Assembly: GCA_018268605.1 (NCBI GenBank)
Contig: JAFDWG010000341.1
Coordinates: forward strand, 1-45,061
DNA length: 45,061 nt
Reading direction: 5' to 3'
Origin: Actinomycetota bacterium
GTDB taxonomy: Bacteria > Actinomycetota > Thermoleophilia > Solirubrobacterales > 70-9
Part shown: positions 1 through 45,061 of the stretch, piece after piece
Layout: every line of letters begins with the position of its first letter
Numbering within the stretch: the stretch's first letter is position 1
Notes under the pieces: generated by a model
The model's database searches: none
What the model saw: only the letters and a program-made list of their open reading frames with translations
Told to the model about the DNA's origin: nothing
Position numbers and translations under genes: made by a program

Positions 1-2
1 TG

Positions 3-149
3 CACGTCCTGCTCGGCGTCAACGTCCGCCACGCCGACGAACAGCTGCGCGGCACGCTCGCCCTTCCGCACGGCCTCGGCAAAGACGTCTCGGTCGCGGT
101 CTTCGCCCAGGGCGAGAAGGCGCGCGACGCCGAGGCCGCCGGCGCAGAA
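3..149 (+). pseudogene. rplA: Ribosomal protein L1 fragment, truncated on both sides
   Basis: The plus frame starting at base 3 reads as the N-terminal domain of ribosomal protein L1. Recognisable pieces, in order, are [25 protein letters not shown] and [10 protein letters not shown], ending at EAAGAE. These align colinearly with the L1 segment RLGVDPRKADQ..VRGT..LPHGTGK..VAVFA.GEKA..A..AGA. After codon 147-149 the frame stays open but is only the antisense of ctaB, so L1 similarity stops abruptly about 100 residues into the protein. L1 is a near-universal single-copy 50S protein, so a fragment here is out of place. The 5' side runs off the window. It could be a duplicated remnant or, more likely, an assembly or amplification chimera at a contig end. 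Identification of the fragment is secure; the cause is inferred. Confidence 0.8.
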
Positions 150-878
150 GGGGAGCTGGGTGACGGCGTAGAGGAGGACGGTGTAGAGGAGGATCTGGCG
201 TCGGGTCTCGTCCTCTCCCGCGACCACCGGGAGCATCGGGATGCGGGCCGCTTCGTAGTCGTCCTTCATCAGGATCGAGAGGGCCCAGAAGTGGGGCGGG
301 GTCCAGAAGAAAACGATCGCAAAGAGGTAGAAGGCCATGCCGCTGAGGGAGCCGGTGGTGGCCGCCCAGGCGACCAGCGGGGGGACGGCGCCGGCGGCGC
401 CGCCGATGACGATGTTCTGCGGCGTGCGGCGCTTCAGCCAGAGCGTGTAGACGAAGACGTAGCCGAGCAGCCCGGAGAGGGACAGGGACGCGGCCAAGAG
501 GTTGACCTGGGTCGCCAGGAGGAGGAAGGAGAGGGCGCCGAGGGCGCAGCCGAAGAGGATCGCGGCGGCGGGGGAGACGCGACCGGCCGCCACCGGGCGA
601 TCTGCGGTGCGCTTCATCGTGATGTCGATGTCCCGATCGAGGGCGTGGTTGATCGCGCCCGCGCCGCCGGTGGAGAGGCTGCCGCCGAGGCAGGTCAGCA
701 GGATCAGGCGCAGCGACGGGCTGCCCGCCACGTACATCGTCGTCACCGTGGTCAGGAGCAGTAGCGACTGGACCTTCAGCTTGGTCAGCGTCAGGTAGTC
801 GCGAAGGGCGGTGAGCGCACGGGAGTCTGCGCCTGCCGCCTGGGAAGGCGCGGTCTGCGCGCCGGCACCGGAAGGCAT
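130..878 (-). CDS. ctaB: Protoheme IX farnesyltransferase, 3'-truncated by the L1 junction
   Basis: CtaB/CyoE is the polytopic membrane UbiA-family enzyme that farnesylates heme b to heme O for oxidase maturation. The ATG at 876-878 opens a protein with the prenyl-diphosphate/Mg motif [16 protein letters not shown] followed by RPVAAGRV, then hydrophobic segments, [12 protein letters not shown] and [14 protein letters not shown], all family hallmarks. Similarity continues to [11 protein letters not shown] and then ends around bases 130-149, where the plus-strand L1 fragment begins. The last one or two membrane helices are missing and no stop occurs before the window edge. It follows ctaD by 8 bp, so it is cotranscribed with the ctaC-ctaD pair. 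The product as present here is incomplete. Confidence 0.9.
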
Positions 879-886
879 CGTGCCGG

Positions 887-2581
887 TCAGGCTACCGGCT
901 GCGACTCACGGACCGCGCGCTGCTCGGCCTCGTGGGTGCGGGCGGCGATCGCGGCGCGGATGTCGCGAAGCGGCCGGGCACTGCGGACGTCCGGTTGGAC
1001 GTCGAAGTTGTGAACCGGAGGCGGCGAGACGGTGAACCACTCGAGCGTGTCCCCTCCCCAGGGGTCGTGGCCGGCGCGGGCGCCGCCTTTCACGCTCGCA
1101 ACCGCATTGATCAGGATCAGGGTGATGCCGACGAAGAGGATCAGGACACCGATCGAGGAGAGCAGGTTGTAGAAGTTGACGCCGGTGTGGTTGAAGAACT
1201 TGTAGGCATCGACCACCTGATCCTCTTCCCAGCCCGCCAGCGCCAGCGGCACGAAGGCCAGCAGGGTGCCCGCGGCGGTGACGACGAAGGAGATGCGCCC
1301 GAGCTGCTCGCCCATCGCGCGGCCGGTGATCTTCGGGTACCAGTAGTGGAGGGCCGCGAAACCGCCGAAGACGGCGCCGCCGATCAGGGCGAAGCTGGTC
1401 GCCGCGGTCGAGTCGGTGGTGTTTTTGAGGTAGAAGGCGGCGCCGACGAGCGACTGCTGCATCTCGGCCGCGAGGCCGAGGGACAGCATCACCAGGGCAC
1501 CGATCGACCAGAGCACCGGCGCCCGCATCCGCAGCGCGCCGCCGCGCAGGGTGGCGATCAGGTTGTAGAAGGCGAGACCGACCGGCACGATCAGGGCCAG
1601 CGACATCAGCATGCCGAAGTACTTCCAACCGATCCCGATCGGGGCGGTGTACATGTTCTGCATGTAGGCGAGGGTCCCGATCACCGCGATCGCGACGATC
1701 GAGGACATCACCGCCGCGCGGTTGAAGATCTCGTTGCCTGAGAAGACCGAGAAGATTTCGGCGATCGCGGCGAAGGCGAAGATCAGCACCAGCATGTAGG
1801 CGCCCGAGTAGAAGATCCAGGTGAGGTGCTGCCAGAGGAGCGGGGCGCCGCCGGCGCCGTCGACGAAGAAGGTGCCGTCGTAGTTGCGGTCGATCATCAG
1901 CATCGTGAAGGCGGCGAGCAGGACCGGCCCGATGAAGAGCATCAACCAGGAGCCGACGCTGGCGGCCCAGGCGAAGAGTGGGGCGCGGCGCCAGGCCATC
2001 CCGGGCGCGCGGTCGACCTGCAGCGTGGTGGCGAGGTCGATGGAGATGAGGACGAAGCCGAAGGTGGCGAATCCACAGGCGGTGATCCAGGCATCGACCC
2101 CGTTGTTGCTGAGGAAGGCGAGCTCGGAGAGGGGGGGCAGGGGATTGACGCCTGCCTCCGACGGGGTCCAGAGGAAGCCCGAGTAGAGGACGACCGCGCC
2201 GGCGGCCCAGAGCATCGTCCCCATCTGGCTGAGCCGCGGCAGCGCGGTGCCCCGCGCGCCCACCTGCAGCGGCGCGATGTAGAGGAAGAGCCCCATGATC
2301 AGCGGCAGGACGAAGAAGAAGATCGAGGTGGCGCCGTAGAGCGAGAGCACCCGGTTGAAGGTGTATGGCTCCATGAAGGTGTTCTCCGGAATCGCCAGCT
2401 GCAGGCGCATCAACAGGAGCTCGAGCGCGGCGAGGAATAGGAACCCGCCGGACCCGACCATCAGGACTTTGGCGACCGTCTTGTGGTCGGCGCTGGAGAC
2501 GAAGTCCATCCAGGCCCAACGATTGCGCTTGGGGAAGCCGTCGACGGCGATCTCGGGACGGGGCTCTTGTGCAGTGCTCAT
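887..2581 (-). CDS. Cytochrome c oxidase subunit I-like protein lacking heme and copper ligands
   Basis: A 564-residue, roughly 12-helix protein clearly homologous to CtaD/CoxA: ADHKTV near the N-terminus, YIAPLQVGAR, GPVLLAAFTMLMIDRN, LLWQHLTWIF and HYWYPKITGR all align. Every canonical metal-ligand position is substituted. The helix II heme a His is Tyr82 (LSLYGATSIFFF). HPEVY of helix VI is YSGAY (258-262). The helix VII His-His pair is Gln308-Asn309. The helix X HFH triad is Ala394-Thr395-Ser396. The K-channel Lys of helix VIII is Ala337. The acidic D-channel residue after VGAR and the Glu of HPEVY are also absent. The frame is intact with normal codon use, so this is not simple decay. 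It lies 13 bp after the ctaC-like gene and 8 bp before ctaB. By family knowledge it cannot bind heme a, a3 or CuB conventionally; a structural or non-oxidase role is inferred. Confidence 0.92.
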   Translation of the reverse strand: MSTAQEPRPEIAVDGFPKRNRWAWMDFVSSADHKTVAKVLMVGSGGFLFLAALELLLMRLQLAIPENTFMEPYTFNRVLSLYGATSIFFFVLPLIMGLFLYIAPLQVGARGTALPRLSQMGTMLWAAGAVVLYSGFLWTPSEAGVNPLPPLSELAFLSNNGVDAWITACGFATFGFVLISIDLATTLQVDRAPGMAWRRAPLFAWAASVGSWLMLFIGPVLLAAFTMLMIDRNYDGTFFVDGAGGAPLLWQHLTWIFYSGAYMLVLIFAFAAIAEIFSVFSGNEIFNRAAVMSSIVAIAVIGTLAYMQNMYTAPIGIGWKYFGMLMSLALIVPVGLAFYNLIATLRGGALRMRAPVLWSIGALVMLSLGLAAEMQQSLVGAAFYLKNTTDSTAATSFALIGGAVFGGFAALHYWYPKITGRAMGEQLGRISFVVTAAGTLLAFVPLALAGWEEDQVVDAYKFFNHTGVNFYNLLSSIGVLILFVGITLILINAVASVKGGARAGHDPWGGDTLEWFTVSPPPVHNFDVQPDVRSARPLRDIRAAIAARTHEAEQRAVRESQPVA

Positions 2582-2594
2582 TCCAGTAACCGCC

Positions 2595-3710
2595 TTACTT
2601 ACCGCCGACGATGTCTTCGACCACGTAGGCCGCGACGTTCTTGATTTCTTCTTCGCTCAGGGTCCCGGCGAAGGGTGGCATGCCGCCGCCGCCGTTGGTG
2701 ACCTGTTCTTCGGCGCTCGCCTGTTCCTGGGCTTTCGGCATCGTCGTCAGGTCAGGGCCGCCATTGCCGCCGTGGCCGTCGGAGCCGTGGCAGACCGAGC
2801 AGTTTTCGGCGAAGACTTCTTTGCCGGCTTCGGCGTTGGCGCCGCCCGCTTCGGCGGATTCGCCGCCTTCGGTGGCTTCTTCGCCTTCACCGGATTCTTC
2901 GGTGCCGCCTTCTTCTTCGCTTTCGCCTTCACCTTCGCCGATCGAAGTTTCTTCTTCTTCAGAGCCCTTTTCGGGGGCTTCTTCTTCTTCGAACTTCTTC
3001 TCTTCGGCGACCTTTTCAGACTCGATTTCCTCGGCCGCTTCGTTGCCTTTGCGGATGTCCTTCTGCTGTTCGGTGATGAATTCTTCGAAGCGTTCCGGAG
3101 AGACGACTTCCACCGCGATCCGCATCGGCGCATAGGCCTGACCGGAGAGGGTGGAGGACTGGCCCCAGAATTCGCCTTCGGCGTCGGCGCGAAAGTAGAC
3201 CGCGGTCATCTTCCCCGGGACCGCTTCGACCTTCGGCGTCAGGTCGGGGACGTTCCAGGTGTGGATCACGTCGGTCGAGGTCAGTTTCAGCTTGATCTCG
3301 GTGTGGACCGGGATCACCAGCTTGTAGTAGCTGAAGGCGCCGTTCGGGTAGTCGTAGCGCCAGATCCACTGCTGACCGGTGGTCTTGATGACCAGCGGGC
3401 CTTCGAGCTTTTCGCCGTGGTAGGAGGTCAGCCCGGCCGAGGTGGTCTTCGGCTCCGAGGTCGCGTTGGAGGTGAAGATGATGCCGAGCACGAAGAGAAG
3501 GGCGGCGAACCCTGAAAGCACGCCGGCGACGCGCCACTGCAGGCCGACGGCACCACGCGGCTGGGTGGCGACACGGCCGCGGCCACCGCGGCTGCGGCGG
3601 AGGACTCCGAAGAGGCCGAGGTTGATCGCGAGAACGACGATCAGCGCGGCGAAGAAGCCGATCCAAATGAGCGTGTTTATCTGGCCGGTGCCAGGCGAGT
3701 GCGGCGTCAA
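2595..3710 (-). CDS. Cytochrome c oxidase subunit II-like protein lacking CuA, fused to cytochrome c
   Basis: 371 residues from a TTG start at 3710. Two N-terminal membrane segments (about 12-36 and 61-79) precede a cupredoxin domain with QQWIWRYDYPNG, STDVIHTWNVPDL and PKVEAVPGK, as in CtaC. The CuA loop is degenerate: the position of GQCxELCGxxHxxM reads GQSSTLSGQAYAPM, with Ser185 and Ser189 for both Cys, Thr187 for Glu and Tyr193 for His. Only His150 and Met196 remain. A Glu-rich linker (about 225-295) leads to an intact C-terminal cytochrome c domain with CSVCH (304-308) and a likely axial Met344 in GGGGMPPF, as in caa3 oxidases. The -10 box TAGAAT lies 9 nt before the TTG, suggesting a leaderless transcript divergent from the PAP2 gene. 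It probably partners the ligandless subunit I downstream. Confidence 0.92.
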   Translation of the reverse strand: MTPHSPGTGQINTLIWIGFFAALIVVLAINLGLFGVLRRSRGGRGRVATQPRGAVGLQWRVAGVLSGFAALLFVLGIIFTSNATSEPKTTSAGLTSYHGEKLEGPLVIKTTGQQWIWRYDYPNGAFSYYKLVIPVHTEIKLKLTSTDVIHTWNVPDLTPKVEAVPGKMTAVYFRADAEGEFWGQSSTLSGQAYAPMRIAVEVVSPERFEEFITEQQKDIRKGNEAAEEIESEKVAEEKKFEEEEAPEKGSEEEETSIGEGEGESEEEGGTEESGEGEEATEGGESAEAGGANAEAGKEVFAENCSVCHGSDGHGGNGGPDLTTMPKAQEQASAEEQVTNGGGGMPPFAGTLSEEEIKNVAAYVVEDIVGGK

Positions 3711-3796
3711 GGCGCGGCCATTCTAATCACGGCGAGCGGCGCTGATGCGCTGCGGTCGGTGGGCACCGTGTGGGCTCGACCTATACTCGCCGACGC
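3711..3796. promoter_or_regulatory. Divergent promoter region, ctaC-like gene and PAP2 gene
   Basis: The spacer holds a minus-strand -10 box TAGAAT (3725-3720), 9 nt before the TTG of the ctaC-like gene. It also holds a plus-strand -10 box TATACT (3782-3787), 9 nt before the ATG at 3797. No convincing -35 hexamers or Shine-Dalgarno sequences are visible. Confidence 0.55.
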
Positions 3797-4741
3797 ATGA
3801 GGAGGCGCTCACGGCCACCGAAAGCGGTACGGCTGGCCGTCAGGGCGGGCGCGACCGCCATCGTCGGCAGCGCGATCGCCCTGCCGTTGGTGCGCAAGCG
3901 ACTGAAGATCCCGGGCCCGGTGACCCTCGCCGTGGCCGCCTCGGGACCACTCGCCGTCGCCGTCCTCGCTCCCCGTTCGCGCAAGCGCGACGTCGCCCTG
4001 TTCGCGATGCAGATGTGGGCGTTCACGGTCGTCCACGAGATGCCCTACGACGACCCCGAGGCCCTGCGCCGCCGCCTCTACACCCACTACCCGATCAAGG
4101 TGGATTCGGCGCTCGGCGTCGGCCGCCTCCCCGGGGCGCGGCTGCAGACCATCCTCGCCGGGCGCCGGCCCGCCGCGGCGCTCGACCGCTTCCTCACGGT
4201 CACCCACTGGCTCTGGTTCTTCGAGCCCTACGCCGTGCTCTTCTGGATCCTCGTCCGCCACCCGGAGCATTGTCCGCGCGCCGCCCGCCAGATGGCCGCC
4301 GTCTTCGACGCCGGCGCCTTCGGTTACTGGGCGCTGCCGACGGCGCCGCCCTGGTGGTCCTCGGAGCAGGGCCTCACCAAGGAGCCGATGCGCCGGATCA
4401 TGGTCGAGGTCGGCGAACCGCTCTGGGGGCGTTACTGGGGCCCGCTCTACAAGGCGCTCGGCGGAAATCCGTGGGCAGCGATGCCCTCGCTGCACTTCGC
4501 CACCTCGCTGCAGGGCGCGATCTCGCTCGCGGAAGGGAGCAGGCGCGAGGGCGCGGTCGGCTGGGCCTACGCGCTGGTGCTCGGCTACGGACTGGTCTAC
4601 CTCGGCGAGCACTACGTGACCGACCTGCTCGCCGGCGCCGGTCTGGTCGGCGCCGTCCGCGTCTCCGACCCGATCTTCGCCCCGGCGGTCGGCCAGGTCA
4701 GCGCGGTGATCCAACGGCTCGAGCGACTCGCGGAGGGCTAG
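3797..4741 (+). CDS. PAP2-superfamily membrane phosphatase (AUR1/inositolphosphotransferase-like)
   Basis: About 314 residues with several membrane helices and two late PAP2 signatures: AAMPSLHFATSL (motif 2 with its catalytic His) and YLGEHYVTDLLAG (motif 3, His nucleophile plus Asp). This matches the PAP2_3 / inositol phosphorylceramide synthase-like branch, which acts on lipid phosphates or transfers phospho-head-groups at the membrane. The substrate cannot be read from sequence. ATG 3797 is preferred over the in-frame GTG at 3770 because TATACT at 3782-3787 would put transcription start just upstream of 3797. The UPF0104 membrane gene follows after 32 bp, so both may belong to a lipid or envelope operon. 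Confidence 0.8.
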   Translation: MRRRSRPPKAVRLAVRAGATAIVGSAIALPLVRKRLKIPGPVTLAVAASGPLAVAVLAPRSRKRDVALFAMQMWAFTVVHEMPYDDPEALRRRLYTHYPIKVDSALGVGRLPGARLQTILAGRRPAAALDRFLTVTHWLWFFEPYAVLFWILVRHPEHCPRAARQMAAVFDAGAFGYWALPTAPPWWSSEQGLTKEPMRRIMVEVGEPLWGRYWGPLYKALGGNPWAAMPSLHFATSLQGAISLAEGSRREGAVGWAYALVLGYGLVYLGEHYVTDLLAGAGLVGAVRVSDPIFAPAVGQVSAVIQRLERLAEG

Positions 4742-4773
4742 CAGCGGCACCTCTCGGTAGCGTCCCCGGACAG

Positions 4774-5901
4774 GTGCCCGACGACGAGAGGCCAGATGAG
4801 GGGAAGGGCGGCGGTGGAATCGCCGAACTTCCGGTCTTCACCACCAAGCGGCTGTTGCAGACCGGCGTTGTGGTGATCGTGCTGCTGGTCGGGATCTACT
4901 TCCTGTTCCCCAAGCTGGTCGGGTTGGGGGACGCGCTGGACAAGCTGGGCGAAGCCGACCCGCTCTGGATCGGCATCGCGGTCGTCTTCTCGGTCGCCTC
5001 CTATGGGACCTACATCGCGCTCTTCAAAGCGGTCGTCGGCGGCGAGGCCCTGCGGCTCACCTGGGGCGAGACCTACCAGATCAACATGGCGGGGGTGGCG
5101 GCGACGTTGCTTTTCTCGGCGGGCGGCGCGGGCGGGGTGGCGCTGACCTACTGGGCGTTGCGGAAAGCCGGGATGAGGCGCCGCGAGGTAGCCCGCCGGA
5201 TGATCGCCTTCGTCGCCCTGCACTACGCCTTCTACCCGCTGGCGCTGATCGTCTTCGGCCTGTTGCTACGGACCGGCGTGCTGAACGGCGAGAACTCGGT
5301 CGAGCTGACGATCATCCCGGCGGCGGTGGCGGGGATCACGCTGGTGCTCGGCGTGCTGATCACGCTGATCCCGGCCGACGTCGAGGGGAAGCTGATGCCG
5401 CACGCCCACGGCGCCCACACGCGGAGCTTCGTCGAATGGGCCTCACGGGTGCCGGAGACGCTCGGGGACGGCTTCCGCTTCGCCCTCGGCCTCTTCGCCC
5501 ACCCCCGCAAGGGCGGGCTCGCGGTGCTCGGCGCGGCGGGCTTCTGGGCGTTCAGCATCGGCGTGCTCTGGGCCTCGTTCCACTCGCTCGGCATCCACGT
5601 GCCGCTGGCGGTCGTCGTCCAGGGCTTCTTCCTCGGGATGGTCGCCAACCTCTTCCCGCTGGCGCCGGCGGGCGTGGGGGCGGTGGACGCCGGGATGATC
5701 GGCGCCTTCGTCCTCTTCGGCCTGCCCGAGGAGACGGTCTTTCCGGCGATCCTGATCTTCCGCCTGGTCTCCTTCTGGATGCCGATCCCGCCCGGCGTCG
5801 TCGCCTTCTTCCAACTGCGCAACACTGTCCGTCGATGGGAAGCGGAGGGGCTGCCGATCGACCGCGACGGTGGTACTATAAAAAGTAAAGTAATGGCCTA
5901 G
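4774..5901 (+). CDS. UPF0104 / lysylphosphatidylglycerol synthase TM-region family membrane protein
   Basis: About 375 residues from GTG 4774 with a hydrophilic N-terminus and roughly eight membrane helices. The pattern of conserved pieces (YQINMAGVAATLLFSAGGAGGVALTYWALRKAGM, shown here as NMAGVAATLLF and GGAGGVALTYW; LFPLAPAGVGAVDAGMIG; RLVSFWMPIPPGVVAFF) is that of the UPF0104/MprF flippase-domain family. No catalytic aminoacyltransferase domain is attached, so a lipid flippase or lipid-linked transport role is the best inference. It lies 32 bp after the PAP2 gene and 24 bp before trxB. The C-terminus ends in a short Lys-containing tail. A longer reading frame opening at 3745 is only an out-of-frame shadow across the PAP2 gene. 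Confidence 0.8.
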   Translation: MPDDERPDEGKGGGGIAELPVFTTKRLLQTGVVVIVLLVGIYFLFPKLVGLGDALDKLGEADPLWIGIAVVFSVASYGTYIALFKAVVGGEALRLTWGETYQINMAGVAATLLFSAGGAGGVALTYWALRKAGMRRREVARRMIAFVALHYAFYPLALIVFGLLLRTGVLNGENSVELTIIPAAVAGITLVLGVLITLIPADVEGKLMPHAHGAHTRSFVEWASRVPETLGDGFRFALGLFAHPRKGGLAVLGAAGFWAFSIGVLWASFHSLGIHVPLAVVVQGFFLGMVANLFPLAPAGVGAVDAGMIGAFVLFGLPEETVFPAILIFRLVSFWMPIPPGVVAFFQLRNTVRRWEAEGLPIDRDGGTIKSKVMA

Positions 5902-5925
5902 AGAAGCCTAGAAGAAGGGCGAGCA

Positions 5926-6939
5926 ATGAGCGAGGACACCAAGAAGAAGGTCGAGAACGTGATCATCGTCGGCGGCGGTCCGGCCGGCTACACGGCGGCG
6001 CTCTACACCGCCCGCGCGAACCTCGAGCCGCTCGTCTTCGAGGGCTTCCAGTGGGGCGGCCAGCTGCAGAATACGACCGACGTCGAGAACTTCCCCGGCT
6101 ACCCCGACGGGATCATGGGCCCCGAGATGATGAGTCAGTTCCGCGTCCAGGCCGAGAAATTCGGGACCCGCTTCGTCACCGACGACGTCGACCGCGTCGA
6201 GCTTTCAACCGACGGCGGCGTCCACAAGGTCTTCCTCGGCGACGAGGAGCACCGCGCCAAGGCCGTGGTCCTGGCGATGGGGGCGGAGCCCAAACGGCTC
6301 GGCGTCCCCGGTGAGATGGAGCTCGCGGGCCGTGGCGTCTCCACCTGCGGCGTCTGCGACGGCGCCTTCTTCAAGGGCCACCGCGTGCTGGTGATCGGCG
6401 GTGGCGACTCGGCGATGGAGGACTCCGTCTTCATCTCGAAGTTCGCCGACGAGCTGACGATCGTCAACCGCCGCGACGAGTTCCGCGCCTCCAAGATCAT
6501 GTACGACCGGGCGCTCGCGGTCGAGAACATCGACACGCTGACCCCGTACGTGCCGACCGAGTTCGTCGCCGGCGAGGACGGGAAACTGGCCAAGGTCCAC
6601 ATGCGCCACGCCGAGACCGGCGAGGAGATCGACGTCGAGGCGACCGGCGCCTTCGTCGCGATCGGCCACGTGCCGCGCTCGGAGGTCGTCAAGGACCAGG
6701 TCGACGTCGACGAGGACGGCTACATCAAGGTGGAGCCGGGCTCGACCCGCACCAACCTCCCCGGCGTCTTCGCCGTCGGCGACGTCGTCGACCACACCTA
6801 CCGCCAGGCGGTCACCGCCGCCGGCACGGGCTGCATGGGCGCGCTCGACGCCGAGCGCTACCTGCGCGATGCGCCGCCTGCGGTCGAGGCCCACTGGTTC
6901 CCCGGCGGCGAGCCCGCCGAGATCGCACCCACCGCTTAG
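5926..6939 (+). CDS. trxB: Thioredoxin reductase
   Basis: 337 residues of the class II pyridine nucleotide-disulfide oxidoreductase family, reducing thioredoxin with NADPH through FAD in the cytoplasm. Seen in order: FAD-binding GGGPAGYTAALYTAR near residue 16, the redox pair CGVCDG (Cys141 and Cys144), NADPH-binding GGGDSAMEDSVF, and the C-terminal FAD motif GVFAVGDVVDHTYRQAVTAAGTG. Length matches the family plus a short C-terminal extension rich in Pro and Ala. An AGAAGGGCGAG Shine-Dalgarno-like stretch lies just before the ATG, unusual in this window. It follows the UPF0104 gene by 24 bp. Confidence 0.96.
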   Translation: MSEDTKKKVENVIIVGGGPAGYTAALYTARANLEPLVFEGFQWGGQLQNTTDVENFPGYPDGIMGPEMMSQFRVQAEKFGTRFVTDDVDRVELSTDGGVHKVFLGDEEHRAKAVVLAMGAEPKRLGVPGEMELAGRGVSTCGVCDGAFFKGHRVLVIGGGDSAMEDSVFISKFADELTIVNRRDEFRASKIMYDRALAVENIDTLTPYVPTEFVAGEDGKLAKVHMRHAETGEEIDVEATGAFVAIGHVPRSEVVKDQVDVDEDGYIKVEPGSTRTNLPGVFAVGDVVDHTYRQAVTAAGTGCMGALDAERYLRDAPPAVEAHWFPGGEPAEIAPTA

Positions 6940-6988
6940 CGGGTATCGAACATTCGTCCAGCGCGGCGGATCGCTATGTTCCGTCGCC

Positions 6989-7267
6989 GTGCCCGCCGAG
7001 TGCTCGCATCTCGATTCCGTCCAGTTCCTCGAGGTTCCGGGAGACGTGGAGGGTTGTGAGGAGTGCCTGGCGCTCGGCATGCGCTGGGTCCACCTGCGGA
7101 TGTGCCAGACCTGTGGTCATATCGGCTGCTGTGACAACTCGCAGGGCAGGCACGCGACCGCGCACTTCAAAGGCACCGGGCATCCGATCATCCGCTCCGC
7201 CCAGCCGGGCGAGGACTGGAGCTGGTGCTACGTCGACGAGCTGATGCTGCGGCTCGAGGCGGACTGA
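6989..7267 (+). CDS. UBP-type zinc finger protein
   Basis: A 92-residue protein consisting almost entirely of a UBP (ZnF-UBP, PF02148-type) domain: CSHLDSVQF, EGCEECLALGMRWVHLRMC, QTCGHIGCCDNSQGRHATAHF and GHPIIRS. The Cys/His zinc ligands and the GCCDNS...HATAHF signature are all present. In eukaryotes this fold binds the C-terminus of ubiquitin; bacterial stand-alone versions are common in actinobacteria but lack an assigned partner. GTG 6989 is chosen because -10 TATGTT (6975-6980) lies 8 nt upstream, suggesting a leaderless mRNA. It ends 7 bp before the convergent CoA-transferase gene. Confidence 0.9.
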   Translation: MPAECSHLDSVQFLEVPGDVEGCEECLALGMRWVHLRMCQTCGHIGCCDNSQGRHATAHFKGTGHPIIRSAQPGEDWSWCYVDELMLRLEAD

Positions 7268-7274
7268 GCGCCGC

Positions 7275-8570
7275 TCAGACCAGGTAGCCGCAGTCGTGCG
7301 CCTCGCGGTGGAGGTCGTCGCGGAAGTCCGGATGGGCGATGTCGATCAGTCGCCGGGTGCGCTCGGCGATCGAGGAGCCGCGTAGCTCGGCGACGCCGTA
7401 CTCGGTTACCACGTTGTCGACGATGTTCTTGAAGGTGGTGACCGCCGCCCCGGGGTGGAGGCGCGGGACGATCCGCGAGGCCGCTCCGTCGCCGGTGGTC
7501 GAGTGCAGGACGATGAAGGCCTGACCGCCCTCCGAGAGGACGGCGCCGCGGGCGAAGTCGGGTTGGCCGCCGGAGGAGGACCAGTAGTCGGAGCCAAGGC
7601 TCTCCGAGGCGCACTGGCCGAGGAAATCGACCTCGATCGTCGCGTTGATCGCGTTGAAGTTCGGCTCCTGGGAGACCAGCTTCGGGTCGTTGGTCTGGTC
7701 GACGGGCCAGAACTCGACTCCGGGGTTCTCGGCGACGAACTCGTAGAGGCGGGCGGTGCCGCTGCAGGAGGTGGTGATCGCCTTGTTGCGGTGGGTGCGC
7801 TTGCGCGAGCCGGTCACCACGCCGGTTTCGATCAGGTCGACGAAGCCGGGGCCGAAGAGCTCGGTGTGGATGCCGAGCTCCCGGTGGTCGACGAGCAGCC
7901 CGAGCACATGGTCGGGGATCGCGCCGATCCCGGCCTGGATCGTCGCCCCGTCCGGGATCCGCTCGGCGACCAGCTCGGCGATCTTCGCGTCCTCGGGACG
8001 GCCCTCGCGCGGCGGCATCTCGACCACCGGATAGTCGGCCTCGCACCAGCCGAGGATCTGGCTGACGTGGACCTGGTTCTCGCCGTAGGTGCGCGGCATC
8101 TGCGCGTTCACCTCGACGAAGAAGGGGAGCTCCCCGATCATCGCCGCCGAGTACTCGGAGTTCAGCCCGAGGCTGAACCAGCCATGCGCGTCGGGGGGCG
8201 AGGCGGCGACGATCACCAGCGGGTCGCGCAGCGTGCGGCGCATCAGCGCCGGCACCTCGGAGAAGTTGTTCGGCACCAGGTCGCACTGGCCGCGGTGGAA
8301 GGGGTCTTTGTCGTGCGGCGAGAGGAACCAGGAGACGTGGCGCAGCCCGGGGACCTTGCCCGCGAAGTGATCGCGCCCGCGGACCGGCAGCATCTGGTGG
8401 AGGCGCACCGGGTCGGCGAATTCGCCGACCTCCTCGATCGCGTCGACGACGGTCCTCGGTTCGCCGTTGTAGGCGCCGACGATGACGTCGCCGCCGACCG
8501 GGAGGTGGGCGAGGACGTCGCCGGCCTCCCGCCGCTTCTCCCGCAGCTGGTCGGAGATCGTCGCCGCCAC
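7275..8570 (-). CDS. Acetyl-CoA hydrolase/CoA-transferase family protein
   Basis: 431 residues of the AcCoA hydrolase/4-hydroxybutyrate CoA-transferase family (class I CoA transferases), which move CoA between carboxylates through a glutamyl-CoA intermediate. Seen: GGDVIVGAYNGEPRTV near the N-terminus, QAGIGAIPDHVLGLL, HTELFGPGFVDL (its Glu is the probable catalytic residue) and the C-terminal EYGVAELRGSSIAERTRRLIDIAHPDFR. Start is GTG 8570, 12 bp after the acyl-CoA dehydrogenase stop, so it is the third gene of an operon with that enzyme and a class-IV aminotransferase. The context suggests catabolism of an amino-acid-derived acyl-CoA. Exact acyl donor and acceptor cannot be read. Confidence 0.88.
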   Translation of the reverse strand: MAATISDQLREKRREAGDVLAHLPVGGDVIVGAYNGEPRTVVDAIEEVGEFADPVRLHQMLPVRGRDHFAGKVPGLRHVSWFLSPHDKDPFHRGQCDLVPNNFSEVPALMRRTLRDPLVIVAASPPDAHGWFSLGLNSEYSAAMIGELPFFVEVNAQMPRTYGENQVHVSQILGWCEADYPVVEMPPREGRPEDAKIAELVAERIPDGATIQAGIGAIPDHVLGLLVDHRELGIHTELFGPGFVDLIETGVVTGSRKRTHRNKAITTSCSGTARLYEFVAENPGVEFWPVDQTNDPKLVSQEPNFNAINATIEVDFLGQCASESLGSDYWSSSGGQPDFARGAVLSEGGQAFIVLHSTTGDGAASRIVPRLHPGAAVTTFKNIVDNVVTEYGVAELRGSSIAERTRRLIDIAHPDFRDDLHREAHDCGYLV

Positions 8571-8582
8571 CGGGCGCTCCGC

Positions 8583-9752
8583 CTAGGCCTCGACCATCGG
8601 CGTCATCGCGTTGACCCCGGTCGCCGCGCGGCCGATGATCAGCTTCTGGATCTGCGAGGTGCCCTCGTAGAGGGTGGTGACCCGGGCGTCGCGAAGGTAG
8701 CGCTCGACCGGATAGTCGTCGACGTAGCCGGAGCCGCCGTGTACCTGGATCGCGAGGTTCGCGCATTCGACCGCCGACTCGGTGGCGAAGACCTTGGCCA
8801 CCGACGTCTCGGTCGCGTTCGGCTTGCCTTCGTCCTTCAGGATCCCGGCGCGGTAGACCAGCATCCGGCTCGCGTCGCGCTTCAGGATCATGTCCGCGAT
8901 CATCTCCTGGACCAGCTGGAAGCGGGCCAGCGGGACGCCGAACTGCTGGCGCTCCTTGGCGTAGGTGACCGAGGCGTCGACGCAGCCGTCCATGATCCCG
9001 ACACAGCCCGCGGCGACGCTGTAGCGGCCCGATTCGAGCGCGCTCATCGCCACCTTGAAGCCGTCGCCGACCTGCCCGAGCAGGGCGTCGTCGCCGACCT
9101 CGACCGAGTCGAGCGAGAGCTCGGCGGTATCGGAGGAGCGCAGGCCGAGCTTGCCGTGGATCTCCTGGCTGGTGAAGCCCTCGGACGCCGTCGGGACGAT
9201 GAACGCGGCGAGGCCCTTGTGCTTCGACACCGGGTCGGTCTGGGCGAAGATCAGGGCGAACTCGGCGGCGTTGCCGAGGCTGATCCACATCTTCTGGCCG
9301 CTGATCGACCAGCCCGAGTCGGTCTTCGTCGCCCGGGTACGCAGGTTGGCCGCATCGGAGCCGGTGTCGGGCTCGGTCAGCCCGAAGCAGCCGAGCGCCT
9401 CGCCGCTGCAGAGGCCGGGCAGCCAGTGTTCCTTCTGCTCGGAGGTCGCCCACTTTTCGATCGCTGAGCCGACCAGCGAGGTCTGCACGGAGACGACGGT
9501 GCGGGCGGAGGAGTCGGCGCGACCGATCTCGCCGGCGATCAGGCCGTAGCCGATGTAGTCGAGGTTCCGGCCGCCGTATTTTTCGTCGAGGATCGGGCCG
9601 AGGAAGCCGACCTCGCCGAGCTTGCGTGCCAACTCGCGGTCGAAGCGTTCGGCGCGGTCGTTCTCGCGGACGTTCGGCAGGATCTCGCGGTCGGCGAACT
9701 CGCGCGCGGTTTCGGCGATCAGCTTGTGCTCGTCCGAGAGGTTGAAGTCCAT
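8583..9752 (-). CDS. Acyl-CoA dehydrogenase
   Basis: 389 residues, a full-length FAD-dependent acyl-CoA dehydrogenase that introduces an alpha,beta double bond into acyl-CoA and passes electrons to ETF. Typical blocks are present: CFGLTEPDTGSDAANLRT, WISLGNAAEFALIFAQT, KLGLRSSDTAELSLDSVEV, QVHGGSGYVDDYPVERYLRDA and LYEGTSQIQ, whose Glu (about residue 363) is in the catalytic-base position of the short/medium-chain and glutaryl-CoA dehydrogenases. The start overlaps the aminotransferase stop by one base (TGATG), indicating translational coupling. The chain-length or branched-chain specificity is not determinable here. Confidence 0.94.
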   Translation of the reverse strand: MDFNLSDEHKLIAETAREFADREILPNVRENDRAERFDRELARKLGEVGFLGPILDEKYGGRNLDYIGYGLIAGEIGRADSSARTVVSVQTSLVGSAIEKWATSEQKEHWLPGLCSGEALGCFGLTEPDTGSDAANLRTRATKTDSGWSISGQKMWISLGNAAEFALIFAQTDPVSKHKGLAAFIVPTASEGFTSQEIHGKLGLRSSDTAELSLDSVEVGDDALLGQVGDGFKVAMSALESGRYSVAAGCVGIMDGCVDASVTYAKERQQFGVPLARFQLVQEMIADMILKRDASRMLVYRAGILKDEGKPNATETSVAKVFATESAVECANLAIQVHGGSGYVDDYPVERYLRDARVTTLYEGTSQIQKLIIGRAATGVNAMTPMVEA

Positions 9753-10549
9753 CAGCGCTCGAGCTCGGCGTCCCGGGCGGCGGCGAACGCCTGCTGCGCC
9801 TCGAGGGTGCGCGGCCCGGGGGCTTCCGGCAGCACGACGTCGTCGATCTGGGACACCGCCTGGATCTCACGCGTGGTCGAGGCGAGAAAGGCCTCCGAAG
9901 CGCCCTTCACCTCGTCCAGCGTCCAGGCGCCTTCCTCGATGCCGGGCACGGCCTTCAGGAGGCGGTCGCGGGTGATCGAGTCGAGCACGCCCTCCGACAG
10001 TGCCGTGGTGCAAAGGACGCCGTCGAGTACCCAGAACATGGTCGAGGTGGGCGGCTCCAGCACGATGCCGTCGGGACGGACGAAGAGGGCCTCGTCGGCG
10101 CCCGCTTCCCGCGCCAGTCGGGTCGCCAGCATGTTCGCCCCGTAGGAGAGCGACTTGACGCCGTTCAGGACGATCGTCGTCTGGTACGTGACCGGCCCGA
10201 CCTTGACCGTGTCGGCGTGGACCGGGACATCCTCGGTGGCGGCGATGCGGCGCCCGCCGCGGGTGACGATCAGGCGCAGCTGACCTTCGATCGGCCCGGC
10301 GGCGTCGAGGAGGGCGTCGATCTCGGCGCGGAGCGCCATCAGGTCGAACTCGAGGCGCAGAGCCGCGGCGCTGCGGCCGAGGCGGGCGACGTGGTCGTCG
10401 AGCGCGTAGGGGCGGCCGGCGTAGAGGCGGATGACCTCGAAGGCGCCGTCGCCGCGGTAGAGGCCGTCGTCTTTGAGGCCGATCGTCGCGTCGGCGGTCG
10501 GCCCGATCTTCCCGTCGACGCTGGCCAGCTCGGTGAAGCCATTCTCCAT
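9752..10549 (-). CDS. PLP-dependent class-IV aminotransferase (IlvE/PabC-like)
   Basis: 265 residues of the fold-type IV PLP family, which includes branched-chain aminotransferase, D-amino-acid transaminase and aminodeoxychorismate lyase. Seen: GLYRGDGAFEVIRLYAG, the Schiff-base Lys region LNGVKSLSYGANMLA, ADEALFVRPDGIVLEPPTSTMFWV and TTREIQAVSQID. First gene of the operon; -10 TAGCCT lies 7 nt before the ATG, implying a leaderless mRNA. Because the next genes are an acyl-CoA dehydrogenase and a CoA-transferase, an amino-acid transaminase feeding acyl-CoA breakdown is more plausible than PabC, but sequence alone does not decide. Confidence 0.88.
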   Translation of the reverse strand: MENGFTELASVDGKIGPTADATIGLKDDGLYRGDGAFEVIRLYAGRPYALDDHVARLGRSAAALRLEFDLMALRAEIDALLDAAGPIEGQLRLIVTRGGRRIAATEDVPVHADTVKVGPVTYQTTIVLNGVKSLSYGANMLATRLAREAGADEALFVRPDGIVLEPPTSTMFWVLDGVLCTTALSEGVLDSITRDRLLKAVPGIEEGAWTLDEVKGASEAFLASTTREIQAVSQIDDVVLPEAPGPRTLEAQQAFAAARDAELER

Positions 10550-10593
10550 GGCGGCGAGGCTACCTGAGACGGTGGCGGGCGTATGCTGGATCG

Positions 10594-10878
10594 GTGCTGC
10601 TTCTACTGGGGACGGTCGCGGTTCTGGTCTTCATCGTCGGCGTGATCGTCGTCGTCGGCCATGCCTATCCGGGCACCGACGCCGAGCTGCTCGACTGGTC
10701 TCCGACCCGCTCACCCGCGGTCGAGGTCCAGAACGAGCTCGACGACGTGCGCCAGATGCTCGAGGCCCAGAACGAGATGCGCCGCCGCCGCGGGGCGAGC
10801 GAGCTGACCGAGGCCGACATCGAGGCGCGGGTCCGCGAGGACGAGACCTGGAAGGCCCGTATGCGCCGCCCCGGCTAG
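10594..10878 (+). CDS. Small single-pass membrane protein, unknown function
   Basis: 94 residues from GTG 10594. An N-terminal membrane segment (residues 1-25, LLLLGTVAVLVFIVGVIVVV) is followed by an amphipathic, charged cytoplasmic tail with EVQNELDDVRQMLEAQNEMRRRRG, a probable coiled-coil, shown here as NELDDVRQMLEAQNEM. No family recognised. The -10 box TATGCT (10582-10587) lies 6 nt upstream. Its stop shares a CTAG palindrome with the stop of the convergent MFS gene, so the two coding regions overlap by four bases. Confidence 0.75.
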   Translation: MLLLLGTVAVLVFIVGVIVVVGHAYPGTDAELLDWSPTRSPAVEVQNELDDVRQMLEAQNEMRRRRGASELTEADIEARVREDETWKARMRRPG

Positions 10879-12263
10879 GCCGTTGCCGGGGCGGGCTCGC
10901 TGTCGGAAGCTTTCGACTTCGCCCGCGCCGGCAGGGAGGAGGCCAGGGCGGCAGCGCCGAGGCCGGAGACGAGGGCGAACCACCAACCGCTCTGCAGGCC
11001 GCCGAGGAGGTCGGTGCCGGCCGAGTCGATCAGGGCGACGAGGACGGCTACGCCGATCGCCGAGCCGAGTTGGCGGGCCATGCCGAAGACGGCCGAGCCG
11101 GTGGCGAAGCGTCCCGGGGGCAGGGAGGCGGTCGCCGCGGCGGGGAGGGTCCCCAGGGTCAGGCCGACGCCGATGCCGCCGAGCATGAAGGCGGGAAGGA
11201 AGGTGGTCGCGTATTCGGGCTTCGGGCCGACCGAGGCGAGCATGAAGGCGAAGCTGCCCGCGAATAGGAGGCCGCCGAGGGTCGCGATCGGACGTTGGCC
11301 GATCCGCGCGCCGAGTTTGCCCGATGGTGCCGCGAAGATCGCCGCCATCAGCGGTCCGGGCGAGAGGGCGAAGCCGGCGCGGAGCTCCGACCATCCCCAG
11401 ACCTCGGTCAGCAGGAGGACGCCGGAGAGGAGCATCGCGCCGAAGCCCATGAAGAAGACCAGCGTCGCCAGGTTGGCGAGGGCGAACGAGCGGACCCGTA
11501 GGAGGGGCAGCTCGATCACCGGCGCGTGGTGGTAGGCGGAGCGGAAGAGGAAGGCGGCGACGAGGAGTGCCGCGGCGACGAAGGAGCCGAGCACGCGGCC
11601 GTCGGTCCAGCCCCATTCCGGGCCCTGGACGATGCCGAGGGTGAGGAGGCCGATGCCGAGCGCGAGCATCGCCGCGCCGAGCAGGTCGGGGCGGCCGTCC
11701 TCCGGTTCCTTGACCTCGTCGAGGATGCGGACCGCGGCGAAGGCGGTGAGCAGGCCGATCGGCAGGTTGACGAGGAAGATCCAGTGCCAGCTGATCTGGA
11801 CGAGGAGGCCGCCGATCGGCGGGCCGAGGGCGGCGGCGACGCCGGAGACGGCGGACCAGATGCCGATCGCGACCGGGCGCTGCTCGACCGGGAAGGCGGG
11901 GAGGAGGAGACCGAGCGTGGTCGGGATCATCATCGCCGCGCCGACCGCCTGGAGGACGCGGGCGCCTACCAGGAAGGGGATCGAGGGGGAGATCGCGCAG
12001 AGCGCCGAGGCGGCGACGAAGAGGAGCAGGCCGCTGACGAAGACGCGCTTACGGCCGACCCGGTCGGCGATCCGGCCCGCCGGGACGAGGAGGGCAGCGA
12101 AGACGATCGCGTAGCCGTTCAGGACCCAGGAGAGGCTCGAGAGCGAGGCGTTGTCGAAGGAGCGCGAGAGGTCCGGGAAGGCGATGTTGACGATGAACAG
12201 ATCGAGGCTGGCCATGAAGAGGCCGATCGAGGTGACCGCGAGCACCTTCCAGCGGTGTGCCAT
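10875..12263 (-). CDS. DHA2-family MFS drug efflux transporter (EmrB/QacA-like)
   Basis: About 462 residues with roughly 14 membrane helices. Seen: VTSIGLFMASLDLFIVNIAFPDL (helix 1 with the DHA2-type Asp, in FMASLDLFIVNIAFPDL), the motif A loop GRIADRVGRKRVF, GARVLQAVGAAMMIPT and the motif C segment SAVSGVAAALGPPIGGLL. This points to a proton-coupled multidrug exporter. The ATG at 12263 has an AGGAG Shine-Dalgarno 8 nt upstream; a longer upstream frame is an artefact covering the divergent regulator. The gene is divergent from an HxlR regulator, the usual arrangement for inducible efflux. The C-terminal tail is Ala/Pro-rich and soluble. Confidence 0.93.
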   Translation of the reverse strand: MAHRWKVLAVTSIGLFMASLDLFIVNIAFPDLSRSFDNASLSSLSWVLNGYAIVFAALLVPAGRIADRVGRKRVFVSGLLLFVAASALCAISPSIPFLVGARVLQAVGAAMMIPTTLGLLLPAFPVEQRPVAIGIWSAVSGVAAALGPPIGGLLVQISWHWIFLVNLPIGLLTAFAAVRILDEVKEPEDGRPDLLGAAMLALGIGLLTLGIVQGPEWGWTDGRVLGSFVAAALLVAAFLFRSAYHHAPVIELPLLRVRSFALANLATLVFFMGFGAMLLSGVLLLTEVWGWSELRAGFALSPGPLMAAIFAAPSGKLGARIGQRPIATLGGLLFAGSFAFMLASVGPKPEYATTFLPAFMLGGIGVGLTLGTLPAAATASLPPGRFATGSAVFGMARQLGSAIGVAVLVALIDSAGTDLLGGLQSGWWFALVSGLGAAALASSLPARAKSKASDSEPAPATA

Positions 12264-12350
12264 TTTCGTCGCTCCTGGGGTCGCTTGCATTTCACAAGCC
12301 ACGGTAGCAAAAGTAACTTGCGAAAAGAAAGTAACTGTTAGAATCCAGCC
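12264..12350. promoter_or_regulatory. Divergent operator/promoter region, HxlR regulator and DHA2 exporter
   Basis: Contains a direct repeat AAGTAACT at 12311-12318 and 12329-12336, 18 bp apart, flanking the presumed HxlR promoter: TTGCGA at 12318-12323 and TAGAAT at 12339-12344, 15-bp spacer, 6 nt before the ATG. On the exporter side an inverted repeat GCTTG-N7-CAAGC spans 12283-12299. These are candidate HxlR operators; binding is inferred, not shown. Confidence 0.55.
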
Positions 12351-12845
12351 ATGGCCATCGAGTCCTACGCCGAGAAGAACTGCTCCATCGCGAAGCCGCT
12401 CGCCTTCCTGGGGGAGCGCTGGACGGTGCTGATCCTGCGGGACCTGTTCCTCGGACGGCGCCGCTTCGACGAGTTCCAGGCCTCGCTCGGGGTCGCGACC
12501 AACGTGCTCAGCCAGCGGCTGACGACGCTGACCGAGGAAGGGATCGTCGAGCGCCGCCGCTACAACGAGCACCCCGAGCGCTTCGAGTACGTCCTCACCG
12601 AGAAGGGACGGGACCTGCAGCCGGTGCTGCTCGCCCTGCTTGCCTGGGGCGACAAGTACACGGCCGAGAACGGGCCGCCGCTGGAGGTCGTCCATGGCGA
12701 CCATGCCTTCCGCGCGGTGCAGACCTGCTCGGTCTGCGGCGAGCCGGTCGACTCTCACAACGTCCACACCCGGCCCGGCCCGGGCGCCAACGACGAACAG
12801 CGCCGCGCCAACGGCCGCCGCGCCCCCGAGTGGCTCGCGCACTGA
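12351..12845 (+). CDS. HxlR-family winged-helix regulator with a C-terminal Cys motif
   Basis: 164 residues. The HxlR/DUF24 domain occupies residues 8-100: NCSIAKPLAFLGERWTVLILRDL, read here as NCSIAKPLAFLGERW, then RRFDEFQASLGVATNVLSQRL and the wing GIVERRRYNEHPERFEYVLT. A conserved Cys in NCSIA is the redox or electrophile sensor position of many HxlR proteins. The C-terminal 50 residues carry TCSVCGEP, a CxxC that could bind zinc or act as a second thiol switch. It is divergent from the DHA2 exporter, which it likely represses. -10 TAGAAT is 6 nt before the ATG (leaderless). Its 3' end overlaps the next gene by 16 bp. Confidence 0.92.
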   Translation: MAIESYAEKNCSIAKPLAFLGERWTVLILRDLFLGRRRFDEFQASLGVATNVLSQRLTTLTEEGIVERRRYNEHPERFEYVLTEKGRDLQPVLLALLAWGDKYTAENGPPLEVVHGDHAFRAVQTCSVCGEPVDSHNVHTRPGPGANDEQRRANGRRAPEWLAH

Positions 12846-13318
12846 TCGTCGGTTGTGGCTGCTCCGGCCGCGCGCTCGGCTCCGAGCTGCTCGAGGAGGG
12901 CTGGGCCGTGCGCGGCACGAGCCGCGACGCCGCGGGCCTCGACGCGATCGAGGCGGCCGGGATCGAGCCGGCCCGCGCCGATCCCGAGCAGCCGGGGACG
13001 ATCCTCGAGCTCGTCGACGACGTCGCGATCCTGATCTGGCTCCTCGGCTCGGCGACCGGCCCGACCGTCCCCGACATCCACGGCCCTCGCCTCGAAGCGC
13101 TGCTCGAACGCCTGGTCGAAACCCCGGTGCGGGGATTCATCTACGAGGGCGCCGGGAGGGTGGACCCGAAGCTTCTGGCCGACGGCGCCGAGTTGGTGCG
13201 GAACGCGGAAGCGACCTGGCGGATCCCGGTCACGGTGACGGAGACGCCACGCGAGCACGGCCCCGCGTGGGTCGAGGAGCTCGAGACCGCGGTCGTCGAG
13301 CTGATCGCCCGGCGGTAG
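12830..13318 (+). CDS. NAD(P)-binding Rossmann-fold protein, short
   Basis: 162 residues from GTG 12830, overlapping the HxlR gene. The N-terminus ALIVGCGCSGRALGSELLEEGW is a dinucleotide-binding GxGxxGxxL-type loop (seen as GCGCSGRALG), followed by VRGTSRD at the end of strand 2 and later VAILIWLLGSATGP and GFIYEGAGRVD. It looks like a shortened NmrA/atypical SDR or epimerase-like domain with no visible YxxxK catalytic pair. Cotranscribed with the HxlR regulator. Substrate unknown; a sugar- or quinone-related redox role would be guesswork. Confidence 0.75.
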   Translation: MARALIVGCGCSGRALGSELLEEGWAVRGTSRDAAGLDAIEAAGIEPARADPEQPGTILELVDDVAILIWLLGSATGPTVPDIHGPRLEALLERLVETPVRGFIYEGAGRVDPKLLADGAELVRNAEATWRIPVTVTETPREHGPAWVEELETAVVELIARR

Positions 13319-13341
13319 GGGCAGTAGTCCTATGACGGCCC

Positions 13342-13389
13342 GGGCGTCTCATCGCGGTCCTGGCCGGCTGTGACCGCGATGAGACGCCC
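13342..13389. repeat. Palindromic element A, copy 1
   Basis: An 18-bp perfect inverted repeat: left arm GGGCGTCTCATCGCGGTC (13342-13359), right arm 13372-13389, 12-nt loop beginning CTGGCCGGC. The same element recurs at 22530-22581 with compensatory changes in the stem. It lies just past the stop at 13318 of the Rossmann gene, between convergent genes. No T-tract follows, so it is not a classic intrinsic terminator. Confidence 0.85.
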
Positions 13390-13425
13390 AGGACGTGACG
13401 GTTTCGGGTGGAAGTGCGGGTGATT

Positions 13426-13561
13426 CGAACGGTCAGGACCACTGCGCGGTTCGAGATCCACCCCGTGCGTGGATTTCGAACCACGGAAGGCAAGGTCTCC
13501 TGCGGTGTTCGAAACTTGGCGTATAGGCAAGTAAGGAACACCGCAGATTCCTGACCGTTCG
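13426..13561. repeat. Three-way-junction palindrome between elements A and B
   Basis: An outer perfect 13-bp inverted repeat CGAACGGTCAGGA (13426-13438) pairs with 13549-13561. It encloses two side-by-side hairpins: GGTTCGAGATCCAC (13448-13461) with 13469-13482, 14 bp with one G-T wobble, and CTGCGGTGTTC (13500-13510) with 13536-13546, 11 bp perfect. The result is a cloverleaf-like fold in DNA or RNA. No open coding frame explains it. Confidence 0.75.
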
Positions 13562-13606
13562 GGGCCCGGCGTACGACCCGGGCCCAGCCGCTTCCCCCGC
13601 ATCCCC

Positions 13607-13658
13607 CGGCCGTCTCGGCCACGGCTACAGGCAGCCAGGGCCGTGGCCGAGACGGCCG
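13607..13658. repeat. Palindromic element B, copy 1
   Basis: An 18-bp perfect inverted repeat: CGGCCGTCTCGGCCACGG (13607-13624) with 13641-13658, 16-nt loop. A near-identical copy is at 22913-22965, including flanking bases CATCCCC on the left and GTGCTC on the right. It lies 52 bp beyond the stop of the NUDIX gene in a convergent intergenic region. Confidence 0.85.
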
Positions 13659-13710
13659 TGCTCACCGACCCCGCCTTGCGTCCGTTTCCCGTCCCGCCGA
13701 ACCCGCCCGC

Positions 13711-14286
13711 CTACCCCAAGCGCTTGAGGAAGTCCCCGAGGATCCTCGCGGTCGCGCCCCAGATCAACTGGCCTTCGATCTCGTAGGTCGGGGTGTGGAT
13801 CGGGACGCCGCGGCGGATCAGGCGGCGCACCTCGTAGGCCTCGCGTAGACGGTCGAGGGAGAAGGTGAGGACGGTCTCGACCTCGGTCGGGTTGGGATCG
13901 AGGGCGAGGGCGCGGGGCTCGTCGACAAGACCGACGTAGGGCTGGATCCGGTAGCCGGTGACGAAGGTGTTGACCGGGGGCAGCGCGCCGACGATCTCGA
14001 CGCCGGCCGGGTCGAGGGCGATCTCCTCGCGCGCCTCGCGCAGGGCCGTCGCCTCGAGGTCGGGGTCGCCGGGATCCTGGCGGCCACCGGGGAAGGAGAC
14101 CTCGCCCGCGTGCCGGCGCAGGTTGGCGCGCCGCTCGGTGAAGATCAGGCCCGGCTCCTCGGGCCAGCCATAGAGCGGCAGGAGTACCGCCGACTCGGTC
14201 CCGCCGCGGACCTCCATCGCCGCCGCCTCCTCGGCGCTCAGCAGCAGCGCCCCGATGTTCCCGTTCGAGCTCAAGTGCACCATCAT
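13711..14286 (-). CDS. NUDIX hydrolase, CoA pyrophosphatase-like
   Basis: 191 residues. The NUDIX box reads FPGGRQDPGD then LEATALREAREEIAL, giving the REAREE metal-binding core, and the upstream LTERRANLRRHAGEVSFPGG region (here RANLRRHAGEVSFPGG) is typical of the NudL/CoA-diphosphatase group that cleaves CoA and acyl-CoA to 4'-phosphopantetheine and 3',5'-ADP. The start ATG ATG (14286) overlaps the MFS stop by a few bases, and it ends a four-gene operon with MFS, OsmC and cobalamin adenosyltransferase. Confidence 0.9.
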   Translation of the reverse strand: MMVHLSSNGNIGALLLSAEEAAAMEVRGGTESAVLLPLYGWPEEPGLIFTERRANLRRHAGEVSFPGGRQDPGDPDLEATALREAREEIALDPAGVEIVGALPPVNTFVTGYRIQPYVGLVDEPRALALDPNPTEVETVLTFSLDRLREAYEVRRLIRRGVPIHTPTYEIEGQLIWGATARILGDFLKRLG

Positions 14287-15503
14287 CCCCCTGCGGCTCC
14301 GGCGGTCGAAGCCGGGGTCGGGACGCGGAGCATCGTCGGGGCGATGGCCATCGTGATGAGGACGCCTCCGGCGGCGGCGATCAGGAAGGCGGCGCGGGGC
14401 GAGGTGGCGTCGACGAGGAGCCCACCCGCGGCCTGGGCGACGCCGACGCCGAGTGAGGTCGCCGATGAAGTGAAGCCGTAGACGCGGCCGATCATGCCGC
14501 GGGGCACCTCCTGCTGGATGATCGTTTCGCCGGCGACGATCTCGATGCCGTTGCCCGCCCCGGCGACCGCCTCGACCGGGGCGAGGACGGCGACACTCGG
14601 TGCCAGGCCGGCGCCCATCGCACCCGCCGAGCTCAAGGAGCAGCTCAGCAGGTAGAGCCGGGGCGCCCCCCAGGTGCCGGCGCGACCGCGCAGGATCCAG
14701 AGGGAGCCGGCGAGCATGCCGACCCCGAAGACGGCCTCCATCAGACCGTAGGTGAAGGCCGAGCCGCCGAGCGTTTCCCGGACGAGGAAGACGAGCGCGA
14801 CGTTGTCGACGGCGAGGAAGGCGACCAGCAGGAGAAGTGAGAGGGTGACGGTGCGCAGCAGACGGTTGTGCCAGACGAAGCGGGCGCCGGTGCGGGCAGC
14901 GACGAAGAGCGGCTCGTGCTCGGTCTCCTCCGACGGCCGGGTCGGCGGGACCCGCGTGGTCAGCGCCGCCGAGCCGAGGAAGGTGACCGCGTTGACGAGG
15001 ATCCCCGCCGCGGGTCCGATCGCGGCGAACAGCAGGCCGCCGACCAGTGGGCCGATCGCGACGTAGAGGTTGGTCGCGGTGCCGAGCAGCGCGTTGGCCT
15101 CGATCAGCTCCTCGGGCTCGACCAGGTTCGGGACCATCGCCGTGCGCGCCGGGGCGTAGGAGGTCTGTAGCACCGTGGCGAGCGCGGTCAGGCCGATGAT
15201 CACGCCGAACGACGGCAGCGTGGCGATCGCGGCGAAGACCACCGCCTGGCCCAGATCGCAGCCGATCAGCAGGGTGCGTAGATCGGTGCGGTCGGCGATC
15301 CCGCCGGTCAGCGGGCCGAGCAGCCGTGGCAACTGGGACGCGATCAGGAAGGCGGCGACCGCGGTACCGGTGCCGTGCGTCTGCTGGACGTAGAGGGTGA
15401 GCGCCGTCGTCGCCGCCCCGGAGCCCGCATAGGAGAGACCGATGGCCGCCCAGAGGGCGCGGAACTGGGGTCGGCGACGGAGCAGCGCGACCGCGCCGCT
15501 CAA
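14283..15503 (-). CDS. MFS transporter (EntS/MFS_3-like)
   Basis: 406 residues with about 12 membrane helices: LWAAIGLSYAGSGAATTALTL at helix 1 (here IGLSYAGSGAATTALTL), loop GGIADRTDLRTLL corresponding to MFS motif A, and a second-half loop near GRVYGFTSSATSLGVGVAQAAGG. This resembles the enterobactin-exporter/MFS_3 group common in actinobacteria; substrate unknown. A TTG start at 15503 is used, 4 bp after the OsmC stop, so it depends on cotranslation within the operon. Confidence 0.88.
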   Translation of the reverse strand: MSGAVALLRRRPQFRALWAAIGLSYAGSGAATTALTLYVQQTHGTGTAVAAFLIASQLPRLLGPLTGGIADRTDLRTLLIGCDLGQAVVFAAIATLPSFGVIIGLTALATVLQTSYAPARTAMVPNLVEPEELIEANALLGTATNLYVAIGPLVGGLLFAAIGPAAGILVNAVTFLGSAALTTRVPPTRPSEETEHEPLFVAARTGARFVWHNRLLRTVTLSLLLLVAFLAVDNVALVFLVRETLGGSAFTYGLMEAVFGVGMLAGSLWILRGRAGTWGAPRLYLLSCSLSSAGAMGAGLAPSVAVLAPVEAVAGAGNGIEIVAGETIIQQEVPRGMIGRVYGFTSSATSLGVGVAQAAGGLLVDATSPRAAFLIAAAGGVLITMAIAPTMLRVPTPASTAGAAGG

Positions 15504-15507
15504 CCGA

Positions 15508-15930
15508 TCACCCCGCCGGAGTGCGTTCGGCGACCGTGATCTCGGCGCCTTTCTCGAGCAGCTTGTGCACCGGGCATTTCTCCGCGATCACCATCAGCTT
15601 GCGGCGCTGCTCGTCGTCCAGTCCGTCGGGGAGGGCGACTTCGACGACGAAGTGGGTGGGGGAGGCGTGGGGGTGCGGGGCGTCGCCCTCGGTGCTCATG
15701 TCGACGGTGATCTCGAGCCCGTCCAGCTCCCAGCCTTTGCGCTCGGCATAGAGCTCCATCGTGATCGCGGTGCAGCCGGCGAGGCTCGAGGCCAGCAGCT
15801 GGCTCGGGCGCGGGCCGGTGTCGGTGCCGCCGTCGGCGGCGGGCTCGTCGATGACGATCGAGCGCTCGTCTCCGAGATCGACCTCGTGGGAGAGGCCGGC
15901 GATCCGGCGGGCGGTCACGTGGGCGTGCAT
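15508..15930 (-). CDS. OsmC/Ohr family protein
   Basis: 140 residues of the OsmC fold, thiol-dependent peroxidases for organic hydroperoxides. The two expected Cys are in SSLAGCTAITMELYAERKGW (seen as SLAGCTAITMELYA, about residue 53) and EKCPVHKLLEKG (about residue 119). RPSQLLASSLAGC before the first Cys is diagnostic. ATG 15930 overlaps the stop of the adenosyltransferase by one base (TGATG), so the two are translationally coupled. Confidence 0.93.
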   Translation of the reverse strand: MHAHVTARRIAGLSHEVDLGDERSIVIDEPAADGGTDTGPRPSQLLASSLAGCTAITMELYAERKGWELDGLEITVDMSTEGDAPHPHASPTHFVVEVALPDGLDDEQRRKLMVIAEKCPVHKLLEKGAEITVAERTPAG

Positions 15931-16499
15931 CAGCGTCCCCGTCCCTCGAAGAGCGCCGGGTCGTCGACGTCCGCCCAGCGGGCCATCGCGTAGGCGAGGT
16001 CGGAGGCGCGGTTGACGAAGTGGATCACGGTCGGGCTCGCCAGCGCGCCCGTCTCGGCGAGGGTCGAGATACGGCGCTCGGCGCGACGGATCGCGGTGCG
16101 GGCGACGTCGAGGTTGGCGGAGAGAAGGTTGCCGCCGGGGATGACGAACTTCGGCGGCAGTTCGACCTCGGACATGTAGCGGTCGATCAGGCGCTCGGCC
16201 TCCTCGACCATCTCGTCGGTGACCCGGCTGATCCCGTCTTCGAGCCGGTTCGCCGCCTCCGGCGCGGTCGCCAGCTCGGCCCCGGCGACGAAGAGATCGT
16301 CCTGGAGGCGCAGGATGTCGGCTGCGAGCTCGTCCGAGCCGTCGCCGGAGGCGCAGAGCGCCCGCGCCACCCCGAGGGCCGAGCAGGCCTCGTCGAGGGA
16401 GCCGTAGGCCTCGGTCCGCGCGCTGTCCTTGGGGACGCGGCCGCCGTACCAGAGCGAGGTCGTTCCGTCGTCCCCCTTCTTCGTGTAGATCTTGACCAT
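15930..16499 (-). CDS. Cob(I)alamin adenosyltransferase, PduO type
   Basis: 189 residues of the PduO family (ATP:corrinoid adenosyltransferase), which transfers 5'-deoxyadenosyl from ATP to cob(I)alamin. Hallmarks: N-terminal KIYTKKGDDGTTSLWYGGR (ATP-binding loop), AYGSLDEACSALG, LQDDLFVAGAELAT, FVIPGGNLLSANLDVARTAIRRAERR (conserved RTxxRRAER in DVARTAIRRAERR) and HFVNRASDLAYAMAR. First gene of the minus-strand operon; -10 TAGGAT is 6 nt upstream of the ATG. It would supply coenzyme B12 for a mutase not present in the window. Confidence 0.95.
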   Translation of the reverse strand: MVKIYTKKGDDGTTSLWYGGRVPKDSARTEAYGSLDEACSALGVARALCASGDGSDELAADILRLQDDLFVAGAELATAPEAANRLEDGISRVTDEMVEEAERLIDRYMSEVELPPKFVIPGGNLLSANLDVARTAIRRAERRISTLAETGALASPTVIHFVNRASDLAYAMARWADVDDPALFEGRGR

Positions 16500-16534
16500 C
16501 CGACGATCCTACGCCCGCGCGCGGGCGGCCCGCC

Positions 16535-17818
16535 TCAGCCGACCGGGCTGAAGACGAAGCCGGTCATCACCTTGGGGAAGAAGTAGGTGGACTTCGGTGG
16601 CATGTTCTCGTCGGTCTCGGCGACCGCCTTCACCTGCTCGATCGGCACCGGGCGCTGGATGAAGGCAAGGTCGTAGATGCCGTTCTCGACCATGTCGACG
16701 GCGGCCGGGACGCTCTTGGCGTATTCGAGGCCGCGGCGCTCGGTGATGTCCTCCTCGCTCATCCCGGCGAGGCCGTTCAGCACCAGCGTCTCGAGGATCG
16801 CCGAGTCGAGTCGGCGGTAGGCCTCGGGCATGCCCACGAGGCGCCGGTCGAGCTCCTCGGTGTCGCGGAGACGCAGGGCGTAGGCGGTGCCTTCCGCACC
16901 GTCGAATAGGCCGAAGACGCCGACGCCCTCGGCGCCCGCCGGGTCGAGCTCGGCACGGTCGATCTCGATCATCTCGAAGAGCTCCTCGAGCCCCGCGAGC
17001 AGGCGCCGGCGGCGCTCCGGGTCGTGTGAGAAGCCGGAGAGCAGGCGGTGGGTGGGGAAGACGGTGAGGCCGGGGTCGTCGAGGCCGGTGAGCGCCATCA
17101 GCGTGTAGTTCTGCGGGCCCTCGCCGCCGATCTCGTCGCGGTAGGCGCGGGCGGTCTCATAGCGATGGTGGCCGTCGGCGATCAGGAGCTGGGCGCCCGC
17201 GAGGCGCTCGACCACCGCCCCGACGACGGCCGGATCGGCCACCCGCCACACCTTGTTGACGGTGCCGTCCTCATCCGTGACCTCGCCCCAGGGCTCGGTG
17301 GAGAGGGCGGGCTCGACCAACGGCCAGGGGTCTTCGGTCGACAGCGAGAAGATCGGCGAGAGGTTCAGCCGCGTCGCCCGGGTCAGTTCGAGGCGGTCCT
17401 GCAGCGGGCCGGGGTGGGTGCGCTCGTGGGGGCGCACGGTCCCGGTGTCGTAGTCCTCGACCCGCACCCGGACCAGCACGCCGTGGCGGGTGTGCTTGGC
17501 GCCGTCGGGAGCGATGTAGTCCTGGGACAGCGCCCAGACCGCGTCCTCGGCATCGGCGACGAGTACCCCCTCCGCGCGCCACTCGTCGATCCGCCGCGCC
17601 GTGTCCTCGTAGGGATCGCCGACCGGCCGGCTCGCCGGGTCCGCCGGGTCGAACGGCACCGGCAGGTCGATCGCCACCGCGTTGTAGGGCGAACGCGCGA
17701 GCAACCGCGCCCGCTCGGCGGCGTCGATCACGTCGTACGGAGGCGACGCGACCGCGGCCAGCCCCCCGACCTTGGCGAGGTCGTAGTGCAGTGCCTTCAG
17801 CGGCTGGACGTCGGCCAT
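16535..17818 (-). CDS. DUF1015 family protein (SerK-like)
   Basis: 427 residues of DUF1015, related to the free-serine kinase SerK of archaea in the ParB/sulfiredoxin-like superfamily. Seen: AVASPPYDVIDAAER near residue 22 and LLIADGHHRYETARAYRDE (here LIADGHHRYETARAYRDE), the two most conserved blocks, with the family's normal full length. A kinase role using ADP or ATP is known only for distant members; here it is inference. -10 TAGCGT is 7 nt before the ATG. It stops 35 bp upstream of the adenosyltransferase start but that gene has its own promoter. Confidence 0.88.
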   Translation of the reverse strand: MADVQPLKALHYDLAKVGGLAAVASPPYDVIDAAERARLLARSPYNAVAIDLPVPFDPADPASRPVGDPYEDTARRIDEWRAEGVLVADAEDAVWALSQDYIAPDGAKHTRHGVLVRVRVEDYDTGTVRPHERTHPGPLQDRLELTRATRLNLSPIFSLSTEDPWPLVEPALSTEPWGEVTDEDGTVNKVWRVADPAVVGAVVERLAGAQLLIADGHHRYETARAYRDEIGGEGPQNYTLMALTGLDDPGLTVFPTHRLLSGFSHDPERRRRLLAGLEELFEMIEIDRAELDPAGAEGVGVFGLFDGAEGTAYALRLRDTEELDRRLVGMPEAYRRLDSAILETLVLNGLAGMSEEDITERRGLEYAKSVPAAVDMVENGIYDLAFIQRPVPIEQVKAVAETDENMPPKSTYFFPKVMTGFVFSPVG

Positions 17819-17880
17819 GGGCCAGACGCTACCCCGTTATCCCGTCGCGACTCCTCTCGCCGCCCTACACTCCCCTCGGT

Positions 17881-17954
17881 CGGGGCGTGGCGCAGCCTGG
17901 TAGCGCGCCGCCTTTGGGTGGCGGAGGTCCCCGGTTCGAATCCGGGCGCCCCGA
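17881..17954 (+). tRNA. tRNA-Pro(TGG)
   Basis: A 74-nt cloverleaf: acceptor CGGGGCG pairs with CGCCCCG (17947-17953), D-arm GGCGCAGCCTGGTAGCGC, anticodon stem CCGCC/GGCGG with loop TTTGGGT (anticodon TGG), T-arm CCGGTTCGAATCCGG, discriminator A. CCA is not encoded. Confidence 0.97.
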
Positions 17955-17986
17955 CTACAGGAAGGCCGTTCCACGCCTGTGGAGCG

Positions 17987-18157
17987 ATGCTGGCCCTGGC
18001 CGCCATCTACGCCGCCGTGCCGTCGAGACGCTCGGCCGTCGCCTCCGAGCGTGCAGCCACCGCTGGGCTCATTCCACTGCGGGTGCGGGCCGAGGCGGAT
18101 GAGATCCTCGACGACATCGAGTACTTCGAGGAAGACATGATCGTCGCGGTTCCGTAG
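17987..18157 (+). CDS. Possible 56-residue hypothetical ORF after tRNA-Pro
   Basis: An ATG at 17987 opens 56 residues ending DEILDDIEYFEEDMIVAVP. The acidic C-terminal half looks like ordinary coding sequence, whereas the N-terminal half is nondescript. There is no visible Shine-Dalgarno or -10 box. It could be a small gene, or the 3' remnant of a longer one cut at the tRNA, a common insertion site. No family recognised. Confidence 0.3.
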   Translation: MLALAAIYAAVPSRRSAVASERAATAGLIPLRVRAEADEILDDIEYFEEDMIVAVP

Positions 18158-18216
18158 GTGGCCGCCGGCCAATAAGTGTGCGCCGCGCCTGATGGCCATG
18201 TTGGCCATCCCAATTC

Positions 18217-18237
18217 TGTAGCACGAATCGTGCTACA
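18217..18237. promoter_or_regulatory. 21-bp palindromic operator of the toxin-antitoxin operon
   Basis: Perfect inverted repeat with arms TGTAGCACGA and TCGTGCTACA around a central A. It overlaps the -10 box TACATT (18234-18239), which is 8 nt before the antitoxin ATG. This is the expected site for RHH-antitoxin autorepression. A second short palindrome GATGGCCA-TGT-TGGCCATC lies just upstream at 18191-18209. Confidence 0.75.
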
Positions 18238-18247
18238 TTCGGTGGCG

Positions 18248-18493
18248 ATGGCTCGCTCAATTCATGTCCGGCTCGATGACTCCTCGGCAGCCGCGCTGAG
18301 GATCGTCCGTGAGGAGTCGGGATCCGACTCGGAGGCGGTCCGAGTCGCGCTTCGGGAGGCGGCGGCTCGGCGGCGGGCGCGCTCGTCCTTGGTCGCCGAG
18401 GTCGAGCGTCTGGCCTCCGACGGCAGCGACCGCGAGGAGATGCTGATCGTTCGTGAACAGCTCGCCGAGCTGGCGCCTGACTCCGTCGACTGA
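18248..18493 (+). CDS. Ribbon-helix-helix antitoxin
   Basis: 81 residues. The N-terminus ARSIHVRLDDSSAAALRIV fits an RHH DNA-binding domain: a short strand (IHVRLDD) and two helices through SDSEAVRVALREAAARRR. The remaining acidic helix (LVAEVERLASDGSDREEM) would wrap and neutralise the toxin. Its stop overlaps the start of a MazF/PemK-like gene (TGATG), and a 21-bp palindrome sits on its promoter, so it is very likely the antitoxin and autorepressor of a type II module. Confidence 0.85.
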   Translation: MARSIHVRLDDSSAAALRIVREESGSDSEAVRVALREAAARRRARSSLVAEVERLASDGSDREEMLIVREQLAELAPDSVD

Positions 18494-18810
18494 TGGTCCG
18501 CGGTGAGGTCTTCCGGCTGCCGGCGCCCAAGCACGCGCGCGGTCGTGAGCAGCGAGGGGCCCGCTACGCCGTCGTGGTCCAGGCCGACGAGCTGATGGCT
18601 CTCAGCACCACGCTCGTGGCGCCGACGTCGACCGGCGCCCGGCCCGCGACCTTTCGCCCGACGATCGACATCGACGGCGCCGAGACGCGCGTTCTCGTCG
18701 AGCAGACGACGGTCGTCGACCCTCGGCGCCTGGGCCGTTCCGCCGGCCGTCTCGACGCGGCCGAGCTACGCGCCGTCGACGACGCTCTCGAGTTGGTGCT
18801 CGGCCTCTGA
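18493..18810 (+). CDS. MazF/PemK-family endoribonuclease toxin
   Basis: 105 residues of the CcdB/MazF fold: VRGEVFRLPAPKHARGREQRGARYAVVVQADEL contains the RGEVF start and the RGARYAVVVQ strand, then STTLVAPTSTGARPATFRP and VLVEQTTVVDPRRLG, the C-terminal MazF block. MazF toxins cleave mRNA at short motifs. It is translationally coupled to the RHH antitoxin. Length and blocks suggest an intact toxin. The usual lysine- or arginine-rich active-site residues cannot be assigned confidently by eye. Confidence 0.85.
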   Translation: MVRGEVFRLPAPKHARGREQRGARYAVVVQADELMALSTTLVAPTSTGARPATFRPTIDIDGAETRVLVEQTTVVDPRRLGRSAGRLDAAELRAVDDALELVLGL

Positions 18811-18819
18811 ACAGGGCGC

Positions 18820-19011
18820 TCAGCCCAGCTCGGCGCTGGCCGCGTCGGGTTCCGGTGGGGCGTCTTTGGTCGGCTCCGGTGGCCGTTTGCCGCCGGGCAT
18901 GTAGACGAGGTGGGAGGCGACGTCATCGCGCAGAAGACACCGCGGGCATAGCTCGATGTGTGCAAAGCGGGCGGAGTTGAACCGGCTTCCACAACGTTCG
19001 CAAACGTAAAT
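18820..19011 (-). CDS. Small double-CxxC zinc-ribbon protein, apparent ATT start
   Basis: A 63-residue frame reads YVCERCGSRFNSARFAHIELCPRCLLRDDVAS in part: CERC and, 19 residues later, CPRC, a classic zinc ribbon. A Pro/Glu/Ala-rich tail ends in AELG. There is no ATG, GTG or TTG between the first CxxC and the in-frame stop upstream (TAG, about 19060). The best start is ATT at 19011-19009, 6 nt after a GGAG Shine-Dalgarno, giving M-Y-V-C-E-R-C. ATA at 19017 is an alternative. Gene prediction by standard start codons would miss it. Identity of the zinc ribbon is clear; expression and start are inferred. Confidence 0.6.
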   Translation of the reverse strand: MYVCERCGSRFNSARFAHIELCPRCLLRDDVASHLVYMPGGKRPPEPTKDAPPEPDAASAELG

Positions 19012-19096
19012 CGCTATCTCCGTTCCGGGCCTCCCTAGCCCTGGGACGGGAGCCTACCGCTTCAGGGTCTCGGGCCGGATGCCGATATGGAGGTCG

Positions 19097-19354
19097 ATGT
19101 ACGAGCAGCAGGACTACAGCGCCAAGCGGGTCGAGCGGGCCGCTTTCGAAACCGACCGTCTGTTGGTGGTCGGGGACGTGACGCTGCCGCCGGAGGGCTA
19201 CCAGAGCCGGTTCTCGGATTCGCTGAACCGGGCCGACCTCGAGTTCCTGCCGCTGACCAACTGCGAGGTCACCTCGCTGGCCGACGGCCGCACCCTGGAG
19301 CGCGACTTCATGATGCTCGCCAAGCGCCACATCCGGGTCGCCTACCCGGTCTGA
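19097..19354 (+). CDS. Conserved-looking small protein, unknown function
   Basis: 85 residues from ATG 19097, chosen because GGAGG (19089-19093) precedes it at a normal distance; an in-frame ATG at 19079 lacks one. The protein is charged, with VERAAFETDRLLVVGDVTLP then RFSDSLNRADLEFLPLTNCEV and FMMLAKRHIRVAYPV (quoted in pieces), likely a small beta-barrel-like fold. No membrane segment or catalytic motif. It precedes msrA by 72 bp. I do not recognise the family. Confidence 0.75.
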   Translation: MYEQQDYSAKRVERAAFETDRLLVVGDVTLPPEGYQSRFSDSLNRADLEFLPLTNCEVTSLADGRTLERDFMMLAKRHIRVAYPV

Positions 19355-19426
19355 TCCGTCCCCGCCAGTTCACAGTCTTGTTAGACCTGGGGCGTAACGT
19401 TTCTCCTTCGAAAGAGAGGAAGACGG

Positions 19427-20101
19427 ATGAGCTCGATTGGAAAGCTGATGATGATGCTGAATAGCGACAAGGCCCAGATGGTGAGCGCCGAGGACGCGCT
19501 GCCGGGAAGCAGTGAGCCGCGGTTTTCGGTGCCGGAGACCCACGAGGTGCTCGGGACGCCCTTGAAGCCGCCGTTCCCGGAGGGCATCGAGGTCGCCTAC
19601 TTCGCGCTGGGCTGCTTCTGGGGCGCCGAGCGGCTGTTCTGGGAACTCGACGGCGTCTACACGACCGCGGTCGGCTACCAGAACGGGATCACGCCGAACC
19701 CGACCTACGAGGAGACGGTCACCGGCAAGACCGGCCACGCCGAGACGGTGATGGTCGCCTACGACCCCGACAAGGTCTCCTACGAGGACCTGCTGAAGGT
19801 GTTCTTCGAGGAGCACGACCCGACCCAGGGCATGCGCCAGGGCAACGACGTCGGGACCACGTACCGGTCCGGCATCTTCTTCGTCGACGACGCGCAGAAG
19901 GAGATCGCGGAACGGGTCCGGGACGCCTACGACGCCGATCTGCGCTCCGCCGGCAAGGACCCGATCACGACGGAAATCGTCCCGGCAGGGCCCTTCTACT
20001 ACGCCGAGGACTACCACCAGCAGTACCTGCACAAGGTCCCGAACGGCTACTGCGGGCTCAAAGGAACGGGTGTCGCCTGCACCATCCCGGCCGCCGCTTG
20101 A
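19427..20101 (+). CDS. msrA: Peptide methionine-S-sulfoxide reductase
   Basis: 224 residues of MsrA, which reduces Met-S-sulfoxide in proteins using thioredoxin. The catalytic motif is [18 protein letters not shown] (Cys in GCFWG, about residue 65), followed by [51 protein letters not shown] (here [20 protein letters not shown]) and [10 protein letters not shown]-terminal Cys in GYCG and VACT could be the resolving residues. GAGAGGAAG just upstream of the ATG serves as Shine-Dalgarno. The trxB gene in the window would supply the reducing pathway. Confidence 0.95.
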
Positions 20102-20170
20102 GCGGTCGGGACCCCTTTGGGGGTCGGCGGGAATCGCATCGACGGGCGCGCTGAATAGCATCACGCGCCC

Positions 20171-22483
20171 GTGGCACCCTCCTTCGGTTCCTACATAGCC
20201 GGCAGCCTCGCCGTGATCGGGATCGTCGCCGCGCTCGGGCTCGGCGGCTACTGGTTGCGGCGTTGGATCGTGCCGGAATTCTCCGGCGCGCTCGCGCGGC
20301 TTGCCGACGCGACCCTCGCGACGGCACTGCTGGTGGTCTCGCTGGAGATCCTCGGCACGCTGAGCATCCTCGAGTTCGGCTGGATCATCATCTTCACGAT
20401 CGCCGTGGGGCTGGGCGCGGCCGGGCTCGGCTTCTGGAGGGCGCCGGAGCGGGGCGAGGAAATCAAGGCACCCGCGGTCGCCAAATGGGCGCTGATCATG
20501 GCGATCGCGGTCGCCTCCTTCACGATGGCCGAGTGGACGTTCCCGTCCCAGCTGGCGCTCGACCAGGGGATGTTCGGCGGCGACACCACCTGGTACCACA
20601 TGCCGTTCGCGGCGACGATGGCGCAGGAGCACTCGACCGTCCATCTGCACTTCACCGACCCGCTGCGGCTCGCCGCCTGGTTCTACCCGCAGAGCTCCGA
20701 ACTGATCAACGGCGCGGCGATCGTCCTCTTCAAAACGGACTGGCTCTCGCCACTGCTGAACCTCTTCTGGCTGCCGATCGCGTTGCTCGCCTGCTGGTGC
20801 GTCGGCCGCCCCTACAAGGTCGGCCCGGCGACGTTGATCGCGGGCGCGATCATCCTCGACTCGGGGGTGATGATCGAAACGCAGCCCGGCGAGGCGCGCA
20901 ACGACATCATGGGGCTCGCCTTCCTGATCGCCTTCGCCGCCTTCCTGATCAACGGGCACCAACGCCGGGCGCCGCGGGAAGGGACGGCGGTCGAAGACAC
21001 GCCTGAGCGCGACGCGCCTCTCCTCGACAAGGGCCCGCTGGTGATGGCGGGGATCGCCGCCGGGCTCGCCATCTCGGTGAAGACGACCTTCCTCGTTCCG
21101 GTGGCGGCGATCGCGATCGGCGTCTTCCTCTTCAGCGGCAAGGGGCGCCGCTGGACGACCGCCTGGATCCTCGGGCTGACGATCTTCGTCACCGGTGGCT
21201 ACTGGTACGTGCGGGCAGCGATCAAGACCGGGGGCAACCCGATCCCGATCACCAAGTTCGGGCCGCTGAACCTGCCAGTGCCTGACCAGATGCCGCTGGA
21301 CCCGCGGCCGCGCTTCGCCGTCGCCCATTACCTCACCGATCCGACCGTCTATCGCTACTGGTTCTTTCCGCAGCTCGAGAACGCGCTCGGGCCGCTCTGG
21401 CCGCTGATCCTGATCGTGGCCGCGGCCGCCGCGGTGTTCATCGTCTGGCGATCCGGCAACAAGATCCTGCGCGTGGTCGCCGCCGCGGCGCTTCTCACCG
21501 CGGTCGTCTACGTCTTCACGCCGCTGACCGCGGCGGGCCAGCCGGGGTCGCCGACCGGCTTCTTCACCAACACGCGGTACCTGATGCCGGGACTGATCCT
21601 GGCCATGGTGATGCTGCCTCTTGCGCGCCCGCTGCGGGCGCCGGACCGCCGCGCGTGGATCACGATGTGGTTCCTCGCCGCCGTCTACTGGGTCACCGTC
21701 CTGACGACGCCGAAGTGGTACTCGACCTACATCTTCGGGACGATCTTCATCGTCCTGGCGTTGGTCTGGGTGCCGGCGGCGCTTGGGCTGGGACGCTCGC
21801 GTGGAGTGATGTCGCGCCGCGTCGTGACGGCCGTGGCCGCGATCGTGCTCGTCTTCGCGGTGGTACTCGGCCGGGCGCAGGAGACCCAGTTCTCACAACA
21901 GCACTACACCGACACGGAACTTTTCCTCCAGGACGGCGGGCCCGAAGAAGCGTACGCCTATGCCCAGAAGCTGCAGCACCAGCGGATCGGGATCATCGGC
22001 GCGAGCGAGATCATCTTCGGCCAGTACGGCTTCTTCGGGAACCCACCGACCAACGAAGTCGAATTCATCGGCGTCCCCGGTCCGCACGGCGCCTATCGAC
22101 TGCCGATGAGCTGCAAGGTGTTCATGGAACGGATCAACGCCGGCAACTACGACTACCTGATCATGTCCGAATTCACCGAGGATTCGAAAGAAAGCGAAAT
22201 GGGCGAAGAATTCTGGAAACCGATCTACGCCTGGGTGCGCAACGATCCGGCGCTGGAAACGGTGGTCGCCGAGCCGACGATCCAGCCCCAGCCCGACTAC
22301 GTCTTCAAGGTGAACGGCAAAGTTTCGCCGGATTACTGCCCGTCGCCTACGGAACTGAAGAAGTACTACGAAGAAGTCGAAGAAGCGGAAGCGGTCGAGG
22401 AGCAGGAAGAAGAAGAAGGTAAGGAACAAGAACGGGCAGAAAAGGCCGAAGAAGAAGAACAAGGGGAAGAAACCGTCGAATAG
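20171..22483 (+). CDS. Large polytopic membrane protein, GT-C glycosyltransferase-like, Glu-rich tail
   Basis: 770 residues from GTG 20171. Roughly 13 membrane helices cover residues 5-580. Between them is a periplasmic-loop signature: DTTWYHMPFAATMAQE, with acidic and His residues in the first large loop, and FYPQSSELINGAA. That topology and loop resemble GT-C enzymes (PMT/ArnT-type) that use polyprenyl-phosphate sugars. The soluble part after residue 590 has LQHQRIGIIGASEIIFGQYG and ends in about 45 residues that are nearly all Glu, Lys, Ala and Gln. -10-like TAGCAT lies 9 nt upstream. Assignment to GT-C is by architecture, not by a decisive motif. Confidence 0.7.
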   Translation: MAPSFGSYIAGSLAVIGIVAALGLGGYWLRRWIVPEFSGALARLADATLATALLVVSLEILGTLSILEFGWIIIFTIAVGLGAAGLGFWRAPERGEEIKAPAVAKWALIMAIAVASFTMAEWTFPSQLALDQGMFGGDTTWYHMPFAATMAQEHSTVHLHFTDPLRLAAWFYPQSSELINGAAIVLFKTDWLSPLLNLFWLPIALLACWCVGRPYKVGPATLIAGAIILDSGVMIETQPGEARNDIMGLAFLIAFAAFLINGHQRRAPREGTAVEDTPERDAPLLDKGPLVMAGIAAGLAISVKTTFLVPVAAIAIGVFLFSGKGRRWTTAWILGLTIFVTGGYWYVRAAIKTGGNPIPITKFGPLNLPVPDQMPLDPRPRFAVAHYLTDPTVYRYWFFPQLENALGPLWPLILIVAAAAAVFIVWRSGNKILRVVAAAALLTAVVYVFTPLTAAGQPGSPTGFFTNTRYLMPGLILAMVMLPLARPLRAPDRRAWITMWFLAAVYWVTVLTTPKWYSTYIFGTIFIVLALVWVPAALGLGRSRGVMSRRVVTAVAAIVLVFAVVLGRAQETQFSQQHYTDTELFLQDGGPEEAYAYAQKLQHQRIGIIGASEIIFGQYGFFGNPPTNEVEFIGVPGPHGAYRLPMSCKVFMERINAGNYDYLIMSEFTEDSKESEMGEEFWKPIYAWVRNDPALETVVAEPTIQPQPDYVFKVNGKVSPDYCPSPTELKKYYEEVEEAEAVEEQEEEEGKEQERAEKAEEEEQGEETVE

Positions 22484-22529
22484 GGGCGGCGCGCGGTGGT
22501 GCCGGCCGGGCCGTCCGAGCTGCGGTGCC

Positions 22530-22581
22530 CTGGGCGTCTCATGGAGGTCCTGGCAGGCTGTGGTCTCCATGAGACGCCCAG
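22530..22581. repeat. Palindromic element A, copy 2
   Basis: Inverted repeat CTGGGCGTCTCATGGAG (22530-22546) with 22565-22581, 17 bp perfect. Loop GTCCTGGCAGGCTGTGGT differs from copy 1 (13342-13389) at few positions. Stem positions CGC/GCG of copy 1 are GGA/TCC here, preserving pairing. It lies 46 bp past the stop at 22483. Confidence 0.85.
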
Positions 22582-22734
22582 GACGGGAGGAGTGCGGTGT
22601 TCCTCCGGGGGTTCGTGCGTGAGAGGCCACACCTCGGCCGATCCCGTGACGAAGACGTCGGGAACTCCACGCTTCCTTGCGTCTTCGGTCTGAATCCGTG
22701 GCCTTCCGCGACGATTCCGTCAGGCCCCCGGCGG

Positions 22735-22802
22735 CGTTCGCTGAGTTAGGCGCGCCATAGGCGGCTCAACTCAGCGAGCGTCGTCGTGGTGTTGTGCAAC
22801 AC
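22735..22802. repeat. Hairpins between A2 and B2
   Basis: A 13-bp stem CGTTCGCTGAGTT (22735-22747) pairs with 22768-22780 with one wobble; its 20-nt loop contains GCGCCATAGGCGG. Next to it is GTGTTG-TG-CAACAC (22789-22802). The first loop resembles GGCGTATAGGC in the third hairpin of the 13426-13561 structure, suggesting related elements. The rest of 22582-22912 shows no coding frame I can support. Confidence 0.6.
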
Positions 22803-22912
22803 GCACGGAGGCGTGGAGTTCTCACGCTCTCACGCATGTAAGTGTGGACTTCCCGACATCTCCCGCACGTCTCCCGGGACGGCGTCGCACTTCCTCGACG
22901 CTTTCCATCCCC

Positions 22913-22965
22913 CGGCCGTCTCGGCCACCGGCCACAGGCTGCCCGGGCCGTGGCCGAGACGGCCG
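22913..22965. repeat. Palindromic element B, copy 2
   Basis: Inverted repeat CGGCCGTCTCGGCCAC (22913-22928) with 22950-22965, 16 bp perfect, loop of 21 nt beginning CGGCCACAGG. Same flanks as copy 1 at 13607-13658 and the same order relative to element A. It lies 43 bp beyond the stop of the convergent alpha/beta hydrolase gene. Confidence 0.85.
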
Positions 22966-23008
22966 TGCTCGCCGCAACGCCTTGCGTCCTGTGATCCGGG
23001 CGCCGCGA

Positions 23009-23809
23009 CTACGCCCCGAGCGCGTGTTCCCGAATCAGCCCCGCGGATCGCTCGGGTTGCTCCCACCAGAACATGTGGCCGACACCCTCGAGGATCTCCA
23101 GGCGGGCGCCGGGGATCAAAGAGGCGATCAGCTCGCCGTTGGCGACCGGGATCATCTTGTCCTCGGTGCCGTGGATGACGAGGGTGGGAGAGGTGATCTC
23201 GGCGAGGCGCGACTGAGTGTCGTGGCCGCCGATCGCGCCGAGTTGGAGCTGGACCGTCTGCTGGCGGGCGGGGAGCGCCTTGGCCATGGCGGTGAAGTCG
23301 GCGAAATGGGCTTCGTCGGCGCGGAAGGTGGGTGAGAGGTTGACCGCGTACATCGCGTTCAGCATCAGGTCGAGGTTGCCGGAGCTCATTGCCTCTAGCA
23401 GCGGCCCGGCGTCCTCGGGCGCGATCAGCGAGGAGCCTGGGCCGCCGGAGTAGGTGCAGCCGAGCGTGAGCGTGCGGATCCGGTCGGGGTGGGCGAGCGC
23501 GAGCTCCTGGGCGACCATGCCGCCCATCGAGATGCCGAGCATGTGGGCGGTCGCGAATTCCGCCGCGTCCATCACCGCGAGTGCGTCGGCGGCCAGCTCG
23601 CCGATCGTGAAATGCCCTTCGACTTCAGCCGAGTTCCCGATGCCGCGGTTGTCGAAGACGACGCAGTCGAAATCCGGGCGCAGATGGGAGAGGAACGGCT
23701 CGCCCCAGCTGACGTGGGTGCCGCTCATCCCTTGGATCAGGAGCAGCGGCTCGCCGGCGCCGGAGCGCTCCCAGAAGATCTCGACCCCCGCGTCCCCCGT
23801 CCTCGACAC
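23009..23809 (-). CDS. Alpha/beta hydrolase
   Basis: 266 residues of the alpha/beta-hydrolase fold. Seen: oxyanion region LLLIQGMSGTHVSWG, FDNRGIGNS, nucleophile elbow MLGISMGGMVAQELAL (Ser in GISMGG), acid region PTLVIHGTEDKMIP and catalytic His in ILEGVGHMFWWEQPE. Closest in style to 3-oxoadipate enol-lactonase or generic esterases; substrate unknown. GTG 23809 is chosen because -10 TACGAT is 6 nt upstream; the much longer open frame to 24034 reads through the promoter and is not likely coding. It is divergent from the secreted Cys-rich protein gene. Confidence 0.88.
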   Translation of the reverse strand: MSRTGDAGVEIFWERSGAGEPLLLIQGMSGTHVSWGEPFLSHLRPDFDCVVFDNRGIGNSAEVEGHFTIGELAADALAVMDAAEFATAHMLGISMGGMVAQELALAHPDRIRTLTLGCTYSGGPGSSLIAPEDAGPLLEAMSSGNLDLMLNAMYAVNLSPTFRADEAHFADFTAMAKALPARQQTVQLQLGAIGGHDTQSRLAEITSPTLVIHGTEDKMIPVANGELIASLIPGARLEILEGVGHMFWWEQPERSAGLIREHALGA

Positions 23810-23994
23810 GGCGGCATCGTATCCGGAAAGCCGGCTGTCCGGCCAGTCACGTCGACACGAACGGCCCCCGCCACGGGCGGGTTTTCGACCCATCCATAAA
23901 TTTCCGGTAAATCTCGGAGGTAGGCTGGGCGCAAGTGTCCAGACCCGCCTCGGAGCTTGCCGTCCGGTGGCACAGTCCAGAAAAGGAGTCCCCC

Positions 23995-24336
23995 GTGAGA
24001 TTGAAACGCATGTTCTGCGCGCTTCTCGCCGCATTCGTCCTGCTCGCCACCGTCGCGATGCCGGTCGCCGCGGCGGTCAAGCTGCCCGTGAGCACCGCGG
24101 CCGAAAAGGCATTTATCTACGCGAAGCACACCTGCGCCCACGACGTCCACTGCATCAAATACGGCACCACCAACTGCCGCCGCGGCAGCCTGCACGTCGT
24201 CTTCTGTCGCATGTACGTGGAACGCGCCACCCCAGGCCAGGGCCGCTACGCCTGCCGAAAATACGTCCGAGTGGTCCTAGATCCGATCACCTACAAGATC
24301 CTCGTCACCGGCACTTCCAACTGGGACTGCCACTGA
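23995..24336 (+). CDS. Secreted cysteine-rich small protein, unknown function
   Basis: 113 residues from GTG 23995 with a good AAAAGGAG Shine-Dalgarno upstream. Signal peptide: positive RLKR, hydrophobic MFCALLAAFVLLATVA, cleavage near PVAAA. The mature 85 residues hold six Cys (HTCAHDVHC, TNCRRG, VFCRMY, YACRKY, WDCH), enough for three disulfides, and many basic residues. No known family. Size, export and Cys spacing suggest a small extracellular or envelope protein; function is not inferable. Confidence 0.8.
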   Translation: MRLKRMFCALLAAFVLLATVAMPVAAAVKLPVSTAAEKAFIYAKHTCAHDVHCIKYGTTNCRRGSLHVVFCRMYVERATPGQGRYACRKYVRVVLDPITYKILVTGTSNWDCH

Positions 24337-24365
24337 AGCCCGCTTAGGCGCGACAATGGCGCCCC

Positions 24366-24439
24366 GCCCCCGTAGCTCAGCTGGATAGAGCACCGGACTT
24401 CTAATCCGACGGTCGCAGGTTCGAATCCTGCCGGGGGCG
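24366..24439 (+). tRNA. tRNA-Arg(TCT)
   Basis: A 74-nt cloverleaf: GCCCCCG acceptor pairs with CGGGGGC (24432-24438), D-arm GCTCAGCTGGATAGAGC, anticodon stem CCGGA/TCCG with loop CTTCTAA (anticodon TCT), T-arm GCAGGTTCGAATCCTGC, discriminator G. CCA is not encoded. Confidence 0.97.
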
Positions 24440-24812
24440 TCGAATGTGGCGTGGTCGAATCGTAGGTTGAGAAAGGACGGGTGGATCGCCGAGTGGCTGA
24501 TCATCCCGCTCCGCGGAGGTCAGCCGCGGCTTGTCCTCGAAGGAGGGAGACGAGGAAGGTCGCACCATTGAGCGCGCCCAGCCGGCCGTAGGGCTCGCCG
24601 GAGTTGCCACACGCGACTTCGATCGGGATGAGGGCGAGCATGGCGAGCCGCGCCGCCGGCGTCGTGGCCTAATGGCTGGATCCACCGATTACGTGGACGG
24701 CCCGCAGATCTCTACGGTGTTATGTGGCAGGGACGATTGAACATTTGATGCGATTCTAGTATTGCTTCCGGTCGGCGCGTTTCAGGAGTTTCGATAGACG
24801 GGGGTAGTTCGA
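24440..24812. other. Gene-poor stretch after tRNA-Arg with a possible gene remnant
   Basis: About 370 bp with lower GC near 24710-24800. On the minus strand a frame through about 24500-24680 reads MLALIPIEVACGNSGEPYG and LGALNGATFLVSLLRG, protein-like but without promoter or ribosome site and flanked by a stop, so probably a leftover of a membrane protein gene. Nothing else is recognised. The position directly 3' of a tRNA would suit an old integration site, but no attachment repeat of the tRNA end was found. Confidence 0.35.
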
Positions 24813-27662
24813 GTGAGCGCATGGGCCCGTGGTGGCAGCGCGGAATCGCGGTGGGTGGTTGCCCGCCTTTCGCCGAGGATCGGACGGGCGTCAGCGCGAC
24901 GGCCGCGACGCTCGGTTCTTGGCCTGGTGCTCGCGCTGACTCTCCTCCTGGCGATCGCAGGAGGGTCGGCTACCGCCGATGCCGCCATGTATTGGGGTGG
25001 AACGATCAAGGGGGCGACCTATGGCGAGCCGGGCGATGCACCCGGCGATCCCTCGGTCCTCGAAGCCTTCGAGCACCATGCCGGGAAGAAGGTGACCTTC
25101 ATCAACACCGGCCAGGAATGGGCCTCGTTCGACCGCGGGACGATGCAGGAGGTGATCGAAGCGGGCGCCCTCCCGCTGGTGACGATGGGCTTGCCACCGG
25201 GCATCACGTTGGCCGAAGTCGCGGAAGGAAAGCAGGATGCCCAGATCGCGGCCTGGGCGCGGGCGGCGAGGGAATGGGGCTATCCGTTCCTCTTCCGGCC
25301 CTGGTGGGAGGTCAACGGCGACTGGTACCGGTGGGGCCGCAGTCCCGACTACGTCGCAGCCTGGCGACAGTTCCACGACATCGTCGTCCGCGAAGGGGCG
25401 ACCAATGTCACCTGGGCCTGGGTAGTCGACGCCGTCTGGTCGGACCCGGCCTCCGACCCGACCCCCTATTACCCGGGTGACCAATACGTGGACTGGGTGG
25501 GTATGGACGCCTACAACTGGGGGAGGAACCCCCTGCAGCCCGATCGCTGGGCGACGCCCGAGCAGGTCGTCGACCCGACCCTGAAAATGCTCGAAGGGAT
25601 CGCGCCCGGCAAGCCGGTGTGCATCTGCGAGCAGGCCTCGACCGAGATCGGGGGCGACAAGCCCAGCTGGATCACGGAAATGCTCTCCACCTACCTGCCC
25701 GACCATCCGAGCATCAAGGCCTATCTGTGGTTCAACTGGGACATCGCGCAGGGGTCCGGCCGATGGGACTGGCCGATCGAGTCATCCACCTCCTCTGAAC
25801 AGGCCTTCCGCGACGCGATCCAGAGCAGCACCTACCTGTCCCGCCTGCCGCAACTGACGAAGCTCGAGAAGGTGCCGATCCCGCCTCTATCAGGGCCACC
25901 CGAACCGCTCGGCCCCGCGCCGCCGTCCACCTTGCCGGGGAACGGAGGTTGGTCCGGGACCTTGGAGACGTCGGAGGCCGGCGGGGACGCCCGGGAACCG
26001 GATGCATCGATCGGGCCGGACGGGCTCGGCACCTTGGTCTGGGATCAGTTCGACGGCAGCGGGTATGTCGTCCGGTCTCGCCGGGTCGGCCCGGGCGGGT
26101 CCTCGCTCGGGCCCGTGACGACGCTCTCGCCGCCGGGCCACGACGCGTTCCGCCCGCAGGTCTCGGTCGGGGCCGACGGGACCGCGACGGTGGCCTGGGT
26201 GCAGTACGAAGGCGCGACATCGGCGATCTACGAGCGACGGATCGAACCGGGAGGGACCCCGGAGCCCGAAGGCCACCGCCTCTCGGCGACCGCGCAGTCG
26301 GCCGACCAGGTCCAGGTGGGGAGCCGTCCGGATGGCGGCGCGGTTGTCGTCTGGGAGCGCTACAACGGTAACCGGACCGAAGTCCAGTCGAGCGAGATCT
26401 CCGCCGCGGGGGTGCCCGCGGCCGTCTCTGCGGACCTGTCGGATGGATCCCAGAACGCGGTCGAGCCGCAGGTCGCGGTCGAGCCGGACGGCAGTGCGAT
26501 CGTCGTCTGGACCCGCTACGACGGTGCCGATCAGGTCGTCCAGGGGCGGCGGGTGAAGGCGACCGGTACGCCCGACCCGACCACGTTCGACCTCTCCGAA
26601 TCCGGCGAGGACGCGATCGAACCGGCGCTCGCGATAGGACCCGACGGCTCGGCCACGGTGGCCTGGGTTCGATCGGACGGCACGGACGAGCTCGTCCAGT
26701 CGGCGAAGCTCCTGCCGAGCGGGGCGCCCGCAGGGGTCGTGGAGACCCTCTCGGCGGCGGGGGAGGACGCCGTGGAGCCCGCGGTGGCGGTGTTTCCGTC
26801 CGGCGCTGCGAGCGTGGCGTGGGAGCGGTCCGACGGATCGACCTTCCTCGTCCAAGGCCGACACCTAGGCTCCGAAGGGAGTCCCGACGCGCCGGTCTAC
26901 ACCGCCTCCGAACCGGGAGAGGACGCGCGCGAACCCGAGATCGCGGTCGCGGCCGACGGGCTCGGGACGCTCGCCTGGAGCAGTTCGGACGGTGCGGACG
27001 AGGTCGTCGAAGCGCTGCGTCTCGAATCCTCGGGCCGTCTCAGCGGCCCGACGTCGCGGCTTTCGGCTCCTGGCGAGCCCGCCGGGGACCCCATGGTCGC
27101 CGTCGGTCCCGGCGGATATGGGCTCATCGCCTGGCGGCGTTTCGACGGCTCCTTCGACCGGGTCCAGGCGGCGGGATTCACGGAACCGGGACCCGAAGTG
27201 TCACCCCCGGTGCATGGCTCGGCGGGCGAAGGACCGTTGCCGGTCGCAGGACCGACGCCGGCCGCCGGCCCAGGAGACCCCACTAGGAGGCGCCCGCCGT
27301 CGAACAAATTCGCGATCGGCAAGGTGAGGCTCGACCGCAAGGACGGCACCGCCCTTCTGCCTCTGCGTCTACCGAACCCGGGAACGGTCCGGCTGAGCGG
27401 GCATGGGGTGGCCCTCGTATCTCCCGGGATCAACCATCACGCGATCATCGTGCGGCGGGCGGGAACGCTGTCCCTACGCCTCGGTGCAGCGGGATCGAAG
27501 CTGAAGGAGCTCGAGATGTCCGGCCGGACGGAGGTCCGCGTGGTGGTCATCTTCGCGCCCTCGGGTGGATGGCCGCGGACGGAGGTGGATCGGCTCAGCC
27601 TCAGGCGGCGGCCCGATCGGACCCACCCGCGCTCAGGGTCGACGGTGCGGTCGCCGCGATGA
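24813..27662 (+). CDS. Secreted GH26-like glycoside hydrolase with eight tandem repeats
   Basis: 949 residues from GTG 24813. A long basic N-terminus and hydrophobic SVLGLVLALTLLLAIAGG form a signal sequence. Residues 58-345 match family GH26 (beta-mannanase/lichenase type) with FRPWWEVNGDWYRWG (Glu166 as acid/base) and KPVCICEQASTEIGGDKPSW (Glu273 in the nucleophile position). A Pro-rich linker (355-380) leads to eight repeats of about 53 residues (roughly 388-805). Each contains a block like DAVEPQVAVEPDGSAIVVW followed by YDG..VQ.RR, consistent with a beta-propeller. The C-terminal part (about 835-949) is basic. Likely an exported polysaccharide hydrolase with a binding propeller; polymer unknown. 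No promoter match. Confidence 0.82.
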   Translation: MSAWARGGSAESRWVVARLSPRIGRASARRPRRSVLGLVLALTLLLAIAGGSATADAAMYWGGTIKGATYGEPGDAPGDPSVLEAFEHHAGKKVTFINTGQEWASFDRGTMQEVIEAGALPLVTMGLPPGITLAEVAEGKQDAQIAAWARAAREWGYPFLFRPWWEVNGDWYRWGRSPDYVAAWRQFHDIVVREGATNVTWAWVVDAVWSDPASDPTPYYPGDQYVDWVGMDAYNWGRNPLQPDRWATPEQVVDPTLKMLEGIAPGKPVCICEQASTEIGGDKPSWITEMLSTYLPDHPSIKAYLWFNWDIAQGSGRWDWPIESSTSSEQAFRDAIQSSTYLSRLPQLTKLEKVPIPPLSGPPEPLGPAPPSTLPGNGGWSGTLETSEAGGDAREPDASIGPDGLGTLVWDQFDGSGYVVRSRRVGPGGSSLGPVTTLSPPGHDAFRPQVSVGADGTATVAWVQYEGATSAIYERRIEPGGTPEPEGHRLSATAQSADQVQVGSRPDGGAVVVWERYNGNRTEVQSSEISAAGVPAAVSADLSDGSQNAVEPQVAVEPDGSAIVVWTRYDGADQVVQGRRVKATGTPDPTTFDLSESGEDAIEPALAIGPDGSATVAWVRSDGTDELVQSAKLLPSGAPAGVVETLSAAGEDAVEPAVAVFPSGAASVAWERSDGSTFLVQGRHLGSEGSPDAPVYTASEPGEDAREPEIAVAADGLGTLAWSSSDGADEVVEALRLESSGRLSGPTSRLSAPGEPAGDPMVAVGPGGYGLIAWRRFDGSFDRVQAAGFTEPGPEVSPPVHGSAGEGPLPVAGPTPAAGPGDPTRRRPPSNKFAIGKVRLDRKDGTALLPLRLPNPGTVRLSGHGVALVSPGINHHAIIVRRAGTLSLRLGAAGSKLKELEMSGRTEVRVVVIFAPSGGWPRTEVDRLSLRRRPDRTHPRSGSTVRSPR

Positions 27663-27830
27663 CCGACGTTCCTCAAAGGCTGCCCGGCGGATTGGGCAAC
27701 GGGGGGCGGGTCGTGCGCGTCGGCGACACCGTGCGCCGACATAGCGGACCTCACTCGGACGGAGCTCGAGCGCCGTTACGCGACCGGGGAGATCTCCAAC
27801 GCGGTCGTCGCCCGGGAGCAGGCTCCGTGA
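27659..27830 (+). pseudogene. Phosphotransferase (APH-like) N-terminal fragment and an unrelated 3' gene end
   Basis: The ATG at 27659 overlaps the GH26-like stop. The first 35 codons, RLPGGLGNGGRVVRVGDTVRR, read like the N-terminus of actinobacterial aminoglycoside-phosphotransferase-like kinases (quoted in part: VVRVGDTVRR). After about base 27755 similarity ends. A different frame takes over, reading DLTRTELERRYATGEISNAV and stopping at 27830, which looks like the C-terminus of another gene. Such abrupt frame changes fit broken gene debris. Identification of the kinase piece is moderate; the second piece is not recognised. Confidence 0.45.
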
Positions 27831-28077
27831 CGTGGACCTTCGCTGCCGAGGAGTTCCGCCGCCGGCACGGGTTCGTCGCCGTCTCCGGGACCGAGATCGA
27901 CCTCGATGCCGCCGGGGTCCCGACGGGAGCGGTGAAGCGCCACTTCGACGAGTGGGACAAGCTGACGTTTGTGGCGTCTTACTGCGACGCGCGAGGTGGC
28001 ATGGGTCGCGATCGATACCACGGACCTGACCGACATCCTCGCCCTCATCCCATGGGGATGGCGCCCGGCCTTGCTGC
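27827..28077 (+). pseudogene. Possible frameshifted gene fragment
   Basis: A GTG at 27827 overlapping the previous stop begins TWTFAAEEFRRRHGFVAVSG then DAAGVPTGAVKRHFDEWDKL. Near 27990 the protein-like signal shifts to the next frame, reading VAIDTTDLTDILALIPWGW. A one-base change around CGCGAGGTGG would join them. No start signal beyond the overlap, no family recognised. It runs into the convergent methyltransferase gene. Confidence 0.35.
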
Positions 28078-28845
28078 TCAGCCGCGCTTGCGGGCGCGCC
28101 AGACTTCCTCGCAGGGGAAGCGCCGCGCCCACTCGAGGGTGATGCTCGGGGAGTGGGTCGTCGCGTCGGCCGGCGGGCGGACTTCGATCATCTCCTCCAC
28201 CTCGAAGCCGCAGTCGCGCAGCAGGGCGATCATCTTCCCCGGCGGGAGGTGGAATTCGACCGAGTCCTCGCCGGGCCACTCGACCCTGTGCATGCCGAAG
28301 AGCGGGCGCAGGAGATGGTCTCCGGCGGGGACGGTCTCGTCGTCGGGGCCGCAGAGGATGGTGAAGATCGAGCTGCAGAGGAAGACCAGTTCGCCGCCAG
28401 GGCGCAGGAGGCGGGCCGCCTCGGGGATCCAGCGGTAGGGGTCGCACCAGATGCTCGCGCCGTACTCGGAGATCGCGAGGTCGAAGGAGCCGTCGGGGTA
28501 GGGCACCTCCTCGGCGTTGCCGTGGAGGACCGGGAACTCGAGCCCGAACTCCGCCTGGAAGGCTTGCGCCGTCTCCAGCTGCTTGGCGGAATTGTCGATG
28601 CCGACGGGGCGGGCACCGCGCCGGGCGAGCCAGGCGGAGACGTAGGCGGTGCCGCAGCCGAGCTCGATCGCGTCGCGGCCCGCGAGGGCCGCGGGGAAGA
28701 GGCCGACTTCCGACTCGGGGACGGAGAAGATCCCCCAGAGCGGTTCCTCGCTCTCCCAGTTGCGACGCCCCGACTCGACGAACTTGTCCGCCAGCACGTC
28801 CCAGAAGGCGCGGTTGGTCGCGACGTGCTCGGGGAGCTCGGCCAC
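28078..28845 (-). CDS. SAM-dependent methyltransferase
   Basis: 255 residues of the class I Methyltransf_11 type. SAM-binding motif I is DAIELGCGTAYVSAWLARRG, with GIDNSAKQLETAQ at the acidic end of strand 2, HGNAEEVPYPDGSFDLAISEYG (here NAEEVPYPDGSFDLAISE) and RLLRPGGELVFLCSS. The target cannot be read. GTG 28845 is supported by -10 TAGGTT 6 nt upstream. It is divergent from the methionine aminopeptidase remnant. Confidence 0.92.
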   Translation of the reverse strand: MAELPEHVATNRAFWDVLADKFVESGRRNWESEEPLWGIFSVPESEVGLFPAALAGRDAIELGCGTAYVSAWLARRGARPVGIDNSAKQLETAQAFQAEFGLEFPVLHGNAEEVPYPDGSFDLAISEYGASIWCDPYRWIPEAARLLRPGGELVFLCSSIFTILCGPDDETVPAGDHLLRPLFGMHRVEWPGEDSVEFHLPPGKMIALLRDCGFEVEEMIEVRPPADATTHSPSITLEWARRFPCEEVWRARKRG

Positions 28846-28914
28846 GCCACGAACCTAGCGCCGCCGCCGACAGGGCGTAGCCTGGGTCGCAAGTCGATAG
28901 AGACCGACGCCTGC

Positions 28915-29187
28915 GTGTCGGTTCCGGTCGGGGAGGTCGACCCGACCCGCCTCGACCTGCTCGCCACGGGCGAGGACGCGCTCCGCCAGGCGTTGGCGAC
29001 CGCCCGCGCCGGGACGCCGATCAACGCGATCGGCCGCGCGATCGAGCCGATCATCGCCGCCGGCCTCGGCGAGGTCGGCGAGGCCGACGACGGCTGGACT
29101 TACAAGACGGTCGACGGGTCCTGCTCGGCGCACTTCGAGCACACGCTCGTCGTCACCGAGGACGCGCCGCTTCTCCTCACCGCCTGA
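28915..29187 (+). pseudogene. Methionine aminopeptidase remnant with internal deletion
   Basis: The frame reads VPVGEVDPTRLDLLATGEDA, ALRQALATARAGTPINAIGR, then AIEPIIAAGLGEVGEADDGW and YKTVDGSCSAHFEHTLVVTE. These match two parts of type I MetAP: the helix after the second metal Asp, and the C-terminal IEP...DGW..KT.D.S.SA..EHT.VVT segment. About 45 residues between them (with the GHGIG His) are missing, and the N-terminal half with the two metal Asp is absent. Only the two Glu ligands remain, so it cannot be an active peptidase. The open frame extends upstream to AAG 28891 without a start; a TAGCCT box lies 7 nt before that AAG. Confidence 0.65.
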
Positions 29188-31543
29188 GGCCGGCGATCGC
29201 GGGCTGCATCTCGGCGCCCGCGACCTCGCGGGCGATTTGCCTGGCGAAGGCGATGATGGTCATCATCGGGTTGACGCCGAGGGCGGTCGGGAAGAGCGAG
29301 GCGTCGGCGACGTAGAGGCCTGCGGTGCCGTGGAGTGAGCCGTCGGGCGCGCAGGCGCCTTCGCGGGGGTCGGTGGCGATGCGGGCCGTGCCCATCGGGT
29401 GGAAGCCCTCGAGGCGGAGCTCGGAGGGCTTGAAGGTCGTCGCCTCGAAGGCAGGCAGGTCGCCGGGGCGGAGGACCGGGACGCGGGCGAGGTTCGGGTA
29501 GACCTCGACGGCGCCGGCGGCGAGGTGGACTTCGGCGGCGCGGGCGATGCCGTAGGCGGCACGGGCGGCGTCCTCGCGGGTGAGTTCGTAGGACATGCGG
29601 ACGCCCCCCGAGCCGAGGCGGACGCGGCCCTCGGAGCGGTCGGTCAGCTGGACCCCGATCGAGGCGATGTTGCGGAGGCCGAGTAGGGCGCGCTGATGCT
29701 CGGCGCCGGAGCCCGCCAGCCAGGCGCCGCCGAAGGCGGGCGGGGTGAAGGTCGCCTCGAGGAGGACGCCGCGCGACTCCCACTCGTCGAGGTAGTAGCT
29801 CTGCATCACCCCGTCCCAGCCGCGGACCTCCTCCTCGTAGCGGGCGCCGACCCAGCAGGCGGGGTGGACGTGGAGATTGCGGCCGACCGCGGCGTTGCCG
29901 AGGCCCGAGCGCAGCAGCAGCTCCGGGGTGCCGAGCGCGCCGCCTGCGGCGATCACGGCGCGCCGGGCGCGGGCTGTGAACGGGCGCGGCGGCCCGTCGT
30001 CGCCGCCCACCTCGCAGGCGACGCCGACCGCGCGGCCATCCTCGACCAGGATCCGGCGCGCTTCGACCCCGGCGCGGACCCGCGCTCCGGCGGCGACCGC
30101 TCGGGGGAGGTAGGAGACGTGCATCCCACGCTTCGCGTCGATCGGGCACCCGAAGGGGCAGGAGCTGCACTGGTCGCAGCTCCCCGCGTTGCGGGCGATC
30201 GGCCCTCCCCCGGCGCCGAGCGCCGCCGCGCCCTCCATCGCGAGCTGTCCGTTTCGTCCCATCGTCGCCGGGTCGAGGGGCGTGACGCGAAGGGTCTCCT
30301 CGGCCTCGGCGAAGGCGGCGTCGAGCTCCCCCGCCCAGCCGATGCCGAAGCGCCGCTGCCAGTCGGCCAGGACCGCCTCGGGCGCGCGGAAGCAGGTGCC
30401 GGAGTTGACGACGGTGGTGCCGCCGACCACTCGTCCCACGGGGACGACGATCGGCGGGCGCCCGGCGGCGACGGTGAGCCCGGCGCCGCGATAGAGGCCC
30501 TTGATGGCGTCGAGGCGGTCGGCCGGGTAGGTGCCACGTTCGTAGTGCGCGCCTGCCTCGAGGACGATCGCGTCGAGGCCCGCCTCGGCCAGCGTCGCCG
30601 CCGCGACCGCGCCACCCGCGCCGGAGCCGACGATCACCACGTCGGCTTCCTCTCCCTCACCGGGAGGCCTCGTGTCGCCGAGGGTCCCGGTGGGCTCGGG
30701 GACGCCGCCGCCGGCGAGCGCGCAGCGGATCTCGTTGCCGATCTTCGCCTCGACCTCGGGCGCGACCGCGTAGCCGAGGGTCGAGAAGAGCTTCGCCATC
30801 AGGAGCAGATCGTGCTTGAGCGAGAGTCGCGAGCCCTCGAGGCGCTTCAGGACACGTTCGCGCCCGCTTTGGTCGAGGCGGCTGAAACGCCGGGGGAACG
30901 GCAGCCACTCGAAGGCCCGCAGGCCGAGGCGCAGCTGCAGGAGGAAGCTCGGCGGGACCGAGCCGAGGAAGTCGGCGACCGGTTCGGCGACGGTGACCTC
31001 GCGTTCCGCCGCGGGCGCGCCGTCGACGCCGGGCGCCATCGTCGTGGCGATCGCGGCGAGCGTGCGCCGTTCCGGTCCGCCGAGGCCGCGCCCGCCCCGG
31101 CCGACCTCAAAAGGGCGGCGGTCTATCCGTCCTACGAGCGTCCAGAGCCAGATCGAGAGCGCGATCAGCGAGCCGTCGACGAGGAAGCCGAGCAGGTACG
31201 CGAACACCTGGCCCTGGACCAGGAAGAAGGCCAGCGAGGTGAGCGAGGAGGCGGCCTTGCCGGCGGCGAGGAGGAGGATCAGCGGGCGGAAGCGGACGAC
31301 GTCGGCCTGGGCGACCAGGCAGATGCCGGTGATCACCGCCATGTAGGCGAAGCCGAGCGAGAGCCACATGTACTCCTGCGTGTGGGGAGCCCGATTGTGG
31401 TTCCCGAGGAATTCGCCGATGTCGGAGATGACGTCCAGCGTCGGGCTCGGCACGAAGAGGTAGAGCAGGCCGACCACTGCGAAGCAGACCGCGAGCACGC
31501 GCAGCCCGAAGACGACGAATCTCTCGGCGGCCTCTCCCTGCAC
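29177..31543 (-). CDS. Membrane-anchored GMC-family FAD oxidoreductase with Cys cluster
   Basis: 788 residues. Residues 1-145 hold about four membrane helices. Residues 185-285 resemble the small-subunit or gluconate-dehydrogenase-subunit-3-like helical region (FLGSVPPSFLLQLRLG, MAKLFSTLGYAVAPEVEAKIG in pieces). From about 305 a GMC oxidoreductase follows with DVVIVGSGAGGAVAAATLAE (FAD), GGTTVVNSGTCFRAP, and the C-terminal FHPMGTARIA and GVNPMMTIIAFARQI. SCDQCSSCPFGCPIDAK gives C-x2-C-x2-C-x3-C, as in long-chain alcohol oxidases. It probably oxidises a lipid-like alcohol at the membrane. GTG 31543 has -10 TAGGCT 6 nt upstream. Its 3' end overlaps the MetAP remnant by 11 bp. Confidence 0.88.
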   Translation of the reverse strand: MQGEAAERFVVFGLRVLAVCFAVVGLLYLFVPSPTLDVISDIGEFLGNHNRAPHTQEYMWLSLGFAYMAVITGICLVAQADVVRFRPLILLLAAGKAASSLTSLAFFLVQGQVFAYLLGFLVDGSLIALSIWLWTLVGRIDRRPFEVGRGGRGLGGPERRTLAAIATTMAPGVDGAPAAEREVTVAEPVADFLGSVPPSFLLQLRLGLRAFEWLPFPRRFSRLDQSGRERVLKRLEGSRLSLKHDLLLMAKLFSTLGYAVAPEVEAKIGNEIRCALAGGGVPEPTGTLGDTRPPGEGEEADVVIVGSGAGGAVAAATLAEAGLDAIVLEAGAHYERGTYPADRLDAIKGLYRGAGLTVAAGRPPIVVPVGRVVGGTTVVNSGTCFRAPEAVLADWQRRFGIGWAGELDAAFAEAEETLRVTPLDPATMGRNGQLAMEGAAALGAGGGPIARNAGSCDQCSSCPFGCPIDAKRGMHVSYLPRAVAAGARVRAGVEARRILVEDGRAVGVACEVGGDDGPPRPFTARARRAVIAAGGALGTPELLLRSGLGNAAVGRNLHVHPACWVGARYEEEVRGWDGVMQSYYLDEWESRGVLLEATFTPPAFGGAWLAGSGAEHQRALLGLRNIASIGVQLTDRSEGRVRLGSGGVRMSYELTREDAARAAYGIARAAEVHLAAGAVEVYPNLARVPVLRPGDLPAFEATTFKPSELRLEGFHPMGTARIATDPREGACAPDGSLHGTAGLYVADASLFPTALGVNPMMTIIAFARQIAREVAGAEMQPAIAGLRR

Positions 31544-31603
31544 GTCGCCAGCCTAACTGGCCGGCCGGCCAATTGCGAGGCGTTCCCGGTTAGGGTGGGG
31601 GTC

Positions 31604-32599
31604 GTGGAGGAACGGGCGCGCTTCACCGAGGTCGCCGAGAGGGCGGGCCACTACGAGAGCTTCTACCTGAAGGCGTGCGCGCCCGGCGGCGGTCGCGGGG
31701 TCTGGATCCGCCACACCGTCCACAAGCGCCCCGGGGCGGAGGCGACCGGCTCGATCTGGTTCACGCTCTTCGACCGTGAGGCGGGCGCGCCGCGCGCGAC
31801 GAAGCTGACCGTGCCCGCGAGTGGCCTGTCGGTGCCGGACGGTGGATGGATCCGGGTGGCCGACGCGGAGATCGGGCCGGGGGACGCGAACGGGTCGCTC
31901 GACGTGGCGGGGCTTGCCGCCTCCTGGTCCCTGCGCTTCGGCGGCGACGACCGTCCCTGCCGTTACCTGCCCGCCGATTGGCTCTACGAGGCGCCGCTGC
32001 CGCGGACGAAGTTCCTCGCGCCGTTCCCGGACGCGATCTTCGACGGCACGCTGAAGATCGACGGCGACGAGATCGAGATCGCCGGCTGGCCGGGGATGAT
32101 CGGGCACAACTGGGGGACCGAGCACGCCGAGCGCTGGATCTGGCTCGAGGGAACCGGCTTAGCCGACTCGTCGGATACCTGGTTCGACGCCGGCGCCGCC
32201 CGCGTCAAGCTCGGCCGCCGCACCAGCCCTTGGGTGCCCTCCGGCTTCCTCTCGCTCGACGGGGTGCGCCATCGCCTCGGCGGCCTCGGCGCGATCCGCT
32301 CGTCCCGGATCGAGGAGACGCCGAGCGGCTGCGCCTTCCTCCTGCCGGGCAAGGACATCGTCGTCAACGGCCGGGTCTCGGCCCCGCGGGAGGCCTTCGT
32401 CGGTTGGGTCTACGCCGATCCCGATCGGAAGGGCGGCGAGCACCACACCGTCAACTGCTCCGTCGCCGACCTCGAGCTGACCGTCGAACAGCCTGGCCGC
32501 CCCCCGCGCGAGCTGACGCTCCCCGCCGGCGCCGCGTACGAGCTGGGGATGCGGGAGACCGACCACGGCATCCCGATCCAGCCCTTCGGCGACGGCTGA
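31604..32599 (+). CDS. Lipocalin-like protein (tocopherol cyclase/CrtC-like superfamily)
   Basis: 331 residues from GTG 31604. The centre holds GWPGMIGHNWGTEHAERWIW, a signature seen in the CrtC/AttH/tocopherol-cyclase-like beta-barrel superfamily (quoted to 20 residues). Upstream FYLKACAPGGGRGVWIRHTVH resembles the first repeat of that fold. No signal peptide. A lipid-, carotenoid- or terpenoid-modifying or -binding role is inference. -10 TAGGGT is 7 nt before the GTG. The divergent gene is a membrane GMC oxidoreductase, so both may act on the same lipid. A 14-bp palindrome TGGCCGGCCGGCCA lies between them. Confidence 0.65.
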   Translation: MEERARFTEVAERAGHYESFYLKACAPGGGRGVWIRHTVHKRPGAEATGSIWFTLFDREAGAPRATKLTVPASGLSVPDGGWIRVADAEIGPGDANGSLDVAGLAASWSLRFGGDDRPCRYLPADWLYEAPLPRTKFLAPFPDAIFDGTLKIDGDEIEIAGWPGMIGHNWGTEHAERWIWLEGTGLADSSDTWFDAGAARVKLGRRTSPWVPSGFLSLDGVRHRLGGLGAIRSSRIEETPSGCAFLLPGKDIVVNGRVSAPREAFVGWVYADPDRKGGEHHTVNCSVADLELTVEQPGRPPRELTLPAGAAYELGMRETDHGIPIQPFGDG

Positions 32600-32715
32600 G
32601 GCGGCGTGGGGGCGCCTCGCGGCGTCCTCGGTCGCTCGGCTCGGGTCACGCACTGGAGTGCGCTCCCCTCGCCTCGCTCCCTGCGTCCTTGCGAGGCTGG
32701 CCCACGCCGCCTCAG
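32596..32715. repeat. Nested palindrome between convergent genes
   Basis: An outer 15-bp perfect inverted repeat CTGAGGCGGCGTGGG (32596-32610) with 32701-32715 contains the stop codon of the lipocalin-like gene. Inside are GCCTCGC (32614-32620) with GCGAGGC (32691-32697) and an apical hairpin CGCACT-GG-AGTGCG (32649-32662). It fills the gap to the NlpC-like gene and ends 10 bp before that gene's stop. No T-tract. May be a bidirectional terminator or a REP-like element. Confidence 0.75.
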
Positions 32716-32724
32716 GAGGTGGTC

Positions 32725-33591
32725 CTACAGCCCGGGCGGGTGACGGACGACGAAGCCTGAAGTGTCGGCGGGCGCGAGGTGCCAGCGGGGACCGGTACCG
32801 CGGGCGTCGCCGACCGTGTCCCAGCGCAGGCCCGCGATCTCCATGAAGGTATGGCCGGCGTTGGCGTAGACGGTGATCCACTTGCCCGGGCCGGGGGCGC
32901 CCCAGCCCTCGAGGGAGCCGGAGGTGAGCGGTTCCGGGATCAGGCCGCCGCCGAAGAGGGCGAAGCTGACCGAGCCCGAGCAGTCGTAGCCGTAGGAGTA
33001 GAAGGAGGCGTGGCCGCCGCCCCAGACGTAGGGCCGGCCGACGATGGTGTTGGCCGCGTTGATGACTTTCTGCACGGCTTCCGGGGCGTCGGGCGGGGCG
33101 AGGGCGATGCCGGAGAGGAGGATCGCGGTGGAGCCGTCGGCGGTGACGCGGGAGTGCGCGAACAGCTTGCCTTCGGGGCCGTCGCCGGAGTGGGGGACGG
33201 TCGTGCCGTTGGTGCCGGCCGAGGCGGGCGGCATTTCGGAGGGGTCTTTGACTTCTTCGACGACCGGGGCGCCTTCGGCTCCGGCTTCGGTTTCGGCGGC
33301 CGCTTCGGCGGCCTTCTCCTGCGCGACCAACTTGCGCTCGGTCGCGGCGATCCGCTTCTGCGCCTCCATCATCGCCAGGCCGTGCCCGATCGCGTCCACG
33401 GTCGCCTGTGCCCGTTCGGCGCCGAGCGCGGCGATCAGTGCCCTGACGGCACCGAGGCCGCCCTGGGGATCGGACTTCGCGGTAGCCGCGTCGCCCGCCG
33501 GCGGGCCGAGGAGGGCCAGCGCCGCGAGCACGCAGGCAAGCCCGGCGGCGAGCGCAGGGATACCCGGGCGCGCCCCGCGCCGCGTCGTCAT
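32725..33591 (-). CDS. Secreted NlpC/P60-like peptidoglycan hydrolase
   Basis: 288 residues from ATG 33591, chosen over an upstream ATG because AGAGGTGAG precedes it. Signal peptide: TTRRGARPGIP then a hydrophobic stretch to AAGDAATA. A helical, coiled-coil-like part (about 55-105, QKRIAATERKLVAQEKAAEA) is followed by the cysteine-peptidase domain. YVWGGGHASFYSYGYDCSGS has the catalytic Cys in DCSG, and GHTFMEIAGLRWDTVG has the His region. NlpC/P60 enzymes cut cell-wall peptides. The order of blocks is normal though the domain is short. Confidence 0.85.
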   Translation of the reverse strand: MTTRRGARPGIPALAAGLACVLAALALLGPPAGDAATAKSDPQGGLGAVRALIAALGAERAQATVDAIGHGLAMMEAQKRIAATERKLVAQEKAAEAAAETEAGAEGAPVVEEVKDPSEMPPASAGTNGTTVPHSGDGPEGKLFAHSRVTADGSTAILLSGIALAPPDAPEAVQKVINAANTIVGRPYVWGGGHASFYSYGYDCSGSVSFALFGGGLIPEPLTSGSLEGWGAPGPGKWITVYANAGHTFMEIAGLRWDTVGDARGTGPRWHLAPADTSGFVVRHPPGL

Positions 33592-33709
33592 CTCACCTCT
33601 GCCGCTGCTCTCGATCACAATGTCAGGACCGCATCGCCTGCTCCAGACACGGAAACATTAGCCCGCGCCGAAGTCACGGATGTGAAGCGCCCGTTAGCTT
33701 CTAGGTCCC

Positions 33710-33886
33710 TTGAAAGTCCTGCTCATACCGATCGCGATCATCGCGTTCATCGTCTTCATCATCGTCCTCGGCGCGATCGGGCTCGGTATCGCCTTCCTCG
33801 TGATCGCCGCGGTCGGCAAGTTCTTCCGGCTGCTCGGCGCCGGCGGGAGGCGGGTCAGCAGGGTCGGACGGGGGCAGCGGACCTGA
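33710..33886 (+). CDS. Small membrane peptide, TTG start
   Basis: 58 residues: KVLLIPIAIIAFIVFIIVLG and AIGLGIAFLVIAAVG form one or two membrane helices, followed by a basic tail FFRLLGAGGRRVSRVGRGQRT (positively charged, cytoplasmic by the positive-inside rule). -10-like TAGCTT is 9 nt upstream. It overlaps the 3' end of the convergent secreted-protein gene by 32 bp. No family recognised. Confidence 0.55.
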   Translation: MKVLLIPIAIIAFIVFIIVLGAIGLGIAFLVIAAVGKFFRLLGAGGRRVSRVGRGQRT

Positions 33887-34847
33887 CGACTTCGAAGGCG
33901 CTCCCGGGGATCGCCTTCAGCGCGTCGAGTTCTTCATCGTTCCAGCGGCGGTCGCTGGTCCCGGAGACGTACCAGTTCGATCCGTTGTCGGCGACGATCA
34001 GGCCGTATTCCTTCATCGCCACCGCGATCGCGCGCGCCGCCGTCCCCATGCCGCCGAGCGGATAGCCGGCCTTGAGCCGCAGACGCAGGCCCATCGGCGG
34101 GGCGGCGCCGTCGGCGGTGCTCCCTGCACAGTGGGACGCCGGATGGATGTAGGCGTCCCGGGTGACGTCCATCGTCACCCGGATCGCGTGGTCGACGTGG
34201 CCGGCCGCGGCTTCGTCGTAGCGGACCAGGCCGGGGAAGATCGGCAGGCCGGCGGCGTCGGCGGAGGTCCAGCCGTCGGGGCGTAGGGCGGCGGAGCGGA
34301 GGTCCCATTCGACACCGGCGTCGGCGTCCCAGCGGGGCTTCGGCTTCGACTTGGGGAAGGCGCGGTAGAGCTCGTAGAGCTTGCAGGTCGATCGGTCGAC
34401 GGCGATCACATGGCGGTCGCCGTTGGAGCCGGCGCCACCCTCGACCGGCGCGTTGGTCGGGATCGGGAAGGGGCCGGGCGAGCTTTCCGAGCCGTATGCG
34501 GTGTAGTGGATCGGTAGGCGCCTGGTGCCGCTCCCCACCACCACGTAGGGGAAGCCATAGGCGCGCGGCGAGCCGAAGTCCGGGTGGATCGCGGTGCCCC
34601 CGTGCGAGTCGATATAGGCGATGACCTTGGCGGAGTTGGCGGCGCGCGGTGCCTTGGCGATGTTCTGGTTCCAGGCGGTCTCGGTGGGGAGCGACGGCGC
34701 CTGAGGGGCGAGGGACGCGGGCGGGTCGGGGAAGATGGTGCACGAGCCGAGGTCCGGGTAGGGACCGACGGCGCGCGCCGGTCCGGGAGCGAGGATCGCC
34801 GCGGCCACCGCCAGTGCGCCGAGGAGAGCGACGATCCCTCTGCTCAC
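33855..34847 (-). CDS. Secreted protein of unknown function
   Basis: 330 residues. Signal peptide RGIVALLGALAVAAAILAPG with cleavage near ARA. The mature part is soluble, with TAWNQNIAKAPRAANSAKVI, DFGSPRAYGFPYVVVGSG, HVIAVDRSTCKLYELYRAFP, PIFPGLVRYDEAAAGHVDHA and a late GLIVADNGSNWYVSGTSDRRW. The repeated Asp/His/Trp-bearing blocks suggest a globular enzyme or binding protein, perhaps a sugar-active or lectin fold, but I do not recognise the family. GTG 34847 overlaps the upstream gene's stop by 4 bp (GTGA), so the two are coupled. Confidence 0.75.
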   Translation of the reverse strand: MSRGIVALLGALAVAAAILAPGPARAVGPYPDLGSCTIFPDPPASLAPQAPSLPTETAWNQNIAKAPRAANSAKVIAYIDSHGGTAIHPDFGSPRAYGFPYVVVGSGTRRLPIHYTAYGSESSPGPFPIPTNAPVEGGAGSNGDRHVIAVDRSTCKLYELYRAFPKSKPKPRWDADAGVEWDLRSAALRPDGWTSADAAGLPIFPGLVRYDEAAAGHVDHAIRVTMDVTRDAYIHPASHCAGSTADGAAPPMGLRLRLKAGYPLGGMGTAARAIAVAMKEYGLIVADNGSNWYVSGTSDRRWNDEELDALKAIPGSAFEVVRSAAPVRPC

Positions 34848-35173
34848 GGCCGGTCGATGTCCGGCAGGCCTTCGCGGACGGTGAGCTTGCCGATCGTCAG
34901 GTCGTCGACCAGGAGCTCCTCGATCTCGAGCTTTTCGAAGGTAGCTTCGCCCACTTTCATGCTGCGGACCGAGAGCCGGCCGATGGCGAAGCCGCCGACC
35001 GCCGCGGCGCCGACGGCGAGCGCGCCGATCGCCAATGCCCCGATCGCCTGGGCGCCGCGCGCCTCGATCGCGGTCGCGGACGCGCCGCGGGCGACCGCAC
35101 CTCGGGCAAGCGCCCCGATCGCCTCGGCGGCCTGCGCCTTGGGACTAGCTACACCGCGCCGGTTGCGAACCAT
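34844..35173 (-). CDS. Gly/Ala-rich short-repeat protein
   Basis: 109 residues from ATG 35173 (-10 TACGGT 6 nt upstream). The centre is a run of near-five-residue repeats: EAIGALARGAVARGASATAI, then AIGALAIGALAVGAAAVGGF and AIGRLSV. The terminal half is different, KVGEATFEKLEIEELLVDDL and TIGKLTVREG, with a repeating I/L-x-I pattern. The regular spacing of small and aliphatic residues suggests a solenoid or a membrane-associated repeat rather than an enzyme. Coupled by overlap to the secreted protein gene downstream. No family recognised. Confidence 0.7.
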   Translation of the reverse strand: MVRNRRGVASPKAQAAEAIGALARGAVARGASATAIEARGAQAIGALAIGALAVGAAAVGGFAIGRLSVRSMKVGEATFEKLEIEELLVDDLTIGKLTVREGLPDIDRP

Positions 35174-35204
35174 CCGCCAACCGTACCTCGCCTTGCCGGG
35201 CGCG

Positions 35205-35900
35205 TCAGGTGGTGGTGGGGCGGACGGTGGCTTCAATGCCGTCGAGGAGCCATTCGAGGCCGGGCTCGAAGCCGGAGTCGGGCGGCACGCCGAAGGGGTG
35301 GTTGCCGCGGCGGCCGGTGATCTTCTTGATCAGCGGCAGCTCGCCCGCCTCGAGCGCCGCGGCGACCTCGGGGTCGGGATCGCCGAGGGAGTGAAGCGCC
35401 TCCTTGCCCTCGGGGCCGAGCGAGGCGAGCATCCGCTGGCGCAGGCGTTGCCTGAGGCAGTAGCCGATCACGTAGTCGTCGATCGACATCAGGATCGCGC
35501 GGCCGGTCTGCGGGGCGACTTCGAGGCGCACCATGATCCCGACCGACTGCTCGATGTGGCGGAGGCGATTGATGCGGGCACGGGGGCGGCGGGACCCGAT
35601 GTCGAGGCTCCACGGATGGGCTTCCAGGGCGCCCTTGGTCTTGAAGGCGATCGCGCGCAACGCCTCGCGCCAGTCGTCGGGGATCGGCTCGGGGAGGAGC
35701 ATCTCGGCGGCGACCGCGTCGCGCATCAGGTCGATCAACTCGTCCTTGGACTCGACGTGCGTATAGGGGGTCATCGTCGCGACCCCGAGCTCGTCGGCGA
35801 GCCGGCGCATCGAGACCGCGTCGACTCCCTCCGCGTCGGCGATCCGTATCGCGGCGGCGACGATCTCCTGGCGGCGGCCCCGGGTCGACTCGACGGACAT
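35205..35900 (-). CDS. TetR/AcrR-family regulator
   Basis: 231 residues. The N-terminal HTH is RQEIVAAAIRIADAEGVDAV then SMRRLADELGVATMTPYTHV and ESKDELIDLM, a standard TetR domain; the C-terminal region (DWREALRAIAFKTKGALEAHP, GLEWLLDGIEATV) resembles the TetR_C group of ligand-binding domains. Divergent from a DrrAB-type ABC exporter with only 29 bp between starts, so it very likely represses that exporter in response to its substrate. Confidence 0.93.
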   Translation of the reverse strand: MSVESTRGRRQEIVAAAIRIADAEGVDAVSMRRLADELGVATMTPYTHVESKDELIDLMRDAVAAEMLLPEPIPDDWREALRAIAFKTKGALEAHPWSLDIGSRRPRARINRLRHIEQSVGIMVRLEVAPQTGRAILMSIDDYVIGYCLRQRLRQRMLASLGPEGKEALHSLGDPDPEVAAALEAGELPLIKKITGRRGNHPFGVPPDSGFEPGLEWLLDGIEATVRPTTT

Positions 35901-35905
35901 CGTCC

Positions 35906-35926
35906 GTACAGTGTACAGTCGTACAG
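35906..35926. promoter_or_regulatory. Triple GTACAG operator between TetR and ABC genes
   Basis: GTACAG occurs three times at 35906, 35913 and 35921; GTAC-AGT-GTAC forms an 11-bp palindrome across the first two. TACAGT (35914-35919), a possible -10 for the ABC operon, lies inside it, 10 nt before the ATG. A probable TetR binding site that also controls the TetR gene itself. Confidence 0.6.
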
Positions 35927-35929
35927 CGT

Positions 35930-36910
35930 ATGGAGGCGATCAAGGTCAGGGAGCTGCGCAAGTCGTTCGGTGATTTCGAGGCCGTGAAAGGCGTCAGCTT
36001 CGAGGTCGGCACCGGCGAGGTCTTCGGCTTCCTCGGTCCCAACGGGGCGGGGAAGACGACGACGATCAACATGCTCTGCACGCTGACCAAGCCGACCTCC
36101 GGCCACGCCGAGGTGGCGGGCTTCGACATCGTCACCGCACGCGACGACGTCCGCCGGCACATCGGCCTCGTCTTCCAGGACCAGACCCTCGACGGCTACC
36201 TCTCGGCCGAGCAGAACCTGCGCCTGCATGCCGAGCTCTACGGGGTCGAATCGAAGGTCGTCAAGCCGCGGATGGAGCAGGTGCTGCGCATGGTCGGTCT
36301 CTGGGAGCGGCGCGAGGCGCAGGTGATGACCTTCTCCGGCGGCATGCGACGGCGGCTCGAGATCGCCCGTGGCCTGATGCATTCGCCCCGCGTCCTCTTC
36401 CTCGACGAGCCGACGATCGGCCTCGACCCGCAGACCCGCGCCTCGATCTGGAGCTACATCCGCCAGCTCCAGGAGCAGGAGGAGATCACGATCTTCATGA
36501 CCACCCACTACATGGACGAGGCCGAGTTCTGCGGGCGCATCGCGATCATGGACGGCGGCGAGATCGTCGCGCTCGAGTCGCCCGAGCGGCTGAAAGAGGC
36601 GGTCGGGGCGGACCGGATCCGGATCGAGACGGCCGACGACGAGCGGGCGATCGCCGAGCTGGGTGAGCGATTCGACCTGGAGGCGACGGTGTCGGAGGGC
36701 GCCGTCAGCTTCGCCGTTGCCGACGGAGAGGAGTTCGTGCCGCGCCTATTTGCCGAGCTCGAGGTGCCGATCAAGGCGGTGAACCTGTCGCGGCCGACGC
36801 TCGACGACGTCTTCATGTCCCACACCGGGTCGACGATCCGCGACGCCGAGGAGTCGAGCGCGAAGAACCGCAACCGCGCCGTGATGAAAGCGATGGGGGG
36901 CAGGCGATGA
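35930..36910 (+). CDS. ABC transporter ATP-binding protein, DrrA type
   Basis: 326 residues. Walker A GPNGAGKTTTINML, Q-loop FQDQTL, signature FSGGMRRRLEIARGLM, Walker B VLFLDEPTIGLDP, His-loop MTTHYMDEA, and a C-terminal extension of about 100 residues (ERLKEAVGADRIRIE, SRPTLDDVFMSHTGS) typical of daunorubicin-resistance-type ATPases. Drives the permease encoded next, with a 4-bp overlap. TetR-regulated by its divergent neighbour; exported compound unknown. Confidence 0.95.
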   Translation: MEAIKVRELRKSFGDFEAVKGVSFEVGTGEVFGFLGPNGAGKTTTINMLCTLTKPTSGHAEVAGFDIVTARDDVRRHIGLVFQDQTLDGYLSAEQNLRLHAELYGVESKVVKPRMEQVLRMVGLWERREAQVMTFSGGMRRRLEIARGLMHSPRVLFLDEPTIGLDPQTRASIWSYIRQLQEQEEITIFMTTHYMDEAEFCGRIAIMDGGEIVALESPERLKEAVGADRIRIETADDERAIAELGERFDLEATVSEGAVSFAVADGEEFVPRLFAELEVPIKAVNLSRPTLDDVFMSHTGSTIRDAEESSAKNRNRAVMKAMGGRR

Positions 36911-37779
36911 GCACCGACGCCTTCGTCGCGCCGCCGACGGTCGAGGTCCGCGTCCCGCCGCGCTCCTGGCGCTCGGAGGTGCGCGCGGTGAAGATCGTCT
37001 GGCGCCGCGAGCTGATCCGCTTCCAGAAAGACCGGATGCGGATCGTCACCTCGCTCGTCCAGCCGCTCCTCTTTCTCTTCGTGCTCGGCTCGGGGCTGCA
37101 GCAGCTCTCCGCCGCGAGTACGGACGGGGTCGACCTGAAGACGTTCATCTATCCCGGCGTGCTCTGTATCTCGGTGATGTTCACCGGGATGTTCTCCGCG
37201 GCATCGATCGTCTGGGACCGCGAGTTCGGCTTCCTGCGGGAGATGATGGTGGCGCCGGTGCGGCGCAGCTCGATCGTCGTCGGCAAGGTCTTCGGCGGCG
37301 CCACCGTCGCATCCCTGCAGGGGTTGATCCTGCTGGCGCTCGCCTGGGCGGTCGACGTCCCCTACAGCCTCGGGCTAGTGCTCGGCGTCTTCGCGCTGCA
37401 GCTGCTGCTCGCCTTCTCGATCACCGCGTTCGGCGTGATGATCGCGGCGCGCATCACCCAGATCCAGTCGTTCATGGGCGTCATGCAGATGATCGTCACG
37501 CCGATGTTCTTCATCTCCGGCGCGCTCTTCCCGTCCGGGGACCTGCCCGGGTGGCTCGCGGTGCTGAACCGGCTCGACCCGATCACCTACGCGGTGACGC
37601 CGATGCGCACCCTCGTCTTCGCCAACCTCGACCTGAGTGCCGAAGCGAGCCAGACGCTGAACCCGCCGATCACCTGGTTCGGCTGGGAGGTCCCGATCGC
37701 GCTCCAGGTCTTCATGATCTTCGCGCTGGGGATGGCGATGCTCGGCATCGCGATCGCCGAGTTCAACGCGGGTGACTAG
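36907..37779 (+). CDS. ABC-2 type permease, DrrB type
   Basis: 290 residues with six membrane helices after a soluble N-terminus containing VKIVWRRELIRFQKDRMRIV. Seen: VQPLLFLFVLGSGLQQL, YPGVLCISVMFTGMFS, FGFLREMMVAPVRRSSIVVGK (the ABC-2 motif near LREMMVAPVRR) and TPMFFISGALFPSGDLPGWL. Overlaps the ATPase gene (ATGA). Together they would form a homodimeric-half exporter for a hydrophobic compound. Confidence 0.95.
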   Translation: MSTDAFVAPPTVEVRVPPRSWRSEVRAVKIVWRRELIRFQKDRMRIVTSLVQPLLFLFVLGSGLQQLSAASTDGVDLKTFIYPGVLCISVMFTGMFSAASIVWDREFGFLREMMVAPVRRSSIVVGKVFGGATVASLQGLILLALAWAVDVPYSLGLVLGVFALQLLLAFSITAFGVMIAARITQIQSFMGVMQMIVTPMFFISGALFPSGDLPGWLAVLNRLDPITYAVTPMRTLVFANLDLSAEASQTLNPPITWFGWEVPIALQVFMIFALGMAMLGIAIAEFNAGD

Positions 37780-37826
37780 CGGTACCCTCGTCGCCAGAGC
37801 GCAGTCGAGCGAGAGGAGCCGAGGTC

Positions 37827-38300
37827 ATGGAGAGCAGCGGAATCGAGCAGGACGGGCGGATCGCCTTCGTCCAGTCGTTGTGGCATCGCGACATCGTCGA
37901 CCAGTGCCGTGACTCCTTCCTCGCCGAGGCCGCCGAGCGCGGCGTGCCCGCCGACCGGATCGACCTCTACGAGGTGACCGGCGCCTTCGAGATCCCGCTG
38001 CACGCCAAGCGCCTCGCCGAAAGCGGCCGCTACCGGGCGATCGTCGCGTCCGGTCTGGTCGTCGACGGCGGCATCTACCGCCACGAGTTCGTCGCCGAGG
38101 CGGTCATCGACGGCCTGATGCGCGTCCAGCTCGACACCGGCGTCCCGGTCTTCTCCGCCGTCCTCACCCCACATCAATTCCACGAGCATGCCGAGCACCG
38201 CGAGTTCTTCCACGATCACTTCCAGGTGAAGGGGCGCGAGGTGGCGAAGGCCTGCACCGACACCGTCGCGAAGCTCGACCGCCTGCCGGTCGCCGCCTGA
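37827..38300 (+). CDS. ribH: 6,7-dimethyl-8-ribityllumazine synthase, RibH2-like
   Basis: 157 residues of the lumazine synthase family, condensing 5-amino-6-ribitylaminouracil with 3,4-dihydroxy-2-butanone 4-phosphate in riboflavin synthesis. Seen: IAFVQSLWHRDIVDQCRDSF, YEVTGAFEIPLHAKRL (substrate loop GAFEIP), AIVASGLVVDGGIYRHEFVAEAVIDGL (in pieces VDGGIYRHEFVAEAVI) and GVPVFSAVLTPH. The W-H-x-D-I-V and GGIYRHEFVA variants are those of the divergent type II (RibH2) proteins rather than the classical RibH. No other rib gene is near. It overlaps the cupin start by one base. Confidence 0.87.
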   Translation: MESSGIEQDGRIAFVQSLWHRDIVDQCRDSFLAEAAERGVPADRIDLYEVTGAFEIPLHAKRLAESGRYRAIVASGLVVDGGIYRHEFVAEAVIDGLMRVQLDTGVPVFSAVLTPHQFHEHAEHREFFHDHFQVKGREVAKACTDTVAKLDRLPVAA

Positions 38301-38674
38301 TGCCCGACCTGGGCGCCGCCGTCAACGGCATCGGCCTCTCCGACGAGGGGATCCGCACGATGGAGCTGTCAGAGCCGACCGCCCATCCCTTGGCGACCGA
38401 GGGCGACCCGCACGAGTCCTACTACTCCGCCTACATCGACGGGCAGACCGAGGTCGGTGTCTGGGAATGTACCCCGGGGCGCTTCCCTGGCACCAAAGAG
38501 GGGGTCAACGAGATGATGCACCTGCTTTCCGGGCGGGCGACGATCACAGATGAGGACGGGACCGAGCACGAGCTGGGGCCTGGCACGATGTTCGTCCTCC
38601 CCGACGGCTGGCGCGGCGAGTGGCAGGTGCACGAGACGGTGCGCAAGGTCTACTCGATCTGGCCCAGCCGTTAG
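38300..38674 (+). CDS. Cupin-domain protein (DUF861/Cupin_3 type)
   Basis: 124 residues, single small beta-barrel: VGVWECTPGRFPGTKEGVNEMMHLLSGRATI (in pieces GVWECTPGRFPG, EMMHLLSGRATI), then LGPGTMFVLPDGWRGEWQVHETVRKVY. The pattern matches the cupin_3 family, often linked to ureidoglycolate or sugar metabolism; classical metal His residues are partly replaced, so metal binding is uncertain. Starts on the ribH stop (TGATG). Confidence 0.85.
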   Translation: MPDLGAAVNGIGLSDEGIRTMELSEPTAHPLATEGDPHESYYSAYIDGQTEVGVWECTPGRFPGTKEGVNEMMHLLSGRATITDEDGTEHELGPGTMFVLPDGWRGEWQVHETVRKVYSIWPSR

Positions 38675-38704
38675 AGCGCACGCGGTCGGGTAGGGGAGGT
38701 ATCG

Positions 38705-39667
38705 GTGGAAGTCACGCTGATGATCGAGGGGCAGGAGGACGTCACCTGGGGCGACTGGGTGGCGATCGCCGAGGCCTGCGAGCGCAGCGGGGTCGGGACG
38801 CTGTTTCGCTCCGACCACTACTACTCGGTGCACGATCGGGCTGAGCGCGGGTCGCTCGATGCGCTGACCACCCTGGGGGCGCTCGCCGCGATCACCGACA
38901 AGCTGCGCCTCGGGACGATGGTCTCCCCGGCGACGTTCCGGCACCCCTCCGTCTTCGCCAAGGCGTTCGTGACGATCGACCGCATCAGCGGCGGGCGGGC
39001 GGAACCTGGCTTGGGGGCCGGCTGGTGGGATCGCGAGCACGAGGCCTACGGCTTCGACCTGCCCGAGCTCGGCCCACGGATGGACGCCTTCGAAGAGCAG
39101 CTCGAGGTGATCGAGAGGCAGTGGGCGGACGAGCCCTTCAGCTTCGATGGCGAGCACTTCAAGGTCGTCGACCTCGACGCGCAGCCGAAGCCGCTGCAGC
39201 GGCCGATGCCGTTCATCATCGGCGGCTCGGGCGGACCGCGAAGCCTGCGGATCGCGGCACGCTGGGCCTCCGAGTACAACACCGTGTTCTCCGGCCCGGA
39301 GAAGCTGCGGGAGCTACGCGGGAAGCTCGACGCCGCCTGCGAGAAAGTGGGACGTGACCCGTCGACCCTGCCCCTCTCGGTGATGACCGGGTGGATGGTG
39401 GGGAAGACGCGGGAGGAGGTCGTCGACAGGGCCGCGCGCCTGTCGGAGTGGCAGGGCGGGGACGGCGACGGCGAGGCCTTCCTGACCGACCCCGGGTCCC
39501 ACAAGGAGGCTTGGATCCTCGGCACCGTCAGCGACGCGGTCGAGCAGCTGCGCGCTCTGCACGAGGCCGGCTGCCACCGGATCATGGCCCAGCACCTCCT
39601 CCACCGCGATACCGAGGCGATCGAACTGATCGGCCGCGAGGTCTCGCCGCTCGTCGAGAGGTTCTAG
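38705..39667 (+). CDS. LLM-class F420-dependent oxidoreductase
   Basis: 320 residues of the luciferase-like monooxygenase family. Seen: VTLMIEGQEDVTWGDWVAIAEACERSG, LFRSDHYYSV, DALTTLGALAAITDKLRLGTMVSPATFRHPSVFAK (core LRLGTMVSPATFRHP), GLGAGWWDREHEAYGF, and FIIGGSGGPRSLRIAARWASE. The TxVSP..FRHP and GAGW segments are those of F420-binding members. The oxidised substrate is unknown. Start GTG 38705 has a GGGGAGG Shine-Dalgarno. tRNA-His follows after 40 bp. Confidence 0.9.
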   Translation: MEVTLMIEGQEDVTWGDWVAIAEACERSGVGTLFRSDHYYSVHDRAERGSLDALTTLGALAAITDKLRLGTMVSPATFRHPSVFAKAFVTIDRISGGRAEPGLGAGWWDREHEAYGFDLPELGPRMDAFEEQLEVIERQWADEPFSFDGEHFKVVDLDAQPKPLQRPMPFIIGGSGGPRSLRIAARWASEYNTVFSGPEKLRELRGKLDAACEKVGRDPSTLPLSVMTGWMVGKTREEVVDRAARLSEWQGGDGDGEAFLTDPGSHKEAWILGTVSDAVEQLRALHEAGCHRIMAQHLLHRDTEAIELIGREVSPLVERF

Positions 39668-39707
39668 GCCTCTCCCTCGCCCGGCCCGCTAGATTGCGTG
39701 CCTGCGC

Positions 39708-39781
39708 GGTGGCAGTAGCTCAGTTGGTAGAGCTCCGGCTTGTGGTGCCGGCGGTCGCGGGTTCGAATCCCGTCTGCCACC
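39708..39781 (+). tRNA. tRNA-His(GTG)
   Basis: Cloverleaf with acceptor GTGGCAG (39709-39715) pairing CTGCCAC (39774-39780), D-arm GCTCAGTTGGTAGAGC, anticodon stem CCGGC/GCCGG with loop TTGTGGT (anticodon GTG), T-arm GCGGGTTCGAATCCCGT. G at 39708 is the extra G-1 of His tRNAs, facing C at 39781. The antisense strand is part of the GGDEF gene. Confidence 0.97.
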
Positions 39782-40778
39782 CTCGATCGAGGACGGTGCG
39801 GTTACGGCCCTGCGCCTTGGCCGCGTAAAGCGCCATATCGGCGGCTCGGATCACCTCGGTGAGGTGCTCGGGAGCGACCGCGGAGGCGACGCCGGCGCTC
39901 GCCGTCACCCGCGGCGCGCCCGCGGGTGAGGTCGCCTGCAGTGCGTGGCGGACGCGGTCGGCGAAACCGCTCGCCTCCTCGGCGTTCGCGCCGGGAAGCA
40001 GGGCGACGAACTCCTCGCCGCCCATCCGCGCGACCAGGTCGATCTCCCGGGACTCGTGGCGGAAGCACTCGGCCAGGTGGACGAGGACGCGGTCGCCGAC
40101 GTCGTGGCCGAACTCGTCGTTGACCCGCTTGAAGAAGTCGAGGTCGAAGCAGGCGATCGCCAGCGGGGAGCGTTCGCGGTGGGAGCGGGCCAGCTCGACG
40201 TCGGCGCGCTCCTCGAAGCCGCGGCGGTTGAGGAGCCCGGTAAGCCCGTCGACCCGTGCTTCGCCTGAGATCCGGGCGAGCAGCCTGCGGTTCCGGGCGG
40301 CGAGGATCTCGACTACCGTGCCGATCACCGTCACCGATGCCATCACGTCGATCCAGCGGTCGACGTTGCCCGCGCCTTCGGGCATCGAGGACAGGGCCAG
40401 CCCGTGGGCGACGCCGACGCAGAGGACGATCGCCACGGTGCCGCGCTTACCGAAGAAGTACGCCTCCCAGAGGACGGGCCAGCTGTAGAGGATCGCGCCG
40501 TCGGTGGCGCCGCTGGTCGTGCCGAGGGCGACGGCGATCCCCGCGACGCCGAGCGGCCCCAGTGCCGCCAGGGCCGGTAGCGGCAGGCGCGGCCCGACGG
40601 TCACCAAGGCGAGGACGAGGACGAGCGCGCCGACCCCGGGCGCGATCGAGAAGGTCTGACCGCCGGGGACGGCGGTCTCGACGGAGTCGATGATCGTGGC
40701 GCCCGCGAACATCACCGCGGCGCTGTAGGCCATCAGGCGTCGGCTGCTCTGCCAGGAATTGGGCTCGTCGCGCTCCAC
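39720..40778 (-). CDS. Membrane diguanylate cyclase (GGDEF)
   Basis: 352 residues from GTG 40778. About six membrane helices (residues 17-170) form a sensor, then a GGDEF domain: DGLTGLLNRRGFEE, FDLDFFKRVNDEFGHDVGD, active site ARMGGEEFVALLPG with the inhibitory RxxD I-site five residues upstream (SREIDLVARMGGEEF), and MALYAAKAQGRNR at the end. It should make c-di-GMP. The -10-like GATAAC lies 6 nt before the GTG. The last 20 codons (GWQTGFEPATAGTTSRSSTN) lie antisense to tRNA-His and the stop falls in its D-arm, so the native protein probably gained a tRNA-derived tail. CDF gene downstream on the same strand. Confidence 0.9.
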   Translation of the reverse strand: MERDEPNSWQSSRRLMAYSAAVMFAGATIIDSVETAVPGGQTFSIAPGVGALVLVLALVTVGPRLPLPALAALGPLGVAGIAVALGTTSGATDGAILYSWPVLWEAYFFGKRGTVAIVLCVGVAHGLALSSMPEGAGNVDRWIDVMASVTVIGTVVEILAARNRRLLARISGEARVDGLTGLLNRRGFEERADVELARSHRERSPLAIACFDLDFFKRVNDEFGHDVGDRVLVHLAECFRHESREIDLVARMGGEEFVALLPGANAEEASGFADRVRHALQATSPAGAPRVTASAGVASAVAPEHLTEVIRAADMALYAAKAQGRNRTVLDRGWQTGFEPATAGTTSRSSTN

Positions 40779-40855
40779 GGAGGAGTTATCGGCCCCCGCA
40801 GCAGTGTCCCTGAGTGCCCCGTCGCGGTGGGGGACGGATAGGCAACGGCGCCCCG

Positions 40856-41818
40856 TCAGCCGGGAGGCGTCGCGTCGACGAAGACCTCGCTGACGTCGGG
40901 GACCACGGCGCGCAGCTTGGCGTCGATCTCGTCGGAGACGGCCTCGACCCGGTCGGCCTCGAGGCCGTCGGCGAGGTCGATGCGGGCGGCGACGAGGAGG
41001 GCGTTGGGGCCGAGGATGAGGGTGAGGAGCTCGCGCACCTCCTGCACCTCGGGAAATTCGATCAGTGCCCGTTCGAGGGCGAGGCGCTCGTCCGGCCGGG
41101 CGGCGGCGCCGACCAACATGTAGCGGGCGTCGCGCGCCATCCAGAAGGCGACGAGGATGAGGAGGAGCCCGATCGCGACGGACGCGGTCGGGTCCCAGAA
41201 CTCGGTGCCGGTGATCGCCTGCAGGCCGATCCCGAGCGCCGCGACGAGGATCCCGACCAGCGCCGCGGAGTCCTCGAAGAGGACCATCTTCACGTTCGGG
41301 TCGCGGCTCATGCGCACGTAGTCGAGATAGGAGAGGCGCGCCTCGGAGGCCTCGTGGCGGGTCTGGCGGAGGGCGCGCAGCCAGGAGAAGCCCTCGGTGA
41401 GGAGCGAGAGGCCGAGGACGGCGAAGGGGATCAGGTACTCGGTCTCGGCGCGGCTGGGGTGCACGAGCTCGTAGGTGCCCCAGCCGATCGCGAAGACCGA
41501 GCCGGCGAGGAAGGTGCCGACGGCGGCGACGAAGGTCCAGAGGAAGCGCTCGCGGCCCGCGCCGAAGGGGTGGCCTTCGTCGGGCGGGCGGTCGGCGAGG
41601 CCGATCGAGATCAGCAGGAAGGTCTGGTTGGCGGTGTCGGCGAGGGAGTGGGCCGCCTCGGCGAACATCGCGGCGGAACCGCTGAGGACGCCTGCGCCGA
41701 GCTTTGCCACCGCGATGATCGCGTTGGAGGCGAGGGCGATCGTCGCGGTGCGGCGGCTTTCGAGGCTGCGCTCGGGGCGCAGGCTGCGGGCGCTCGACTG
41801 GGCGGCGGTGCGGGGCAT
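40856..41818 (-). CDS. Cation diffusion facilitator family transporter
   Basis: 320 residues. Six helices: IALASNAIIAVAKLGAGVLSGSAAMFAEAAHSLADTANQ contains the helix 2 AEAAHSLADTANQ metal-site region, RPPDEGHPFGAGRERFLWTF the GHPFG motif, LSYLDYVRMSRDPNVKMVLFEDSAALVGI helix 5 (EDSAALVGI), and a C-terminal cytoplasmic domain to VFVDATPPG. CDF proteins export Zn, Fe, Mn or Co with proton antiport; the metal is not determinable. Start ATG 41818; 37 bp from 40778 to the next gene upstream of the cyclase suggests shared transcription is possible. Confidence 0.92.
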   Translation of the reverse strand: MPRTAAQSSARSLRPERSLESRRTATIALASNAIIAVAKLGAGVLSGSAAMFAEAAHSLADTANQTFLLISIGLADRPPDEGHPFGAGRERFLWTFVAAVGTFLAGSVFAIGWGTYELVHPSRAETEYLIPFAVLGLSLLTEGFSWLRALRQTRHEASEARLSYLDYVRMSRDPNVKMVLFEDSAALVGILVAALGIGLQAITGTEFWDPTASVAIGLLLILVAFWMARDARYMLVGAAARPDERLALERALIEFPEVQEVRELLTLILGPNALLVAARIDLADGLEADRVEAVSDEIDAKLRAVVPDVSEVFVDATPPG

Positions 41819-41873
41819 CGCTCCGATGTCCCCGCTCGGCACGGTTCCGAACCTGCCTATACAGTGCGTAGGC

Positions 41874-42263
41874 ATGAGCGAGACGGTCGGTATCGGCGAG
41901 GCGGCGAAGATGCTTGGCATAAGCACCGACACCCTGCGGCGCTGGGACCGCGCCGGGAAGGTGCGGACGACGCGCGATTCGCGAAACCGGCGCCGGGTGC
42001 CGGTCGCCGAGGTCGAACGGCTGCGCGACGCGCCGACGCGCCACGCCACCGGTGACACGTTCTCGGCCCGCAACCGCTTCCCGGGCGTGGTCCGCTCGGT
42101 CGAGGCCGACGGGGTGATGGCGCTGGTCGAGATCGAGGCCGGGCCGCATCTGGTGACCGCGGCGATCACGCGGGACTCGGTCGAGGAGCTCGGCCTGGCG
42201 CCGGGTGTGAAGGCTGTCGCGATGGTGAAGGCGACCTCGGTGATGGTGCAGGTGGGAGAGTGA
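41874..42263 (+). CDS. HTH-Mop one-component molybdate regulator
   Basis: 129 residues. N-terminal excisionase/MerR-like HTH: VGIGEAAKMLGISTDTLRRW and AGKVRTTRDSRNRRRVPVAE. C-terminal Mop/TOBE domain: ARNRFPGVVRSVEADGVMAL, VEIEAGPHLVTAAITRDS, ELGLAPGVKAVAMVKATSVM. The ARNRFPGxVxxV and VKATSVM blocks are molbindin signatures. It is the first gene of the molybdate operon and probably senses molybdate and controls it. -10 TATACA is 10 nt upstream. Overlaps modA by 4 bp (GTGA). Confidence 0.9.
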   Translation: MSETVGIGEAAKMLGISTDTLRRWDRAGKVRTTRDSRNRRRVPVAEVERLRDAPTRHATGDTFSARNRFPGVVRSVEADGVMALVEIEAGPHLVTAAITRDSVEELGLAPGVKAVAMVKATSVMVQVGE

Positions 42264-43048
42264 GGCGCTTCGGGGTCCTGGTGCTTGCCGTCGGGGTCCT
42301 CGCGGCGCTCGTCGCCGGCTGCGGCGGGGGCTCCGGCTCGACGACCGAGTCGGGCGGCGGCGAATCGTCCGACGGAGGCGGCTCGCTGATCGTCCTCGGC
42401 GCCTCGTCCCTGACCGAAGCGGTGACGAAGTACGGCGAAAGCTTCGAAGGCGCGACGGTGAAGCCCTCGTTCGCGGGCTCCGACGAACTCGCCGCGCAGA
42501 TCCAGCAGGGCGCTCCGGCCGACGTCTTCGCCTCCGCCAATACCAGCTATCCGCAGGAACTCTTCGAAGAAGGGCTGGTCGAGAAGCCGCAGGTCTTCTG
42601 CCGCAACGAACTCGTGATCGCGGTGCCGCAGGGGAGCGACATCAAGAGCATTGCCGACCTGACGAAGCCGGGGACGAAGATCGTGATCGGCGACAAGAGC
42701 GTCCCGGTCGGCGGGTACACCCGCGAAGTGCTCGGCCGCCTGCCGAAGGCGCAAGAGGAAGCGATCCTCGGCAACGTGGTGTCCGAAGAGACGGAGGTGA
42801 CGTCGGTCATCGCCAAGCTCGAACAGGGCGCCGCCGACGCGGGCTTCGTCTACGTCACCGACGAGACCGGCGCGGAAGGGCTCGAACCCGTGGAAATCGA
42901 GTCGAAGCTGCAACCGCAGGTCGAATACGGGGTCGCGGTGGTGAAGTCGTCGAAGGACAAGCCGGCCGCCGAAGAATTCGTCGAAGGGCTGATCGACGGC
43001 GAAGGCCAGGAAGACCTGCTCGAAGCCGGGTTCCTGCCTCCGCCGTGA
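42260..43048 (+). CDS. modA: Molybdate ABC transporter substrate-binding lipoprotein
   Basis: 262 residues. Lipobox LVAGCGGG after a signal peptide. Mature domain: LIVLGASSLTEAVTKYGESF, VKPSFAGSDELAAQIQQGAP, ADVFASANTSYPQELFEEGL, and GYTREVLGRLPKAQEE match ModA (SlTEa, Gsdela.QI..GapaDVf). It captures molybdate or tungstate outside the membrane. Start GTG 42260 overlaps the regulator. The Ser/Thr binding residues are in ASSLTEA and AGSDE. Confidence 0.95.
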   Translation: MRRFGVLVLAVGVLAALVAGCGGGSGSTTESGGGESSDGGGSLIVLGASSLTEAVTKYGESFEGATVKPSFAGSDELAAQIQQGAPADVFASANTSYPQELFEEGLVEKPQVFCRNELVIAVPQGSDIKSIADLTKPGTKIVIGDKSVPVGGYTREVLGRLPKAQEEAILGNVVSEETEVTSVIAKLEQGAADAGFVYVTDETGAEGLEPVEIESKLQPQVEYGVAVVKSSKDKPAAEEFVEGLIDGEGQEDLLEAGFLPPP

Positions 43049-43860
43049 GGCGGTCCTGGTTCGCCGGGGTGGCCTTCGTCGCCGCGCTCGCGACCGTCGC
43101 CTTCCTGCTCGTCCCGGTCATCGCCGTCTTCGCCAACGTCAGCCCGTCGCGGCTGGTGGGCGCGCTCGGCGAGGAAGCGTCGCGGGAAGCGCTGCTCCTC
43201 AGCCTGAAGACGACGCTGATCGCGCTGGCGATCGTCGTCGTGGTCGGCACGCCGGCCGCCTACCTGCTGGCGGCGCGGGATTTCCCGGGGCGCTCGGTGG
43301 TGCTGACGATCATCGAGCTGCCGCTGGTGATGCCGCCCGCCGTGGCCGGGATCGCGCTGCTCGCGGCCTTCGGGCCGAAGGGGATCCTCGGCGGTTGGGT
43401 CTCCGACGCGGGGATCGAACTCGTCTTCCAGACCGCGGGGGTCGTCGTCGCGCTCGTCTTCGTCAGCGCGCCGTTCTACCTGCGCCAGGCGGTGGCGGCG
43501 TTCGCGGCGGTGGACGGGCGGTTGCTGGAGGCGGCACGGACCCTCGGCGCGGGCCCCTTCCGGGCTTTCGCCACGGTCGCGGTGCCGAGTGCGCGCGGCG
43601 GCCTGGCCTCGGGCGTGGCGCTGTCGTGGGGGCGGGCGCTCGGCGAGTTCGGCGCGACCCTCCTCTTCGCCGGCTCCCTGCAGGGCGTGACCCGCACGGC
43701 GCCGCTGGCGATCTTCTCCGACTTCGCCGAACCGGGAGGGTTCGTCGCCGCGTTGGCGTTGTCGGCGGTGCTGATCCTGGTGAGCGCGGCGTTGCTTTTG
43801 GGCGTGAAGTCGTTGGGCGGGGATCGGGTGGATGTGGATGAGGGGGCGGCCAGGCTGTGA
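43045..43860 (+). CDS. modB: Molybdate ABC transporter permease
   Basis: 271 residues with about six membrane helices: VAFVAALATVAFLLVPVIAV, LLLSLKTTLIALAIVVVVGT, PLVMPPAVAGIALLAAFGPK and the EAA loop region EAARTLGAGPFRAFATVAVP with GRALGEFGATLLFAG. The WGRALGEFGAT block is the ModB/CysT-type signature. GTG start overlaps the modA stop (GTGA). Forms the channel with ModC. Confidence 0.95.
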   Translation: MRRSWFAGVAFVAALATVAFLLVPVIAVFANVSPSRLVGALGEEASREALLLSLKTTLIALAIVVVVGTPAAYLLAARDFPGRSVVLTIIELPLVMPPAVAGIALLAAFGPKGILGGWVSDAGIELVFQTAGVVVALVFVSAPFYLRQAVAAFAAVDGRLLEAARTLGAGPFRAFATVAVPSARGGLASGVALSWGRALGEFGATLLFAGSLQGVTRTAPLAIFSDFAEPGGFVAALALSAVLILVSAALLLGVKSLGGDRVDVDEGAARL

Positions 43861-43877
43861 GCGTGGGACCCGGACGG

Positions 43878-43945
43878 GCGGGGGCGCGGCGGCTCCTTCA
43901 CTCACGAAACGCGGGAGGTTCGCTCAGGAGCCGCCGCGCCCCCGC
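43878..43945. repeat. Perfect 20-bp-stem hairpin between modB and modC
   Basis: Left arm 43878-43897 begins GCGGGGGCGCGGCGG; right arm 43926-43945 is its exact complement; loop of 28 nt (43898-43925). It starts 18 bp after the modB stop and ends 20 bp before the preferred modC start. In an operon it would fold strongly in mRNA and could uncouple modC levels from modAB. Reading modC from 43857 would force this sequence to encode a nondescript Arg-rich leader. Confidence 0.85.
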
Positions 43946-43964
43946 ATCGAGGGACGGCTCGCTC

Positions 43965-45032
43965 GTGGCGCGGGTCGCTACGCCCCTCCGGGGGTTTGAG
44001 CTGGGGCTGGAGCTCGAGGCCGTGGCGGGGACGCCGCTGGCGCTCGTGGGTCGCTCTGGGTCCGGAAAGACGAGCATGTTGCGGGCGATCGCGGGGCTGC
44101 TTTCGCCGGACGAGGGCCGGGTCGGGTTCGGGGACTCGATCTGGCTCGACACCGAGCGGGGGGTGGATCTCGCGCCGGAGCGGCGGGGGTGTGGGTTCCT
44201 GTTTCAGGACTACGCCCTCTTCCCGCGGATGAGCGCTTGGCGCAACGTTGCCTACGGGATGGGTGGGCTGCGAGGCGAGCGGCGGGAGGCGGCGCTGGCG
44301 ATGCTCGAGCGCTTCGGTGTGGCGGCGCTCGCGGAGGCGCGGCCGACGACGATGTCGGGAGGCGAGCGCCAGCGGGTCGCCTTGGCCCGGGCGCTGGCGG
44401 CGCGGCCTCCGGTGCTGCTGCTCGACGAGCCGCTCTCGGCGCTCGACTCGACCACCCGTCGCGAGGCGATCGGTGAGCTCCGTGCCGTCTTCGCCGAGTC
44501 CGCGAGGCCGGTCGTCCTCGTCACCCACTCCTTCGAGGAGGCGGCGGTGCTGGCCGGCGAGCTGATCGTGATCGACGCCGGCCGCGAGGTCCAGCGGGGA
44601 ACCGCCGCGGAGATCTCCGCCGCGCCCGCATCCGCCTTCGTCGCTGACTTCGCCGGGGCGGTGGTGCTGCGCGGCGAGGCAAGCGCCGAGGGCGGGCTGA
44701 CCCTGGTGCGCCTCCCGGGCGGCGGCGAGATCTGGAGCGCCGACGAGGCTCGCGGCCACGTGTCCCTGAGCGTCTTCCCCTGGGAGATCTCGATCGAGGC
44801 CGGCGGGACGCCGTCGGATAGCGACTCCGTCGACTCCCGCCTCAACCGCCTCGCCTGCGAGGTGACGACGGTGACGACGATCGGCTCCCGCGCGCGCGTC
44901 GGCCTCGCCGCCCCGGAGCCCTTGGTCGCCGAGATCACCGCCGCCTCCGCCGCTCGCCTCGACCTGCGTCCGGGCGCCCGTGTCGTCGCAGTCTGGAAGG
45001 CGACGGCGACCCGCCTGATCGCCGAGGCGTAG
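43965..45032 (+). CDS. modC: Molybdate ABC transporter ATPase
   Basis: About 355 residues from GTG 43965: ARVATPLRGFELGLELEAVA, Walker A LVGRSGSGKTSML, signature MSGGERQRVALARAL, Walker B LLLDEPLSALD, His-loop VTHSFEEA, then a C-terminal TOBE/Mop domain (RLACEVTTVTTIGSRARVGL, PGARVVAVWKATATRLI) typical of ModC. The start could be as early as GTG 43857, overlapping modB, but the extra 36 residues (SVGPGRAGARRLLHSRNAGG) are encoded by a perfect palindrome and resemble no ATPase, so 43965 is preferred. GAGGGACGG nearby could be its ribosome site. Confidence 0.93.
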   Translation: MARVATPLRGFELGLELEAVAGTPLALVGRSGSGKTSMLRAIAGLLSPDEGRVGFGDSIWLDTERGVDLAPERRGCGFLFQDYALFPRMSAWRNVAYGMGGLRGERREAALAMLERFGVAALAEARPTTMSGGERQRVALARALAARPPVLLLDEPLSALDSTTRREAIGELRAVFAESARPVVLVTHSFEEAAVLAGELIVIDAGREVQRGTAAEISAAPASAFVADFAGAVVLRGEASAEGGLTLVRLPGGGEIWSADEARGHVSLSVFPWEISIEAGGTPSDSDSVDSRLNRLACEVTTVTTIGSRARVGLAAPEPLVAEITAASAARLDLRPGARVVAVWKATATRLIAEA

Positions 45033-45061
45033 GGGTCTCGTCAGCCGGTGGGCCCGAAGCG

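What the first reader, a model, noticed from the sequence alone, without database searches (positions are those of the whole stretch)
887..3710. Heme-copper oxidase pair that has lost its heme and copper ligands but kept its fold and a heme-c domain
Seen directly: in the CtaD-like protein the helix II His is Tyr82, HPEVY is YSGAY (258-262), the His pair is Gln308-Asn309, and HFH is Ala394-Thr395-Ser396. In the CtaC-like protein the CuA motif is GQSSTLSGQAYAPM (both Cys to Ser, Glu to Thr, His to Tyr). Surrounding blocks remain conserved, frames are intact, both subunits changed together, and the fused cytochrome c (CSVCH, Met344) is intact. By family knowledge these residues bind heme a, heme a3-CuB and CuA. 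A coordinated, non-random loss in both subunits suggests a retained new role: a scaffold, an electron sink through heme c only, or a proton/cation channel. This is my best candidate for an undescribed system.
Basis: partly seen in the sequence, partly recalled or inferred. Interest (0 to 1): 0.92.

Follow-up and report, generated by a model that had tools for sequence, protein, structure and literature searches.

The report
Metal-free cytochrome oxidase look-alike pair
A pair of bacterial membrane proteins that still looks and folds like a respiratory oxygen-reducing enzyme has lost every residue that holds its hemes and coppers, yet soil and water bacteria of a whole family (and apparently two other lineages) keep it under selection, so it very probably does a new, non-catalytic job.

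Summary
Window 887-2581(-) is a 12-helix CtaD homologue and 2595-3710(-) a CtaC homologue. All six heme/CuB histidines are gone, as are both CuA cysteines, one CuA histidine, and the D-, K-, Glu- and propionate-Arg residues. It is not a one-genome oddity: 48 of 50 genomes of the same family carry the pair, nearly always with an intact second ctaC-ctaD-ctaE.

The dead pair sits exactly where other families of the order carry a fully liganded A1-type oxidase, so it is that oxidase, inactivated in place. A second family (f4) has a similar dead pair; one species of a third family (G158) lost the heme a3/CuB and CuA ligands independently. dN/dS (0.1-0.3) equals that of the liganded orthologue, which argues against decay. 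Gln308-Asn309 replace the CuB His pair in every relative read.

The fused cytochrome c is a late feature of a few species of one genus, not a core part. I found no published description; one HCO database discarded proteins without the histidines.

Best reading: a pseudo-oxidase, most likely a structural or regulatory partner of the active oxidase. The role is inferred, and a polar-cavity transporter or assembly role is not excluded.

The parts
887..2581 (-). ctaD': heme/copper-ligand-free homologue of cytochrome c oxidase subunit I (564 aa, 12 TM helices)
   Evidence: Pfam COX1 250.7 bits; NCBIfam CtaD_CoxA 339 bits, under its 670.75 cut-off; AF model aligns to CcO subunit I, Z 41, rmsd 2.6 over 479 residues
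2595..3710 (-). ctaC': CuA-less homologue of subunit II with acidic linker and C-terminal cytochrome c (371 aa, TTG start)
   Evidence: Pfam COX2 76.3 bits, Cytochrome_CBB3 64 bits; cupredoxin part modelled at high confidence
2336..2338 (-). Tyr82 at the helix II His (heme a ligand) position
   Evidence: alignment
1793..1810 (-). YSGAYM (258-263) at GHPEVY; CuB His, Glu286 and cross-link Tyr lost
   Evidence: alignment
1655..1660 (-). Gln308-Asn309 at the CuB His-His pair; present in every f1 relative read
1394..1402 (-). Ala394-Thr395-Ser396 at HFH (heme a3 and heme a ligands)
1208..1213 (-). Val457-Asp458 at the Arg-Arg pair that holds heme propionates
3123..3164 (-). CuA loop remnant GQSSTLSGQAYAPM (183-196): both Cys to Ser, His to Tyr, Met196 kept
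3261..3263 (-). His150 of CtaC', a CuA His ligand that is kept in all family members aligned
2598..2840 (-). fused cytochrome c domain (CSVCH 304-308, Met344), found only in a few species of the genus
3..878 (-). ctaB (heme O synthase), next in the same direction, cut by the contig end
   Evidence: NCBIfam heme o synthase 317 bits, over cut-off
3770..4741 (+). PAP2-like membrane protein, divergent neighbour; part of the conserved synteny
   Evidence: ORF; homologues at the same place in L042, L037, L236 and others
5926..6939 (+). thioredoxin reductase (TrxB); conserved synteny marker
   Evidence: ORF; homologues at the same place in the f1, f2 and f4 loci

Best explanation
A pseudo-oxidase: the CtaC1-CtaD1 core of an A1-type cytochrome c oxidase that was inactivated in place. 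Shown: it lost every ligand set needed for CuA, heme a, heme a3 and CuB and all known proton-pathway residues, kept fold and operon, and is maintained under purifying selection beside an active oxidase (CtaC2-CtaD2-CtaE). Inferred: it works as a non-catalytic structural or regulatory partner in the respiratory membrane, most likely docking to the active oxidase or its cytochrome c donor. In the few species with a fused heme c, that heme would then be a tethered electron carrier for the neighbouring CtaC2 CuA, because CtaC' has no acceptor of its own.
For: All six His absent in the window; the first five His columns changed throughout the family. 48 of 50 family genomes carry the pair, 47 of these 48 with a second canonical CtaD. 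It occupies the slot TrxB - flippase - PAP2 - ctaC - ctaD - ctaB of the liganded oxidase in f2/f3. NG86 dN/dS 0.11-0.34 for pairs of 85% identity or more (one near-identical pair 0.04), as in liganded D1 orthologues, 0.09-0.29. Residues shared with the liganded orthologue at 95% or more are concentrated in loops and helix ends, e.g. DPW, LEW, SPP, NFD. Fold predicted intact. Independent ligand loss in G158, whose congeners are liganded.
Against: No direct evidence of contact with CtaC2-CtaD2. Liganded CtaD1 is the only A-type CtaD in some genera (g20, some g28, g36), and no canonical COX3 was found there, so CtaD1 had no obligate partnership ancestrally. G027 (97% complete) has CtaD2 but no CtaD1', so the pair is dispensable at least once. 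New conserved buried polar residues (Q308, N309, E373, T395) are more than a passive scaffold needs.
Confidence: 0.5

Rival explanations
1. New function in its own right: the emptied core is a polar cavity that binds or conducts a small molecule or ion (transporter, channel or sensor), independent of the active oxidase.
For: Q308-N309 present in every f1 sequence read, plus newly conserved E373, T395, Y262 and D458 where the binuclear centre and propionate Args were; net TM side-chain volume falls by about 1,400 cubic angstroms instead of rising, so the cavity is not simply filled.
Against: D-, K- and Glu286-equivalents all lost; f4 does not share N309 or E373 and only in part Q308; no genetic link to a transport pathway.
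Confidence: 0.22
2. Assembly factor: a cofactor-free template that helps heme a or copper reach the active CtaC2-CtaD2 oxidase; CtaC' keeps His150 and Met196, which could hold one Cu(I).
For: Adjacent to ctaB, with ctaA in the cluster; H150 and M196 kept in all f1 members aligned, whereas CuA-less subunits II of the bo3 type in the same alignment mostly read N at the His.
Against: The ctaB linkage is inherited from the active oxidase; two f4 members lost the His; G027 does without.
Confidence: 0.13
3. Residual electron-transfer protein: heme c in some species, perhaps one His396/Tyr82 heme in others, acting as an electron buffer.
For: CSVCH and Met344 intact in the window; His396 kept in 26 of 41 relatives.
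Against: Heme c present only in a few species of one genus; propionate Args lost throughout; the window itself lacks His396.
Confidence: 0.07
4. A slowly decaying relic of a redundant oxidase without function.
For: Faster protein evolution than the active CtaD2; lost in G027; G158 looks like a recent loss with accelerated change (67% identity to a congener, against 97% for CtaD2).
Against: Frames intact in tens of genomes across a whole family; dN/dS well under 1 and about the same as in liganded orthologues.
Confidence: 0.07
5. Sequencing, assembly or alignment artefact.
For: The window comes from a fragmented MAG (375 contigs).
Against: The same substitutions occur in MAGs from many unrelated projects.
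Confidence: 0.01

Closest known systems
A1-type aa3 cytochrome c oxidase CtaC-CtaD of other Solirubrobacterales families (L144-L154)
   Same: Same gene order and neighbours, 35-39% identity of CtaD, same fold; orthologue by synteny and tree
   Different: Orthologues have all six His, CuA, D/K channels, Glu286 and the Arg pair; the window pair has none of these sites complete
Quinol oxidase subunit II (CyoA/QoxA)
   Same: A CuA-less cupredoxin subunit with Cys to Ser, Cys to Ser, His to aromatic, Met kept (bo3-type rows)
   Different: Its subunit I is a full heme-copper oxidase; CtaC' keeps His150 where the bo3 type mostly has Asn
CydB of cytochrome bd
   Same: Pseudosymmetric partner in a heterodimer whose three hemes sit in CydA (PMC9846854); precedent for a subunit without hemes beside a heme-bearing one
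   Different: Unrelated fold; partnership of CtaD' with CtaD2 is not shown
Aquifex aeolicus B-type CcO dimer
   Same: Two subunit I copies contact each other in a functional oxidase (PMC8251803)
   Different: A homodimer of active subunits

Membership tests
Heme-copper oxidase superfamily (A-type CcO) subunit I | 12-helix subunit I fold and sequence homology | tested here: met
   Pfam COX1 250.7 bits; AF model Z 41 to 6pw1_C, 40.6 to 6adq_F
Heme-copper oxidase superfamily (A-type CcO) subunit I | six His ligands of low-spin heme, high-spin heme and CuB | tested here: not met
   Y82, S259, Q308, N309, A394, S396 against HHHHHH in 45 controls
Heme-copper oxidase superfamily (A-type CcO) subunit I | A-type proton pathways (D132, E286 or YS, K362 equivalents) | tested here: not met
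   G111, A261, A337
NCBIfam TIGR02891 CtaD_CoxA equivalog | score over the curated cut-off | tested here: not met
   339.2 against 670.75 bits
CcO subunit II (CoxB) | two N-terminal TM helices and cupredoxin domain | tested here: met
   COX2 76.3 bits; helices 9-41 and 55-83, then a beta domain at pLDDT of about 90
CcO subunit II (CoxB) | CuA site H, C, E, C, H, M | tested here: not met
   H150 and M196 kept; S185, T187, S189, Y193
CcO subunit II (CoxB) | oxidase activity and metal content | not testable with these tools
   needs purified protein
Quinol oxidase (bo3/aa3-600) | subunit I with full heme-copper ligands | tested here: not met
   ligands absent
Class I cytochrome c (fused domain) | CxxCH and a distal Met | tested here: met
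   CSVCH 304-308, Met344; Cytochrome_CBB3 64 bits

The most novel reading that the evidence does not exclude
Probability: 0.3. Interest if true: 0.92.

Novelty: new variant of a known kind. Interest (0 to 1): 0.78.

Why it matters
[quoted passage not shown] I know of no conserved, selected member without any. A family-wide metal-free pair suggests that the 12-helix core can be useful without redox chemistry. It provides graded natural intermediates (G158 keeps the low-spin heme ligands, many relatives keep His396, the window keeps none) and warns that annotation may call dead pairs 'cytochrome c oxidase', while ligand-filtered databases miss them. It makes directly testable whether oxidases form hetero-complexes with dead paralogues, as CydA does with heme-less CydB.

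Tried and rejected
Artefact: rejected by many independent MAGs. Single-genome decay: rejected by family-wide retention and dN/dS. 'Shared subunit III implies one complex': one COX3 per two CtaD looked suggestive, but genomes with CtaD1 only lack a canonical COX3, so CtaE goes with CtaD2; argument dropped. 'Cavity filled by bulky residues': side-chain volume in TM sites falls; not supported. One common origin of all degenerate CtaD: an AU test rejects f1+f4+G158 as one clade (p 0.016). Whether f1 and f4 share one loss is open: joined with support 100, but f4 moves next to G158 when f1 is left out, so long-branch attraction cannot be excluded. Literature searches for heme-ligand-free oxidase subunits found nothing; the library holds only open-licence papers. 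A first translation script picked wrong strands and was redone. CtaB dN/dS failed. E. coli CyoA was translated in the wrong frame; bo3-type rows of other species in that alignment were used instead.

Full report
What is in the window. The window is contig C268 of a 3.79 Mb MAG, 85% complete. On the minus strand lie ctaC' (2595-3710), ctaD' (887-2581) and ctaB (3-878, cut by the contig end), in one direction with gaps of 8-13 bp. CtaD' matches COX1 over nearly its full length (250.7 bits) but stays far under the NCBIfam CtaD equivalog cut-off (339 of 670.75 bits). CtaC' has COX2 and Cytochrome_CBB3 domains. PDB comparison by sequence finds the mycobacterial CIV subunit I first.

Ligands. Aligned with intact CtaD, the six His columns are 82, 259, 308, 309, 394 and 396. 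The window has Y, S, Q, N, A, S; all 45 HCO sequences taken from other bacteria have HHHHHH. Lost as well are the D132, E286 and K362 equivalents and the heme-propionate Arg pair. By family knowledge the Mg-site His-Asp (now K386-N387) is gone too. In CtaC' both CuA Cys and one CuA His are lost, but His150 and Met196 remain; they are present in every family member aligned.

Distribution. In the same family (tool code f1), 48 of 50 genomes carry the dead CtaD' (45-91% identity, most over near full length); the exceptions are G024 (54% complete) and G027 (97% complete). All but one of the 48 also have a canonical CtaD at about 28-34% identity. Named members are all uncultured Solirubrobacterales, Thermoleophilia or Actinomycetota MAGs from many projects. 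Helix II His to Tyr or other, HPEVY loss, His-His to Gln-Asn and loss of the first HFH His are seen throughout; the second HFH His survives in 26 of 41. The window genome keeps an intact ctaC2-ctaD2-ctaE on contig C37.

Origin. In other families of the order (f2, f3) the same slot (TrxB, flippase, PAP2, ctaC, ctaD, ctaB, a small TM protein, then ctaC2-ctaD2-ctaE nearby) holds a fully liganded HPEVY-type oxidase. The tree puts the dead CtaD' inside this CtaD1 group, away from CtaD2. Some genera have liganded CtaD1 and no CtaD2, and then no canonical COX3 was found. CtaD1 was therefore an active enzyme that needed no CtaE, and CtaE belongs to CtaD2.

Repeated loss. Family f4 (G170, G173, G215, G394) has a strongly changed CtaD' in the same slot (helix II His to Ser, HH to VV or QV, HFH and one of the two Args lost, CuA lost), again next to intact CtaC2-CtaD2-CtaE. 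f1 and f4 group with support 100, but the f4 branch is very long and its position unstable. G158, a Lake Pavin MAG, is a separate case. It keeps both low-spin heme His, but HPEVY is QPQSY, HH is SR, the heme a3 His is Gln and CuA is lost, while two congeners at 65-67% identity are fully liganded. Its CtaD2 is 97% identical to that of the congener G186, so change is concentrated in CtaD1. An AU test rejects one clade of all dead proteins, p 0.016.

Selection. Nei-Gojobori dN/dS of CtaD' is 0.11-0.34 for f1 pairs of 85% identity or more, apart from one near-identical pair at 0.04. It is 0.09-0.29 for liganded CtaD1 in f2, about 0.05-0.19 for CtaD2 of the same f1 pairs and 0.16-0.42 for CtaC'. 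So there is purifying selection, about as strong as on the active orthologue, though weaker than on CtaD2. dS from this simple method is rough in GC-rich genomes.

What is conserved. Residues shared by dead and liganded forms are many loop and helix-end residues (H33, K34, R59, R110, D163, W165, D231, R232, H252, E275, W414, K417, D506-P507, L513-E514-W515, S519-P520-P521, N525-F526-D527). New in the dead form and fixed or nearly so: Q308, N309, E373, D458, Y262, T395. The dead set was picked by the strings QNM/QNL, so the Q308/N309 invariance rests on the unselected lists, where every f1 row has them. TM side-chain volume falls by about 1,400 cubic angstroms overall, so the heme pockets are not just plugged by big residues.

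Structure. AlphaFold2 with 20 family sequences gives pLDDT 75, pTM 0.81 and a 12-TM arrangement; VIA-align Z is 41.0 (rmsd 2.6, 479 residues) to R. sphaeroides CcO subunit I and 40.6 to M. smegmatis CIV. The CtaC' cupredoxin part is modelled at about pLDDT 90; the cytochrome c part is poor because only three rows cover it.

The cytochrome c. CSVCH and Met344 are intact in the window, and the fusion is present in L006, L009/L037 and L012/L042; nearest relatives L007 and L008 end in the acidic linker, and the rest of the family have no such domain. A separate diheme cytochrome c lipoprotein is encoded in the cluster as well. A heme c on a subunit without CuA needs an acceptor nearby, which is the main hint for a complex with CtaC2-CtaD2; this is inference.

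Known or new. No paper found describes heme-copper oxidase subunits without ligands. One classifier paper states that sequences lacking the six His were discarded (PMC3084760), which may explain how such proteins are missed. Loss of CuA alone is known from quinol oxidases, and a heme-less pseudosymmetric partner is known from cytochrome bd (PMC9846854). The combination, a core without any complete metal site that is conserved over a family, is a new variant as far as I can tell.

Verdict. Observation confirmed with small corrections. The coordinated and retained loss is real and old in f1. The mechanism is inferred: a structural or regulatory pseudo-oxidase is most likely, with a polar-cavity membrane protein as the most interesting rival.

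Noticed in passing
L069:5228-6895 and 3951-5213 (G158): Independent, apparently recent loss of heme a3/CuB and CuA ligands in a Lake Pavin MAG, with both low-spin heme His kept; congeners are fully liganded. A natural intermediate.
   Followed up: partly
L234:6697-8424 (G173), L191, L192, L196: Family f4 has its own very divergent dead CtaD' ('SHSAPY' keeps the first His of HPEVY), with CtaA between ctaD' and ctaB in G173.
   Followed up: partly
L234:11613-12632: In f4 (G173) the active CtaC2 carries a CxxCH motif near its C-terminus (caa3-like), unlike CtaC2 of f1.
   Followed up: no
genera g20, g28 (part) and g36, e.g. L149 (G222): Genomes with a liganded CtaD1 but no CtaD2 and no canonical COX3: apparently an A1 oxidase without subunit III.
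   Followed up: partly
window 3261-3263 and 3123-3125: His150 and Met196 of CtaC', ligands of the same CuA copper by family knowledge, stay invariant in f1 although the Cys are gone.
   Followed up: partly
G027:C2 (L233): A family member (97% complete) that has lost ctaC'D' and has no detectable COX3 but keeps ctaC2-ctaD2.
   Followed up: no
G000:C233:17287-18084 and G000:C374:37-504: Parts of a further canonical ctaD at contig ends, probably two halves of a third copy in the window genome.
   Followed up: no
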